From contig NZ_CP032683.1 in the NCBI RefSeq assembly GCF_001304615.2, positions 434,001 to 498,000 on the forward strand: a DNA stretch of 64,000 nt, given 5' to 3'. Each line of letters starts with the position of its first letter. Position 1 is the first letter of the stretch. Shown in pieces: positions 1 to 64,000 of the stretch. The notes beneath the pieces are model-generated. The model did no database searches. It saw only the letters and a program-made list of their open reading frames with translations, and had not been told where the DNA came from. The DNA is from Methanosarcina flavescens (GTDB lineage Archaea; Halobacteriota; Methanosarcinia; Methanosarcinales; Methanosarcinaceae). The position numbers and the translations under genes are program-made.

Positions 1-832
1 CTGCCTCTACCCTATCGTGAGCAGGGGTTTCGAGCCCGCCTGACTGGAATGGGTCGTGCCTTACATCGCCGAGCAGGGCTCCTGCGTGAGCTCCGGTTGC
101 ATCGATGTAGGGTGCGTGCTCTTTATCGTAATTGGAAACCGCCATTTTCGGAATCATCATTTCTTCTTTAGGCAAGAACTGGCGGGTTAACATGAGAATC
201 ATAATGCCTGCAATAATACCCCATAGTAACTGGGCAACAAAATAAGAGTAGATAATAATGCCCACAACAAAAAGCATCATAAGCATATTTCTGGCCTGGG
301 CTTTCTTCCTAGCTTCCATCTTGTGAGCCATGACGATTTCTCTGCCCTTTCCGGCAGGAACCTCCCTTATTTTGGGATTGTTCAGGTCCTCCATGTTAGG
401 GTATACAAGAATATCCTTGAGCTCCTCTTTAGGAAGAAGTTCTGCCATTGCTTTTGCAAGAAGGGATTTCCCTGTTCCTGGGGTCCCTATCATCATGATG
501 TGCCGTCTCTGGCTGGCTGCCTTTTTCACGACTTCTACGGCATGCTCCTGCCCCAGCACCTGGTCGATAAGAAGTTTGGGTACATCTATATTAGAAGTAT
601 CTTCAAAATGGAAGCCAATGTCAATATCTTCATCTTCGTCCATGTCCTGATCGGACTCAGACGCGGCCTTAATCTGGTTGGGTTCAGGCTCAGTCATACC
701 CCTACCGGACTCATCCCTCTTCTGGTTGGCCGCAGACTTGTCTACGTCCTGAATGGACTCGCCCATATTTTGAGCGGGATCGTCCATCTTCCCCGAAGAC
801 TCGTCTATGTTCTGATTATTATTATACACCAT
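1..832 (-). CDS. lonB: Archaeal Lon protease (LonB), N-terminal part, runs off the window start
   Basis: This is the 5' part of a membrane-anchored ATP-dependent serine protease that degrades misfolded and regulatory proteins on the cytoplasmic side of the membrane. Reading left from ATG at 832, the protein has an acidic extension of about 80 residues, then the AAA+ domain with Walker A GTPGTGKS at residues 116-123. A hydrophobic hairpin inserted after Walker A (around residues 185-225, containing IYSYFVAQLLWGIIAG) is the hallmark of euryarchaeal LonB. Walker B, the sensor region and the Ser-Lys catalytic domain lie outside the window. An archaeal TATA-like stretch (about 870-885, minus sense) lies 40-50 nt upstream of the ATG. 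The long acidic N-terminus is unusual relative to the compact LonB of other archaea. Confidence 0.93.
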   Translation of the reverse strand, partial: MVYNNNQNIDESSGKMDDPAQNMGESIQDVDKSAANQKRDESGRGMTEPEPNQIKAASESDQDMDEDEDIDIGFHFEDTSNIDVPKLLIDQVLGQEHAVEVVKKAASQRRHIMMIGTPGTGKSLLAKAMAELLPKEELKDILVYPNMEDLNNPKIREVPAGKGREIVMAHKMEARKKAQARNMLMMLFVVGIIIYSYFVAQLLWGIIAGIMILMLTRQFLPKEEMMIPKMAVSNYDKEHAPYIDATGAHAGALLGDVRHDPFQSGGLETPAHDRVEA

Positions 833-1330
833 GGTTAGCTCACATATTCGAACGTTGTTGAATAGACGTTACTGATAAATATAAATACTTGAAGTTTTCG
901 AAAAATAATGGGATTAGTGATAAAATGATGGGTAAAAAGCGGATGTTACAATAACTAATTTTTAATGTTATTGTACCCTCTCCATACTTTCGGCTAATTA
1001 TATAAACTTACTGTATATAAAATTAACCTACCATTGTATATACAATATATAGAAACCTCTTATTATATACTATTTGCTAGTTGGACATCCATCTGATTCG
1101 AAAGCGCAATCGAAAATCAATTCTCAAATCAATGTTTAAGGAGTCTCAAATCTTTTATGATATCTCCCCTATAATATCTCCCCTATATATACATTGAGCA
1201 TGTGCGTCAACTCGGGATTAACTCAAAGCTGGACTGAGTTGATTCAAAGCTGACCCAAGGTCGATTCAAAGCTGATTCAAGGTTAATTCAATGCCATGTC
1301 TTTCTGGTTGCCCATAAACCGGTATCGACA
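833..1330. other. AT-rich divergent promoter region between lonB and the TPR gene
   Basis: There is no gene here. The region holds the lonB promoter on its left, several TATA-like tracts around 1000-1080, and at its right end a three-copy 21-22 bp repeat described separately. Confidence 0.6.
1216..1290 (+). repeat. Three-copy tandem repeat, 21-22 bp period, upstream of the TPR gene
   Basis: The octamer CAAAGCTG recurs at 1224, 1245 and 1267, each preceded by a (G)ATTMA-like half and followed by a variable YCAAG-like half. The 21-22 bp spacing puts the copies on one face of the helix, and the array ends about 55 bp upstream of the TATA box. A cluster of protein-binding sites is possible; replication slippage is the simpler explanation. 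Confidence 0.6.
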
Positions 1331-1340
1331 GCTATTTAAA
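1329..1340 (+). promoter_or_regulatory. TATA box for a leaderless TPR gene
   Basis: CTATTTAAAA lies about 27-30 nt upstream of the ATG at 1364. Archaeal transcription normally starts 22-28 nt after the TATA centre, so the mRNA would begin at or next to the start codon. Confidence 0.6.
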
Positions 1341-1363
1341 AAAACAAGGTACATTTTTCTTTT

Positions 1364-2200
1364 ATGTCCAGAAGCAAGGTAAGAAATCTTCTCCTTCTTA
1401 AGCAGATTCATAGTGCTGTAGCCCATATCAAGAAAGGTAAGCTGGATAAAGCCCTTGAAACCCTAGATAAAGCCGAAAACTCGGCAAGAAAGTCAAAATC
1501 CACTAACGCCCTCTATTATATTCTTTTTACGCGCGGAAGCATTCTTTATACTGCGGCAAAATATGATGATGCCCTTGAGACCTATGAGAGGGCGCTTGGC
1601 GCAGGTTCAGAACTGCTTAAAGCCGATCCTGAGAATATCGATTACCTGCACTATATGGGCACAACCCTGAGCAATACCGGAAACCTGCTTAAAAAGAAAG
1701 GTGAAATTTCACGATCTGCCGAATATTACACTCGAGCCCGTGAAACCTATGCAAACCTCCTGGCAAAAGAGCCTGAGAATGCGGTTTTCCGATCCTATGC
1801 CGGCGAGAACCTGAATAATTATGCAGCTCTCCTCGCGGATATGGGCTCTTTTGAAGAAGCACATGAGGTTCTCAGGCAGGCAATTGAGCTTTACGAGAAG
1901 CTTCTTGAAGAAAAGCCAGACAACCTCGGCTACCAGGCGGAACTTTCAGTCGCACTCAGCCAGCTTGGAAATTGTCTTATCCAGCAAGGCCCGGAAAAAC
2001 ACGATTCTGCAAAATCAAACCTTAAAAAAGCCCTTACCATGCAGGAAAATCTCCTCACCCAGCAGCCCGAAAATAAAAACGTAATAGAAGCGATTGCTTT
2101 AACCCGCGAAAGGCTGAAAAAACTGGAAAATGCGGAAAAACAGGAAATTATAGAGAGCCCGGATAATTTGGAGAATATGGAAAGTACGGAAGAGGTTTGA
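1364..2200 (+). CDS. Tetratricopeptide repeat protein, 278 aa
   Basis: This is a soluble, all-helical protein built from TPR units, a protein-protein interaction scaffold. The repeat signature is visible as KLDKALETLDKAE, YDDALETYERALG, ISRSAEYYTRARETYANLL, FEEAHEVLRQAIELYEKLL and DSAKSNLKKALTMQENLL, spaced 40-45 residues apart and linked by (A)EPEN/PDN turns, so about five to six TPRs fill residues 20-255. The first about 18 residues are basic and the tail is acidic. There is no signal peptide or membrane segment. The gene stands alone with its own promoter, so the sequence does not indicate a partner. Methanosarcina genomes carry many TPR genes of this kind. Confidence 0.85.
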   Translation: MSRSKVRNLLLLKQIHSAVAHIKKGKLDKALETLDKAENSARKSKSTNALYYILFTRGSILYTAAKYDDALETYERALGAGSELLKADPENIDYLHYMGTTLSNTGNLLKKKGEISRSAEYYTRARETYANLLAKEPENAVFRSYAGENLNNYAALLADMGSFEEAHEVLRQAIELYEKLLEEKPDNLGYQAELSVALSQLGNCLIQQGPEKHDSAKSNLKKALTMQENLLTQQPENKNVIEAIALTRERLKKLENAEKQEIIESPDNLENMESTEEV

Positions 2201-2317
2201 GGTTCTTAAATCGAATTCAGATTAAGTGCGCAGCAGTACAGAACATGTAAATCTTAAAATCTTAAAGCCTGCAGCTCCCCTAGACCTGAAGCTTCTCAAA
2301 ACCTGATATTACCAGAT

Positions 2318-2824
2318 TTAAAGATTCTTTTCCGAAAACAGCAGCATGTGCATATAAAGTAAAGCCAAAAGGCCTGCAGCGACCCCCCAGATAAACTGGA
2401 AAGTAAAGTACGAATAAATGACTAGCCCAAGCGCGAAAAGGGTAATGGCGATGTTTGCAAGCCTGACTTTCCTTCTCATTCTGGGGTCATGCAGGGTCCC
2501 GGTTTCTTCTTCATCCAGGTAGCATTCCGTGAAGTAACTCCTTTCCCACTTCAGCAGGAAGTAAAGCCTCAGGATCAGAACATCAATAATTATGCCCCAG
2601 AGAAGTTGCCCAACATAGAGGGTATAAATAAGGATAGCTGCAAGAAAGATGCCCACAAGTAGAAGGTATATTTTTTCTCGTTTTTTAATCTCAGAAATCT
2701 CGATTCTACCCTTCCCCCAACACTCCGTATCTTTTTCTTGCTTTATTTCTCCATTAACATTATTTACCTTTTTTGTCCACGCGCCTCGGCGCGGCTTTTC
2801 CTGCGTGCAAAGAAAAAGAAGCAA
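2318..2824 (-). CDS. Small membrane protein with two LonB-like transmembrane hairpins
   Basis: This 168-aa protein has about four predicted membrane segments arranged as two hairpins: IYLLLVGIFLAAILIYTLYV...QLLWGIIIDVLIL (about residues 51-85) and LANIAITLFALGLVIYSYF..FIWGVAAGLLALL (about 123-160). Both resemble the membrane hairpin of the neighbouring LonB (IYSYFVAQLLWGIIAGIMIL): each carries an IY-x(2-5)-Q-x-(I/L)-WG-(V/I)-x-A/I pattern. An acidic loop of about 30 residues joins them. No catalytic motif is visible. The start is the only ATG in frame. Its first codons include a GC-rich inverted repeat (2780-2793), so a different start is possible. It might be a partner or regulator of LonB, but that is inference from shared membrane sequence and proximity only. 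Confidence 0.7.
   Translation of the reverse strand: MLLFLCTQEKPRRGAWTKKVNNVNGEIKQEKDTECWGKGRIEISEIKKREKIYLLLVGIFLAAILIYTLYVGQLLWGIIIDVLILRLYFLLKWERSYFTECYLDEEETGTLHDPRMRRKVRLANIAITLFALGLVIYSYFTFQFIWGVAAGLLALLYMHMLLFSEKNL
2780..2793. repeat. GC-rich perfect inverted repeat
   Basis: CGCGCC TC GGCGCG forms a 6-bp GC stem with a 2-nt loop in otherwise AT-rich DNA. It lies within the first codons of the minus-strand membrane protein, where it could hinder translation start or mark the end of a transcript. Confidence 0.6.
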
Positions 2825-2907
2825 ACAATCTCTTATTCACACTTTTTGTTACAACTACAGCGTAAAAAAACACAATATTTAAGCTATCCTGAATTAATTC
2901 TTTTACT

Positions 2908-3084
2908 ATGTCAGGGCGTTTGAGAGACCCAGCGGAAAAGCAATTTCAAAAGACTTTATCCTTAATGCAGAAAGGAAAATCGGAAGGAAACTTCTACGAA
3001 CTGTCCTTATTAATTTCTCAAAACCTCCTCAAGCTCCGTTTTAGACATTACTCTCCAGTCACAGATAAAAAGCATACAAAATAG
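2908..3084 (+). CDS. Possible small basic protein, 58 aa
   Basis: ATG at 2908 opens a 58-codon frame rich in Lys, Arg, Gln and Leu (begins MSGRLRDPAEKQFQKTL), ending TAG at 3082-3084. A TATA-like AATATTTAAG at 2874-2884 sits about 28 nt upstream of the ATG, the geometry of a leaderless archaeal gene, also seen at 1364 and 4322. There is no ribosome binding site and no family I recognise. The stop is UAG, which Methanosarcina can read as pyrrolysine, but there is no sign that it does here. Nothing else supports expression. Confidence 0.4.
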   Translation: MSGRLRDPAEKQFQKTLSLMQKGKSEGNFYELSLLISQNLLKLRFRHYSPVTDKKHTK

Positions 3085-3140
3085 CAAAAAAGGTAAGAAG
3101 GCTGGCAATCTCGCCAGAAAATTCATCTTGCTGCTTGACT

Positions 3141-3350
3141 TTACGTAAACAAATCGAAAATATTCCCAAGCATGCTGCTGTCAGCCTGGTAGAATTCGGT
3201 GTATTTACAGCGCTTGCAGGTGACGTGGGTGAATTTCTTGTTCTGGAGGTCGAGGAGTTTACTGAGAAAACCGCCTGTAGTGCGGATCTCGCCGGTTTCG
3301 TATGAATTATTACCGCATTTGGGGCACACGAAGTTAATATTTCTGCTCAT
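3141..3350 (-). CDS. Zinc-ribbon nucleic-acid-binding-type protein, 69 aa
   Basis: This short protein has two Cys pairs, CPKCGNNSYE near residue 9 and CKRCKYTEFY near residue 45, forming one treble-clef or zinc-ribbon site. The spacing and the GG-F/L-S-K-L-D middle (TGGFLSKLLDLQNKKF) match the small zinc-ribbon family of archaea and bacteria often annotated as nucleic acid-binding (COG3478-like). It may be a single-domain regulator or a RNA/DNA-binding accessory. It is monocistronic, with no clear partner gene. Confidence 0.75.
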   Translation of the reverse strand: MSRNINFVCPKCGNNSYETGEIRTTGGFLSKLLDLQNKKFTHVTCKRCKYTEFYQADSSMLGNIFDLFT

Positions 3351-3487
3351 TTTCAGGTCTCGTTGTTTTTGATCTCACTGGAGTTTGTCAGTTAGTCAGG
3401 AGTAGCTTTACACTGGCAATATTTAATATTATTGCAAAAATAGAGGAAAGAAATATTAGATTAAAAAATAATTATTGCGTAAGAGCC

Positions 3488-3952
3488 ATGAAAATAAAAG
3501 CTATAATTGCGATTGCGCTTATAATTTCGGCTGCCCTGATGGCTGCAAAGTTATCTCCGGGGATTGTTAATACTGACAAGTTCAGGGAAGGGAAGTACAT
3601 CCACCTTGATAGCATAGAAATCGCGTTCAGTAAAACAGATGCGAGAATCAGTATTGAGTACCATCTAAGCCCTTTTGCCCAGGCGTATATATTTCTTTTT
3701 GGGAGTAAGCATCTGGAGCCCAAAATAGAGAAGATTTTTTATGACTTTGAAAATGTGGAAGTCAAGGAGATAGGGAAAAGCAGTGCAATAATTGAGGTGA
3801 AGGGCGTCTCCAGGCGGAGTGATGAGAACTACCTGCATGAGTCCCGAAAATTCGAAATGCCGCCTGATACCCTTACTGTGATTTATCCCGATGGTGCCAG
3901 GAGAAACAGCGAACACGCAGAATCCACTCCGAATATATTTTACGATGTTTAA
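3488..3952 (+). CDS. Exported or membrane-anchored hypothetical protein, 154 aa
   Basis: Residues 1-20 (MKIKAIIAIALIISAALMAA) form a signal peptide or N-terminal membrane anchor with a basic n-region. The remaining about 130 residues are predicted outside the membrane and look like a small mixed alpha/beta domain (YIHLDSIEIAF, ARISIEYHL, VEVKEIGKSSAIIEVKGV). I do not recognise the family and see no cysteines or catalytic motifs. A TATA-like, partly self-complementary tract lies about 60 nt upstream (3417-3436). Confidence 0.65.
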   Translation: MKIKAIIAIALIISAALMAAKLSPGIVNTDKFREGKYIHLDSIEIAFSKTDARISIEYHLSPFAQAYIFLFGSKHLEPKIEKIFYDFENVEVKEIGKSSAIIEVKGVSRRSDENYLHESRKFEMPPDTLTVIYPDGARRNSEHAESTPNIFYDV

Positions 3953-4245
3953 AAAAGCCCGGTATAGATTTTAAGAAGCCATTAAGTAACTTTCAATTGG
4001 CTTTTAATTAATTTTTAATTAACTTCTAATTAATTTTTAATTAGCTTTTAATTAACTTTTAATTGATACTTAGTGATCCGGCACTTAATGTTCCAATTTC
4101 ACTCCCATTCAATAACTTTTCCATTCCTTTTTACCCCACTCATCTCTTTACGGTCGAATTTATTTTACTAGTTTTATACATTTGAAGGAGATTTTTCTTC
4201 CTTTCTGAAGAAAAGAATATCCAAATGAGGACATTAATTTCACCA
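3953..4245. repeat. Intergenic spacer with tandem TTTTAATTA repeats
   Basis: There is no gene here. From about 3993 to 4068 the motif (T)TTTTAATTA(A/G)C recurs every 10-13 bp at least six times, interspersed with TTCTAATTAA. It reads as slippage-prone AT DNA. A similar AATTAA-rich tract occurs at 62640-62800. Confidence 0.7.
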
Positions 4246-4249
4246 TATG

Positions 4250-4271
4250 GTACAAAAAGACGATTTTGTAC
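4250..4271. promoter_or_regulatory. Inverted repeat just upstream of the cysteate synthase TATA box
   Basis: GTACAAAA (4250-4257) and TTTTGTAC (4264-4271) are perfect 8-bp arms around a 6-nt spacer. They end 12 bp before the TATA box at 4283, a usual position for an archaeal activator or repressor site. CCATATGG overlaps the left arm by two bases. Confidence 0.55.
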
Positions 4272-4282
4272 GCGTTTCAGGA

Positions 4283-4292
4283 ATATATATTT
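4283..4292 (+). promoter_or_regulatory. TATA box of cysteate synthase
   Basis: ATATATATTT is centred about 35 nt upstream of the ATG at 4322, so transcription should start within a few nt of the start codon (leaderless or very short leader). No Shine-Dalgarno sequence is present, which fits. Confidence 0.6.
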
Positions 4293-4321
4293 AATAAGAA
4301 ACCCAATTTTCTTTGATTGCG

Positions 4322-5572
4322 ATGGGAAGATTCAAACTTAAATGTCTCAAGTGCGGAAGAGAATACGGCCAGGAATACAGGCTCACCTGTGAGAACGATG
4401 ATTCCTTTTTACGGGCAGAATACTTCGAAAAAAAGCTGGAACTAAGAAACCAGCCAGGTATTGGACGGTTCCATTCCTGGCTTCCGGTTCAGGAAGAGCT
4501 TACCACGGACGCAGGGCCTATAACCTACAAAAGCGAAGCCTTTGCCAGGGAACTCGGGCTTTCAAACCTTTATATAGGGTTCAGTGGGTACTGGCCCGAA
4601 AGAGGTGCGTTCATTAAAACCTGCAGTTTCAAAGAACTTGAAGCCTACCCGACCATGCAACTTCTGAAAGAAACCGGAGGAAAAGCAATAGTTCTTGCCT
4701 CTGCCGGAAACACGGGCCGGGCTTTTGCACACATCTCGGCTTTGACAGGAATTGATGTTTATATAGTGGTGCCGGATTCTGGAGTCTCAAAGCTCTGGCT
4801 GCCCGAAGAGCCGACCGAATCCATTCATCTTATACGCATGAGCCCGGGAAACGATTACACTGATGCTATTAATCTTGCAGGCCGAATTGCAAAGCTGCCT
4901 GGCATGGTTCCCGAAGGTGGAGCTAGAAATATCGCCAGAAGAGATGGGATGGGCACTGTAATGCTGGATGCAGCAGTAACCATAGGGAGAATTCCTGACC
5001 ATTATTTCCAGGCTGTCGGAAGCGGGACTGGAGGAATTTCAGCCTGGGAAGCCTCAATCCGCCTCAGGGATGACGGGCGGTTCGGGCAAAAACTTGCGAA
5101 ACTTCAGCTTGCCCAGAACCTTCCTTTTGTGCCAATGTACAATGCCTGGAAGGAAAGAAGAAGACAGATTATTCCCGAACTTGATATGAAGGATGCAAAG
5201 AAACAGATCGAGGAAACTTATGCCACAGTACTTACTAATCGGGCTCCCCCGTACGGAGTAACAGGCGGGCTTTATAATGCTCTAGTAGACACTGACGGAA
5301 TAATGTATGCAATTACGAAAGAAGAGGCCCTTGAAGCCGAGTCCCTTTTTGAATCCCTGGAAGGAATCGATATCCTGCCCCCTTCGGCAGTTGCGGTAGC
5401 GTCCCTATTAAAAGCTGTAGATGCCGGAAAGGTCTCGAGGGATGATACCATTCTCCTGAATGTTGCAGGTGGGGGATATAAACGCCTTAAAGAGGACTTC
5501 AACCTTTCCCAGATCTCGCCAGTAGCTACTGCCAGAGATCCGGAAATGCCTCTCGAAGAACTGAATATATGA
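4322..5572 (+). CDS. Cysteate synthase (threonine-synthase paralogue), coenzyme M biosynthesis
   Basis: This PLP enzyme converts O-phosphoserine plus sulfite to L-cysteate, the first committed step of coenzyme M synthesis in Methanosarcinales. From ATG at 4322 the protein is 416 aa. A zinc-finger-like N-terminus (CLKCGREY) precedes the fold-type II PLP domain. The PLP lysine is K104 in CSFKELEAYPTM, and the phosphate-binding loop is in GSGTGG near residue 240. An upstream TTG (4313) would add only three residues; the ATG fits the leaderless promoter better. comDE follows 145 nt downstream and supplies the next step. The order matches the M. acetivorans MA3297-MA3298 pair as I recall it. Ordinary threonine synthase is the alternative, but the SFKELEAYPTM motif and the neighbour argue for cysteate synthase. 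Confidence 0.9.
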   Translation: MGRFKLKCLKCGREYGQEYRLTCENDDSFLRAEYFEKKLELRNQPGIGRFHSWLPVQEELTTDAGPITYKSEAFARELGLSNLYIGFSGYWPERGAFIKTCSFKELEAYPTMQLLKETGGKAIVLASAGNTGRAFAHISALTGIDVYIVVPDSGVSKLWLPEEPTESIHLIRMSPGNDYTDAINLAGRIAKLPGMVPEGGARNIARRDGMGTVMLDAAVTIGRIPDHYFQAVGSGTGGISAWEASIRLRDDGRFGQKLAKLQLAQNLPFVPMYNAWKERRRQIIPELDMKDAKKQIEETYATVLTNRAPPYGVTGGLYNALVDTDGIMYAITKEEALEAESLFESLEGIDILPPSAVAVASLLKAVDAGKVSRDDTILLNVAGGGYKRLKEDFNLSQISPVATARDPEMPLEELNI

Positions 5573-5716
5573 TCCTATGATCCGAAAGGCTTTGATTAGG
5601 AAAAAGACACGGTCTGGAAAAGATCTGATTGGGAAAAAACCTGATTAAAGAAAGATCTGAGCTGTGTTCAGAAAGTTACAGAAAAGTGAGAGAAAGAAAG
5701 CTAAAGAGGCGCTTCC

Positions 5717-6883
5717 ATGGCAAATCCGGAAGAAGAAATTATAGCAATTATGAAAAAAACAGGTATAGACCTTGCTGCGACTCTGCCCTGTGACAGAATC
5801 AAAAACCTGCTTCCCCTGGTTTCGGAGAATTTTCCAGAAATCCGGTTAACAAGAGAAGAGAACGGTGTGGGTATCTGTGCGGGAGCTTACCTTGCAGGGG
5901 GGAGGCCCATGATGCTTATTCAGAGCACAGGGCTAGGAAATATGATAAATGCCCTGGAGTCACTGAATGTAATATGTAAGATCCCCCTGCCTGTGCTGAC
6001 AAGCTGGCGCGGAGTATATGGAGAAGCCATAGAAGCACAGGTTCCGCTTGGTGTCCATCTTCCAGCAATCCTTGAGGGGGCAGGGCTGGAATATACAGTA
6101 ATCCATGAAGCTGAAAAACTCCCTCTCCTTGAAAACGTGATAAGAGATGCGTTTGAGAACTTAAGGCCGCATATAGCCCTGATCTCACCCAAAGTCTGGG
6201 AAGGCTCGGGGTGCTCTGCCTGGGAAATTACAGGAATGCCGGAAAAGCCAGAGGTTATGGAAAGGACATGCAGGTTTAATTTTACAAAGGAAATTCTCAG
6301 GCCACTCATGTTAAGGAACGATGCGATTTGCGCAATTGCTTCCGAACTCGATGGCGAAATTACGGTAACAAATCTGGGAGTGCCCTGCAAGGAGCTTTAT
6401 GCTTGCAGGGACAGGGATCTTAATTTCTATATGTTTGGTTCAATGGGGCTTGTCTCGTCTATAGGGCTTGGCATAGCTCTTCGAACTAAAAAGACAGTTG
6501 TGACCTTTGATGGAGACGGCAGCCTGCTTATGAACCCCAATGCCCTGCTCGAGATTGCCAGAGAAGCCCCGAAAAACCTGATAATTATATGCCTTGATAA
6601 CGGTGCATACGGCTCCACAGGTTCACAGGAAACCTGCGCTCTACGATATATTGACCTGGAGATTCTCGCTAATGCCTGTGGAATCCAGAACACGGCTAAA
6701 GTAAACAGCAGAGAGGGGTTAATTGAAGCCTTCAGGAAGTTTCGAAGCATGCAGGAACTTTCCTTTATACATGTAATCCTGAAACCCGGAAATACAAGAG
6801 CCCCGAATATCTCCCTGAGCCCTGAAGAGATTACAAAACGCTTTAAAGAAGCTCTAAAAGCCGAAGATATAAGGGAAATTTAA
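5717..6883 (+). CDS. comDE: Sulfopyruvate decarboxylase, fused ComD-ComE subunits
   Basis: This ThDP-dependent enzyme decarboxylates sulfopyruvate to sulfoacetaldehyde in coenzyme M synthesis. Residues 1-165 are the ComD (PYR-like) half with the catalytic glutamate region LTREENGVGICAGAYLAGGR. Residues about 185-388 are the ComE (PP-like) half, with the ThDP/Mg motif running from GDGSLLMNPNALLE to CLDNGAYGSTGSQ. In Methanocaldococcus the halves are separate genes; fusion is typical of Methanosarcina. It starts at ATG 5717, is preceded by GAAAGAAAGC rather than a strong SD, and follows cysteate synthase in the same direction. Cysteate must be deaminated by an aminotransferase encoded elsewhere. 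Confidence 0.92.
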   Translation: MANPEEEIIAIMKKTGIDLAATLPCDRIKNLLPLVSENFPEIRLTREENGVGICAGAYLAGGRPMMLIQSTGLGNMINALESLNVICKIPLPVLTSWRGVYGEAIEAQVPLGVHLPAILEGAGLEYTVIHEAEKLPLLENVIRDAFENLRPHIALISPKVWEGSGCSAWEITGMPEKPEVMERTCRFNFTKEILRPLMLRNDAICAIASELDGEITVTNLGVPCKELYACRDRDLNFYMFGSMGLVSSIGLGIALRTKKTVVTFDGDGSLLMNPNALLEIAREAPKNLIIICLDNGAYGSTGSQETCALRYIDLEILANACGIQNTAKVNSREGLIEAFRKFRSMQELSFIHVILKPGNTRAPNISLSPEEITKRFKEALKAEDIREI

Positions 6884-6901
6884 AAACCGGAAAACTGGCT
6901 G

Positions 6902-6923
6902 AAGAAATTTAGCTAAATTTCTT
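6902..6923. terminator. 22-bp perfect palindrome after comDE
   Basis: The half-site AAGAAATTTAG is followed immediately by its exact reverse complement, starting 18 nt past the comDE stop. TTTAGCTAAA occurs again just downstream. With no loop it would be a poor RNA hairpin, so a DNA-binding site is as likely as a 3' processing or termination signal. Confidence 0.5.
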
Positions 6924-7093
6924 TAGCTAAAGGAGTTATAAGAAGAAAAAGATAAAGAGCCTTGAAAACGAAACGCTATGAGAGAAGGTAACCAGAAGTA
7001 CCTGATTCAGAAATTCCAGGAGTATTAAGCAGAGAGAGGCAGAAGAAAACGCACAAGGTGATGATTGCTTTCTCTAGCCGTACTTTCTCCATA

Positions 7094-7121
7094 CCAGGTT
7101 TTTTCTTACCAGGTTTTTTTC
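7094..7121 (+). terminator. Oligo-T terminator for comDE
   Basis: Two CCAGGTTTTTT units in tandem give T6 and T7 runs on the plus strand. U-rich tracts like these end archaeal transcripts. The rest of 6924-7203 holds no gene. Confidence 0.5.
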
Positions 7122-7203
7122 ATCTTATCGGCTTGAGGTTATTACACTTCCTCAACTTGAGTTTTTACTTGTAGTTTCTAAATTCACATCAGCTTTTTTA
7201 GTA

Positions 7204-8520
7204 TTACTCTCTCCAGCTTATTTTTTCTACAGGTTCGGTAAGCCTGAATCTTCCTGTAAGTATTTTTTCTTTAAGTTCCTCGGCGGCTATAATTGCCCTC
7301 GCACGGTCAGACTGGCGCAGGGTCACTTTAATATCCCTGAAGCAGCCTCCGATTGCACATCTGACAGAACCCAGGTTTGCGCTGAAAGCTTCTCCCCTGC
7401 ACCTTAAAATGCAAAGCCCGCAGTTAAAGCAAAGTTCAGGCTGGTGTACAGCTCCGGTTTCCCCACGTCTTACAGCACCCATAGGACAGGCTTCAATTAC
7501 AAGGCAATCCATGCAATTAATGCATTTTCCGGGATCGTATTTAATATTCAGGTCCGCATTATCCCAGACATCACCGTAGGTAATCTCACAGAGCGGGATT
7601 CGGCCTGCAAGGTCTACCAGCTTAAGTGGGATTTCCTTATCGAGCTTCAGAATATTTTCCAGCATCCCTTCGTGAAGAATAGGGATCGGGACAGCCCAGG
7701 TATTGATGATTTCAGGACCTGCAGATGTTACAAAGCCTCCCATGTATTCAGGAGTCATATCGTGCATGTCCGCAAAACCTGTAAGGTTGGGGTTATCTGG
7801 AGCGCTCCTAGTGCCGGCACCGGTGACAAATCCATCCGCTCCGTTGATAAGCACTCTTGTTCCGATTCCTATAGTCTCGAGCCTGGGGTCATTTTCAATG
7901 GGGTTTAACTCGCCGCAGCCGCAAAAAGTCATTTCTTTAAACTCACCTTCAAACGGCAGGGCATGGAAGATAGTTTTGATAGATTCTTTCCCGGGATTTA
8001 CAAAAGCCCGGTAATTCTTAAAAGTGTGCCTTGTAGCATGGAGTTTTGCATAGGGAATTTCAGATAGCCATGTCTCCACCGAGAAGTGTTTTCCTTCACT
8101 GGTAGTTACATCAACTTTAATAGTCTTTCCTTCTACCATCTCCCTGAATAGATGTCCGCCTCCGTAATTGGGATCGAATTCACTGTGAGCGGTTCCGAGT
8201 ACGATCAGATCAAGGACTCCGAGCCTTTCGTTAGGGCAGGGACCCACAACTGCAGGCACACCGTTAAGCAGGACTTCAGAAGCTTTGACGAATGAGTCAG
8301 ACTCTGAAACTTTGAACGAAAGTACGGCGTATGTTCCGCTCATAATGCCTCGCGTTGCAGTAGTTACAACATCCACATCTTCGAGCCCTATCATCTCTCC
8401 TGCCCGAATTCTCGCGCAAATTTCTGTTGCCGTTAGAACCACGGCGTCTCCGGCATCAATCTTATCCTGAATTTCCAAGATTGTGCGGGATGTCCCTATG
8501 TCATCAAGTGCTCCGTTCAT
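7204..8520 (-). CDS. DUF39 (COG1900) sulfurtransferase-like protein with C-terminal 2[4Fe-4S] ferredoxin domain
   Basis: The family includes the homocysteine-forming L-aspartate-semialdehyde sulfurtransferase of methanogens. Residues 1-320 form the DUF39 domain, with cysteines in VGPCPNERLG and MTFCGCGELNPIE as candidate persulfide carriers. Residues about 325-400 carry two 4Fe-4S motifs, CINCMDCLVIEACPMGA and CFNCGLCILRCRG. Its place beside cysteate synthase and comDE suggests that it inserts sulfur into sulfoacetaldehyde to make coenzyme M, the last step of the pathway. That assignment is from context and family chemistry, not from sequence alone. It converges on comDE, so it is not co-transcribed. 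A role in homocysteine synthesis is the alternative. Confidence 0.85.
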   Translation of the reverse strand: MNGALDDIGTSRTILEIQDKIDAGDAVVLTATEICARIRAGEMIGLEDVDVVTTATRGIMSGTYAVLSFKVSESDSFVKASEVLLNGVPAVVGPCPNERLGVLDLIVLGTAHSEFDPNYGGGHLFREMVEGKTIKVDVTTSEGKHFSVETWLSEIPYAKLHATRHTFKNYRAFVNPGKESIKTIFHALPFEGEFKEMTFCGCGELNPIENDPRLETIGIGTRVLINGADGFVTGAGTRSAPDNPNLTGFADMHDMTPEYMGGFVTSAGPEIINTWAVPIPILHEGMLENILKLDKEIPLKLVDLAGRIPLCEITYGDVWDNADLNIKYDPGKCINCMDCLVIEACPMGAVRRGETGAVHQPELCFNCGLCILRCRGEAFSANLGSVRCAIGGCFRDIKVTLRQSDRARAIIAAEELKEKILTGRFRLTEPVEKISWRE

Positions 8521-8826
8521 GTTACCTCAACCGGGATATTGAGTTCATCCTATTTTAGAAGCATGTTTGCTATAATTATAGATAGCACAATTCTGAGAAC
8601 AAAACCTGAAAACAAATTAAAGCAGCGTATTAAAGGAAATAGATAAAGAAAAAGCTGGAAAAAATATTGAGACAGAAATTAAAAATTAGTTACCACAGAG
8701 CAAAATTATTTATGTTTTCGAGATTGATTCGAATAGAAGAAGTCCAGACCACCCAAAACTTATATAAATGATGATGCGTACTATGGAGTTGCACTTTGGT
8801 GCGAAAAACGGAAACAATAAACGACT
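8521..8826. promoter_or_regulatory. Spacer with promoter of the tRNA-Val/Phe/Gly cluster
   Basis: There is no gene here. A strong TATA box, TTATATAAATG at 8759-8769, lies about 60 nt upstream of tRNA-Val, giving a short 5' leader for the tRNA precursor. Confidence 0.55.
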
Positions 8827-8900
8827 GGGCTCGTGGTCTAGATGGTTATGACGTCGCCTTGACATGGCGGAGGTCCTGAGTTCGAATCTCAGCGGGCCCA
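8827..8900 (+). tRNA. tRNA-Val (GAC)
   Basis: The 7-bp acceptor stem is GGGCTCG/CGGGCCC with one G-U pair. The anticodon stem TCGCC/GGCGG holds loop TTGACAT, giving anticodon GAC. The T arm contains GTTCGAATC. The discriminator is A and no CCA is encoded. Confidence 0.95.
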
Positions 8901-8972
8901 CTCAAAAGTTACGGAGATTTTCCGGAAAGTATAAAACAGGCTACCATTCATAACTAAATGGTAATTTTGCTT

Positions 8973-9047
8973 GCCCAGGTAGCTCAGTGGGAGAGCGCTG
9001 CCCTGAAGAGGCAGTTGTCCCCGGTTCGAATCCGGGTCTGGGCACCA
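8973..9047 (+). tRNA. tRNA-Phe (GAA), CCA encoded
   Basis: The acceptor stem GCCCAGG/TCTGGGC is followed by T8. The anticodon stem CTGCC/GGCAG holds loop CTGAAGA with anticodon GAA. The T arm is GGTTCGAATCC. Discriminator A is followed by a genomically encoded CCA (9045-9047), unlike its two neighbours. Confidence 0.95.
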
Positions 9048-9051
9048 CAGC

Positions 9052-9123
9052 ACATCAGTAGTGTAGCGGTTATCACCGGGCGTTGCCAACGCTCGAACCC
9101 GGGTTCGAATCCCGGCTGATGTA
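9052..9123 (+). tRNA. tRNA-Gly (GCC)
   Basis: The acceptor stem ACATCAG/CTGATGT is followed by T8. The anticodon stem GGGCG/CGCTC holds loop TTGCCAA with anticodon GCC. The T arm is GGGTTCGAATCCC. It begins only 4 nt after the Phe CCA, so the two are processed from one transcript. An A1-U72 first pair is unusual for tRNA-Gly, which normally begins with G. Confidence 0.9.
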
Positions 9124-9154
9124 TAACAAGCCTTCTCAAAAAACTGCTTGAGCG

Positions 9155-9177
9155 AAAACCTTTTGAGAAAAGGTTTT
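9155..9177 (+). terminator. Hairpin terminator after the tRNA cluster
   Basis: AAAACCTTTT (9155-9164) and AAAAGGTTTT (9168-9177) form a perfect 10-bp stem with loop GAG, 31 nt past tRNA-Gly. Confidence 0.6.
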
Positions 9178-9640
9178 ATCGAAAACGTCCTCAGAAAAAG
9201 TTTGATCAAAAATTAGCATGACTGCATGGTCAAGTGGCGCAATGGCTGATGATCAACCGGCGCAACGGTTTAAGCTCAATGGTTGCACTCAGGCGGATTG
9301 AATTATAATTCAACTAAGCCAAAAAATAGTCAAATTAGTATAATTTTTTCCATTCTTGTTTTTATCGATTTTCTACCCCTTTTATTAATTCCTTTTCTTT
9401 CTTGCTAATTTCTTTTTTATTCTTGCTAATTTTTTTAACAATTTCCTCGTCTTTTACTGCTTTCTGGAAGTTCTGATCTTCCAACTTAACATGTATTAAA
9501 GTTTTTCGTTTTGAGTTTGAAGTAAATATTTTATTGTTCGACTTTCCAAAAAAACATGAATTGTTGGAGAGATATATTGTTTCTTAAGTTTAATAATTCG
9601 AGATTAGATATTTTTTGTCAGGTTTTCGAATGATATCAGG
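9178..9640. other. Spacer with a duplicated tRNA-flank segment and a start-less lysine-rich frame
   Basis: At 9199-9255 a segment beginning GTTTGATCAAAAA and continuing to GCATGGTCAAGTGGCGCAAT resembles 10380-10445. On the minus strand an open frame of about 70 codons runs from about 9585 to about 9370, with no ATG, GTG or TTG start. It contains NSCFFGKSNNKIFTSNSKRK and ends in lysine-rich sequence, so it may be the relic of a gene. I see no intact gene. Confidence 0.4.
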
Positions 9641-9645
9641 TTCAA

Positions 9646-9734
9646 CGTTAACCAATGATCAGAATCAGAATTTAGAATAGTAACAGGCATAGATCTGGAA
9701 AATTAAATACGTTAACCAATTCATCGTTAACCAA
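9646..9734. promoter_or_regulatory. Three copies of CGTTAACCAA upstream of the SAMP operon
   Basis: Exact copies of the decamer start at 9646, 9710 and 9725; GTTAAC is itself palindromic. They end about 130 nt before the first start codon of the 42-aa/SAMP operon and could be operator sites. Confidence 0.5.
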
Positions 9735-9863
9735 AAAATTAATTAAAACATAAAATCATTATAGTTATTGGATATACATCTCTAGAAGACAGAGAGACAA
9801 GTCTGCTTGAAGAGATCTATACCAACTATGTTGCAAACCTGAAAAATCGTAGGAGATTTGAAA

Positions 9864-9992
9864 ATGGCAGGAAAGTTCCAGAAAAGAAATGCAGAAAGGA
9901 AAGGCATCAGAAAAGAATATGAACTGGAGCAGAAGTTAATAAAGAAAATCGTAAACGAAATTCAGGTAAGCGGCGGTGGATCTATAGAGTGA
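9864..9992 (+). CDS. Small basic protein (42 aa) translationally coupled to SAMP
   Basis: ATG at 9864 has a clear Shine-Dalgarno (AGGAG at 9851-9855, 8 nt upstream). The 42-codon frame begins MAGKFQKRNAERKGIRKEYE and ends in a glycine-rich SGGGSIE. The TGA overlaps the next start as GTGA, so the two proteins are almost certainly made together from one mRNA. The protein is highly charged and mostly helical, with no recognised family or cysteines. It could chaperone, tether or serve as a target of the ubiquitin-like product next door. That is inference from the coupling only. Confidence 0.75.
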   Translation: MAGKFQKRNAERKGIRKEYELEQKLIKKIVNEIQVSGGGSIE

Positions 9993-10201
9993 GTAAAAAA
10001 GTACACGTAACAATCCAGGCTGGAGAGATTTCTGAGCAGACCGTAGAAATAGCTGAGAGCGCTACCTACGAAGACCTGCTAAACACTTTGGACATAAATC
10101 AGGAAACGGTACTTGTATTAAACGGAGGGAATGCTGTCCCCCTAGATGGAGCAGTCAGTTCCGACAGACTCACAATCCTTAGAGTTGTCACAGGTGGCTG
10201 A
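9989..10201 (+). CDS. Small archaeal modifier protein / ThiS-MoaD-like beta-grasp protein
   Basis: This 70-aa ubiquitin-fold protein ends in the diglycine TGG needed for adenylation by an E1-like enzyme. It starts at GTG 9989 (MSKKVHVTIQAGE), which overlaps the upstream stop. Typical family features are the VTI/VEI strands, SATYEDLLNTLDI helix, NGGNAVPLDGAVSSDRLTIL and the C-terminal VVTGG. Such proteins act as sulfur carriers (2-thiouridine, molybdopterin or thiamin synthesis) or as protein modifiers (SAMP). The length and lack of a fused partner fit a SAMP2/Urm1-like member. The nearby DUF39 and thiC genes make a sulfur-carrier role plausible but do not decide it. Confidence 0.88.
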   Translation: MSKKVHVTIQAGEISEQTVEIAESATYEDLLNTLDINQETVLVLNGGNAVPLDGAVSSDRLTILRVVTGG

Positions 10202-10580
10202 CCTGCCAGCAAAAGGCACAGCCCTCCTTTATTACAATTCCTTTTTTCCACCTTTTTTGAGCTTATTATAAAGTTTTTATCACCAGGACATATTCTTATC
10301 AAGCCTTTTTCTTATCAACCTATTCTTATCAAGCCTTTTTCTTATAATCCTTTTCACAAACGCAAATTTTTCATAAGAATGTTTGATCAAAAACCATGTT
10401 TTAACTAAAACAGCATGGCCAAGCGGCACAAAGATTGATGATAAATGGGCTAAAAAGAACAGAAACTGTAGTAAGAATTGCAAAATTCGAAATACAATTA
10501 ATTTTTAATACGAGATTATTGAGTGTCCTGAGGGGAATTAAGGAGAGTAAAGAAATAGAAAGAAAAAATGATGAGAAGGT
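10202..10580. other. Spacer with oligo-T terminators and a 28-bp direct repeat
   Basis: T-runs at 10245-10260 (CCTTTTTTCC...CCTTTTTTGAG) probably end the SAMP transcript. TTCTTATCAAGCCTTTTT occurs at about 10291 and again about 30 bp on. The segment 10380-10445 is a diverged copy of 9199-9255. No gene is seen. Confidence 0.5.
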
Positions 10581-10585
10581 ATTTA

Positions 10586-10632
10586 CTCCATAATGGTCGA
10601 ATTCCAGAGAGGGATTGTCAGCCATTATGGAG
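10586..10632 (-). terminator. Inverted repeat 3' of the mreA-like gene
   Basis: CTCCATAATGG (10586-10596) and CCATTATGGAG (10622-10632) are perfect 11-bp arms separated by 25 nt, beginning 20 nt beyond the regulator's stop codon. The long spacer is unusual for a simple terminator, so a transcript-end stem or a two-site operator are both possible. Confidence 0.5.
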
Positions 10633-10652
10633 CAAATTCTGTTTGAGGGTCT

Positions 10653-11051
10653 TTATTTTGAGGGAGTAAGAGGCACCTTTTTACTCATGACCTTCAGCTT
10701 CTTAATTGCTGAGATGGTTGCCTGAGATTCTTTATAAATTTTATCTTCGTAATAACTTATGATCTCGTCAACGGGAGCTGCAAGAGAATAAATCTTTATA
10801 GGGCGCCCTTTACCAGGTTTCTTTTCCGAACGAACGCTGACCCAAGACTGGTTGCGCATCAGCCTCATTGCAAGGCTTACTTCAGGTTGTCTTAGTCCGG
10901 TACTGATTTCGATTTCACGGGATGACGCCTCGTCAACATTCATAAGATATGCCATGGTCGTAGCGACATTTCTGGACATCCCGAGGTTCCTTAACGTTTC
11001 AATAAAAATGTGGTCGTTTTCGTCCAGCACTTTTACTTCATAGTCTTTCAT
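10653..11051 (-). CDS. mreA: TrmB/winged-helix regulator, probable MreA (methanogenesis regulator)
   Basis: This 132-aa DNA-binding protein has a winged helix at about residues 25-95: helix-turn-helix ASSREIEISTGLRQPEVSLA, then a basic wing SEKKPGKGRPIKIYSL, then a C-terminal helix likely used for dimerisation. In M. acetivorans, MreA (MA3302, TrmB family) globally controls acetoclastic versus methylotrophic gene expression. It lies five loci beyond cysteate synthase (MA3297) and comDE (MA3298), the same neighbourhood as here, which is my main reason for the name. The gene is flanked by large intergenic regions (0.45 and 1.4 kb) with several inverted repeats, in line with a regulated master gene. 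A related Methanosarcinales paralogue cannot be excluded. Confidence 0.8.
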   Translation of the reverse strand: MKDYEVKVLDENDHIFIETLRNLGMSRNVATTMAYLMNVDEASSREIEISTGLRQPEVSLAMRLMRNQSWVSVRSEKKPGKGRPIKIYSLAAPVDEIISYYEDKIYKESQATISAIKKLKVMSKKVPLTPSK

Positions 11052-12070
11052 GATAACCCCTTCATACTTGTATTTTAACGGATAAGTTGGTCAGTAAAAT
11101 AATCTCAAGATAATTATGTTTAGACCTTTAAAGATTTCTTTTATAATCACCTTTCAAAACTGACAACAACTCCTAAATATATACACTGTGGACATATTTA
11201 TACGGTAACGTATTCCGTTTTGAAATTTTAAAGATAATAAAAATCGTTTTTACGTGATGTAGCAGATTGTTCTCGTTTTAAGTCCAACAACCGGTTATTG
11301 GAAACAAATATAATATGTTCATAACCGACTACTAGAGCCTCGTTTTATGAGATTGATGGGAAGGCAGTACAGGTTCAAGAATTAAACCTGTATATAATTA
11401 GAAGGTTATTCATCTCCAACAATTAATAATGTACTCATACTATTTAAAGTTGTATATATTAAAAAGGAATTGAAAAAACTTTCAATCACTCCTGACATAT
11501 GATACTTTATGAAAAAATTCAAATGTGAAACATATTTTAATAACCTGATCCAGATAAAAAATTTCAATCATAATCATAAAAATATTATAATTCAACTGTT
11601 TAATAATTTGGACTTCAGTTTCAGGAAAAAAAGGATCAGATAACAGATTAGAACCTGACATTTCAAGCCCAGCCGAAGGAAAGGAATGACAGAATTGGGT
11701 GAATTAAATGTTACTATAATTTTTTAATACCAATTATTTCTCTAAAAAGACAGGAAAATTTAAAAATTCAAGAGATAAAAATTATAAAAAATGATAATGC
11801 CTCGATTTTAATAATCTAAGCAATAAAAATTGAAGCTGATCTTGAAAAAGTGAAGATTGGAAATATTTATTTTTATAGGGTTTTATATTAGCCAATTTCT
11901 TCTTATAAAGACATATTCTGACTTTACCTGTCAGAAATAACTATTCGAGGAACAATTATAAGAAGTCATTGACAGGCATCAACTGAGATTAAGACTCAAT
12001 AAATAAATACAATTAAATAGGGTCAACAGTCACATAACCCCATTATCAGGATACTGAGAGTTGTTTAAGC
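11052..12070. other. Long AT-rich spacer upstream of the mreA-like gene
   Basis: No coding frame is seen. TATA-like elements on the minus strand lie near 11138-11145 and 11172-11182, the likely promoter of the regulator with a leader of 60-100 nt. An inverted repeat TACAGGTT/AACCTGTA with a 9-nt loop is at 11368-11392. Confidence 0.5.
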
Positions 12071-12078
12071 TCACTATT

Positions 12079-12209
12079 ACTCAAGTACTTTAACCCTGAT
12101 TAGTTCAGGTACTTAAGTTCTGTTTAATTGATACTTAAGTCTACTTTATTCAGGTACTCAAGTTCTGTTTAATCGGGTACTTAAGCCTACTTTATTCAGG
12201 TACTCAAGT
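12079..12209. repeat. Six-site ACTYAAGT array with 22-23 bp spacing
   Basis: ACTCAAGT or ACTTAAGT (the latter self-complementary) starts at 12079, 12111, 12133, 12156, 12179 (ACTTAAGC) and 12202. The last five are 22-23 bp apart, most preceded by GGT or (C)AGGT. Two units together make an imperfect 46-bp direct repeat. It lies 230 bp upstream of carS, on the side facing mreA. Confidence 0.7.
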
Positions 12210-12439
12210 TAGTTATTTAATTAGGCAATTAAGTTTATTCAAGTTAATAATTTAACCATAACCAACTGTTGAAAGTAAAGGGAGACAGCAAGCACGAGTT
12301 AATTGCATGTTTTGTGGGCAAAATCACAGGAGAATAAGGAGTACAGCAATGTTAGGAAGCTGAATTCACTTCAAAGAAGATAAAACTAATACAAAGAGTT
12401 GATACCACGATTGAGCTAATAATTAAAGCGTTCTGGCTG

Positions 12440-12967
12440 ATGATTCCTGCATATCTTCCCAACCCTTTTGCAGCTGTTTTCGGCGGCGGAAAGCCAATTG
12501 ACGGAGGCAGGACTCTAAAGGATGGGAGAAGGATTATAGGAGATGGAAAAACTTACAGAGGGCTTTTTTCAGGCATTTTTTTCGGAGTGCTTGCAGGTAA
12601 CATCCAGATCTGGCTGAGTTCTAGAGGGTTCGAGATTCTTGGAATTGAGATGCCATCCTTCGGCCCGAACTATACAGAAGCTCTCAAAGTTGTCCTAGCA
12701 CTTGCCTGCGGCTCGCTTTTCGGAGATATGGTCAAAAGCTTCTTCAAGCGCAGGATGGGCCTGAAAAGAGGAGCTCCGCTTCCGCTCGTAGACCAACTGG
12801 ACTTTGTAATCGGAGCCTGGGTCTTTGCATACCTTACAGCGCCAGAATGGTTTGTAAGCAGTTTTACGCCCGCGATAATGATAATAATTCTTATAACTAC
12901 ACCTCTGCTGCACCTTACAACGAATGTAATAGGATACTTTACAGGCATAAAGAAAGAACCGTGGTAA
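12440..12967 (+). CDS. carS: CDP-archaeol synthase
   Basis: This integral membrane CTP:2,3-di-O-geranylgeranylglyceryl phosphate cytidylyltransferase activates archaeol for polar lipid headgroup attachment. Family features are LPNPFAAVFGGGKPIDGG near the N-terminus, DGRRIIGDGKTYRGLFSG (about residues 27-45), the SLFGDMVKSFFKRRMGLKRG loop with acidic and basic catalytic residues (about 91-110), LPLVDQLDFVIGAW, and a C-terminal membrane helix. At 175 aa it is normal in size. The frame stays open and membrane-like upstream (TTIELIIKAFWL reads directly into MIPAYL), but no ATG, GTG or TTG occurs there back to the stop at 12353. The start is therefore uncertain. Confidence 0.9.
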   Translation: MIPAYLPNPFAAVFGGGKPIDGGRTLKDGRRIIGDGKTYRGLFSGIFFGVLAGNIQIWLSSRGFEILGIEMPSFGPNYTEALKVVLALACGSLFGDMVKSFFKRRMGLKRGAPLPLVDQLDFVIGAWVFAYLTAPEWFVSSFTPAIMIIILITTPLLHLTTNVIGYFTGIKKEPW

Positions 12968-13028
12968 TACTGGTTAGATAAGATTTAATAAAAGACAGGT
13001 AGCTATAAGACTGCAAACCGGTGAGGCC

Positions 13029-13586
13029 ATGAAAAAATCGGAAACAGAAAATGAATTAGAGACGCAGAAGCAGGAACTGATCGCAGCCCTCAAAGCCTGT
13101 GGAGCTGTCCGCTACGGAGACTTCACGCTTGCCTCGGGAAAGAAAAGCAAGTACTATATAGACATTAAAAAGGCCAGTACTGACCCCAAAACCCTGAAAC
13201 TTATAGCGCAGCAGGCGGCATTCAGGATAAAACAAATGGATGTAAACATAGTAGCAGGGGTGGAGCTTGGAGGTGTGCCGCTTGCAACCGCGGTTTCCCT
13301 GGAAACCGAACTTCCTCTGCTCATAGTCCGGAAAGCTGTAAAGGGCTACGGTACAAAGAGCAGATTTGTGGGTGACATTAAACCTGAAAACAGGCTTGTA
13401 ATGCTTGAAGACGTGACCACAAGCGGAGGCTCGGCCAGGGATGCAATTGATGTTATCAGGGAAACTGGAGCGAGCGTAAAATACGTTATTAGCGTCGTGG
13501 ACAGGGAAGAAGGAGCGAAAGAAAACTTGAACAAAGCAGGTACGGAACTTATTCCTCTTGTGAGTGCAAGCGATCTTTTAAAATAA
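13029..13586 (+). CDS. pyrE: Orotate phosphoribosyltransferase
   Basis: This enzyme makes OMP from orotate and PRPP in de novo pyrimidine synthesis. The 185-aa protein carries the PRPP motif VMLEDVTTSGGSARDAIDVI (about residues 124-143) and the orotate-site SGKKSKYYIDIKKASTDP near residues 39-56. GGTGAGG just upstream of ATG 13029 serves as ribosome binding site. It follows carS by 61 nt on the same strand, so the two may share a transcript. Confidence 0.95.
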   Translation: MKKSETENELETQKQELIAALKACGAVRYGDFTLASGKKSKYYIDIKKASTDPKTLKLIAQQAAFRIKQMDVNIVAGVELGGVPLATAVSLETELPLLIVRKAVKGYGTKSRFVGDIKPENRLVMLEDVTTSGGSARDAIDVIRETGASVKYVISVVDREEGAKENLNKAGTELIPLVSASDLLK

Positions 13587-14195
13587 GGAAAGTGCGAGAA
13601 CACCTTCCTTTAATGAGTTATTCGGATTTTATTCTCAAAACCCTTTATCGCTGCAGGAAGATACTCGAGAACTTTAACAGGTATGGATTCAGGTTCATAT
13701 CTATCGTCTCCTGAAGAGAATCTACTAATTTTTACTTAATAACTAGTTTTTACTTAATAACTAGTTTTTATATAACTTCTTGAAGATGATTTCTGATAGG
13801 TTTTCTACAAAGCCAATTAAGTTTAATATAGGGCAGAGTATAAGTTTAGACCCTATAAGGAAGTTCAGACGTTTCTGGTTTAGGGGAAGAACCTGATCAA
13901 ATTAAGTGCAACCACTGAAATGTTAGCAAATCTCCGAACGGAATAATATAAGAAAGATTTTCAGTTAAACTCGAAGCTGACAATGAGAAGATATTTATCA
14001 GAAGAATAAAAAACTAGGAAGTCCTCCAGTATATTCCTGATTAAAAGTATTGCCAATAAAAACAGACAGGCTCTTAAAGTAATGTTGAAAGGTTTTGAGG
14101 ACTGAAAATTCATTACCTTTTCTTATCTCATCATTAGTACACATTGAAATTAAACCTGAATAGAACAAAGTAATTTTTAAACCAGGAGAATAAAG
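13587..14195. other. Spacer between pyrE and purD
   Basis: No gene is seen. A 19-bp unit (ACTAGTTTTTACTTAATA) is tandemly repeated about 2.5 times at 13727-13772. The right end supplies the purD leader with AGGAGAA 6-8 nt before its ATG. Confidence 0.5.
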
Positions 14196-15497
14196 ATGAA
14201 AATTTTGCTTATCGGTGGAGGCGGAAGGGAACATGCAATCGCCGAAGGAATCAAGAAAAGCAAGCATAAACCCTCCCTTTATGCGTTAATGGCGAAAAAA
14301 AATCCCGGAATTGCCGCTCTTTGTGAGGATTTTCTCCTTGAGAAGGAAACTGAAATTGAGAAAGTCGTTGAGTATGCAAAAGCCAGAAATATCGAAATGG
14401 CTTTCATAGGCCCTGAAGCCCCCCTTGCAGCAGGAGCTGCAGATGCCCTCTGGGAAGCCGGAATTCCGGTTGTAGGGCCTAAAAAAGCCTGTGCAATTAT
14501 AGAATTTGACAAGGCTTGGGCAAGAAATTTCATGAAAAAATACGGAATTGAAGGCTGCCCTGCCTATGAGGTTTTCACAGAAGAAAAACCTGCGCATGCT
14601 TTCATAGAAAAACTTGGCGATGTGGCAGTTAAACCCTCAGGCCTGACAGGGGGCAAAGGTGTAAAAGTCATGGGAGATCAGCTTCCTGATCTTAAAGCTG
14701 CTAAAGCCTATACAAGCGAGCTTCTTGAGAAGGGGCCTGTAGTCATCGAGGAGCGTTTTATAGGAGAGGAATTCACACTTCAAGCCTTTGTGGACGGAAA
14801 GAGCCTTGTTTTCTTCCCTGCCGTGCAGGACCATAAAAGAGCCTATGAAGGAGATGTCGGGCCCAATACAGGCGGCATGGGTTCATATAACGACGCCGGG
14901 GAGATCCTGCCTTTTATGCTTCCTGACGACCTTGAAAAAGCAAAGAAGATCATGAAGGACACCGTGAAGGCACTTTATGAGGAGACAGGAACCGGGTATC
15001 AGGGCGTGCTCTATGGACAGTTCATCCTTACAGCCAGCGGCCCCAAGGTCGTGGAATTCAATGCACGATTCGGTGACCCCGAAGCCATGAATGTAATTCC
15101 CCTGATTGAGACCGATTTCGTGGAGATTATGTCTGCAGTGGTTAAAGGTACCCTTGGAGATTTGCCTGTAAGCTTCAGTAAAAAAGCAACTGTGTGTAAA
15201 TATGCAGTTCCTGCCGGTTATCCTGATAAGCCTGAGAAGGACAGCGAGGTAACTGTAGGAGATATAGGGGAAGCTTCCATCTATTATGCCAGCGTCTATG
15301 AAAAAGAAGGAAAAGTTTATACAACCACTTCCCGCGCAATTGCAGTAGTCGGGATTGCAGAGACTATAGCTGCAGCCGAAAAGATCGCCCAGAATGCCCT
15401 TGAAAACCTCCATGGAAGGCTATTTTTCCGGAGAGACATTGGAACTGCTGCCCTTATCCAGAAGAGAATTGACCATATGAAAGAACTCAGGGGCTGA
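14196..15497 (+). CDS. purD: Phosphoribosylamine-glycine ligase (GAR synthetase)
   Basis: This ATP-grasp ligase joins phosphoribosylamine and glycine in purine synthesis. It is 433 aa. The N-terminal domain begins [20 protein letters not shown], the ATP-grasp includes [15 protein letters not shown] (about 148-162) and [12 protein letters not shown], and the metal/ATP site lies in [12 protein letters not shown] and [12 protein letters not shown] (about 285-296). There is a good SD (AGGAG). It is a single gene with its own promoter. Confidence 0.96.
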
Positions 15498-15599
15498 CCG
15501 CTAGAAACAAGGCAAATTGCCTGAAAATACATTAGTTGCATGAAAAATCCTGCAAACGTACAATGTGCAAATGTACTGTTCAATTGTATAAAGTTTAAG

Positions 15600-15656
15600 T
15601 TCAGCCAGAATGAAGTAAATTTAGCTAGAATGGAGTAGCTTTGCTAGAATAATGTC
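15600..15656 (+). repeat. Degenerate 18-19 bp repeat upstream of argF
   Basis: The unit (T)AGCTAGAATGGAGTA or a close variant occurs about three times (CAGCCAGAATGAAGTAAAT, TTAGCTAGAATGGAGTAGC, TTTGCTAGAATAATG), ending just before argF. Confidence 0.5.
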
Positions 15657-15668
15657 GGGGTTGAAGCG

Positions 15669-16577
15669 ATGAAGAAGGATGTACTTTCAATAACTGACCT
15701 GACCAGAGAGGAGATCTATGAGCTCCTCGAATCGGCCGCAGACCTGAAAGCAAAACGCAAGGCAGGAGAACCTACAGAGTTCCTGAAGAACAAAAGCCTC
15801 GGGATGATTTTTGAGAAATCTTCCACAAGAACCAGGGTGTCTTTTGAGGTTGCAATGACTGATTTTGGGGGACATGCCCTATACCTTAACTCCAGGGATA
15901 TCCAGATAGGAAGAGGAGAGACTATTGAGGATACTGCCAGGATCCTATCAGGCTACCTTCATGGAATTATGGCTAGAGTTATGAAGCACAAAACTGTAGA
16001 GAAGTTAGCCGAATACTCAACAATACCCGTCATCAACGCGCTTTCGGACCGGGAACACCCCTGCCAGATTCTGGGCGATTTCATGACAATAATGGAATAC
16101 AAAAAGAAATTCGAAGGCCTGAAGTTCGCCTGGGTGGGAGACGGAAACAATGTCTGCAACTCTGCCCTGCTCGGTTCGGCTATTATGGGAATGGAATTTG
16201 CTGTAGCCTGCCCGAAGGGATATGAGCCAAAAGCCGAGTTCCTTGAGAAAGCAAAAACCCTCGGAGGAAAGTTCACAATTACAGATGACCCGAAAATTGC
16301 TGCAAAAGACGCAGATATTATCTATACGGATGTCTGGGTCTCAATGGGTGACGAAGCCGAACAGGAGAAGCGCCTGAAGGACTTTGCCAGATTCCAGGTC
16401 AACACCGAACTCCTTGGAGTCGCAAAACCGGATGTAATAGTTATGCACTGCCTCCCAGCCAGGCGCGGGCTTGAGATTACGGATGATGTTATGGACGGCC
16501 CAAACTCCGTAATTTTTGATGAAGCCGAAAACCGCCTGCATGCACAGAAAGCCCTTATTCTAAAATTGATGAGATGA
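15669..16577 (+). CDS. argF: Ornithine carbamoyltransferase
   Basis: This enzyme forms citrulline from ornithine and carbamoyl phosphate in arginine synthesis. The 302-aa protein has the carbamoyl phosphate motif [10 protein letters not shown] (about residues 51-60), [11 protein letters not shown] (about 130-140), the ornithine loop VSMGDE (about 227-232) and the C-terminal MHCLPARRG (about 259-267), all in normal positions. It starts at ATG 15669 after GGGGTTGAAGCG. It is monocistronic. Confidence 0.97.
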
Positions 16578-16811
16578 AAATTTCATCAATTCCAACCTTT
16601 TTATATAATTTATAGATATGAAAAGGTTTTCCGGCTCCTGCTTTTTGAGTATAAGCTTAAAAAGTCAAGTTTAAAACTGACTAAACTCGGCACACGGAAA
16701 AAAGAATTATTAAAAAAGTTCTGACAAATTTCGCCCTCCGAACAGGCTTTCAAGGAAAAAGTATAAGAACAAAGAGCACTACTATTGCTGCTGCAACATA
16801 AGCTATATCGT

Positions 16812-16896
16812 GCGAGGGTTGCCCAGCCAGGTCAAAGGCGCTAGATTCAGGGTCTAGTCTCGTAGGAGTTCGTGCGTTCGAATCGCACCCCTCGCA
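16812..16896 (+). tRNA. tRNA-Leu (CAG)
   Basis: This is a class II tRNA of 85 nt. The acceptor stem is GCGAGGG/CCCTCGC and the anticodon stem CTAGA/TCTAG holds loop TTCAGGG with anticodon CAG. A long variable arm (TCTCGTAGGAGT region) precedes the T arm GTTCGAATC. No CCA is encoded. Its 3' end lies 9 bp from the truncated end of the surface-protein gene on the other strand. Confidence 0.93.
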
Positions 16897-16904
16897 TTAA
16901 TTTT

Positions 16905-17429
16905 TTACACTAACTTTGGATTTTGCATTTTTACCTTTTTTATAAAGAAGTACTGAAAGCTAACCATACGCAACACAGGTGCATTCTTTGAGAAATCAAA
17001 CTTTACAGGCTTTCCGCCTGTAATAAATGCCTGCGAAAGTTCCCTGACCTGGACATTCCTTGCAGGTTCAGAAGAAACCCCGCCGATGCCACCACTTTTG
17101 TGACTGCTTCCACTGCTTCCACTGCTTCCACTGCTTCCACCAAAGTTTCTACCGCTGCTTCCACCGCTGGAGTTGCTTTTTGTCAGTACATTTATTGTAG
17201 CAAGTTTTGAATTTGTACCGTTCTCATTGTTTATTGTCAGATTAACAGTATAATTTCCTTGATTTGCGAACTCATAAACTGGATTCATTTTTGCAGAGTC
17301 AGTAATTCCATCATTACTGAAATCCCAGCTCCTTGACACTATATTTTCCGATAGGTCTATAAACTGGACAGCTAGAGGAGCATAACCGCTGATAACGCTG
17401 GCGATAAAATATGCAACAGGGAATATTGG
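16905..17429 (-). pseudogene. Severed C-terminus of the surface protein: PKD domain, Ser/Gly linker, truncated PGF-pre-PGF domain
   Basis: This stretch is in the same frame as the 821-aa gene upstream and is separated from it only by the TAA at 17430-17432. It encodes a third PKD domain (starts PIFPVAYFIASVISGYAPLA, core SRSWDFSNDG), a Ser/Gly linker (SSGSSGSSGSSHKSGG), and the start of a PGF-pre-PGF domain (EPARNVQVRELSQAFITGGK). That domain breaks off after KFDFSKNA into unrelated sequence and a stop. The missing part would carry the C-terminal sorting or anchor region. The end lies beside tRNA-Leu, as if a deletion or integration removed the rest. PGF-pre-PGF domains are common in Methanosarcina surface proteins. 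Confidence 0.8.
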
Positions 17430-19895
17430 TTATGCTTGGAGAGAACCTATGAACTGCCCAAAGGAATTAGGACTACGTCCTACATTCATAGTTGCTGTAA
17501 CCTTGTTTGTTGATGTGTCAATTACAGATATAGTGTTGCTAAGACCATTAGTCACATATACACTCTTTCCATCCGGTGTAACAGCAACTCCACTCGGACT
17601 ATTTCCTACAGGAATTGTGGCTGTAACTTTGTTTTTTGTTGCGTCAATTACAGATATAGTACCGCCCAAAAAATTAGTCACATATACACTCTTTCCATCC
17701 GGTGTGACAGCGACTTCAGAAGGGAATTCCCCTGCAGGTACTGTGGCTGTAACCTTGTTTTTTACTGCATCAATTACATAGATATATCCGTTATTGCTTC
17801 CTTCATCGCACGCCACATATACCCTTTTCCCGTCAGGACTTATTGCAACTCCACGAGGATTGTTTCCTACAGGAATTGTAGCTATAACAGTGTTTGTTGC
17901 TGTGTCAATTACCAAGACAGTTTTGTCATCGTTAGTCACATACACCTTTTTCCCGTCCAGTGTAACAGCAACTCCAAAAGGAACTACGCCTACAAGTACT
18001 GTGGCTTCAACCTCGTTGGTAGCCGTGTCTATAATTAAAATCGTATTGTTGCTGGGATTTCCCACATCGGAATGTGGAACACATACTTTTTTCCCATCCG
18101 GACTTATTGAAACTCCATGAGGAGCATCTCCTACAGGAATTGTGGCTGTAACTTTATTTTTTGTTGCGTCAATTACAGATATAGTATCATCAAAAAAGTT
18201 AGTCACATATACCTTTTTTCCATCCGGTGTGACCGCAACTCCCCTGGGAGAGTTTCCTACCGGAATTATGGCTGTAACGTTGTTAGTAGCCGTGTCAATT
18301 ACTGATACAGTATTGTCGCCGGAGTTCGCAATATAAGCATATGGACCTACCCCGACTGGCTGCATTACTGTTATTGTAGTTAACCTTGAATCTGTACCGT
18401 TTTCATTGCTTGCTGTCAGGTTAACTGAATAGATTCCTGGATCTGTGTATTCATGAACTGGATTCCTTTGTGTAGAATTATTTCCATCTCCAAAATCCCA
18501 ACACCATCCAGTTGCATTTTGTGAAAGGTCAGTAAACTGAATTGAAAGAGGAGGATAACCATGGGTAACGTTGATACTGAAGTTTGCAACTGGAAATGGA
18601 TTAGTAACTACAATGTAATTTGGCTTCATTACTTTACTATTACCTGCGTCATTTCCTACAGTCAGACTGATTGTATAATTCCCTGGTTTTGTAAATGTGT
18701 GGGTTGCACTCATAGCATGTTTTGAGTAAATCTCGTCCCCAAAATCCCAAATCCAGGAAGTCGGTACTCCGCCAGTGCTGGTATCGGTGAATAACACTAC
18801 TAGAGGTGCAGCTCCATAGGTTGTGTTTGCAGTAAATTCAGCTACAGGTGGTAAGGTGTTTGTGACAGAAAGATCACAGATATAGATGCCAGTATCATTA
18901 ACTGTACCATATTTACTGTCTATTCCCCATACAATCGTATTATTGTAAATATCAGGTGTTGTGTAAGTTCCCTCTGGATAGATATAAACTGGAGTGCTTT
19001 TTGCAGAAGGAATGTCATAAACATATACACCCGCATAACCAAACTGGTCATCGCCAGTTTTTGAGTATACAATTTTGTCCCCATTTATATCAAAATGAGC
19101 ACCGGTATCACAGCCAGTCTCAAGACCCTCGAACCCATTCAAGGTATTAACTGTATGGTCACTTGTAACCTTTGTTGCTTTTTTAGTAACAACGTCGTAC
19201 ATTTCAATATATCCACTTCCTATGTAATTGTCTATCCAAATTACTTTATTGCCATACATATGTGGAATTTGAATAGAACCTGAATACGGGCTTACTGTTA
19301 TGGTTTTCTTGGTAGTTATATCATACAAAAAGATGTCTCTCATACTTCTACCTTCGGCTGAGTAAACTATTTTTGTGCCGTATATATCCAATGAATATCC
19401 TTCTCCTTCTGCTATCCATGTTTGTGTTGAATTAGAGATATCCCTCATATATATGCTGTGATTATGAGTTGATTCATTGTAATCCGCACTCCAGACTATT
19501 CTTCTGCCGTAAATAGCAGGTTTACTATATTGGTCTACATTCTGTATGATGTAAGTTTTTGCAGCTGTAGATATATCGTATACAGCAAGCCTTGGTGTCC
19601 CGCTGCTATTATCGTGCCACACTATTTTGTTTCCATAGATAGCTGGATGAGATGCTGCAGAAGAGTCAACTGCAGTGTCTGTTCTGGCGGTCAGGTCATA
19701 AACGTGAATAACACCATTATCTGTCCATACTACTTTGTTCCCATGAATAGCAGGATCAGTCCCATTGCCAATTTTTGTCACCTGCGCCGCTGATGCTACG
19801 GTTGAAAATAAAATTGAAAACAGAAAAAATAAGATTATTGAAGCTAAAGCTCCCGAGTATGATCTTTTGTTAATATTCACTAGTCCACTCCCCAT
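17430..19895 (-). CDS. Exported surface protein: TolB-like propeller, two PKD domains, seven-bladed YVTN propeller
   Basis: The 821-aa protein has a signal peptide (hydrophobic ASIILFFLFSILFSTVASA, cleavage near residue 36), a TolB-like propeller of KVVWTDNG/IYGNKIVW repeats (about 38-345), PKD domains at about 348-430 (SWIWDFGDE) and 433-512 (WCWDFGDGN), and a YVTN propeller at about 516-815. The YVTN part shows seven about 42-residue blades of the type IDT-x-TNKVTATIPVG then GVAVTPDGKKVYVTN. Such proteins belong to the S-layer and cell-surface adhesins of Methanosarcina. The product ends without the anchor domains still encoded downstream, so if made it may be secreted rather than surface-bound. 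The stop is TAA, so pyrrolysine readthrough does not apply. Confidence 0.88.
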   Translation of the reverse strand: MGSGLVNINKRSYSGALASIILFFLFSILFSTVASAAQVTKIGNGTDPAIHGNKVVWTDNGVIHVYDLTARTDTAVDSSAASHPAIYGNKIVWHDNSSGTPRLAVYDISTAAKTYIIQNVDQYSKPAIYGRRIVWSADYNESTHNHSIYMRDISNSTQTWIAEGEGYSLDIYGTKIVYSAEGRSMRDIFLYDITTKKTITVSPYSGSIQIPHMYGNKVIWIDNYIGSGYIEMYDVVTKKATKVTSDHTVNTLNGFEGLETGCDTGAHFDINGDKIVYSKTGDDQFGYAGVYVYDIPSAKSTPVYIYPEGTYTTPDIYNNTIVWGIDSKYGTVNDTGIYICDLSVTNTLPPVAEFTANTTYGAAPLVVLFTDTSTGGVPTSWIWDFGDEIYSKHAMSATHTFTKPGNYTISLTVGNDAGNSKVMKPNYIVVTNPFPVANFSINVTHGYPPLSIQFTDLSQNATGWCWDFGDGNNSTQRNPVHEYTDPGIYSVNLTASNENGTDSRLTTITVMQPVGVGPYAYIANSGDNTVSVIDTATNNVTAIIPVGNSPRGVAVTPDGKKVYVTNFFDDTISVIDATKNKVTATIPVGDAPHGVSISPDGKKVCVPHSDVGNPSNNTILIIDTATNEVEATVLVGVVPFGVAVTLDGKKVYVTNDDKTVLVIDTATNTVIATIPVGNNPRGVAISPDGKRVYVACDEGSNNGYIYVIDAVKNKVTATVPAGEFPSEVAVTPDGKSVYVTNFLGGTISVIDATKNKVTATIPVGNSPSGVAVTPDGKSVYVTNGLSNTISVIDTSTNKVTATMNVGRSPNSFGQFIGSLQA

Positions 19896-20357
19896 TTATT
19901 TAAAAAACGTTAATTCCCAAGTCATAAATTCATCAATATTTAATTATTTAATTTTATATTCAGTATATATGAATACAAAAGAATCTAAGATCATTTATTA
20001 AGAGGAAGCATTCTGGAAAATCAAGGCTGAATTAATATCAAAATGCTCAGGAACAAAAACTTACAGGATGTCTTAAGAATTAATATCTACATGGGAGTTA
20101 CATGTAGAAAGTTCCGAAATCGCTAAAACTCCTTTTGCGTGAAAGAGTAAAGATTACAAGGCTATAAATGAGCTTACCTCTTTCATTGATGTGTAATTTT
20201 TATTGAAGCTATTTTAGGACTTAACATTTTGTTTGGATTCTGTACCTGCGTATTGAAAAAATCGAATAAACTTTATTAAGTTGAAATACATATTTTGCGT
20301 CCGCAGTGTCCAACTCCTCACGAAAGACCTAGGCAAAAGAATTGAAGACACTGGAAT
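19896..20357. other. Spacer between divergent surface-protein and moxR genes
   Basis: No gene is seen. It should hold promoters for both directions. The right end merges into a duplicated leader described separately. Confidence 0.5.
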
Positions 20358-20398
20358 ATTAATGCAGGTGTGAATAAAATTAATGCAGGTGTGAGTAA
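20358..20398 (+). repeat. Tandem 21-bp duplication carrying the moxR ribosome binding site
   Basis: ATTAATGCAGGTGTGARTAA occurs at 20358-20377 and 20379-20398, directly abutting the moxR ATG at 20399. The second copy places GGTG 7 nt before the start; the first gives a spare copy further upstream. Confidence 0.65.
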
Positions 20399-21385
20399 AT
20401 GGACGAAAATATTCAGAAGCTCAATGAAAGAGCGAGCTACTATTCTGAGCAGCTCTCAAAACTAAGAGCCGAAATTAAAAATAGAATAATCGGACAAAAC
20501 GATATTATAGACAACATGCTTATAGCATTAATTTCCCAGGGTCATATTCTGCTTGAAGGGGTCCCTGGACTTGCAAAGACCCTCATGTCCAAGACAATGG
20601 CAGAATGCCTTGATTGTGATTTTATTAGACTTCAATTCACGCCGGATCTTTTACCGGCAGATATAACCGGTACCAAAGTATACAACCACAACGAAACTTC
20701 CTTTTCCACACTTAAAGGTCCGATCTTTGCTAACTTTATCCTTGCTGACGAAATAAATCGTGCCCCTCCAAAAGTCCAGTCAGCGCTTTTAGAAGCAATG
20801 CAGGAAAGACAGGTAAGTATACAGGGAGAAACCTTCAAACTCGAGCGCCCTTTCTTTGTAATGGCAACACAGAATCCTATAGAGTCAGAAGGTACCTATA
20901 AGCTTCCTGAAGCACAGGTAGACAGGTTCATGTTCAAGCTCATTATCGATTATCCCACGAAGGACGATGAAATTGAGATCATTGAGAGGTTTACCCAGGA
21001 TATAAGACCACATATATCGAAAGTACTCACATCCAGACAAATTATTGAAATCCAGGACTTCAATCCCCTGATATATGCTGACAGAAAGATCAAAGACTAT
21101 GTAGCGCGGATTGTGGATGCAACGAGACACCCGCAGGCTTATGATGTTGATGTAGAGGGATACATTGAGTACGGAGCCTCTCCACGTGCATCCTTATGGC
21201 TTATACTTGCTGCAAAAGCGCATGCAATGCTTGATGGAAGAGGATATGTGGTTCCTGAGGACATAAAAGCTGTTGCATACAACGTGCTTCGACATCGTAT
21301 ACTTCTTAACTACGAAGCTGAAGTTGAAGAGGTCACCAGCGACCAGATAATTACACAGATACTGAACAAAGTAAAAGTTCCCTAA
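20399..21385 (+). CDS. MoxR-family AAA+ ATPase
   Basis: This is a chaperone-like ATPase that works with von Willebrand A proteins to mature or assemble a partner complex. The 328-aa protein has Walker A GVPGLAKTLMSK (about residues 55-66), Walker B ILADEINRAPPKVQSALLEAMQE (about 116-138), sensor 1 FFVMATQNPIESEGTYKLPEAQVDRF (about 150-175) and a C-terminal lid. It opens a four-gene operon with DUF58, VWA and membrane-protein genes. This moxR-DUF58-VWA arrangement is widespread (Bat/aerotolerance-like), but its client in archaea is not established. Confidence 0.93.
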   Translation: MDENIQKLNERASYYSEQLSKLRAEIKNRIIGQNDIIDNMLIALISQGHILLEGVPGLAKTLMSKTMAECLDCDFIRLQFTPDLLPADITGTKVYNHNETSFSTLKGPIFANFILADEINRAPPKVQSALLEAMQERQVSIQGETFKLERPFFVMATQNPIESEGTYKLPEAQVDRFMFKLIIDYPTKDDEIEIIERFTQDIRPHISKVLTSRQIIEIQDFNPLIYADRKIKDYVARIVDATRHPQAYDVDVEGYIEYGASPRASLWLILAAKAHAMLDGRGYVVPEDIKAVAYNVLRHRILLNYEAEVEEVTSDQIITQILNKVKVP

Positions 21386-21448
21386 TAGACCAGGTTAAGA
21401 TTTTCACTGGTAAAGAAGTATGCAAATCATAGTAGGGTTGTGTGCTAT

Positions 21449-22324
21449 ATGCAGCGTGCAAAAGAAGTAATTAAGCAGGTAAAGCGCATAGAGATTAGCA
21501 CAAAAAAACAGGTCGAGGGACTGATCACTGGAAATTATCACTCTGTGTTCAAGGGCCAGGGTATTGACTTTTCTGAAATAAGAGAATACAGGGCTGGTGA
21601 TGATGTCCGTGCAATTGACTGGAAGGTTACTGCGAGATTCAATCATCCATTCATTAAAGAATTTATTGAAGAAAGAAACCTGAATGTCTATTTTGCTATA
21701 GATATGTCGGCTTCTGGAAGTTTCGGAAGTAACATCACAAAGAAACAAAAAGCAATAGATATCGCAGCAAGCTTGATGTTTGCAGCCATTGAAAACAATG
21801 ATAATGTCGGACTATTCATTTTTACAGAAAAAATTGAGAAGTATATTCCAGCCAGAAAAGGCAAGAGACATATTCTTAAATTACTCAGCACATTGATTTC
21901 CTATGAGCCTGTAACAAAAAAGACAGACATCATGAACAGTATGGAGGCTATTGCCACGCTGCTCAAAAGAAGAAGTCTCATCTTTGTAATCTCAGATTTT
22001 TATTCTGATGACTTCTCACAGCCTCTTAAAGTAATGAGAAAGAGACACGATGTCGTAGCGTTAAGAGTAACTGACAAACGTGAACAAGAACTTCCTGATA
22101 TTGGGCTTATCGAACTTGAAGACGAGGAAACAGGCGAGCAGCTTCTTGTCGATACTTCCAACGAAGATTTCAGGATACGCTATAAAGAGCTTGTCAAGGA
22201 ACATGATGAATCATTAAAAAGACTGTTCAGAAAAATGAAGATCGATATGGTTGACTTTGTTACAGATGAGCCATATGAAATCGTACTGAAGAAATTCTTC
22301 AGAGATAGAAAAGTAAGGAGATAA
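21449..22324 (+). CDS. DUF58 family protein
   Basis: This is a soluble partner of MoxR ATPases. The 291-aa protein has the DUF58 signature FSEIREYRAGDDVRAIDWKV (about residues 44-63) followed by a VWA-like fold (FAIDMSASGSFGSN, TDIMNSMEAIATLLKRRSLIFVISDFYSDDF). A GTG at 21440 would add three residues; ATG 21449 is preceded by AGGGTTG and is preferred. The metal site is degenerate (DMSASGS rather than DxSxS...T...D exactly). It lies 63 nt after moxR and 4 nt before the VWA gene, in one operon. Confidence 0.9.
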   Translation: MQRAKEVIKQVKRIEISTKKQVEGLITGNYHSVFKGQGIDFSEIREYRAGDDVRAIDWKVTARFNHPFIKEFIEERNLNVYFAIDMSASGSFGSNITKKQKAIDIAASLMFAAIENNDNVGLFIFTEKIEKYIPARKGKRHILKLLSTLISYEPVTKKTDIMNSMEAIATLLKRRSLIFVISDFYSDDFSQPLKVMRKRHDVVALRVTDKREQELPDIGLIELEDEETGEQLLVDTSNEDFRIRYKELVKEHDESLKRLFRKMKIDMVDFVTDEPYEIVLKKFFRDRKVRR

Positions 22325-22328
22325 GATA

Positions 22329-23279
22329 ATGGCAGGTTTTGGCTCCCCTCATATTCTTATATTCTTACTGATAATTCCACTTATTTATTATTTGCATAAA
22401 AAGGTCAGAATCCAGAAGAAGAACGAAGCAATAATATTCAGCAATCTTGCCTTTATTAAATCCGCGTTGGGTGACACTAAAAAGTCAAAACGGGATATAC
22501 ATCTTTTTTATTTATCATTACTAGCCATCGGTCTCATGATAATAGGTTTTGCAAACCCTCACATTCCCCTGGAACAGACCAAAGAAGGAGTAAATGTTGT
22601 ATTGGTAATGGATGTTTCAGGAAGTATGCAGGCAGAAGATTACACCCCATCAAGACTGGAAGCCGCAAAATCATCTGCAGAGATACTGATTGATTCCCTT
22701 AAAAGTAAAGATTATGTGGGAATTGTCACTTTTGAATCTGGGGCTACTACTGCAGCTTACCTAAGTCCTGATAAAGAAAAAGTAATCGAAAAACTTCATA
22801 ATGTCGCACAGAAAGAAGGCAGCACTGCTATAGGGGATGGACTTAGTCTTGGGATTGATATGGCTTCGTCCATTCCAAACATGAAAAAAATAATTATTTT
22901 AATAAGTGATGGTGTGAACAATGCTGGTTATATTAGCCCTGATGAAGCGATCCAGTATGCGAAAGCTAACGGCATTCAGGTTTATACTATCGGCATGGGT
23001 TCAAACAGTCAGGTATTACTTGGATATGACTGGTTTGGTAACCCTCAGTATGCAGAACTTGATGAAACTACATTGCAAACCATTGCAAAGAGTACTGGAG
23101 GAAAATACTTCAAATCCGTCGATGATAAAACGTTAGATGAAATTTACAGGAACATCGGCGAGAATATAAAAAGAGAAAAAGAAGAAACGAACATCAAAGA
23201 TTGGTTCTTCTTTGCAGCGTTTCTGACATTACTTATCCAGATGTATTATAGATACGGAAAAGGAAGAATACTACAATGA
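22329..23279 (+). CDS. Membrane-anchored VWA-domain protein (BatA-like)
   Basis: The 316-aa protein has an N-terminal membrane helix (SPHILIFLLIIPLIYYL), a second at about residues 57-75, a VWA domain (about 90-275) with an intact metal site (DVSGSMQAED, later T/S and LISDGVNNAGYISPDEA), and a C-terminal membrane helix (DWFFFAAFLTLLIQMYY). It is the expected metal-dependent adhesion partner of MoxR/DUF58. AAGGAG at 22314-22319 lies inside the DUF58 gene's end. Its TGA overlaps the next ATG (ATGA), showing translational coupling. Confidence 0.92.
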   Translation: MAGFGSPHILIFLLIIPLIYYLHKKVRIQKKNEAIIFSNLAFIKSALGDTKKSKRDIHLFYLSLLAIGLMIIGFANPHIPLEQTKEGVNVVLVMDVSGSMQAEDYTPSRLEAAKSSAEILIDSLKSKDYVGIVTFESGATTAAYLSPDKEKVIEKLHNVAQKEGSTAIGDGLSLGIDMASSIPNMKKIIILISDGVNNAGYISPDEAIQYAKANGIQVYTIGMGSNSQVLLGYDWFGNPQYAELDETTLQTIAKSTGGKYFKSVDDKTLDEIYRNIGENIKREKEETNIKDWFFFAAFLTLLIQMYYRYGKGRILQ

Positions 23280-24850
23280 TAAGAAAAGCCATTGCCATTT
23301 TTTCACTTTTCTTGTTACTGGTACCTATAGCTTATGGCGAGGAGAACGTAATATTTTCAGTTCCTCAGAAGGATTATTATTTCCTTGTAGGAGAACAAGC
23401 TTATATTCCTCTCAATATCACTAATTTATACAATAAAGATATAAACGGCATCCTTGGATACACGATCACACAGGAAATTAAGAGTGGACCAGTTCACTTT
23501 TCAAGTTCAAATACCAAATCTACGAGCTTTCAGATAAGTAAAGGTAATTCCACAATTAACCTTGGGTTTGGGAGTAGCGATAAGCCTGAGAACTTAAGTG
23601 TATCGCTAATTTTCAATTACGATGATAAAGGAAGCAAAATTGTCAGCATAGAGGACATTAACATACATTTTGTTGAAAATGAATCTGATAAACAAAATAA
23701 AGCCAATCCGATTCAAAGTTCTTCACAGGAAGCATCCGCTACACAGCAAGTAACGGATCCATTTACACAACAAGAACAGCGTATAGCACAGCAAGAACAG
23801 CAAATACAGCAAATAATGCAACAGATGATAAATCAGCAGTATGTAGTGCAAACTCCCCAGCAGGTTTCGCAAAATAATCCGCCGAATCAGGATACTTCAT
23901 CACTGAAAGAGGAGATGCAAAAACAGGTACAACAACAGCAACAAATGCAGCAGCAGTTCCAGCAGCAAATTGCAACTAATCAGGACTTCCAGAAGGCAAA
24001 TCAGGAATTATCTGGTCTTGGATACAATTTGACTTCTCTCAGTGTTAATCCATCATCAAATAACACAGGAACTTTCACGGTTAGCTATGAGAAACAAAAT
24101 GGTGATAAGGCAAGCATTCAGGGAGAAATGAGTAATGGTAAAATGAAGAGCCTTCAGATTGATACGGCAGAAGACAGACAAAAACTGAGGGACTTGCTTT
24201 CTCAGAGCAACGACTTTAATAAGTATCTTAGACAATTGCAAGATGATGGCTTTAAAGAAGTCAATTCAACTTTCTCACGCGAGAATAACACTACAGCTCT
24301 TCAGATACAATACGAGAATTCCAGAAATGAAACAGCTCAGATAAATGCCAGATTTGTAAACGGCAATGTTGAACATGTTGAGCTTGTAAGAGAGCAGGAA
24401 AGGAATCTTTACCCTGTATATTTTATGGGAGTTCTTATACCTCTTCTTCTTGGTTATATTATATACAACAAGTTTTCAGGTAAAAAGGAGCAGAGAAAAT
24501 TAGTTAGAGAGAATATACCACTTCAGGAAAAAAACTTTGACTACAGGGAAGAAGCAGGAAAACTTGTGGAAAAAGCAATATCACTCTATGAAGAAAAACA
24601 GTTCAAGGATGCTTATGGAACTGCTGCACAGGCTCTGCGGTTGTATCTGAGCTATAAATATGGCTTAAAGAGAGAAGTTACAAACTCCGAACTGATAAAT
24701 TACCTGAAAAATGAAGGTGTAGAATATGTGAAATTTGATAGATGCTTACAATTGACCAGTCTCGTTGAGTTTGCAAAACATATGCCTGATGATGATGATT
24801 TTGAAGAAATAATTAAAACTATTAAGAATGCTATGAAGGACGGAAAATAA
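23276..24850 (+). CDS. Membrane protein with Gln-rich coiled region, last gene of the MoxR operon
   Basis: This 524-aa protein has a signal peptide (AIFSLFLLLVPIAYG), an Ig-like extracellular domain (about residues 23-125), a strikingly Gln-rich stretch (about 165-240, QQEQRIAQQEQQIQQIMQQM and similar), two repeated about 80-residue units (GYNLTSLSVNPSSNNTGTFT and GFKEVNSTFSRENNTTALQI), one membrane helix (about 383-402) and a cytosolic helical tail (YEEKQFKDAYGTAAQALRLY) like the DUF4129/TPR-like tails of Bat-type proteins. It probably passes information between outside and the MoxR machinery. The family is not recognised by name. The CAG/CAA-rich DNA is slippage-prone. Confidence 0.85.
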   Translation: MIRKAIAIFSLFLLLVPIAYGEENVIFSVPQKDYYFLVGEQAYIPLNITNLYNKDINGILGYTITQEIKSGPVHFSSSNTKSTSFQISKGNSTINLGFGSSDKPENLSVSLIFNYDDKGSKIVSIEDINIHFVENESDKQNKANPIQSSSQEASATQQVTDPFTQQEQRIAQQEQQIQQIMQQMINQQYVVQTPQQVSQNNPPNQDTSSLKEEMQKQVQQQQQMQQQFQQQIATNQDFQKANQELSGLGYNLTSLSVNPSSNNTGTFTVSYEKQNGDKASIQGEMSNGKMKSLQIDTAEDRQKLRDLLSQSNDFNKYLRQLQDDGFKEVNSTFSRENNTTALQIQYENSRNETAQINARFVNGNVEHVELVREQERNLYPVYFMGVLIPLLLGYIIYNKFSGKKEQRKLVRENIPLQEKNFDYREEAGKLVEKAISLYEEKQFKDAYGTAAQALRLYLSYKYGLKREVTNSELINYLKNEGVEYVKFDRCLQLTSLVEFAKHMPDDDDFEEIIKTIKNAMKDGK

Positions 24851-24879
24851 TTATAGCGGTCTCAATTACATAAACTGCA

Positions 24880-25053
24880 CCGCCATTCTCTCAGTTTGTT
24901 GCATATACCTTTTTCCGTCCGGGCTTACTGCAACTCCCCGGACACTATCTTTTCTAACTGTTTTTGTTAATATTGTGTCTGCAGTTTCTACTTTTGTTAA
25001 TACTGTGTCTGCAACTGTGTCAATTATCGGTGATGGATGTTGTTTCTGTTAAT
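24880..25053 (-). pseudogene. Relic of a YVTN-propeller surface protein
   Basis: The minus strand reads IIDTVADTVLTKVETADTIL and then VRGVAVSPDGKRYMQQ, clearly a blade of the YVTN repeats found in the 17430-19895 gene, followed by a stop. Flanking sequence is non-coding. It is a short leftover from recombination or decay. The whole stretch 24851-25267 has no other gene. Confidence 0.6.
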
Positions 25054-25267
25054 ATTAAAAAGACAATTACTCTACTAGCAATCGGTCTCGAAATACATAT
25101 GTTCTTTTTACAGTCAGAATTCAAGAGAGAGTCAAAAAAATACTTTTTAAGTCGCCCTTATAACGCCCTTATTACATAGAGTCTCAAGGTTCCTGTGCCT
25201 ATTGTAATAGCTTTTTTTCTCAATATTTCTTTAAAACTGAATTAATCGAAAAAAGTTAAACTTTCAC

Positions 25268-25546
25268 TCAATTGTGTGGTTCACGAAAAATTGAATGTCG
25301 TAGACCATGTATAATGCTCACAACAAAAAGAACACCTGCAATGATTAGGAAGCCACGAAAGCCAAAAAAGGCATATAGCGCTCCAAAAACAATATAAAAT
25401 ATACCAGAAAGAATGATCAGAGCTAACCAGTATGAATAATACTTATTATCCATAACTAGTAATTGAGCAAACATTAATAAATAGTTTATTATGTATGCGT
25501 TGGAACAATCTTCTTTGATGAGATTTGCTCCTTTGAACTCTTGCAT
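25268..25546 (-). CDS. Small membrane protein, 92 aa
   Basis: The protein has two hydrophobic helices (YSYWLALIILSGIFYIVFGALYAFF and FLIIAGVLFVVSIIHGL) and a short basic tail. A start at the internal Met of MDNKYYSYW would give 61 aa and remove a less convincing N-terminus. No family is recognised, and its neighbours give no functional hint. Confidence 0.5.
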   Translation of the reverse strand: MQEFKGANLIKEDCSNAYIINYLLMFAQLLVMDNKYYSYWLALIILSGIFYIVFGALYAFFGFRGFLIIAGVLFVVSIIHGLRHSIFREPHN

Positions 25547-25755
25547 TTCTATGAATTCTCTAATTCAATTATACAAAACACAAATTAAACGTTTTTTATC
25601 AAATAATAAGAATTATAAAAACATATGCTAAAGACCATAATGACCCCGAAAGGGATGAAACAAAATCGACATCTTGATTCTCGTTCATGCAGTACAGCGC
25701 AAAAAGCTTCTTATCCAGTCAAAACCAGGTCAAACCGCCCAGGAGACTGAGAATC

Positions 25756-26556
25756 ATGAGTACCGACAAATTAGCTAAAAGATCACCTTTAAAGTTCTTT
25801 CTATTAACCTTTGCTCTTGCCACTCCCTTCTGGTTAATTGGCTCTATGGTTAAGAGGGGACTTCCAGTTCCGATGAATCTTCCTGTAAGTGCGCTTTCAT
25901 TCGTTAGTCCTTTGATTGCGGCTTTGATCCTTACCTATAGAAAAAGTAAACTCTTTGGAATAGAACAATTATTTAAGAGAATATTTGATTATAAAAAAAT
26001 CAAGCCAAAACTCTGGTACCTGCCCATTATTTTCCTGTTGCCTGCCATATATTCGCTATCGTATGGGATCATGCGCCTCCAGGACAGGCCACTTCCGGAA
26101 CCACAAATTCCATTTCTGACAATACCGATCCTTTTTATCGGGTTCCTTATTACCGCTGTATGTGAAGAACTGGGCTGGATGGGATATGCTGCTGATTCTA
26201 TGCGATGTCGATGGAGTGCATTGACGACCGGGATTGTTCTTGGGCTGGTGTGGGGATTATTACATGTTGTACCCGATATCCAGGCTCATCATGATCTGGC
26301 ATGGATAGTATGGCAACGCGGTGTCTATTCGGTTGCGTTTCGTATCCTGATTGTATGGATTTATAATAATACCAGAAATAGCATATTTGCAGCGGTCCTC
26401 TTTCATGACATGGACAATGTCAGCTGGTCTTTATTCCCGAATAATGGTTCACATTATGACCCAGCTATTACCGGACTGCTCACTGCAATCACAGCTGTAA
26501 TCGTAATATTCCTATGGGGTTCAAAAACACTGGCAAGGTACAGGTACGCTTCTTAA
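25756..26556 (+). CDS. CPBP-family intramembrane metalloprotease (CAAX protease-like)
   Basis: This multi-pass membrane protein of the Rce1/CPBP (abi) family has the motif EELGWMGYA (about residues 138-146), a conserved histidine in LLHVVPDIQAHH, and the second-helix motif FHDMDN. These correspond to the EExxxR..., FxxxH and HxxxN catalytic elements, although R is replaced in the first motif (EELGWMGY). About seven membrane helices are visible. ATG 25756 has AGGAG 11 nt upstream; an earlier ATG at 25687 is less likely. In bacteria and archaea these proteins process peptides or membrane proteins; the substrate here is unknown. Confidence 0.85.
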   Translation: MSTDKLAKRSPLKFFLLTFALATPFWLIGSMVKRGLPVPMNLPVSALSFVSPLIAALILTYRKSKLFGIEQLFKRIFDYKKIKPKLWYLPIIFLLPAIYSLSYGIMRLQDRPLPEPQIPFLTIPILFIGFLITAVCEELGWMGYAADSMRCRWSALTTGIVLGLVWGLLHVVPDIQAHHDLAWIVWQRGVYSVAFRILIVWIYNNTRNSIFAAVLFHDMDNVSWSLFPNNGSHYDPAITGLLTAITAVIVIFLWGSKTLARYRYAS

Positions 26557-26865
26557 GTTTTCAAGCTCAAAATTGAAGCGTCAATTCCTGAGATCATTAT
26601 CTCACAAATTGGACCGACTCTAATATATGCGTTTTATACATTTCTTGAAAAACGGAGCCCCTATATGCAATACATTGTAAAAGATAACACCCTGGCTAGA
26701 GAGCAAGTTCAAAGTATTATACAAAACAGGCAACATACAATCAGTAACAAAGAGTAACAAAATCGGCATCAGGAAAATCAACATCAAAAAAGAAAGAAAT
26801 CAGTATCAGAGAGCACTAAAAAGGCAATTAAAAAACCATTTTTAGAAAAGATTAGAATGATAGGG
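26557..26865 (-). terminator. 3' flank of the rRNA operon with oligo-T tracts
   Basis: Read on the minus strand, T-runs at about 26785-26855 (including TTTTTTG and GGTTTTTT) directly follow 5S rRNA and probably end the rRNA transcript. No gene is seen here, and no tRNA follows 5S. Confidence 0.5.
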
Positions 26866-26993
26866 TGAGCATGGCAGCGATCCAGAGTTCCCGAAGGCTC
26901 GCGCACTTCAGTACAGTCAGGAACGCGGGCAGGCTTATCTGCTGTGTTCGGGATGGGTACAGGAGTGACCCTGCCGCTATGGCCGCCACACTC
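26866..26993 (-). rRNA. 5S ribosomal RNA
   Basis: The closing helix GAGTGTGGC/GCCATGCTC pairs the ends. Internal landmarks such as CCCATCCCGAACACAG are typical of 5S. The length of about 127 nt fits. Ends are approximate by a few nt. Confidence 0.93.
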
Positions 26994-27079
26994 TCCTATA
27001 AATGGGATTGAGGAAATTTGTCTATAGCCAAAGACAAACTAATGATTAAGTCATGTATGGTGCTGCAGACTGGATTTCG

Positions 27080-29995
<2,916 letters not shown>

Positions 29996-30210
29996 TATCC
30001 TAACCAGGTCCAGTAAGCGTCCAGTATACAGCACCTATACATGACTTCATGTACCTGCGTGTCAACACAGGCAATCCGTCCTTCCCCGGAAATTTACTTC
30101 CCGAGTGCATTTGATGAGTTTGATGATGATTAGCTATTGAATAGCTAACCTTAATGGTTTGAGGATTTTGTTTCGGTTTATCGGCATCTGGGTGGTGGGT
30201 TTTTTATGCT
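29996..30210 (-). other. 16S-23S internal spacer without tRNA
   Basis: About 215 nt. I find no cloverleaf on either strand, whereas most Euryarchaeota have tRNA-Ala here. The spacer should hold the processing stems of both rRNAs. Confidence 0.6.
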
Positions 30211-31689
<1,479 letters not shown>

Positions 31690-31920
31690 TGTTAATGTAT
31701 CGCACACTTAAAATTAAAGGTCTTGGTCGCAGAAACTTGCACTAACAACTATCAATTCAGTTATTTCAGTTTCGCGATGATTCGTTTTATGAAAAACTCT
31801 CACCGCCCAGAATTAACCGAACCGACAAAATCCTCGTCAGACAGGAAATAACTCCTGACTCCATTAAAAGATGAAAGAGATATGTGATTTAACCCACGTA
31901 ATCATCTTGCGCAGGATCAT

Positions 31921-32312
31921 ATACAAGACATTTCTTGTATATAAAGATTTGGATTATTCCTCTCAACACAATCGTGCTGTAAGAGGATATATACAAGACA
32001 TTTCCTGTATATAAATATTTGTATTATTCCTCATTGCGTTTTGAGTTATGAGGAATTCATACAAGATGTTTCTTGTATATAAAGCTTCGTTTTGCTCTAC
32101 TCAACACATTTGATTTGTGTGAGGATCAGATACAAGGTCAATCTAATATATAAAGCTTTTTCATCCGTTATTTCTACAGATTCTGGACAAAAGGAAAATT
32201 TGTTTGAATTTATAGAGATATTATCGTTACGATTTTTTAGGATCGTAAGAAAGTCGAATATTCGTAAATTTGTCTTCTGTGAGGAAACCTACAAGGCAAA
32301 TCTTATATAAAT
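31921..32312 (-). promoter_or_regulatory. Five repeated rRNA promoter blocks
   Basis: Each block carries, on the minus strand, a TATA box (CTTTATATACAAG type) at about 31934-31946, 32004-32014, 32072-32083, 32145-32153 and 32303-32311. In plus orientation the block is GAGGAT-n-ATACAAGA-4 nt-TCTTGTAT-ATAAAG, so TATA overlaps one arm of a perfect or near-perfect inverted repeat. The first four blocks are 68-71 bp apart. Between blocks are short hairpins closed by CCTCWT/AWGAGG. The proximal TATA lies about 245 bp before 16S. Tandem promoters fit the high output needed of an rRNA operon. Confidence 0.75.
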
Positions 32313-33034
32313 CTCTTTGTAGAGAGAACATTTAGCTATAGACCATACAGCAAATGTATGCATTTACAAAAACTATAGATTTTAATACCCTCTGATTAAT
32401 CCAAATCAGGGGATTTCCTAGACGCACCACTTGCATATATATATATTTCGGGAGACCATTTCCAGTATCCATTAAGCCAAAAGAAAATGAGCAATCTAAA
32501 ATCTGTCACTATTGAATTAGAATTTGTTATATTGAACTACAATTAATAAAACAACTAACTTTACGCCTGTTAAATATTTTTTTCTACCTTTAGATTCTCC
32601 GGCTGTTCCTTATTTTGCTGAAAACTTGAAAAATATATTTTTTTAGAGGTAGTCGAAACGTTAAGAACTCTGTATATTATTTAATTGGATATACGTTAGA
32701 AAAAGTTCAGTAAAGGCGATGACATTGAGGATAATAAAGCCTCCTAATGACAAAAATAGTAATTGTAACTCAGTATTAGAACGTTAAACTTGCTCAGTGA
32801 GTTTTATATATATAGGATTCCAATTAAATTAAGGGGAGTTAAGAGTCCCTTTAATAAATTGGGAAGAATTTGGGGTTTTATACCTGTTTAGATCACATTT
32901 AGTTATCTCTATGAAAAAGCCAGATATTTACATGTCTAAATAACAGTAAGATCTATTTCAGGGAGAGCTTTAGCCTTTAACCCGACTCTGATTCCTATAG
33001 ATAATCAGGGATTGTTTGCTCCTCAAATGCCAAA
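32313..33034 (+). promoter_or_regulatory. mtaCB promoter and long 5' leader
   Basis: A strong TATA box TTTTATATATATAG at 32803-32814 predicts a transcript start near 32835-32840 and thus a leader of about 200 nt before mtaC. The element AACGTTAA occurs at about 32658 and about 32781, upstream of TATA, and may bind a regulator. Long leaders are typical of methanol methyltransferase operons. No gene is seen in the region. Confidence 0.55.
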
Positions 33035-33817
33035 ATGGAGGTTAAATATTTGATAGAAATAGATCCCAGTAGTATTCTGGTTCGTTACAATGTAAAAATG
33101 GAAAAGGAAATGACACCGGAAGAAGCTGCAGAAGAACTTTACCCAAAGGATTCAATGATTTACCCGATTGCAAAAGCTATCTTTGAAGGCGAAGAAGATG
33201 ATGTCGTTGAGGGACTGCAAAAAGCCATCGACTCTGGGAAAGATCCAATCTCTCTTATTAATGATGCATTGATGGTTGGGATGGGAGTAGTCTCCAGGCT
33301 TTACGATGAGGGAGTCATTTTCCTGCCAAATGTTATGATGTCTGCTGATGCCATGTTGGAAGGTATCGAATACGTCAAGGAGAAAGCAGGAAAAGCACCT
33401 GAAACCAAAGGAAAAGTTGTCTGCCACGTTGCAGAAGGTGATGTCCACGATATTGGAAAGAATATTGTGGCCGCACTATTGAGAGCAGCTGGCTATGATG
33501 TAGTAGATCTTGGGAGAGATGTCCCTGTAGATGAAGTAGTAGCAGCTGTTGAAAAAGAGAAGCCAATAATGCTCACAGGTACTGCTCTCATGACCACGAC
33601 CATGTATGCATTCAAGGAAGTTAATGACAAACTTCTGGAGAAAGGCTACAGGATTCCTTTTGCATGCGGCGGCGGGGCTGTGAACCAGGACTTCGTGTCT
33701 CAGTATGAACTTGGAGTATATGGTGAAGAAGCAGCCGATGCTCCCAAGATAGCCAATTTCATCAAGGAGCATGGGGACAACATTGTAAAACTGAGGGAGG
33801 AATTCCATAAGCACTGA
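33035..33817 (+). CDS. mtaC: Methanol corrinoid protein MtaC
   Basis: This corrinoid protein accepts the methyl group of methanol from MtaB and hands it to MtaA. The 260-aa protein has an N-terminal helical cap (about residues 25-115, TPEEAAEELYPKDSMIYPIAK) and a Rossmann B12-binding domain with DVHDIGKNI; His138 is the cobalt ligand. LTGTALMTTTMYAF and FACGGGAVNQDFVSQ are family signatures. The first about 20 residues (MEVKYLIEIDPSSILVRYNV) differ from other MtaC, but the length is normal. AAATGGAGG around the ATG gives little SD. It forms an operon with mtaB, 13 nt downstream. Confidence 0.97.
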   Translation: MEVKYLIEIDPSSILVRYNVKMEKEMTPEEAAEELYPKDSMIYPIAKAIFEGEEDDVVEGLQKAIDSGKDPISLINDALMVGMGVVSRLYDEGVIFLPNVMMSADAMLEGIEYVKEKAGKAPETKGKVVCHVAEGDVHDIGKNIVAALLRAAGYDVVDLGRDVPVDEVVAAVEKEKPIMLTGTALMTTTMYAFKEVNDKLLEKGYRIPFACGGGAVNQDFVSQYELGVYGEEAADAPKIANFIKEHGDNIVKLREEFHKH

Positions 33818-33830
33818 GGAGGTGTGGTAG

Positions 33831-35216
33831 ATGGCAGTAACAAGATGTACTAAAATGGCTTATTCAAGCGCAGATGAGATGGTTTTCGGAAGATCTGTCA
33901 CGCCCGTCAAAACCGGATTGGGACTTGAGATCGGCGCCGGTTATACAATTCCCGAAGTGAACTATGCCCCAAGACCTGAAGCCGGAGTATCCAAAGAAAA
34001 ACTAATAAAAGAATATGAAAGGATCACCACCGACATTATGGCAAGGATGGTACAAATCGGAGCTCCCGCTGTGGTACTTGAAACCGAACACGTTCAGCAG
34101 ATGTCAAACAACCCTGACTGGGGAGCAGAAATTGCACATGCCCAGAAAACTATCATGGAAGATTACCATGACGAGTACGGCATAAAGTGCGCACTCCGCC
34201 ATACCATTGGTGATATTCGTGAGAGCAGGGATTTCCTCGATCTCAGAGGAGACAAGTACAGCGTCTTTATGGAGGCATTTGAACAGTGTGCCCAGAATGG
34301 AGCTGACATGCTCGCGGTTGAGTCAATGGGTGGGAAAGAAGTCTTTGACCATGCAATTCTCAGGAATGATATGGCCGGAGTACTTTATGGTATAGGCGTG
34401 CTCGGTAGCATGGATATGGAAATGATATGGCAGGACATTGCATCTGTTGCAAAGAAAAACAATGTAATAGCATCCGGTGATACTGACTGTGCCCAGGCAA
34501 ACACGGCAATGTACATTGCAGGCGGGTTATTGGATAAGAACCTCGCTCACACACTTGCAATTATTGCAAGGGCAATTTCTGCCGCCAGATCCCTCGTTGC
34601 TTATGAAGCAGGTGCAGTAGGACCCGGAAAGGACTGCGGTTATGAAAATACCATTTGTAAAGCTATTGCAGGTGTCCCGATTTCTCAGGAAGGTAAAACT
34701 TCAACCTGTGCCCACTCTGACCTCATGGGTAACCTCACTATGCAGTGCTGTGACCTCTGGTCCAATGAATCCGTTGAATATCACGGCGAATTCGGCGGTA
34801 CAACTGTCCAGTGCTGGTCCGAGACCCTTGCTTATGACTGCGCACTCATGAATGTAGCCCTGGAGTCGGGCAACGAAAAAATCCTGAGAGACATGTTTGT
34901 GGCTTCCGACCTGAACAGAGATGCACAGGGCTATGTACTCGCATACCCGAACGCCTACAGAATCGGAGAGGCAATTGCAAGAAACGGAGATGATATTTAT
35001 CTCCGCGCCAAGAACGCAGCTATCGAATGTATCAATATCATTGAGGAAGGAGCGAAGAAAAAACTTGAGCTCTCCAGATTCGAAGCCAAAGCCCTTTCAG
35101 ATGCAAAAGATGCATTTGAGAGTCTTACTGATGATAAGGACCAGTTCATGAGTGATTGCCTTACAAAGTATAAACAGGAAGTTAAAGTATTTAAGCCGGA
35201 GAATTACGGCCTCTAA
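33831..35216 (+). CDS. mtaB: Methanol:corrinoid methyltransferase MtaB
   Basis: This zinc enzyme cleaves the C-O bond of methanol and methylates Co(I) on MtaC, starting methanol methanogenesis. It is 461 aa, the usual length. The TIM barrel carries Glu and Cys zinc ligands in the regions VGPGKDCGYENTICKAIAG and the HSDLMGNLTMQCCDLWSNES segment. A strong SD (GAGGAGGTG) precedes ATG 33831. It is translationally adjacent to mtaC. Nothing is truncated. Confidence 0.97.
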   Translation: MAVTRCTKMAYSSADEMVFGRSVTPVKTGLGLEIGAGYTIPEVNYAPRPEAGVSKEKLIKEYERITTDIMARMVQIGAPAVVLETEHVQQMSNNPDWGAEIAHAQKTIMEDYHDEYGIKCALRHTIGDIRESRDFLDLRGDKYSVFMEAFEQCAQNGADMLAVESMGGKEVFDHAILRNDMAGVLYGIGVLGSMDMEMIWQDIASVAKKNNVIASGDTDCAQANTAMYIAGGLLDKNLAHTLAIIARAISAARSLVAYEAGAVGPGKDCGYENTICKAIAGVPISQEGKTSTCAHSDLMGNLTMQCCDLWSNESVEYHGEFGGTTVQCWSETLAYDCALMNVALESGNEKILRDMFVASDLNRDAQGYVLAYPNAYRIGEAIARNGDDIYLRAKNAAIECINIIEEGAKKKLELSRFEAKALSDAKDAFESLTDDKDQFMSDCLTKYKQEVKVFKPENYGL

Positions 35217-35225
35217 TCAAGGCAA

Positions 35226-35260
35226 CTTCTCCCTTTCCCTTTTTTAAAAACACGGAGGTG
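35226..35260 (+). terminator. Oligo-T terminator after mtaB
   Basis: CTTCTCCCTTTCCCTTTTTT follows the mtaB stop by about 10 nt; further T-rich tracts continue to 35400. Confidence 0.45.
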
Positions 35261-35511
35261 CATTTTCCTTTTTTGAGAATACAGAGTACGGAGTGCAGAC
35301 TTTAATTTTCCTGATAAATTCATTTGATTCATATAAAACTTTTTTTATGATTTATATAAAGCTTTTTTATATTTGTATATTTTTATATTTGTATACAAAA
35401 AATATATAAAAATTGTATAGAAAATTAAAACAGTAATAAAAAATAATTAATAAAGTTGGCAAAAAAGTAATTGGTAAAAAAGTAATTAGATCAGTTTTAC
35501 TTTGCGGGTCT

Positions 35512-36531
35512 TCAGGCATAATACTCGTTTCTTGCCTCGACCATAGCCTTAATGTGAGAAAGCGGGGTCATAGGTGCGATTCCACATCCTGGAGCCAGTA
35601 CATCTACACCCTCGGCAATAGCCTTTTTCGACTCCTCTTTTATTTTTTCAATCGGACCCGGAAGAAGAACAAAAGGACTGGAGATATTTCCTACTAGCCT
35701 TGCCCTGTTCCCGAGCACTTCCTTAGCCTTCTTTATACTGCCGACTTTTTCTTCAACGCTCAAGCCTTCGAAACCACAGTCAGCCATATAATCAAGGATA
35801 GGGGTAACATTTCCACAGACATGCAGGACTGTAACCGAGTTTACTTCTGAGGAAAATCTCTGTAGCCTTGATTGAAGTTCATTTTTAAAGGAATCCGGAC
35901 TCATAAGGTCAGGAGATGCTACAGGATCAGCAACAGAGATAATATCTGCTCCTGCAAGAACCATAGAATTCGCATAAGCTATCGTTGCATCGGTTGCAAA
36001 ATCGAGTACCTGTCGTAGCAGATCGGGTTTTTTAATAGACCATTTCATAAAGGATTTTACACTCGCCAGATCGGAAGCAAGGGTAATAGGACCTTCCAGA
36101 CCACCTATAATGGGTACATCCGGTCCAACTCTTTCTCTTATTATTTTTATTGAATCCAGTACAGCCCGGATTCTGCCCATATCAAGCAGATTCTCAGGCA
36201 TCTTCATGTCTTCCAGATCTTTAGTATAGGGATGCGCAGTAACGGAAGGCTGCCTGCTAACTGTGCCCATGTTCACCTCGCAGCCCATGGCTTCGGCAAG
36301 TACGGTCAGACAGTAAGGAACTCTTACAGCTTCAAGCCCGCTAAGCTCGTAGTTTGCGATTGCCAGCTTTGCCATTTTATCAGGGTCAGAATGAGCTTCC
36401 GGCCAGGGAGCTCCTACTTCATCCATTAGTTCAACAATCCCGGTCTGGGTTACAGAACAGACCGGCACTTTGTCAACTTCTTTCCCTTCCAGTGCATTTA
36501 AAAGTCTCTCCCTAAGTGTCATGTCAGCCAT
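35512..36531 (-). CDS. mtaA: Methylcobamide:coenzyme M methyltransferase, methanol-specific (MtaA)
   Basis: This zinc enzyme of the uroporphyrinogen-decarboxylase fold transfers the methyl group from MtaC to coenzyme M. At 339 aa it matches MtaA closely: VPVCSVTQTGIVELMDEVGA near the start, FMKWSIKK, IADPVASPDLMSP-like VADPVASPDLMSPDSF, the zinc ligands HVCGN and the C-terminal APGCGIAP, and YYA as the last residues. It converges on mtaCB with a 295-nt gap. The arrangement recalls mtaA2 next to mtaCB3 in M. acetivorans. It needs coenzyme M, made by the enzymes encoded at 4-8 kb. Confidence 0.95.
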   Translation of the reverse strand: MADMTLRERLLNALEGKEVDKVPVCSVTQTGIVELMDEVGAPWPEAHSDPDKMAKLAIANYELSGLEAVRVPYCLTVLAEAMGCEVNMGTVSRQPSVTAHPYTKDLEDMKMPENLLDMGRIRAVLDSIKIIRERVGPDVPIIGGLEGPITLASDLASVKSFMKWSIKKPDLLRQVLDFATDATIAYANSMVLAGADIISVADPVASPDLMSPDSFKNELQSRLQRFSSEVNSVTVLHVCGNVTPILDYMADCGFEGLSVEEKVGSIKKAKEVLGNRARLVGNISSPFVLLPGPIEKIKEESKKAIAEGVDVLAPGCGIAPMTPLSHIKAMVEARNEYYA

Positions 36532-37073
36532 AATTGTCTCCCCATATTAAATTTCAATTTGAAAATTTCTGGCGTCTTTATTTCCAGCGTTGCTTACTTT
36601 TGGCACTGCCAAGCTTTAAGATCGGCAGTAATGTAGATTTGGAGCCTCTTTGAAGCATATCAAAATTTTCGGAGTTACCGTCACAGGCAAATAACCGCCT
36701 TCGGAAAACCGAAATCCCATACCCAGTTTGATTAATATAATCTGTGTTTTATGCTATATGATTGTTTGGGAATGCACAATCTAAAATATTGAAGTGAAAG
36801 AGAAAATGCACAATCTAAGATATTGAAGTGAAAGAGAAAATGCACAATCTAAAATATTGAGATGAAAGAGAAGATTGAACGAATAGAACCAAAATGACAA
36901 AGCAAGAACAGATAATGTAGATATAAGGCAAGAGGGTAAGTAAGAAACAGCGTGAAAATAGCAGAAACAGAATATACAGACAACATAGGTATACAATACA
37001 TTAGGAAAAATTTTAATGAAGAATATAAAAAGCGAATAGATATAAAGAAACCAAAGCAAAAGGATGGAGTATA
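36532..37073. repeat. Spacer with a 34-bp tandem repeat, three copies
   Basis: ATGCACAATCTAARATATTG followed by AAGTGAAAGAGAAA begins at 36772, 36806 and 36840 with an exact 34-bp period; the third copy diverges at its end. No gene is present (34 is not a multiple of three, so the long minus-strand frames here are unlikely to be coding). The mtaA promoter lies at the left end and the macro-domain gene's promoter at the right. Confidence 0.7.
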
Positions 37074-37601
37074 TTGCATATTTCGGACAGGATAAGAATA
37101 ATCGAGGGAGACATTGTAAAAATGGAAGTTGATGCAATTGTAAATGCTGCAAACCCGACTCTCCTTGGAGGTGGAGGGGTCGATGGCGCTATCCATAGAG
37201 CTGCAGGGCCCGGATTGCTGGAAGAATGTAAAGGTTTAAGAGGTTGTGCTGCAGGAGAGGCAAAAATTACAAAGGGTTATCTCTTGCCTGCAAAATGGGT
37301 GATACATACTGTGGGTCCTGTATGGCAGGGGGGTCAGAAAGGAGAGGACAATCTGCTGGCTTCCTGTTATAGAAAAAGTCTTGAGCTTGCCAGAGAATAT
37401 GACGTAAGAACCATTGCCTTTCCAGCTATAAGTACAGGAGCATACAATTTCCCTTCAGAAAGGGCTGCAAGAATTGCAGTCTCCGAAATAAGAAAGTTTA
37501 TTCAAGAAAACCAATTACCTGAAAAGGTCTTCCTTATTTGCTTCAATAAAGAAACATGTAGGCATCTTAAGGCAGCATTGTCAGAAAGTTTTGTGGCTTA
37601 A
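37074..37601 (+). CDS. Macro-domain protein (ADP-ribose / O-acetyl-ADP-ribose hydrolase type)
   Basis: This single-domain 175-aa protein resembles YmdB/MacroD. Motifs are the ADP-ribose-binding [20 protein letters not shown] (residues 19-38), IHRAAGP, the phosphate loop [11 protein letters not shown] (about 121-131), and a C-terminal CFNKET strand. The catalytic Asn and Asp of MacroD-type enzymes (NAAN, VDG) are present. It likely removes ADP-ribose or O-acetyl-ADP-ribose in the cytosol. It stands alone between repeat-rich spacers. Confidence 0.92.
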
Positions 37602-38300
37602 TCAAGTTTAAAAATCCTGCATTTAGCCTTTCATATATTATTTTTATATATTTTTTGTGATAATACTGCGAAGTCGTAGTATGGACACTTTAAAAGCATT
37701 TTAAAAATATTACCGAAAATTATTCATCATGTTCGATATCAAGGATCGTTTATATACAATGTTAGGAGATTAAATTCTGGATAAATAATAATAGTAATAA
37801 GTTTCGGAAAAAATGTTAATGAGCATAAATCCTGCTCTGGAATACATCATTAACTTTAACGGTTAATACAAAGGAATTGTCTCCAAGATACCTTTGAGAA
37901 AAACGTTTTGAGTTGGATATAAAGAGGAAAAATACAGAAGTAATTTAGCACGCTGCAGATTTATATTATCCACTACAGGTCACATATCTAAAAAAGGGAA
38001 CAATAAGAAGTAAGATCAGTACAAAGTAACAATAACCACAGTTATTACGAGGTCACTTTTATGGCGAGATAAGGAAAAAGCTCACAAAAAATCTTAAACC
38101 GGATAAAGGGGAAATATTATTAAAGCCCCGTGAAAAAACCTGTAATTACATTCAGACTGGTTTGAACTTGAAAGAAAATGAAAGAAAATTTTATGAAAAC
38201 GTTTAGGAATAAACGGCAGTATAAGCAAACAGGAATGAGTATAGAAAACTTAAGAATATAATTGAGAAAAATTGCAGGAAGAAAATTAGAAAAAAGGATC
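37602..38300. other. Spacer before the giant TPR gene
   Basis: No gene is seen. A short stem ATACTGCG/CGTAGTAT with loop AAGT is at 37663-37682, 60 nt past the macro-domain gene, after T-rich DNA (possible terminator). Confidence 0.5.
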
Positions 38301-38307
38301 GGAGGAG

Positions 38308-41300
38308 TTGGTTATCAATCACGATGAAGCCTTTCAAAGAGGCCTTAGCTTGATCAGGCAAAAAAGGTACGAAAAAGCAATTAACGTTTTCAATAAGATT
38401 TTGGACAAAACTCCAGGTCACACAGGAGCTCTTCTTAACAGAGGACTAGCCCTGCTAAAAATTGAGAAGATAGAAGAAGCCCTCGATTCTTTTGATCAGG
38501 TCCTGCACCTCGAGCCAGAGAATTTCGATGCCCTGTACAAAAAAGGAATTGCTCTGTCCACTATTGGAAAGTTTGAAGCTTCTCTGGAAGCTTATGACAA
38601 TGCACTTGAAATAAATCCAGAAAGCCCAGAAACCTGGTACCAGAAAGGGCTTGCGTTTGCCGAGTTAGGAAGGAATGAGGCTTCAATTCTTTGCTTTGAG
38701 AAGGCACTTGAAATTGAGCCCAAATGCGGAAACGCCTGGTATGCACGCGGAACCGTAGCTGGAAAAGCCGGCAACTACCAGGAGGCCCTGGAATGTTTCG
38801 AGCATGCACTTGAAATTGACCCTAAAAACACAGATGCTTGCTATGCAAAAGGGCTGGTTTTTGCAAAGCTTGAAGAGCATGAAAAAGCGCTTGAATGCTT
38901 CAATTCTCTGATCCGTGAAAACCCAAAGCATGCCGATGCCTGGGAACGAAGATGCCTTTTATTGACAAAGCTTGGGAAGTATGAAGAAGCTCTGGAATGT
39001 ACTGACGCATTTTTAAGAAAATTTCCTGCCAGCGAGACTGCGCTCTATCACAGGGGCATCCTCTTAAATAAACTTGGTCGTTATGAGGATGCGGAAAAAG
39101 CTTTCTCCAGAGTCCTGAAAATCAGTCCAGAGAATAAAGAGATCTGGCTCAGGAAAGGCCTGGCTCTTATCCGGCTGCTCAGGCTCAATGATGCCATAGA
39201 GGCTTTCGATGAGGCCATCCGGCTGGATCCCGCTTATTTTGAAGCCTGGAATTATAAGTGCCTTGCTCTGATGAAACTTGAGGTCTATGAAGAAGCCCTT
39301 GAAGCCTTTGATACCATGCTTGAGATCTATCCAAAAGCAAAAGAGATTCAGTACAACCGAGCTCTTGCTCTCGTGAAACTGCAGCGCTTTGAGGAGGCTG
39401 CACAGGCTTTTTCTGAAGTTGTCAAACTGGATCCTGCGTATGGGGATGCCCTGTATCAGCAGGGGCGTTTGCTTGTAAGGATAGGAAAGTACGAAGAAGC
39501 CCTCAAAGCCTTCGATTCTATGCTTGAGCACAATCCGGAATTTACAGAAGCCCAGAAATCAAGAGGCAATGTGCTTATTGAACTTGGTCGCTTTGAAGAA
39601 GCTCTTGAGTCCCTTGCACAAAGTCTCGAAAAAGAGCCTGAAAATTACAGGCTGTGGCTCCGGCAAGGATTAATTTTGTTTGACTGCGGAGAATTTGAAA
39701 CCGCCCTTAAAGCTCTTGAGAAAGCTACAGAATTTAAACCCGACTGCGATACCTGCTGGATTAACAGGGGTTTTGCTCTCTATTCCCTGGAACGTTATGA
39801 GGAAGCCCTGAGCGCTTTTGAAGAAGGACTGCGGCTTAACCCCTATCTTGAGCAGGGATGGAATAAAAAGGGTATTGTTCTCAGAGAGCTTGGAAGAAAG
39901 GAAGAAGCTATTGAGGCGTTCAAAGAAGCTGTAAAGCTCAAACCTGACTTTGAGGACGCCTGGAGGAACCTGGGACTGATTTTATTGGCTGCTGAAGAAT
40001 ACGAAAAAGCAAGCGAAGCTTTTGCCGAAGTGCTTAAAACGAGCCCCGAAGACCAAGATTCTATTTACAACAGGGGAACAGCCCTGTTCAAGCTCGGAAG
40101 AATAGAAGCTGCCCTGGACTGCTTTGAAAAAGTGTTCTCTATTAGTCCTGATTACCCTGATCTCTTACACAACCTTGTGACTGCCCTGCTGGAACTTGGA
40201 AAGTCGAAGGAAGCCCTGGAAATCTTTCATAAACTTTCTTCGGAAAATGCCGAAAATCCGGAAATATACTGCAGAAAAGGAAAACTTGCAATGGAACTCG
40301 GGGAATATGAGATTGCCCTTGAGGCTTTTGACAAAGTGCTCAACAAAAAACCGGAGTCCAGAGAAGCCTGGTATCTTAAAGGCACATCCCATTCAAAATT
40401 GAAACAGCATGAAGAGGCTATAAAAGCTTTTGAAAAGGTTCTTGAGCTTGACCCTGCTTACAAGGATGCCCGTTACCAGTTCGGGTTTCCCTGTTTTGAA
40501 CTTGGGAATTTTGAGGAGGCTGTAAAGGCTTTTGAAGCCGCGCTTGAAATAGATTCTGAAAACCTTGATGCCCTCTACATGAAAAGCCTTGCTTTATTGC
40601 GGTCAGGAAGATATAAAGAATCAGCTTCAGGCTTCAGGGAAGTTCTTGAGAGAGAGCCATCAAATATTGAGGCTCTTGCACACCTGAGCACAACCTACTT
40701 CAAACAAGAGCTTTACGATGAAGCCCTTGAGCTTTTCGATATGGTTCTTAAGAGAAATCCGGAGAGGAAAACTGTCCTTTTCAGGAAAGGGATTGTTTTG
40801 AAAGCCCGCGGGAAGCTAAAGGAGGCTTCGGCCATCTTTGATTCCGTGCTTAAACTTAAGCCTGACTGTACCTTCGCCCTTGAGCAAAAAGGGTATACTC
40901 ATTTTGATCTTAAGGAATATGACAGGGCCATAGAAGCTTTTAATACAGCACTGAAACACTGCTCGAGAAAGGAAGATCTGCATTACTACAGAGGCATTGC
41001 CTTCTTCAGGCTCGGGAACTTTGAAGAAGCCGTAAAATCTTTTGAAAATGCCTTTGAGCTTGGCTGCCAGAAGCCCGAACTACCCTATTATACAGGGCTT
41101 TCCTGCTTCGAGCTCGGAGAATATGAGAAAGCCGTAAAAGCTTTTGATGCTGTCCTTGATGTCAAAGATACCGATCTGGAGCTTCTGCGCAAAAAAGCCC
41201 TTGCCCTTTTCGAACTTGGAAAGGTAGAAGAAGCAGTCTCTGCAGTTGACACTCTTCTTGAACTTGCAGCTGAGGACCTTGATATTGAAGGCATTGAAGA

Positions 41301-43152
41301 GCTCGGGGAAGAAGGTAAGGGAGAAACTGTAAAAGAAACTCTGGCTTTCAAGAACTGCAGGGCTTTTGAAGAGCTCCTTGAAAAACTTGCATTCTCCCTG
41401 ATAGAGCTTGGCAGATATGAAGAAGCTCTCCTGCTGCTTGAAAAGCTTGCAGTGAGCGGAATGGCTTCTAAAGAAGTTCTTTATGGTAAAGGAATTGTGT
41501 TTCTGGAACTCGGAAGGCTTGAAGAGGCTATGGAGGTATTTTCCGAACTCCTTTTACGTTATCCTGACTTTGAGAAAGCCTGGTACAGAAAAGGTCTTAT
41601 CCTGTTTTCTGTGGGGTACTATGCTGAAGCCCTGGAGGCTTTCGAGCAAGCTGTCACGGAAAATCAGACCAAAATCCCTGAAGAAAATAATCAGGAAGGT
41701 TCTGAAAATGATAAAGCCGAATTAGATAGAAAAATCAAGGAAGAAAGTCAGGGACAAATACAGGGAGCAGCCAGAGCAGAAAATCATGAGGAAAGCCGGG
41801 AAAAAAGTCGCGGATTAGAAGATAAACTAAATGACGCTGAGACCGAGGATGCCTGGATGAAAATAGGGCTTTCCCAGCTCAAAATGGGATATTATGAAGC
41901 TGCTTTTGAGATATTTGGAAAGCTCCTTGAGATAAAACCTGAGGCTGCTGACCTATGGTATGTAGCAGGGCTTGCTTTAAGGGGGCTTGATCAGGATGAG
42001 CAGGCCATTGAGTTTTTTGAGAGGGCTGTGGAGCTCGATTCAGCCCTGGAAGCTGCCTGGGAGCAAATGGGGCTTACCCTTCTCGGAGTGGGCAGGTACG
42101 AGGAAGCCTGCCAGGCTTTCAGTTCAGTCCTGACCCTGAACCCTGAGAACGTAAACGCTCTCTACAGCCAGTCAGTCGCGAATTTCAAACTCCAGCGCTT
42201 CGAGGAAGCTGTGCAGGACCTTGAAAGGTTGCCCCTGTTCACCCCTGACTACCCTAATTCCATTGAGGCTTGCTGCATGCTTGGAATTGCCAGAATGGAG
42301 CTTCAGGAGTATGAAAAAGCCCTTGAGGTTTTTGACCTGATTCTGAAACACGACCCTACTCACAGCGAAGCCCTCTACCACACCGCACTTTCGCTTTTCA
42401 ACCTCGGGGAATACGAGGCTGCTGCCGAAACCTTTGGAGTTTTGCTTGAAGCCTCGCCTGAGGATCCTGAATGCCTGAACTACCTCGGGCTCTGCCTGCT
42501 TGAACTCGAGAGCCCTGAAGAAGCCCTGAAAGCCTTTGAAAAAGCAGCCCTTTTCAACCCGAAAAACGAAGAAGCCCTTTACAACGCAGCCACGACACTT
42601 ATCAAAATCAGCCGGGCTCAGGAATCTATTGGCTACCTCGACCGCATCCTTGACATTTCCCCTGAAAACCTTGATGCCCTGAACTACAAGGGTATCGCTT
42701 TCTGCACGCTTGAAATGTATAGGGAAGCCTTAAAAGCCTTTGGTCTTGTGCTGGAAAAAGATCCGGAAAACGTCATGGCAATCTACAATGTAGGGGTTGT
42801 CTGCTTCAAACAGAAACTCTACGAAACTGCCTGCCGGGCTTTCGGGGAAGCCCTTGCCCTTAACCCCTGGCATGAGAAGTCCCTGAAATATCTGGGAATT
42901 TCCCTTGCAAAACTCGGAAAGTACGAAGACGCCCTGCGAACCTTTGACAGGTTGCTCAGGATAAACCCGCGCGATGTTCAGTCCATGAACTACAGAGGAG
43001 TTATCCTCGGAAAAATGGAAAGATATGAAGAAGCTATAAAAACCTTCAAAGAGATCCTGCGCCTCTACCCTGACATGGCAGACGCGAAAAGGAAACTTGA
43101 AGTGTTAAAGTGTATTCAAAATGAGGAAGACTCTGAAGAAGAACTGTACTGA
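38308..43152 (+). CDS. Giant all-TPR protein, 1614 aa
   Basis: The protein consists of about 45 consecutive 34-residue TPR units with the pattern YEEALEAFDKALEIDPENADAWYxKGLALxxLG from residue 5 to the end, a superhelical scaffold for protein assembly. One low-complexity acidic/polar break (about residues 1120-1180, KIPEENNQEGSENDKAELDR and on) divides the array. There is no signal peptide or membrane segment. The start is uncertain: the only near-cognate start is TTG 38308, directly abutting a strong GGAGGAG (zero spacing), and there is no in-frame ATG or GTG nearby. The first in-frame stop upstream is at 38287. The size is extreme for an archaeal TPR protein. Its partner is unknown. Confidence 0.88.
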   Translation: MVINHDEAFQRGLSLIRQKRYEKAINVFNKILDKTPGHTGALLNRGLALLKIEKIEEALDSFDQVLHLEPENFDALYKKGIALSTIGKFEASLEAYDNALEINPESPETWYQKGLAFAELGRNEASILCFEKALEIEPKCGNAWYARGTVAGKAGNYQEALECFEHALEIDPKNTDACYAKGLVFAKLEEHEKALECFNSLIRENPKHADAWERRCLLLTKLGKYEEALECTDAFLRKFPASETALYHRGILLNKLGRYEDAEKAFSRVLKISPENKEIWLRKGLALIRLLRLNDAIEAFDEAIRLDPAYFEAWNYKCLALMKLEVYEEALEAFDTMLEIYPKAKEIQYNRALALVKLQRFEEAAQAFSEVVKLDPAYGDALYQQGRLLVRIGKYEEALKAFDSMLEHNPEFTEAQKSRGNVLIELGRFEEALESLAQSLEKEPENYRLWLRQGLILFDCGEFETALKALEKATEFKPDCDTCWINRGFALYSLERYEEALSAFEEGLRLNPYLEQGWNKKGIVLRELGRKEEAIEAFKEAVKLKPDFEDAWRNLGLILLAAEEYEKASEAFAEVLKTSPEDQDSIYNRGTALFKLGRIEAALDCFEKVFSISPDYPDLLHNLVTALLELGKSKEALEIFHKLSSENAENPEIYCRKGKLAMELGEYEIALEAFDKVLNKKPESREAWYLKGTSHSKLKQHEEAIKAFEKVLELDPAYKDARYQFGFPCFELGNFEEAVKAFEAALEIDSENLDALYMKSLALLRSGRYKESASGFREVLEREPSNIEALAHLSTTYFKQELYDEALELFDMVLKRNPERKTVLFRKGIVLKARGKLKEASAIFDSVLKLKPDCTFALEQKGYTHFDLKEYDRAIEAFNTALKHCSRKEDLHYYRGIAFFRLGNFEEAVKSFENAFELGCQKPELPYYTGLSCFELGEYEKAVKAFDAVLDVKDTDLELLRKKALALFELGKVEEAVSAVDTLLELAAEDLDIEGIEELGEEGKGETVKETLAFKNCRAFEELLEKLAFSLIELGRYEEALLLLEKLAVSGMASKEVLYGKGIVFLELGRLEEAMEVFSELLLRYPDFEKAWYRKGLILFSVGYYAEALEAFEQAVTENQTKIPEENNQEGSENDKAELDRKIKEESQGQIQGAARAENHEESREKSRGLEDKLNDAETEDAWMKIGLSQLKMGYYEAAFEIFGKLLEIKPEAADLWYVAGLALRGLDQDEQAIEFFERAVELDSALEAAWEQMGLTLLGVGRYEEACQAFSSVLTLNPENVNALYSQSVANFKLQRFEEAVQDLERLPLFTPDYPNSIEACCMLGIARMELQEYEKALEVFDLILKHDPTHSEALYHTALSLFNLGEYEAAAETFGVLLEASPEDPECLNYLGLCLLELESPEEALKAFEKAALFNPKNEEALYNAATTLIKISRAQESIGYLDRILDISPENLDALNYKGIAFCTLEMYREALKAFGLVLEKDPENVMAIYNVGVVCFKQKLYETACRAFGEALALNPWHEKSLKYLGISLAKLGKYEDALRTFDRLLRINPRDVQSMNYRGVILGKMERYEEAIKTFKEILRLYPDMADAKRKLEVLKCIQNEEDSEEELY

Positions 43153-43382
43153 GGTTTTTGCTGGGGAGAGATTATTGAGAGGCAGAAAGAGTCTATTTTA
43201 GATCTCTTTTTTTCAAAAGAGTCATAATTAGTCACTAATAAATATCTCTTTTTTCAAAATTCACTTCTATTTTAAAAAGATAGCAACTTTTTGTATAGAT
43301 GCGGGAAGTGGGATTAATAGATTATTTTTCGCCATAGATAAGAAAGTAATTAAGTGTGGATAAAAACTTAGTTGAGAATATA
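43153..43382. other. Short spacer after the TPR gene
   Basis: T-rich tracts (GATCTCTTTTTTTCAAAAGAG near 43200) probably end the TPR transcript. No gene is seen. Confidence 0.45.
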
Positions 43383-44378
<996 letters not shown>

Positions 44379-44452
44379 GACTGATCTGGGGAGTGGAATT
44401 TAGGCGAAATGCCACCTAAATCTCACAAACTAGGCCTTATCCCAGATCAGTC
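44379..44452. ncRNA. Candidate structured RNA or cruciform: two stacked helices
   Basis: Outer arms GACTGATCTGGG (44379-44390) and CCCAGATCAGTC (44441-44452) are a perfect 12-bp stem. Inside, 44393-44404 pairs with 44415-44426 (GTGGAATTTAGG against CCTAAATCTCAC; one mismatch, one G-U) around a 10-nt loop, leaving 2 nt on one side and 14 nt on the other. Such a nested pairing over 74 nt is unlikely by chance in AT-rich DNA. It could be a small RNA from either strand, the tip of a mobile element, or a protein-binding DNA structure. No promoter decides the strand. Confidence 0.5.
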
Positions 44453-44667
44453 TATGTAAGTTATTCCAGCCTGCTGTTTATTTTGAGTAATGAAAAATTA
44501 GTTTTGAATAGATTAACGCGTGTATACGCTCTGATTAAAATTCATGATCTCAGCTAAATCAGGCTATCATAAATGAACAAATATTGTTTTTACATATTAA
44601 TGATTATATACTATTAATAATACAGATAATTATTTATAAACAATGAATTTTGTATCTATTGTTAGTT

Positions 44668-44943
44668 ATGCTAAAACTAAAAGAAATAAAAACTAATGCA
44701 AAAAAGTACATAGAATTGTGCAAGCTTATATATGCAGATCCTCGAACTCCCAGGCGCGCAAAAATACTGTTATGGATAGCCATAGGCTATGCAGTATTCC
44801 CGATTGATTTAATACCGGATTTCATACCCGTAATTGGACATCTTGACGACATGGTAATCGTTCCCATTCTTATCTACATTGCAATAAGAACAGTACCCAA
44901 AAATGTATACATAGATAATTATGTTCAGGTCTTAAAGAAGTGA
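44668..44943 (+). CDS. DUF1232 (YkvA-like) membrane protein
   Basis: This 91-aa protein has the family signature AKILLWIAIGYAVFPIDLIPDFIPVIGHLDDMVIV, i.e. an amphipathic/hydrophobic segment with the conserved P-I-D-L-I-P-D-F-I-P core. The function of the family is not established. ATG 44668 gives the usual length; an upstream TTG (44650) would add six hydrophobic residues. A GTG start of a following 66-codon frame overlaps its stop, but that frame does not look coding. Confidence 0.85.
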   Translation: MLKLKEIKTNAKKYIELCKLIYADPRTPRRAKILLWIAIGYAVFPIDLIPDFIPVIGHLDDMVIVPILIYIAIRTVPKNVYIDNYVQVLKK

Positions 44944-45265
44944 ACTTTCGGATAGAAGACAAAAGTGATCCAGATTCTCGTTTTTTAACTCAAAAAGCTC
45001 GTATATTTTTACTCCAACAGGAAAAACCTGAGAGTAAACTTAATCGGAAAAACAAAATAAAGAATATAAATAGAGATTTTAAATACAGATTTAAAAATAA
45101 GATTTTTCCTGAACCTTTTTTCCTGAATATTTGTTCCTAAAAGTATATGCTATTTGGAAAGAAACGATACTTAACTTTGCCAGATGTACTTTTTAATCTG
45201 TTTCCGAATCAATGAAGAAAAAATAAGAGAGGATCTGGATCATTTTTTACGTGGGGTATAACGAA

Positions 45266-45673
45266 ATGCTGCTAATGGATATTATTACCTGGGAGCCGAA
45301 AGATTCTTTAAAAATTGCGGAATTCTATATGAATTACGAATACCCGAAGGGCATAAAAGTAATTGATGAATGGACCGATCTTACGGGCTATCGCACATTT
45401 GTAATTTATGAATCTAAGGACGAAAAAACGTATGCAGAATCAGTGATGCCTTTTATTGGGCTGTGCAGGTTCGAGACCTTCCCTGTCATGAAACTGGACA
45501 AATTTATGCAGCTAGCTCAGGAATTTGCAGAAAAAACCAGAGGAAAAGAGCCAGGTGCTGAACAGGGTAAAGGAGCGGCGAGAAAAGATATTTTGCAAGA
45601 AATAGAAAAACTTGAAAAAAGGATTGAACATCTCGAACGGCATTCTTTTGTCCAGCAGGGAGACGTTACCTGA
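45266..45673 (+). CDS. DUF3303-like protein with a C-terminal coiled coil
   Basis: This 135-aa protein begins MLLMDIITWEPKDSLKIAEF, followed by IKVIDEWTDLTGYRTFVIYE and FIGLCRFETFPVMKLDKFM, the ferredoxin-like fold of DUF3303. A charged coiled coil follows (about residues 96-127, LQEIEKLEKRIEHLERHSF). A GTG at 45251 is an alternative start with a slightly longer N-terminus. The function is unknown. It is monocistronic. Confidence 0.7.
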   Translation: MLLMDIITWEPKDSLKIAEFYMNYEYPKGIKVIDEWTDLTGYRTFVIYESKDEKTYAESVMPFIGLCRFETFPVMKLDKFMQLAQEFAEKTRGKEPGAEQGKGAARKDILQEIEKLEKRIEHLERHSFVQQGDVT

Positions 45674-45769
45674 GCTGGAAAATGTCACCTTGATTTCAGA
45701 CCTACTGAAACCAACTATAAAAAGGCAGGGCTTAAAGTAGTACGGTCAGGGCTAGAAAAGATCGATTTT

Positions 45770-46095
45770 TTATTTTTCAAGGACATCCTCGAACTTATCA
45801 GCATCCGGTCTGTAGATATGCCAGCCTTCAATAGAGCTTCCTCCAGGATGTTCATAAAATTTTCTGGCAGGATTCCAGTAAGGGACTGCCCATTTCACTC
45901 TTTTGCAGTTTCTTTTTTGCAAGCTTCACACAGTGAAGAAATATCGCTTTCCTGTTTCTTTTCCCCATAATTCGGGTTCTACGAAAATATCCTCGATACA
46001 GATTACGAAAATATCCTCGATATAGATCGCCGGCTTTCCTACGAAGATAAAGAAGTTATGAAAAAAAGACCGTAAAACCGGTAATTTCGGATTTT
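45770..46095 (-). pseudogene. Decayed GNAT acetyltransferase
   Basis: Pieces of a GNAT domain are readable on the minus strand: SFFHNFFIFVGKPAIYIEDI, then a duplicated IEDIFV segment (24 bp repeated) and EPELWGKETGKRYFFTV followed by TGA. In another frame come RNCKRVKWAVPYWNPARKFY and the C-terminus HIYRPDADKFEDVLEK. Together they match the acetyl-CoA-binding core (EDIFV.PE.RGKG.G) and C-terminal part of spermidine/amine-type GNATs. At least one frameshift and one duplication inactivate it. Confidence 0.7.
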
Positions 46096-46298
46096 CAAAC
46101 GGAATTTTGCTCCATTATTTTCTTTTTTATCTCATTCCCGGATATTTTTGATTCCTTTATTAAATTAATGGTTAAGATAGCTTCACTAGGTTTGCTGAGA
46201 TTGAATTTGCCTGATCTTAACTTAAGGACGCAACCTTTGTTAGCTTGAAGATAGTACTCCAATTCAATTTTAAAGTAAACCTCATCGTAAACCTTCAT
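46095..46298 (-). CDS. Possible small protein, 67 aa
   Basis: The frame begins MKVYDEVYFKIELEYYLQAN and ends KKKIMEQNSV. Its composition is plausible for a real protein, but no family, ribosome binding site or partner is evident. The GNAT relic begins at its stop in another frame, so it may itself be a by-product of decay. Confidence 0.35.
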   Translation of the reverse strand: MKVYDEVYFKIELEYYLQANKGCVLKLRSGKFNLSKPSEAILTINLIKESKISGNEIKKKIMEQNSV

Positions 46299-46428
46299 AA
46301 AAAGAAATATTTAGTAAAAATTTTATTACCTCAAGGGTAAGAGTAATCAACTGTATACGGTTTTTATCAACAAAAAATAAATTTGAAATTAAAAAATTTA
46401 TTTAATAGCAAAAAAAGTCTTGTTTAAA

Positions 46429-47343
46429 ATGCTTTGTCAGGAAGATTTCAAACCGGTTACACTTGCAGATCGGGCCTTTTTCGAGCGGCATTATACGCTC
46501 TACCCGCAAACTCATATCGATTATACTTTCACGAGCATGGTCTGCTGGAACAGTTTTATGCATCACAGGTATGCGTATGTGAAAGGAAACGTGATTCTTG
46601 CGTGTACTGCCGCAGGAGTGACCCGGCTGCATCCGCCTATCGGTCCCCGCAATCCTGAACTCATGCGGGAGGTAATACGGCTCGCACTTGATATAGGCGA
46701 CGATAAGAAGCCCCTTATACGGATTGACCCTGAGACTGCAAAGTGGATTAAGAGACTTGAGCCTGAGCTTTTGCTGGCTCCAGATCTCAATCACTTCGAG
46801 TACGTATACCGGGCTTCCGACCTTGTGAAGCTTCCGGGAAAAAAATATCTCAAGATCCGCAGCCAGATTAACAAATTCCGGAAGAAATACCGGCATACGG
46901 TCGAGCCGATAAAACCCGGAAACCGGGAAGAGATAATGGAGTTCCTGGTAAAGTGGTGTGAGAGCAAAAAGTGCGAGGATAATCTCTTCCTTGCCCACGA
47001 GATAGAAGCAATCTCTTACGCGATAAAACATTTCACCGAACTGCTCCTAAGAGGTCTTATGATAAGGGTAGATTCAGAGGTAGCAGCTATCTCTCTTTTT
47101 GAACGTCTCAACACTAATACGGCACTAATCCACTTTGAGAAAGGCCTGCCTGAATATGAAGGAATCTACAAGGTAATCAATACCGAGACCGCAGCAGTTC
47201 TTGCCAGTGAGGTGGAGTATATCAATCGCGAAAGCGATCTCGGCATCGACGGGCTTCGAAAGGCAAAGCTGAGATACCACCCTCATCATATGGTTGAGGT
47301 TTATTCGCTCAGACAACGAACATGTTTTCCATCTATCAAATGA
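46429..47343 (+). CDS. DUF2156 family protein (GNAT-like, LPG-synthetase C-terminal type)
   Basis: The 304-aa protein is a two-GNAT-domain fold related to the C-terminus of lysylphosphatidylglycerol synthase. Visible features are FKPVTLADRAFFERHYTLYP near the start, a HHRYAYVKGNVILACTA strand pair, the KYLKIRSQINKFRKKYRHTV helix (about residues 138-158) and LIHFEKGLPEYEGIYKVIN/GIDGLRKAKLRYHPHHMVEV near the end. Family members transfer aminoacyl groups to lipids or peptides; here the substrate is unknown. ATG 46429 is preferred over TTG 46420. It is monocistronic. Confidence 0.8.
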   Translation: MLCQEDFKPVTLADRAFFERHYTLYPQTHIDYTFTSMVCWNSFMHHRYAYVKGNVILACTAAGVTRLHPPIGPRNPELMREVIRLALDIGDDKKPLIRIDPETAKWIKRLEPELLLAPDLNHFEYVYRASDLVKLPGKKYLKIRSQINKFRKKYRHTVEPIKPGNREEIMEFLVKWCESKKCEDNLFLAHEIEAISYAIKHFTELLLRGLMIRVDSEVAAISLFERLNTNTALIHFEKGLPEYEGIYKVINTETAAVLASEVEYINRESDLGIDGLRKAKLRYHPHHMVEVYSLRQRTCFPSIK

Positions 47344-47389
47344 GCTTTATTTTTCAGACAGCAAATTTGAAAAAGGATTAAAAAAGATT

Positions 47390-47490
47390 CAAATGAGAAT
47401 TAAAAATTAAAGATAGAGTTAAAGAGATCTAAAGAATAGTTAAAAAGATCTAAAAAAGAATTAGAAAGATCTAAAAAAGAGATAATATGA
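47390..47490 (+). repeat. Degenerate repeat of AAAGATCTAAAAAAGA units
   Basis: Units such as AGAGATCTAAAGAATAGTTA, AAAGATCTAAAAAAGAATTA and GAAAGATCTAAAAAAGAGAT follow one another about every 22 bp between the convergent DUF2156 and thiC genes. Confidence 0.6.
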
Positions 47491-47539
47491 GATAAAATGA
47501 AGTAAAGAAGAACTAAAATAGAAAAGAATTGAGAAAAAC

Positions 47540-48826
47540 TCATTCTCCTTTTTTCTTTCCATCAAAAGCTTCCTTTACAATTTTTAAGGCACAGAGATCC
47601 CCACACATCGAGCAGGTATCGCTCTCGGTTTTTCTGGCATTCCGGATTTTTCGGGCTCTGTTGCCGTCGATTGCCAGCTCGAACTGCTTTTCCCAGTCAA
47701 GATCCCTGCGAGCATAGGCCATTGCCAGGTCTTTTTCCCAGGCGCGTTCTCTCGGGCCCTCTTTTATAAGGTCAATGGTGTGGGCTGCAACCTTTGTTAC
47801 GAGCAGGCCCTCTTTTATATCATCGAGAGTTGGAAGGGCAAGATGTTCGGACGGAGTTACCATGCAGAGGAAATCCGTGCCATGCATACCTGCAACTGCG
47901 CCCCCTATTGCGCCTGTAATATGGTCGAATCCTGGAGCAATATCGGTTACGAGGGGACCTAGCAGGTAGAGGGGGGCGTCGTTACAGAGTTCCTTCATGC
48001 CCCTGACACTCAGCTCAATCTCGTTCAGAGGCACATGACCAGGACCTTCCACAAAGGTCTGGACATTAGCTGCCCTTGCCCGCTTTACAAGTTCGCCGAG
48101 TGTAATAAATTCCATAAACTTCGGGCGGTCGGAAGCATCGGCAATGCAGCCGGGACGCATGCCGTCTCCGAGGCTCAGGGTCATATCATACTCTTTTGCG
48201 ATTTCAAGGAGGTAATCGTATTCGGCATAGAAGGGATTGTCTTCCCCATTGTGCAACATCCAAGCAAGGGTAAAAGAGCCTCCCCGGCTTACAACGTTCA
48301 TTATCCTCTCACTCTGGCGCAGGCGCTCAAGGGAATTTAAATTGACTCCGGCATGCACGGTTACGAAGTCCACACCCTGTTCGGCGTGTTTCCGGACGGC
48401 ATTGAACATATCATCCGAGGTCATCTCCACAACAACTTTTCTGGAAGCTGCAGCCTGATAAATCGGAACCGTCCCGACAGGAATATTAACGGATTTCAGG
48501 ATGCGGGTACGGATCTCATCCAGGTTCCCGCCTGTGGAAAGATCCATTACTGCATGAGCGCCAAAAGCTTCTGCAGTTTTTGCTTTTTCAATTTCGGCGT
48601 CAATGTCTATGCAATCCCTTGAAGTTCCCACATTGGCATTGATTTTTGTGCTCATGTACTTGCCGATGCCGACAGGACGGATCTCTCGCCTGTTATTTAT
48701 TGGGATGGCTATCAACCCTTTTGCTACGCAGGAGCGGACAATTTCAGGGTCTATTCCTTCAGCTTTTGCCACGGCATCTATTGCGGGGGTGATGATTCCT
48801 CTCTTCGCATCTTCCATCAGTGTCAT
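47540..48826 (-). CDS. thiC: Phosphomethylpyrimidine synthase
   Basis: This radical-SAM-like enzyme converts aminoimidazole ribotide to HMP phosphate for thiamin. At 428 aa it matches the archaeal short form. It has the substrate-binding barrel ([49 protein letters not shown]) and the C-terminal 4Fe-4S motif CSMCGDLC (about residues 406-413). It starts at ATG 48826, with GGAG 8 nt upstream on the minus strand. It is monocistronic. I looked for a TPP riboswitch in the leader and found none convincing. Confidence 0.96.
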
Positions 48827-49683
48827 TGTTACTCCAGATTGTGAGGTGAATAAGGCAATTATAATCTAATATTAATTAAAGTGTATTGATAAAAACACAT
48901 TTGACAAAAACACATCGCGATAGCATGAATAATCTTGACTGCAATTAATTCTCATATCTTACAATCCGACCAGAGGCTTGAGCGTAAAGATTAACTCGAT
49001 GCTCCTTAATCTCAGAGTAGAACAGACAGTGAACTGATATATATCTTTTCACGTCTGGGAAGTCGTTTATTATGTATAAACAGACAAATATATAAATAAT
49101 GTAGACATATTTTTTAGCATATTGTATAGCAAGAAAACAGAGAGAAAAATGCAGATATTATTCATAAAGTAAAGAGTCTTACAGATAGTCTGTATAATTA
49201 AAATGAATCAGTAGAATTAAATTAGATCAATAAAATTAAATTGAATCAATAAAATTAAATCGAGTCAGTATAATTGGACCGATCCAATATAATTAAGCAG
49301 TTTGATATAATTAATCTGGTTTAATAATTAAACCTACAGGTGCAATTAAACAGGGTCAGTATAGTTAAACCAAGACAATCTGGTTTAGCCGGCGATGATA
49401 TACAAAAAGAAAAAGAGAGAAAGTGTGGAAAGCTTTCCTGAGTTTTTCCTTATGAAAATTATTACAAACTCATTTACGGCCATCACTATGCATTCTCTTA
49501 TGCATATCGTTAACCATTAGTTCATTATTCACCTGTGCATTTGATTATTACTCAATTATATATTTGTTTATGTGTTAACTTACGCATTTAATCATATATT
49601 CGATTATTACTTTTTACAGATTTCTTAATTTACACTATCTTAGGTCTGAAGGCTATCTCAAGAACAGAATCAGGGTATTTTAT
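48827..49683. repeat. Divergent thiC-topA spacer with degenerate AATTAAAT repeats
   Basis: No gene is seen. A (G)ATTGATAAAAACACATTTGA-like 15-bp unit is duplicated at 48885-48915. From about 49195 to 49300 an about 20-bp unit (AATCARTAAAATTAAATTRR) recurs five times with drift, then weaker copies continue to about 49380. Several TATA-like tracts occur toward topA. Confidence 0.6.
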
Positions 49684-52080
49684 ATGACAGTTGTAGCATT
49701 TGCGGAAAAAAATAAGGCAGCAGCCCAGATTGCCAGCATCCTGGGTGAAGGGGAAGTCGAGAGAATTACAGTGGAAGGGCTGCCAGTATACGAATTTAAG
49801 TGGAAAGGGGAAGAATGGCTGGTAATGGGACTGTCCGGGCATATTATGAATTATGATTTTCCGGAGCAGTATAATAAATGGAATGATGTCAACCCGGGTG
49901 TACTCCTTGAGGTTGACCCTGAGAAGCTTGTAACGCGAGCTGACTACGCTACTGCCGTAAAAACCCTTGCAAAACGAGCGAACAAGATCGTGCTTGCCTG
50001 CGACTATGACAGGGAAGGAGAAAACATAGGATTCGAGGCCAAAACGCTTGCCGAGGAAGTGACAGGTGTACCGATCGCAAGGGCACGCTTCTCAGCCCTA
50101 TCCCCAAAAGAGGTAAAAAAAGCCTTTGAGAATCTGGTAGACCCAGATTATAACATGGCAATGGCTGCCGAAGCAAGGCAGATCCTTGACCTGAAAATGG
50201 GAGCTGCTTTTACTCGTTTTGTCACGCTTTCTGTCAGGGAAAAAGCCAGGACAAAAGATATTCTTTCAATTGGCCCCTGCCAGACGCCTACCTGCGGGTT
50301 TGTATACGAAAGGGAAAAGGCAATCCGGGCTTTCCAGGCAAAGGACTTCTGGAAGATAACCGCTATTTTCTCGGCAGAAGGCGGAAAAGAAGGGGGAGAT
50401 TTCGAAGGTACTCACAGAGCAGGAAATATTCATGACAAGGAAAAAGCTGCTGAGATTTTCAAGCGGCTGAAAGGAGCAAAAGAAGGGGTGGTCGCGAAAA
50501 AAACGGTGAAGGAAGCAAAGACCAGCCCTCCCAATCCATTAAATACTACCGAATTCCTGAAACGGTCATCCAAGTACCTCGGGATAAGCCCTGAGCTTGC
50601 CCTTGAGGTTGCAGAACAGCTTTACCTTGCAGGGTTTACCAGTTATCCCAGGACCGAGACTAACAAGTACGCCGATGACTTCGATTTCAAATCTCTTGTC
50701 TTTGATTTTGCACGCCAGAAGGAGTACAAACCTTTTGCAGAGAGTATACTTATAGCCCCGATTGCTCCGAAGAATGGAGAAAAAGATGCACATGACCATC
50801 CTCCTATCCACCCAATAAGGGCAGCCTCAAGAGGAGAGGTAAGCTCGGCAGTAAACATCCCTCAGGCTCCTGAAGTCTATGACCTTATAGCAAGGCATTT
50901 CCTGGCAAATCTTATGCCGGCAGCAATTTTCGAAAAAACTCATCTTCACCTGCTTGTGCAGGAAGAACCCTTTGACTCATCGGGAACCGTGCTCAAGGAC
51001 AAGGGCTGGCTTGAAGCGTATCCTTTTGAAAATAAGAAGGATAAGCTTCTCCCGTTTGTGGAAGAAAGCCAGAAAGTGGGCATAAAAAAACTAAGCAACA
51101 CAAAATCCAAAACCAGCCCTCCTAAAAAGCTGACCGAAGCCGAACTTCTGACCCTTATGGACAAAAATGGAATTGGGACAAAGGCAACAGCTCCTACACA
51201 TATAGAGACAAACAAGAAGCGAGGGTATTTCGAGACAAAGGGAAAAACAATTTCTATCCTGGATACGGGTTTTACCCTTATGGAAGGGCTCTCTCTTACC
51301 GTCCCAATTCTTGTCAGGCCGGATATAAGAGCAAAGATCGAGGCTTTAATCCAGGAAGTCGAAGACGGGAAAAAAGAATTCGAAGCCGCCCTTGAGGAAG
51401 GCACAGCCCTTATCCGGGAGATGTACGCCCAGCTTGAAGCAAACAAAAAGGAACTGACCTCAAGCATAGCAGGTACGATAAAAGACGAAGCTGCCCTTGA
51501 GGACAAAAAAAACTACATAGGAACATGTAAAGCTTGCGGGCACGTGCTCAGGATAGTACAGACGGAATCGGGACGTTTCGTGGGCTGTACAGGCTATCCT
51601 GATTGCCGGAATTCCTATCCCCTGCCCAAGGCCGGGGCTCTGACCGTGTTAAGGAGTAAAGAATGCAAGAAGGAAGGAGCCGCTATCCTGAAAGTCGGAA
51701 ACAAGTATAACTGGGCTGTGGGCATAGGTCCCTGCTTTACCTGCGACCTTGAAAAAGAATGCTATCCTCCTGAAACAGTCGGCCCCTGCCCTGAATGTGA
51801 CGGAAGCATGTTCCTGATCACCTATAAAGATACCCGATTCCTGGGCTGTACGAAACGCTGCGGGTATACCCACTCAGTCCCCAAAACCGGAAAATTGACC
51901 CTTGTTGACCGAACCTGTGAGAGCTGCGGCTGGAAGCTCTTCAGATTAAAAGAAGAAGGTGATCAAAGCACTGAAGAGGTTTTTTGTGTAAACCGGCGCT
52001 GCAAAGAAGGTAGAAAATACTGGAAGATAGGTGGGAAAACTTCAAAATTATCGGCTGCAGGTATGAGAAAAAATAAGTAA
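49684..52080 (+). CDS. topA: DNA topoisomerase I (type IA), archaeal
   Basis: This enzyme relaxes negative supercoils by single-strand passage. The 798-aa protein has an N-terminal Toprim domain (MTVVAFAEKNKAAAQIA; acidic triad in CDYDREGENIG at about residues 101-111), the central toroid with catalytic Tyr321 in GFTSYPRTETNKY, the DKNGIGTKATAPTHI loop (about 497-511), and a C-terminal tail with four Cys4 zinc modules (CKACGHVLRI...C..GYPDC; CKKEGA; CFTCDLEKEC; CPECDGSMF...CTKRC; CESCGWKLF). Size and order are normal for Methanosarcina. Start ATG 49684. Confidence 0.96.
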   Translation: MTVVAFAEKNKAAAQIASILGEGEVERITVEGLPVYEFKWKGEEWLVMGLSGHIMNYDFPEQYNKWNDVNPGVLLEVDPEKLVTRADYATAVKTLAKRANKIVLACDYDREGENIGFEAKTLAEEVTGVPIARARFSALSPKEVKKAFENLVDPDYNMAMAAEARQILDLKMGAAFTRFVTLSVREKARTKDILSIGPCQTPTCGFVYEREKAIRAFQAKDFWKITAIFSAEGGKEGGDFEGTHRAGNIHDKEKAAEIFKRLKGAKEGVVAKKTVKEAKTSPPNPLNTTEFLKRSSKYLGISPELALEVAEQLYLAGFTSYPRTETNKYADDFDFKSLVFDFARQKEYKPFAESILIAPIAPKNGEKDAHDHPPIHPIRAASRGEVSSAVNIPQAPEVYDLIARHFLANLMPAAIFEKTHLHLLVQEEPFDSSGTVLKDKGWLEAYPFENKKDKLLPFVEESQKVGIKKLSNTKSKTSPPKKLTEAELLTLMDKNGIGTKATAPTHIETNKKRGYFETKGKTISILDTGFTLMEGLSLTVPILVRPDIRAKIEALIQEVEDGKKEFEAALEEGTALIREMYAQLEANKKELTSSIAGTIKDEAALEDKKNYIGTCKACGHVLRIVQTESGRFVGCTGYPDCRNSYPLPKAGALTVLRSKECKKEGAAILKVGNKYNWAVGIGPCFTCDLEKECYPPETVGPCPECDGSMFLITYKDTRFLGCTKRCGYTHSVPKTGKLTLVDRTCESCGWKLFRLKEEGDQSTEEVFCVNRRCKEGRKYWKIGGKTSKLSAAGMRKNK

Positions 52081-52251
52081 AAAACCTGAAAAGCCGGCGT
52101 GTAGAAGAGACCAGAAAAATAGACATTAGATAAAAGGTAATAAAAATCACACTAAAAGAATTAGTAAGAAATTGAGAAAGAGATTGAGAAAAGAGATTGA
52201 GAAAATCCGAAAGGATTTTCTCCTGCTTCTTTGTATTAAACCGGAACGAAA

Positions 52252-53344
<1,093 letters not shown>

Positions 53345-54853
53345 TTAGAGGAAGCGGATACCTTTCGGCATTTCACCTACCCTCTTTCTGAATTCCTCAG
53401 GCCAGTTTGCAGGGTCAAGTCCTTTCTGTGCGAGGAAAACCGCAGCCCATCTTTCAAGCCCGACTCCAGAACAGCCAGACCAGAGTTCTTCTCCTGACTG
53501 GAGTTTGACATTGAAGCCTTTGGGATACTTGTCTCCGTTGATGCTCACGTTCTGGAACTCAAGCCACTCTCCATCAGGGCCACGGTAAGGCAAACAGGCT
53601 TCGTAATCTGTAGTTCCCACAGTGTTTTCTTCAGCAAGCCCGAGAAGCCCTTCCTGTGCCATGAACCAGGGGGTAACTCTTGCTTTTCTCCACTCAATAT
53701 CCAGGATATCATTGAAGATATGTGCAAAACGTTCATGGAGTTCTTCCGCGCACTTAATTACCTCTTCCTTTGTCCCGATCCATACGATTTCTATCCTGTG
53801 GAACTCATCCACCCTTTCGATCCCGTGGATTCCACCGCTCTCATACCTGTGTGAGGTGCCTGATCTGTCAAAGACCTTTACAGGGATTTCATCATTTGGA
53901 AGGGTTTCCCCTGCCAGATACATCCAGAAAGGAGGGCACTGGGCATAAGCCATGCCACCGATGGGTTCTCCGATTTTTTCCTTTATGAGTTTCGTGGGCA
54001 CTTCATGGGTGACCTTGTAATAATCGGCAACTTCTTCCCAGTAATCGGGGTCCCTTGTCTGTGGTGGGCATATATAATATATCTCAGGGTATACGCCCTT
54101 GGCATGCCCGGACTTCATCCAGACTTCCCAGGTAACAAGTTTCGGGAAAATCATTTCCCTGTATCCGAGAGGCTCAAGAAGCTCTTCAAAGACAATCTTT
54201 TCGAAAGTCCGGAAGATCCTTGTGGACTGAGGCCCGTGGATCCACTGCCCACGGCTTGCACCTCGCTTGAGCCAGCCTTCTTTCATCATTGCCTGGGTCG
54301 GGTCTTCCTTGAAAGGGTGTTCCATAGGCTCTCTCTGCCAGAGCAAATTCCAGTGCTCTGCTTTTGCCCCGTACTGCAATGCCTCGATTTTCTCTTCAAG
54401 GAGCGTGAGAATCCTGTCCGGCACCCGGTTCTTCATCTCAGCTTCCCCGACCTCAAGCTCAAGCTGAATCCCACCTTCTATATTTTCCATGCCTTTTATG
54501 TAGGGTACCTTCAGCATCCTGAGCTCGCGTTCAGCCGGCACCTGAATGATAAAGGACTCAACCTCGATTCCGCGAATCCCGATCTTGTATTTCTTCCCGA
54601 GAGCCTCAGCTAACTGTTTCCTCAGCCTGAAGATCGCATCGTGCACCCTGACATACCTGCCGGATACAATTGCAAGCTCGATCCTATCCTCCCCGAGCTT
54701 CCATTCCGTAACCTTTGCTCCCTGCCCTTCAGGCGCCCCTTTTGTGAGAAGGGTCTTATTTGCCTCTTCGAAAAGCGCAGCTATGGCGTCCTTTGCAGGA
54801 GTGGGGTCTGCACTTGTTTTAAAATAAGCCTTGAGATTGAACTTTAATTCCAA
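53345..54853 (-). CDS. serS: Seryl-tRNA synthetase, methanogen type 2 (zinc-dependent)
   Basis: The rare SerRS form is confined to methanogens and lacks the long coiled-coil of the bacterial type. It is 502 aa. An N-terminal tRNA-binding domain (residues 1-165) is followed by the class II catalytic core with motif 2-like [24 protein letters not shown] (about 350-375), motif 3 [13 protein letters not shown] (about 457-470) and zinc/serine ligands including CPPFWMY and the Cys of WSGCSG. It starts with TTG at 54853 ([20 protein letters not shown]), as judged by the family's N-terminus. Confidence 0.96.
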
Positions 54854-55231
54854 AGTTTAAGCCTCTTTTGCGTGGTGTGGAAATAATGTAATTGTGAATT
54901 GAGATAAGGATATAAACAGAGTCTAAATCCTGTTTCTAATATAAATGCCTATTCTATAGCGAATGCCCATAATTTAGACGCAGAATATCGAGTTCTGAAA
55001 CATTATAATTATAGTTTAAGAGTTTACACCTATAATTCAGACATAGAATTAGATATAGGTATCTGTAACCCGCTTATATTCATGCCATCTACATAAAAAC
55101 CTGACCAGCTATTTAAATATTTAGCGTCTGGAAAAAATAGATAGCTGCATAGCAATTAATTTAATTATTTTAAATTATATTATGGTAGTAGAGATTTATA
55201 ATGATACACAATTTGCTGTATTGGTTATTGA
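54854..55231. other. AT-rich spacer upstream of serS
   Basis: No gene is seen. It supplies the serS promoter at its left end. The right end marks the edge of the accessory region. Confidence 0.5.
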
Positions 55232-55399
55232 TCAGGTAGTCTCCTAAAAGAACCCGTGTTTCAGAATTCTGAGAGTTCTGCCTATATCTGTGAGAACTGT
55301 GGAGAAGCATACTACACTCCCAAGGTTTCAAGAAAAATTGACATAGTTATGAAAAAGTTCCATGAATCTAAACTGCTCTTGCATCCTTTAGCGGCTTGA
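55232..55399 (+). pseudogene. Relic of a YgiT/MqsA-like zinc-finger antitoxin
   Basis: The plus frame reads SESSAYICENCGEAYYTPKV, then SRKIDIVMKKFHESKLLLHP and PLAA before TGA, then ELSF in frame. The CENCGEAY motif plus a helical KID-x-VMKKF tail is typical of the zinc-finger N-domain of YgiT-type antitoxins. The first Cys pair and the start are missing and a stop interrupts the tail. No toxin gene is adjacent. Confidence 0.5.
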
Positions 55400-55606
55400 G
55401 AGTTAAGCTTTGACGAAATCGTTGCATAATTTTCATTCGAATTCCCTTCCGATACTTTCATGCAGCTATTACTCTTTTTAGTTAGAATGCATATTTTGTA
55501 TAAAAGGCTGGACAGCAGAAAAGCCAGATAACATGAAGTCAATTAATCATAATAAAGTAGCCATTTTTATCTAGTAAATAAAGAATGAAACATAAGAAGA
55601 ATAGAA

Positions 55607-55855
55607 ATGCCTTCCCAACAACTTAAAGATGTTGACCATTTCATAAGAATACTCAGGCAACATCTGCCGGAGATTAGAGAAAAGTACAGCGTGAGCTATC
55701 TCGGAGTTTTCGGGTCATATGTAAGAGGGGAACAAACAGGTGAAAGCGATCTTGATGTAATCTTAGATTTTCTTTGCTTAAGAGAAGTATACACCTACTA
55801 TATAATTTATCTAGTCCAAGCTAAAGGCAGCCACTGGGAAGTTCTTGAAAAGTGA
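55607..55855 (+). pseudogene. N-terminal half of a MNT-type nucleotidyltransferase (MntA-like)
   Basis: The 82-codon frame has the minimal nucleotidyltransferase motif GVFGSYVRGEQTGESDLDVI (residues 33-52), as in MntA antitoxins of HEPN/MNT modules. After VILDF it continues into unrelated sequence (LCLREVYTYY and on), losing the third acidic residue (the VDLVT region) needed for catalysis. No HEPN gene follows. A C-terminal half of such a protein occurs on the other strand at 59081-59245. Confidence 0.7.
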
Positions 55856-55859
55856 AATT

Positions 55860-56029
55860 CTGGAGAAATATATTTTTTAAGCAATGGGCGTATACCTTCA
55901 ACTTCCCCCGGGTTAAAGTTTTTACGTCACACTTAAGCTTATCCGAGTGTTAGCTGTTAGACAAAATGAAACTTTCTATAAGTTTGATCCACTCATCCCG
56001 TGTAAGCAAAAAGGATCAAATAATAAACG
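55860..56029. other. Short spacer
   Basis: No gene is seen. Confidence 0.4.
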
Positions 56030-56686
56030 TCAATACTTCTTTAAATCTATTTTAAAAATGTGCTGCGGAGTGAACTGCTTTTCATCATTAAGAATGACCC
56101 CTCCGTTATAGAACTGAATATCAGGGAATACGGCAAAATAAATCACTGTCCCCAGTTTCAAGAAATATCCGGGAATCAATCTTTTGTTTGAATATTTTCT
56201 GAACCTGCTTGCCGGAAAAATAACTTTTTGCCAGCCGAGATCCAGGCCGCCTCTCCCGTCTGGAAAATTCTTCCCTTCAAAGAAATAAATACAATTTTCC
56301 GTAAATATCGAGTAGTCCAGGTCTTCCATCCCTTCATACCTGAAAATCTTAATGATTTCCTGTGTCCTTTTATCCTTGAAATAGACGTCAAAAGCAGATC
56401 TTTTACCTCCTCTCGGACCGATATAATACTCGTTTTCCGAACTTATCTGCCTATTATTTGCTTAAAGACCCCTAAAAACCATAAATGCTCTATAGAAGAA
56501 TTCTCAATCAGATTTTCCTTAAAGGCATCTTCCAGATGTCCGAAATTCTCCGGGATTTCATAATCCAGTTCTTCTGCCCTGGATAAGTCCAGATCTAAAT
56601 AGGGTTTTTCAAACCGGTTTTCATCAAAAATGACAAAATTACCTTTTCCAGTCCTTATTACAAAATAGTTTTTGTCCCTTAGCTCT
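56030..56686 (-). pseudogene. Broken hypothetical gene, two frames that join across a frameshift
   Basis: On the minus strand one frame gives RDKNYFVIRTGKGNFVIFDE, then LDYEIPENFGHLEDAFKENL and SIEHLWFLGVFKQIIGR before a stop. A second frame begins nearby (NNRQISSENEYYIGPRGGKR) and runs SAFDVYFKDKRTQEIIKIFR, NCIYFFEGKNFPDGRGGLDL to the end HIFKIDLKKY. The two overlap around FKQ/KANNRQ, which suggests one about 215-aa protein with a frameshift. I do not recognise the family. Confidence 0.5.
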
Positions 56687-56696
56687 TAGACTGTAA

Positions 56697-57189
56697 GGAG
56701 TAAAAAATCAATTGAAAGGTAATTTGGAGTGCGACCTTGCAGTTTTAGTTTGTGCCTGGTTTTATATTTGGGAAAGTTTCTTTCTTTAGAGTGACCCTGT
56801 GTTGAGAGTTCTTTGAGAAATTTGGGGTCGTTGAGGAGTGGGAACCACACAGTATTCATTATAGGAGATAGTTAGCGAGAGAGTTAATAAATTTTTTGAT
56901 TTAGTTATGAGTGGAAGTTTTAAGAATTATTTTATTGGTTAATGGTATCTATTCTAGACTTTTTACAGGAATAATGGTTCACGAAATTTAATATTCTATT
57001 GGAAATTGAACTAACTTGCGGAAATAAAAGTTTATAAACTGAATATAGTTGATGAATTTATTATAAAATAACCTTTCTATTAATCAACTCTCTTTGTTGA
57101 TCCTTTAATCTCTAACTATAATATCATTATTATAATTCTCTCTAAAAAAACCAAAAGACTTATTAATTTAGTAAGTTTCCTCGTATTAT
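56697..57189. other. Spacer upstream of the HNH gene
   Basis: No gene is seen. It is AT-rich with several TATA-like elements near 57130-57170 that may serve the gene at 57190. Confidence 0.45.
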
Positions 57190-57729
57190 ATGCTACTTTT
57201 CAAAAACTCAGCTAAAACTATGGAAGGAGTTCTCAGTAACGCAAAGCATGCTACAGATGGGAAGCCACATTATGTCAAACCAGGCGATATAATATTAATA
57301 GCTCAAACCAAAAGCACGTTGTTGCCTGGACAAAAGCCAATAAGATGGATAATGAATTATATTTCTTGTGAAGAAGATGTAAATAATCTAAGCGACAAAA
57401 TCTGGGGTAAGCACTGGAGATATATAATAAACGGGAAAAACGTGAGATCTGTGGAGCCTTTCGATATAAACGATATAAAAGTTACTTCAAAAAATTACGA
57501 TGCAGTCCAAACTTTTGCTGTAATTGAGCCTGAAGATGAAGAAAAAGTGCTTAATTGGATAAACGAACCTACAACCACTTATGCATATGATCCTGGTATC
57601 TTCTCTGAAGAATTTAAAGAAGGACAAACCCTGGATTACGATGAAGTAATACAAAAGTTAGACTTGAAATATAGAAATACTCCTGAGTTCAAAGAGACTG
57701 TCATTAAGCTAATACAAAGACCTTCTCTA

Positions 57730-58707
57730 CTATCTAATGCTATTAAAGAAAAATATGGATATAAGTGTATGATTTGTGGGCTCTGTAGAAATCCTTAATT
57801 TAATCCATAATAATTGTATTACTTTTTTGTTTATATTATAGACTATTAGTTTAACTTTTACTTCTTTTACTTGATTTCTAACCTTTCTTGCTCTTAATGT
57901 TTCTCCAAATTTCCTTTTTACAACAGATATTATTGTCTCTACTATATTCCTTCTATTGTATTTGATCTTATCAAAGTCTTTGTTTAATTGTTTTCTATAT
58001 TTTCCGTTTATTCTCTTTCTTTTTCTTTCTCTCAAAGGTACTATTGAATCTGCTTTTATCTCTTCTCTTATTAGAGTATGAATTTCTTCGGAATCATATC
58101 CTTTATCCATCACATAACATTGAGACTTTCTTGACTTGTTTGATTGTCTTATCAGAGTCTTTGCATGCTTGACATCATGATCTGTTTTTTGGCTAATTTT
58201 CCATCCTAATATTACTTTTTTAATAGTGTCTACTGATATTGAAGTTTTAAGGAAGCTCCTTCGGAGCTTCCCTGTTCTCTTAGAATAATAATGACTTGCA
58301 TAAGAACTCGTAAATCCTGTTGCATCAATTGCCGTAATGAGAACTTTTTCTCCATGTGAGTAAAATAGTTTTAGAGTTTTTGACAAAATTAGGTTAAACA
58401 ATGAAGAGGGAATTCTGGACACAAACTTTTGAAGAGTAGTGTAATGAGGAACCTTATCAAGGTCAAGTTTTTCCTTTATATTGTTCATGAGGTCAACAAG
58501 TTCTACAAAGTCACGGTAGTCTGTACTTATATACTCCTTCAATAAAACAAGAACAAGAAGCTGATGTTGAGTATAAACACGTTTGGAATATTTGCAGGAG
58601 TAAAGGTTCAGTCTGGAAGACTGAACCGTTTTAAGACTGAGATCAATAAATTTAATATACTTATTTGATGACAATAGCAATTGCTCCTTTGTTTTTTGTG
58701 TGGACAA
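57730..58707 (-). CDS. IS5-like (DDE) transposase with a host-encoded C-terminus
   Basis: The 325-aa transposase has an N-terminal helical domain ([20 protein letters not shown]) and a DDE domain. The acidic residues are probably in [36 protein letters not shown] and [17 protein letters not shown]. The element has no stop in this frame: the frame crosses the left terminal repeat (57779) and ends at 57730 inside the host gene, so the last about 16 residues are encoded by host DNA. It starts at ATG 58707. Family by overall pattern, ISH1-like subgroup suggested by the 8-bp target duplication. Confidence 0.85.
57771..57778 (+). repeat. Target site duplication, left copy
   Basis: GATTTGTG directly precedes the left IS end and is repeated at 58787-58794. 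Confidence 0.85.
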
Positions 58708-58786
58708 AAAAATTAAGGAGCATTTTTACAATTTTATTTTTATAATTTTTGGGTAAAAACAGAATTTAGAGGATTTCTACAGAGCC
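57779..58786 (-). mobile_element. IS5-family insertion sequence, 1008 bp
   Basis: The perfect 16-bp terminal inverted repeats are GGCTCTGTAGAAATCC (57779-57794) and GGATTTCTACAGAGCC (58771-58786). The element carries one transposase gene on the minus strand and is bounded by the 8-bp duplication GATTTGTG. Ends and duplication are intact, so the insertion looks fairly recent. It disrupts the HNH gene. Confidence 0.92.
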
Positions 58787-58794
58787 GATTTGTG
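58787..58794 (+). repeat. Target site duplication, right copy
   Basis: GATTTGTG directly follows the right IS end; the host reading frame resumes after it. Confidence 0.85.
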
Positions 58795-59080
58795 GATATC
58801 CCGGATTTGTGAAAAAAGATGGAGAAAAGTAAGCAGAAGTTCACCATATGATAGAGTTAAATAAAAAAGCTCCAGAAACACTTCAGAGCTGGAATTTGCT
58901 AGTTGTTTGCCCACTTTGCCATAAGAAACTTCATTATGCAGAAGTGAAATCAGATTATTTGAATCCAGGATGGGAAATAGTGATTGATGGTGAAGAGCAC
59001 ATTATTAAGTAACATTTCTTAAAGTGTCAAAAATCAAATTTTAGTGAAAATTCAGTGAAATCTCTGATCTTTCTTGTAAG

Positions 59081-59245
59081 TCATAAAGATATCACTTCAT
59101 TGAGAACACGTTTTCCAACGTTGGGCTTGAGCCCTGTCCTGGTAACAAGGTCTACTTTCACTCCCAGCAGGTCACTCAGATAATACTCAAGTTCAATGTA
59201 CTTAAGGAGGCCAGGAGTTTCATCAAATTCTACCAGAATAAATAG
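59081..59245 (-). pseudogene. C-terminal half of a MNT-type nucleotidyltransferase
   Basis: The minus strand reads LVEFDETPGLLKYIELEYYL, SDLLGVKVDLVTRTGLKPNV and GKRVLNEVISL before TGA. This is the part of a MntA-like protein that follows the GSYARGE..SDLD motif and contains the third acidic residue in VDLVT. The N-terminal part is absent upstream. It matches what is missing from the half gene at 55607, in opposite orientation. Confidence 0.7.
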
Positions 59246-59293
59246 AGTTACAAATAACGTTTCAAAGTTTAGATATAATAACGGGGCCCCTGG

Positions 59294-59632
59294 ATGGATG
59301 TAGGCATTTTATTAAATTGTTTATCGAAAATTAATAAAGATAATATACGTGCCACTTATCATTTTCAAGAAAGAATTAATCAACGTAAAAGTGAAGTACA
59401 TCCAGATTTGAATGAGATATACAACATAATACTTAAGGAACAGCCTGTTGGAATACTTAAACAAGAAGAGGGTAAGTTTAAGCTCTACTACGAGAGAACA
59501 GAGAAATACGACCTGATCGTTATAATAAGTATTAAAAGCACCAGTCTGCTAATACTCAACCTGGTGACCTGTTTTCTTGAAGAGGCAAAAAAGAGGAGGA
59601 GACTGGATGAGGCAGGAATCTCTGGTAACTAA
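59294..59632 (+). CDS. DUF4258-like protein, putative toxin of a two-gene module
   Basis: The 112-aa basic protein has a HFQERINQRKSEVHPDLNEI segment and a strand-rich second half (FKLYYERTEKYDLIVIISIK), the layout of DUF4258/RelE-like small proteins. It overlaps the following DUF2283 gene by 26 nt, so the two are co-translated. By analogy with other DUF4258/DUF2283 pairs it may be a toxin with its antitoxin, but that function has not been shown here. Start ATG 59294, after GGGGCCCC. Confidence 0.6.
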   Translation: MDVGILLNCLSKINKDNIRATYHFQERINQRKSEVHPDLNEIYNIILKEQPVGILKQEEGKFKLYYERTEKYDLIVIISIKSTSLLILNLVTCFLEEAKKRRRLDEAGISGN

Positions 59633-59978
59633 ATACGATTACGACTTTGAGAATGACAGCATTTTCTTTTACGGAAGCGATAAAAAGTACAAAACTTCCG
59701 CCGACCTGGATGGCATAATCCTTGATATTAGCGAAGACGATCATATCATGGCTATTGAGATTCTTGATGTATCAAAAAGGTTTAATCTTGCAAAAGAAGA
59801 TCTGCGCAATATTCGATATTTTGAGGCCGCCATAGATATTAGTCAGGAGAATATCTGGATAACCATGAAAATGAGCGTTAGCAAAAGAAATAAACTGGTT
59901 GACAAAGGTCTTAATGCTCTGGGATTAAACAGCATTAACCTTCCGGTAAGCAATCAGGAAATTGCGCTTAACTGTTAA
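59607..59978 (+). CDS. DUF2283 protein, putative antitoxin
   Basis: The 123-aa protein has the DUF2283 pattern YDYDFENDSIFFYG, ADLDGIILDISEDDHIMAIE and ILDVSKRF within residues 8-58, followed by a helical tail. GAGGAGGA lies 8 nt before ATG 59607, inside the preceding gene, showing translational coupling. A longer frame starts at 59577 but lacks a binding site. Acidic antitoxin-like N-terminus; partner is the DUF4258-like protein. Confidence 0.7.
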   Translation: MRQESLVTKYDYDFENDSIFFYGSDKKYKTSADLDGIILDISEDDHIMAIEILDVSKRFNLAKEDLRNIRYFEAAIDISQENIWITMKMSVSKRNKLVDKGLNALGLNSINLPVSNQEIALNC

Positions 59979-59995
59979 TTTGTTCTTATTGGATT

Positions 59996-60151
59996 TCAAC
60001 CCGTGACTTCAAGAACAAGCTGAATTGCTTCCTTGATGTTTTCAAGTGCCTCTTCTTTAGTATCTCCTTCGCTGATAGCAGCAGGAATTTCAAGACACTG
60101 GGCGGTATAGCCTCCCTCATCGAACTCTTCAAGTTTAATTGTAAACCGCAT
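59996..60151 (-). CDS. HicB-like protein, 51 aa
   Basis: The short minus-strand frame begins MRFTIKLEEFDEGGYTAQCL and continues EIPAAISEGDTKEEALENIK to EVTG. This is the RNase H-like fold of HicB antitoxins (type II toxin-antitoxin), cut down to the core. It normally pairs with HicA, an mRNA interferase with a dsRBD-like fold. No HicA is visible next to it, so it is orphaned here. ATG 60151 has no strong SD. Confidence 0.8.
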   Translation of the reverse strand: MRFTIKLEEFDEGGYTAQCLEIPAAISEGDTKEEALENIKEAIQLVLEVTG

Positions 60152-60280
60152 AGATATTAATTAGTAATTTTGATATTAATATACTTCTGAATCCCAAGTT
60201 CACACCTCTTACTACAATTGTAATCTCCCTAGAATCAAAACGAAAAAAATTACTACATAATGCGAGAATAAACTCGACGA

Positions 60281-60439
60281 GAGAATTCACCATCATACTG
60301 AGAAGGATGAGATGGAATCTACGCAGCTTATGTTCCCGAACTTCCGGGATGTCACACGCAGGCAAAGACACTTGACGAATTAAACAGGGGAATAAAGGAA
60401 GCAATTGAGCTCTATCTTGAGGTTAAGCCCCAAAAGTAA
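60281..60439 (+). pseudogene. Frameshifted HicB-like relic
   Basis: The plus strand reads IYAAYVPELPGCHTQAKTLD and ELNRGIKEAIELYLEVKPQK before TAA, the C-terminal HicB pattern (VPELPGCHTQ). Upstream, TTCACCATCATA..GAGAAGGATGAG encodes FTII and EKDE in shifted frames, so about three small indels separate the pieces. It is a second, dead HicB near the intact one, on the opposite strand. Confidence 0.7.
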
Positions 60440-60448
60440 AAAAATCGG

Positions 60449-61081
60449 TTACTTTCTCCCACTCTCCACCAGCTTCTCGTTTGCGGTCAGGATCTCGACT
60501 CCGAGTTCGCTGAAATCCTTGTCATGGGTTACGAAAACCATATTTTTTGCGCGGCAGATCTGGGCAAAGAGGAGGTCGTTGAAATCATATTTTCCCTGCT
60601 CGAAAAGGTCCATGACTTTTGGAAGGTCTATTGCCTGAAGTTCGGGGTCGCAGGCAAGGGTATTTCTAAGGATTTTTCTCACATTGTAGGCGATATCCTG
60701 GGCGATTGCCCGGAAGGCAAGAGAGTTTCGAAATTCTTTGAACCGCGTAAAATTGGTCTGCTGCTTGAACTCTATTCTGGCGAAGGCATTTATGAATTCT
60801 GAGATTATCATGCAGTTTATATAGATCGTGCCATCGGAGTTCCGGATTTCCTTCAGGGCTCTGGAGTAGGCGTCCGACCTCTGGTCAGGCCAGCCGATAG
60901 GACCGTAGATGTACAGCCAGATATTGGTGTCAAAGAAATAGCCTTTTCCTTCGGGAAAATCATATTCGTCTATGGAATGGACTTTTAAAGGGAGAAATTC
61001 TGCCGGCCTGGATGCTCCGGCGCGAAGCCTCGGGCGGCGCTTCACAGGATAAACGGTTGCGCGGTGAATGCTCTTACGCAT
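60449..61081 (-). CDS. PIN-domain protein (VapC-like RNase), second gene of a coupled pair
   Basis: The 210-aa protein has a basic N-terminal extension of about 50 residues (MRKSIHRATVYPVKRRPRLR) and then a PIN domain with the four acidic active-site residues: FFDTNIWLY, ISEFINAFA, YDFNDLLFAQ and VTHDKDFSELG. PIN proteins are usually RNases of VapBC toxin-antitoxin modules. It starts at ATG 61081, which overlaps the upstream stop by 8 nt; GGAGGAG is 3-9 nt before it. The preceding STAS-like gene is the likely partner instead of a VapB. Confidence 0.85.
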   Translation of the reverse strand: MRKSIHRATVYPVKRRPRLRAGASRPAEFLPLKVHSIDEYDFPEGKGYFFDTNIWLYIYGPIGWPDQRSDAYSRALKEIRNSDGTIYINCMIISEFINAFARIEFKQQTNFTRFKEFRNSLAFRAIAQDIAYNVRKILRNTLACDPELQAIDLPKVMDLFEQGKYDFNDLLFAQICRAKNMVFVTHDKDFSELGVEILTANEKLVESGRK

Positions 61082-61463
61082 CCTCTTCTCCTCCAAGCAC
61101 GTCTTTTAGCGCCTTTCTACAGGTATACGCGTGCTCAAAATAGGTTTTCGCCCGTTCAGTGACCCTCTTAAGAATAATCTCGTCTTCCTCAGAGATATCC
61201 GTGAATAAGAGACTGTTCTCTATTTGTTCTGCGGGAAAGCAGCCATAAAGCTGCCCTATTGCCGAGTTCAGGAAGGCAGGTGTCAGCTCAGTTATCTCTG
61301 CAAAAGAAAGTTCAATCTTCTTATTTTCGCAGAGCGCGGCTGTAATTTTATTATAAACCTTCTGTCCATCACACGCGGCAACGCAACAATTTTCCCCGGC
61401 AGTTTCAGAAACATTGATTTTTACCCTTTCTTCCGTAAGTATCCCCATATGCTTATTACTCAT
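61074..61463 (-). CDS. STAS-like (DUF4325-type) protein paired with the PIN gene
   Basis: The 129-aa acidic protein has a STAS-like core: VYNKITAALCENKKIELSFA and EITELTPAFLNSAIGQLYG, with a conserved Ser/Thr-N pattern, then an acidic helical tail. STAS-like DUF4325 proteins are often encoded with PIN or other effector genes. It precedes and overlaps the PIN gene, so it probably acts as its antitoxin or regulator. This is inference from gene order. Confidence 0.65.
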   Translation of the reverse strand: MSNKHMGILTEERVKINVSETAGENCCVAACDGQKVYNKITAALCENKKIELSFAEITELTPAFLNSAIGQLYGCFPAEQIENSLLFTDISEEDEIILKRVTERAKTYFEHAYTCRKALKDVLGGEEDA

Positions 61464-61631
61464 AATGGTTTAAAAAGGTCAGGGTTCGAGCCCTAATCCA
61501 GGGTATCTCAAACCTATTTTTCATTAATGTGCTTAGTTGATAGCTTCGTTTTATGTCTTATTCTCGCCACACGGTTTGAGTACCCTGCATACTAGGTTTC
61601 AGCCGATCTTCAGCCGATCTTCAGCCAATCT

Positions 61632-62087
61632 TCAGTCAGCTTTTTTAAAGAAAAGCCAGCCTTTTTCCCCTTTCCCATACTTTGTCCTGATCAAAACATA
61701 ATTCCCTTTCAGTTTTTCTCCTTCAAGTATTACCACAATTTCCTTTTCCTCACGCTTCAAAAGTTCAAAGGTTCCCTTATCCCATATCTCGACCTTGCCG
61801 GCTCCATACTCCCCTGCAGGGATTTCGCCTTCAAAATCGGCATATTCCAGAGGATGATCTTCAGTCTCGACAGCGAGCCTTCGTATGCCTGCTTCTTTAG
61901 GGGGTTCCTTTGGCACAGCCCAGCTTTTCAGAACCCCATCCATCTCCAGGCGGAAATCGTAGTGAAGATTGCGTGCATCATGGCGTTGAACCACAAAAAT
62001 TAGTTTGTCTGAGCTTTTTTTAAGGTCGCTGACTGGCGGCTCAGGAGTCTTCTTAAAGTGTCTCTTTTTCTCGTATTCTTCAAGCAT
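61632..62087 (-). CDS. Stand-alone DNA 3'-phosphoesterase (LigD PE domain)
   Basis: This 151-aa protein is the phosphoesterase module of bacterial LigD, which repairs 3' phosphates and ribonucleotides at DNA ends. Motifs are VVQRHDARNLHYDFRLEMDG (about residues 32-51), SWAVPKEPP, AVETEDHPLEYADFEGEIP (about 73-91) and GTFELL, including the catalytic HDxRxxHYDFRLE. It occurs as a single-domain protein in archaea. No ligase, polymerase or Ku gene is nearby. Confidence 0.92.
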   Translation of the reverse strand: MLEEYEKKRHFKKTPEPPVSDLKKSSDKLIFVVQRHDARNLHYDFRLEMDGVLKSWAVPKEPPKEAGIRRLAVETEDHPLEYADFEGEIPAGEYGAGKVEIWDKGTFELLKREEKEIVVILEGEKLKGNYVLIRTKYGKGEKGWLFFKKAD

Positions 62088-62268
62088 GGAGGATCAATAG
62101 AAAATGTGGTTCTGACGAGATAAAGGTTAATGTGGAAGGTTAGCCTGGATAAGGCAGGTTAATTGGTTAAAACAGGTTGATCTGGTTCAGATTGGCTAAC
62201 ATTGTAAGGACAGGACAGAAGTAAGGAAAAAATAAGAAAAAACTGAAAAAAAATGGAGAAAATAAAGT

Positions 62269-62622
62269 TTATTCTCTACTCCTGGCCAGAGCATAGTCTG
62301 AGTAGATTTTCAAAAACTCTTTGTCGGTTTGCAGCAGTACGGTTTCAAACATTGCTACGTGGATTTTTTCTTTTCTGGCAACATCAAGCAGGATTTTGCA
62401 TATCTCTTCGCTTTTTGCCAGGTTTGCCATCTGCTCATAAATATTGATAGCATCCAGTTCAGCAATCATGGCAGCTCTAAGGATTTCCTTATCAAGGTCC
62501 TCAGGCCTGATTTTCTCAAGGTCTGCAAGTGCTTCCGAAAGCAGATTTTCACCCCCGTTATAAATGTGCCCCATAAAGTATGGAAAGGCAAGAGTAATGT
62601 TTCTTTCTATTGGAAATGCCAA
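62269..62622 (-). CDS. Ferritin-like (rubrerythrin/EncFtn-like) protein
   Basis: The 117-aa protein has a four-helix ferritin-like fold with likely di-iron ligands in LRAAMIAELDAINIYEQMAN (about residues 48-67, ExxxxxxYE) and ARKEKIHVAMFETVL (about 82-96, ExxH). The short two-helix form resembles encapsulated ferritins and the demethoxyubiquinone hydroxylase-like group. No encapsulin gene is visible in the window, so cargo status is unknown. It may handle iron or peroxide stress. Confidence 0.8.
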   Translation of the reverse strand: MAFPIERNITLAFPYFMGHIYNGGENLLSEALADLEKIRPEDLDKEILRAAMIAELDAINIYEQMANLAKSEEICKILLDVARKEKIHVAMFETVLLQTDKEFLKIYSDYALARSRE

Positions 62623-63165
62623 CCTTAATCCGACAACGTATTAAAATTAATTAAAGTTAATTAAATAAATTAAGATTAATTGAATTTATTAAAAATTAAT
62701 TAAATTTGTTATAATTAATTTGGTGTGGTTAAAATTAATTAAGATATTAAGGTTAATTAAAGCGGATTAAAATTAATTATTCAAAATTGGATATTCATTA
62801 AAATTAATCAATTGGAATAAATTTATACAGGTAAATTGAAGATTTGAGTACTCGTAAAGAGTGGTTATATAATCTAAATTTTTATCTAATGAGGATTTCT
62901 TTTTTAGAAAGAATACGGTTTTTCGCTGGCAAATAATCCCCGGTTAGCTTGTAGAGACCATGTAGATGAATAAGCTGTCCGGATATAATAAAGAATTATG
63001 CCCAGTTAATAAAAAATTATGCCCAGTTGGAAAAAGATTTATAGACAAATCTCATAAATAGTTCTACAAGTTTTTGTAAAAATAATGATAGAAATTTATA
63101 TCCTGGTAAGCTTCAAGAAATTATCCAAAAGCTGTCCGGAGACAATCTAGCTGAGGCAAAAAATC
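62623..63165. repeat. Spacer with AAATTAATTAA repeats and short direct repeats
   Basis: No gene is seen. From 62640 to 62800 AATTAATT-type units recur about ten times. AATTATGCCCAGTT is repeated with a 21-bp period (62994 and 63015), and AAGCTGTCCGGA occurs at 62972 and 63129. The right end supplies the promoter of the protease gene. Confidence 0.6.
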
Positions 63166-64000
63166 TTGAAAATAATAGAACTCTCCCTGCTTAGAAGACT
63201 AAAATTTTTTCTGCCTGTTTTTATGGTCTTGTTTTTGTGCCTGCCGGGTAGCCCGGGTTTCGCTGCAGGAAATGCAGAAAACCCTGAAATGCTGCAGAAC
63301 TGCACAGCTTCCACTGGGCCCATCGTTGAACCTGCGATTGAAACGGTACCTATAAATCCCGATTTCCTGGAAAGCTTGCAGCCCTGTTCAATTGAATCTT
63401 TGTCTCTAGTGGATAGGAACGGACAGATTTCAGGTACAGGGTATAAGCCTTCACCTGTCAACCTTCCAGAGCCTGCAACCCCTGAAGGAAGCCATCTAGT
63501 GAGAGCTTCAGGTTCAAATCTTCCGCCGGTTTATGATTTGCGTAATGAAGGGAAAGTAACAACCGCAAAAAACCAGGGAAGAGACGGAAGTTGCTGGGCT
63601 TTTTCAACTATTGCTTCTCTTGAATCATATATCCTGGGAAAAGAAGGAAAAACCTATGATTTTTCCGAAAATAACATGAAAAACCTTGTCACAAGCAGCT
63701 ATCCGCAGGGTTTTGACCTTACTCCGAGTGAAGGTGGCAACGCATTAATATCAACAGCATACCTTTCCCGCTGGAGTGGGCCTGTAGATGAATCTCAAGA
63801 TCCTTATAATGACTCCTCTGTCTATTCGCCCACAGGACTTCCCGTACAGAGACATGTACAGGAGGTGTTTCTCCTTCCAGGAAAGACCGAGCCACTAAAT
63901 AATGAGGTCTTCAAAAGGGCGCTTCTGGAATATGGAGCCGTGTATACAACAATGTACTGGAATCTTGCTTATTATCAGGAGAAAAATCATACATATCGGT
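63166..64000 (+). CDS. Exported papain-like (C1A) cysteine protease, 5' part; runs off the window end
   Basis: The protein starts at TTG 63166, with GAGG 9 nt upstream. An N-terminal signal segment (RLKFFLPVFMVLFLCLPGSP) is followed by a propeptide-like region and the C1A catalytic start: YDLRNEGKVTTAKNQGRDGS and SCWAFSTIASLESYILG, with the active-site Cys in SCWAF. The later SENNMKNL and WSGPVDES segments fit the family. The His and Asn and any surface anchor lie beyond the window. No ATG occurs early, so the start rests on the signal peptide and TTG. Confidence 0.85.
   Translation, partial: MKIIELSLLRRLKFFLPVFMVLFLCLPGSPGFAAGNAENPEMLQNCTASTGPIVEPAIETVPINPDFLESLQPCSIESLSLVDRNGQISGTGYKPSPVNLPEPATPEGSHLVRASGSNLPPVYDLRNEGKVTTAKNQGRDGSCWAFSTIASLESYILGKEGKTYDFSENNMKNLVTSSYPQGFDLTPSEGGNALISTAYLSRWSGPVDESQDPYNDSSVYSPTGLPVQRHVQEVFLLPGKTEPLNNEVFKRALLEYGAVYTTMYWNLAYYQEKNHTYR

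Follow-up and report, generated by a model that had tools for sequence, protein, structure and literature searches.

A predicted helical 42-residue protein encoded in overlap with a SAMP2-type ubiquitin-like protein in Methanosarcina flavescens and related archaea

The window analyzed here is the whole 64,000-nucleotide stretch of the Methanosarcina flavescens genome between positions 434,001 and 498,000 of contig NZ_CP032683.1. It contains a pair of small overlapping genes with the following features:

9646..9734, plus strand: three GTYAACC elements (at 9646, 9710 and 9725), followed by a promoter-like stretch rich in A+T
9851..9855, plus strand: AGGAG, the ribosome binding site of the 42-residue protein gene, read from the sequence, 8 nt before the ATG
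9864..9992 (stop included), plus strand: gene of the 42-residue small protein, predicted to be a single helix (residues 3-36)
9975..9979, plus strand: GGTGG, a Shine-Dalgarno-like site for the ubiquitin-like protein (Ubl), inside the codons of the Gly-rich tail of the small protein
9989..10201, plus strand: SAMP2-type Ubl of 70 residues (Pfam PF21965) with the C-terminus VVTGG and a GTG start inside the upstream stop
10653..11051, minus strand: MreA-family regulator, convergent (NCBIfam NF053756, 154.1 bits, cut-off 100)

The pair follows genes of tRNA-Val, tRNA-Phe and tRNA-Gly. Further upstream in the window lie the genes of cysteate synthase and sulfopyruvate decarboxylase, both of them coenzyme M genes, and of a full-length methanogenesis marker 16 protein.

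The reading frame of the small protein runs from the ATG at 9864 to the TGA at 9990-9992. The AGGAG that the first-pass annotation had reported is present in front of it, and the alignment of Methanosarcina upstream regions keeps an AGGAG/GGAGA-type site at the same place. Pooled over 32 distinct Methanosarcina-type copies, the dN/dS ratio of the frame is 0.23, compared with 1.24 and 1.61 when this DNA is read in its two other frames and 0.15 for SAMP2 in the same analysis. The constraint is strongest in codons 1-14 (0.10), intermediate in codons 15-35 (0.25), and weakest in the tail (0.67 in codons 36-42). A ratio near one had been named beforehand as evidence against the frame, which has thus survived this comparison. 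Homologues are present in 99 of the 112 genomes of the same family and in 85 of its 86 high-quality genomes. As judged from its substitution pattern and conservation, the frame is a real gene under protein-level selection, as originally assumed.

The product is undescribed in the libraries that were searched: neither the single protein nor a 20-member family of it matched anything in Pfam, NCBIfam or the PDB sequences, where the best profile matches had E-values of 1.6 (profile A1) and 6.7 (profile A3). In a 29-member alignment, R8, K13, G14 and K17 are invariant, K24 and L25 are nearly so, and positions 21, 25, 26, 30 and 33 form a hydrophobic stripe. AlphaFold2 models a single helix comprising residues 3-36 with a mean pLDDT of 80. 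The small protein is therefore predicted to be one helix with a basic first half and an amphipathic second half, followed by a variable tail. Its earlier description as a basic protein is correct for the window copy (net charge of +4, pI of 9.8) but does not extend to the family, whose mean net charge is +0.4. The charge is segregated, with about +5.5 in the N-terminal part and -5.1 in the remainder.

The downstream frame starts with the GTG at 9989, its product ends in the residues TGG (last coding position 10198), and its stop codon occupies 10199-10201. Its identification as a SAMP/ThiS-like modifier was confirmed by Pfam PF21965 (SAMP2) with an E-value of 2.8e-18 and 66.5 bits, well above the gathering cut-off of 27. 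The NCBIfam SAMP2 equivalog model gave 61.1 bits, which is below its cut-off of 70, and we therefore call the protein SAMP2-type and not a formal equivalog. Its relatives in the PDB are SAMP2 (4hrs, 2l32) and TtuB (5ztb, 5gha). The host genome encodes a ThiF-family E1-like enzyme (G000:C1:2126082-2126762) and a TtuA/NcsA-type thiolase (PF22082, G000:C1:378704-378781). Among the genomes tested, some without SAMP2 included, a ThiF-type E1 was found in 35 of 36 and a TtuA-type N-terminal domain in all 26.

The C-terminal diglycine noted at first is present in the window copy, but it is not universal among the linked relatives, and several genera end otherwise. The linked Ubl terminates in SQG at 23 loci and in SSG, SAG, SKG or AGA at others; Ubls without GG occur at L024, L064, L075 and other loci of genus g11, at L104 and L112, at L070, and at L057 and L058. 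A second, unlinked Ubl that does end in GG is encoded in the Methanolobus-type genomes G065 and G044 and in genome G066 of genus g12. Some linked Ubls carry residues beyond the GG (SGGN at L132 and L136, SGGNFR at L143, SGGRLEVHTKIKN at L111). These resemble precursors that need processing, although they could also be simple shifts of the stop codon.

The two genes are joined by a GTGA at 9989-9992, in which the GTG of the Ubl lies inside the stop of the small gene, and the coupling proposed on this ground is both exact here and widely conserved. A SAMP2-like gene lies directly 3' of the small gene, on the same strand, at 122 of 135 distinct loci. The stop and start codons overlap by 4 nt in 68 of the 92 distinct pairs that were measured, with the Ubl starting at GTG in 34 of the 68, at TTG in 26 and at ATG in 8. 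A Shine-Dalgarno-like word is found at the tail position of 71 of 92 distinct loci, whereas a control stretch located 40 nt to its 5' side has one at 4 of 92. We also considered whether the tail of the small protein bears a Ubl-like GG and rejected this, because its Gly codons carry the ribosome-binding site of the Ubl and its dN/dS is 0.67.

At locus L117 (genome G116), the small protein and the Ubl form a single open frame of 104 residues with the SAMP2 domain at residues 40-101. This fusion is known from one locus in a single genome, where a misassembly might have produced it. Its model shows a helix at residues 3-31 followed by a domain predicted to have the beta-grasp fold, and with a pTM of 0.57 the packing of the two parts is not resolved. 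In a Foldseek search, the fused Ubl domain matched TtuB of the TtuA-TtuB complex best (5gha_F, E-value of 4.7e-05). The conservation of the operon and this one natural fusion hint at a possible physical contact between the small protein and the Ubl.

The three upstream repeats had been taken as a sign of regulated expression. The repeats themselves are borne out: the window contains exactly three copies of CGTTAACCAA, at 9646, 9710 and 9725, compared with 0.07 expected. The 31 upstream regions of Methanosarcina type all contain one to three copies of GTYAACC, where 0.015 per region is expected; in other genera, 3 of 79 upstream regions contain the element. In an alignment of 32 upstream regions, GTYAACC is located upstream of a conserved A+T-rich stretch. 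The tandem pattern occurs three times in the whole genome, and neither of the two other sites fronts an obvious pathway gene. This conservation supports a regulated expression of the pair in Methanosarcina.

By its homologues, the small protein reaches well beyond the genus. Absence of the frame beside the orthologous modifier in other Methanosarcina had been put forward as an argument against it, and the comparison found it conserved there. Profile A1, built from family members, has matches in 142 of 393 genomes spread over the phylum (127 of 321 high-quality ones), the weakest of which are probably due to chance, and the broader profile A3 brings in further genomes of family f8. When well-supported matches are counted, the small protein is present in about a dozen families of one archaeal phylum. 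Named records among the first loci belong to Methanosarcina species, Methanolobus and other Methanosarcinaceae, and further carriers would be Methanotrichaceae, Methanocella, Archaeoglobi and Methanoperedens-like groups. The profile searches found no small gene in genomes of family f9, in most haloarchaeal-type genomes and in families with weak SAMP2 matches, and none lies upstream of the 14 haloarchaeal-type, f9 and other SAMP2 genes that were checked. The candidate homologues at two presumably haloarchaeal loci (L134 and L135) matched profile A1 with E-values of 0.001-0.003, whereas profile A3 gave 0.025 in one and nothing in the other, and they do not adjoin SAMP2.

In three lineages (genus g10, family f20 and genus g25), 13 loci have the small gene without a linked SAMP2. 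Six g10 loci (L066, L079, L081, L087, L088 and L155), one in each of six genomes, retain an intact small gene, behind which the SAMP2 DNA is a broken pseudogene remnant (for example, LNILDIYQETLLI); two sister genomes in g10 retain SAMP2. Changes in codons 1-36 of these six small genes are mostly synonymous: of the variable codons listed, only 9, 30 and 34 alter the encoded residue. Codons 37-40, in contrast, vary. A search at E-values up to 10 gave no convincing SAMP2 in the six genomes, which retain E1, another Ubl of the ThiS/MoaD type and a TtuA-type protein. The four f20 genomes tested all have the TtuA domain, and two of them have E1 and another Ubl; neither E1 nor another Ubl was found in genome G134, and genome G186, for which the Ubl search alone applies, had no ThiS/MoaD match. 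As Methanococcus maripaludis makes direct use of sulfide, with no Ubls involved (PMC11323500), a loss of SAMP2 is plausible in sulfidic settings. Since the small protein is kept after the linked SAMP2 has been lost, it is not only the partner of SAMP2. The proposal of a "dedicated" target, adaptor or stabilizer of the modifier is thus not supported as worded, and the haloarchaeal and f9 SAMP2 genes that were checked lack the small gene.

As a separate observation, genome G075 contains two extra SAMP2 copies (L182 and L183) without an intact small gene. The frame upstream of one of them reads IPVSGGDWVSKKVHV and is perhaps a leftover of the tail of the small gene.

The genes adjoining the pair differ by lineage. 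The MreA-family regulator is downstream of it at 19 of the 52 loci compared. A SufS-type cysteine desulfurase (TIGR01979, 409 bits, below the cut-off of 475) is located directly 3' of the pair at three Methanocella-like loci (L122, L123 and L127), and a MoaA homologue directly follows it in family f3 (L114 and L120, with the identity confirmed for L120). Dph2 precedes the pair at L106, L107 and L110, as does the EngB GTPase at four f8 loci. For each of these four neighbor types, one representative was typed. The neighbors suggest a link to sulfur relay and translation, although none is general or decisive. The ORFs around the pair in the window include no moa-like neighbor, which does not fit a MoaD of a molybdopterin operon. 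The remark that the pair stands outside such an operon therefore holds for the window but fails in f3, where the same pair precedes moaA.

Archaeal Ubls serve as sulfur carriers (PMC11323500) and are linked to tRNA modification (PMC2948915). The two-gene operon is well supported by its conserved gene order, and its function is what we infer. Our tentative preference, held with somewhat less than even confidence, is that the pair is an old operon of a short helical protein and a SAMP2/TtuB-type sulfur carrier, in which the former is a helper of sulfur relay or translation. This helper would be bipartite. Its basic half (K-F-x-K-R-x-x-E-R-K-G-x-K-K) would hold RNA, probably tRNA or rRNA, and its amphipathic half (L21, L25, I26, L/V30, L/I33) would dock on a protein partner. 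This partner would as a rule be the Ubl made alongside it or a client of that Ubl, either the TtuA/NcsA thiolase or the E1-like enzyme. After a loss of the linked SAMP2, the helper may continue to act for another Ubl or for the same thiolase; in the SAMP2-less lineages, E1, another Ubl and TtuA are retained by most of the genomes tested. Haloferax SAMP2 acts in tRNA thiolation, and as the haloarchaeal SAMP2 loci that were checked have no small gene, such a helper would not be generally required. A bolder form of this proposal, which we regard as unlikely, is that the helix is an undescribed cofactor of the archaeal Ubl sulfur relay that was present in the ancestor of the phylum, tethers the Ubl or the thiolase to RNA, and can persist once the Ubl is lost. 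The GG-less pairs would then be a non-conjugating complex.

The same data can be read differently. The small protein might be an independent RNA- or ribosome-associated protein whose co-expression with SAMP2 reflects only their shared role in translation, without any contact between the two. We consider this improbable: the invariant R8, K13, G14 and K17 in a basic N-terminal part, the EngB and Dph2 neighbors and the retention without SAMP2 all agree with it, but an overlap kept over distant families and a fusion exceed what loose co-expression needs, and the protein has no sequence match to any solved ribosomal chain in the PDB. For the latter reason we rejected a ribosomal protein by sequence; a comparison of folds would be uninformative for a single helix. 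Less probable again is a role confined to binding SAMP2 as its stabilizer, adaptor or preferred conjugation target. The close coupling at most loci, the 4-nt overlap and the natural fusion argue for such a partnership, which is at variance with the core sequence kept in the six g10 genomes after the decay of SAMP2, with the f20 and g25 loci that have no linked SAMP2, and with the further SAMP2 copies of G075. A toxin-antitoxin pair, which the layout of overlapping small genes brings to mind, is thought unlikely for a gene that is nearly always single-copy, nearly universal in its family and without a family match. Finally, if the frame served solely as a translated leader that sets SAMP2 expression, the overlap and the SAMP2 ribosome-binding site within the frame would be explained, but this reading is very improbable and was rejected given the protein-level selection, the amino acids conserved over families, the persistence without SAMP2 and the fusion.

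The downstream Ubl resembles the known SAMP2/TtuB/ThiS-type carriers (Haloferax SAMP2, Thermus TtuB, Thermococcus Ubls) in the beta-grasp fold as predicted for its fused homologue at L117, its Pfam SAMP2 score above the cut-off, the GG of the window copy, and the presence of TtuA and E1 genes elsewhere in the host genome. Unlike in the present pair, no co-encoded helical protein was found described for the known genes, nor was any mention of the pair itself found, in a limited literature search. The Urm1 neighborhood of Sulfolobales (arCOG00540, S17, arCOG07188), as presented in PMC2948915, likewise has a Ubl gene by an uncharacterized small gene and translation genes, but it belongs to another lineage and Ubl group, and the resemblance is one of gene layout. 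The sections of that paper that were consulted do not mention the present pair. The paper does describe natural Ubl fusions (MoaD-MoaE and Ubl-Cgi121), in which, as at L117, a Ubl domain is joined to a functionally linked protein. However, the partner at L117 is a single helix of no known family, and the genes are separate at the other loci.

Archaeal Ubls connect sulfur transfer, tRNA modification and protein tagging, and few of their accessory proteins are known. A tiny protein that is found in many families and tied to SAMP2 by an overlap and one fusion is a concrete candidate for deletion in the genetically tractable Methanosarcina, and the lineages without a linked SAMP2 or with a GG-less linked Ubl are natural tests of the role of the pair.

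Two minor observations concern the surroundings of the pair. About 1-1.8 kb upstream of it, L073 and L128 encode a protein that matches methanogenesis marker 16 over its N-terminal part and has CBS-like matches in its C-terminal part; a ferredoxin-like protein comes next. The pair in the window is flanked by stretches that appear similar by eye, at 9215-9300 (TTTGATCAAAAA...) and 10380-10450 (CATGGYCAAGYGGC...), and that look like degenerate repeats or tRNA remnants.
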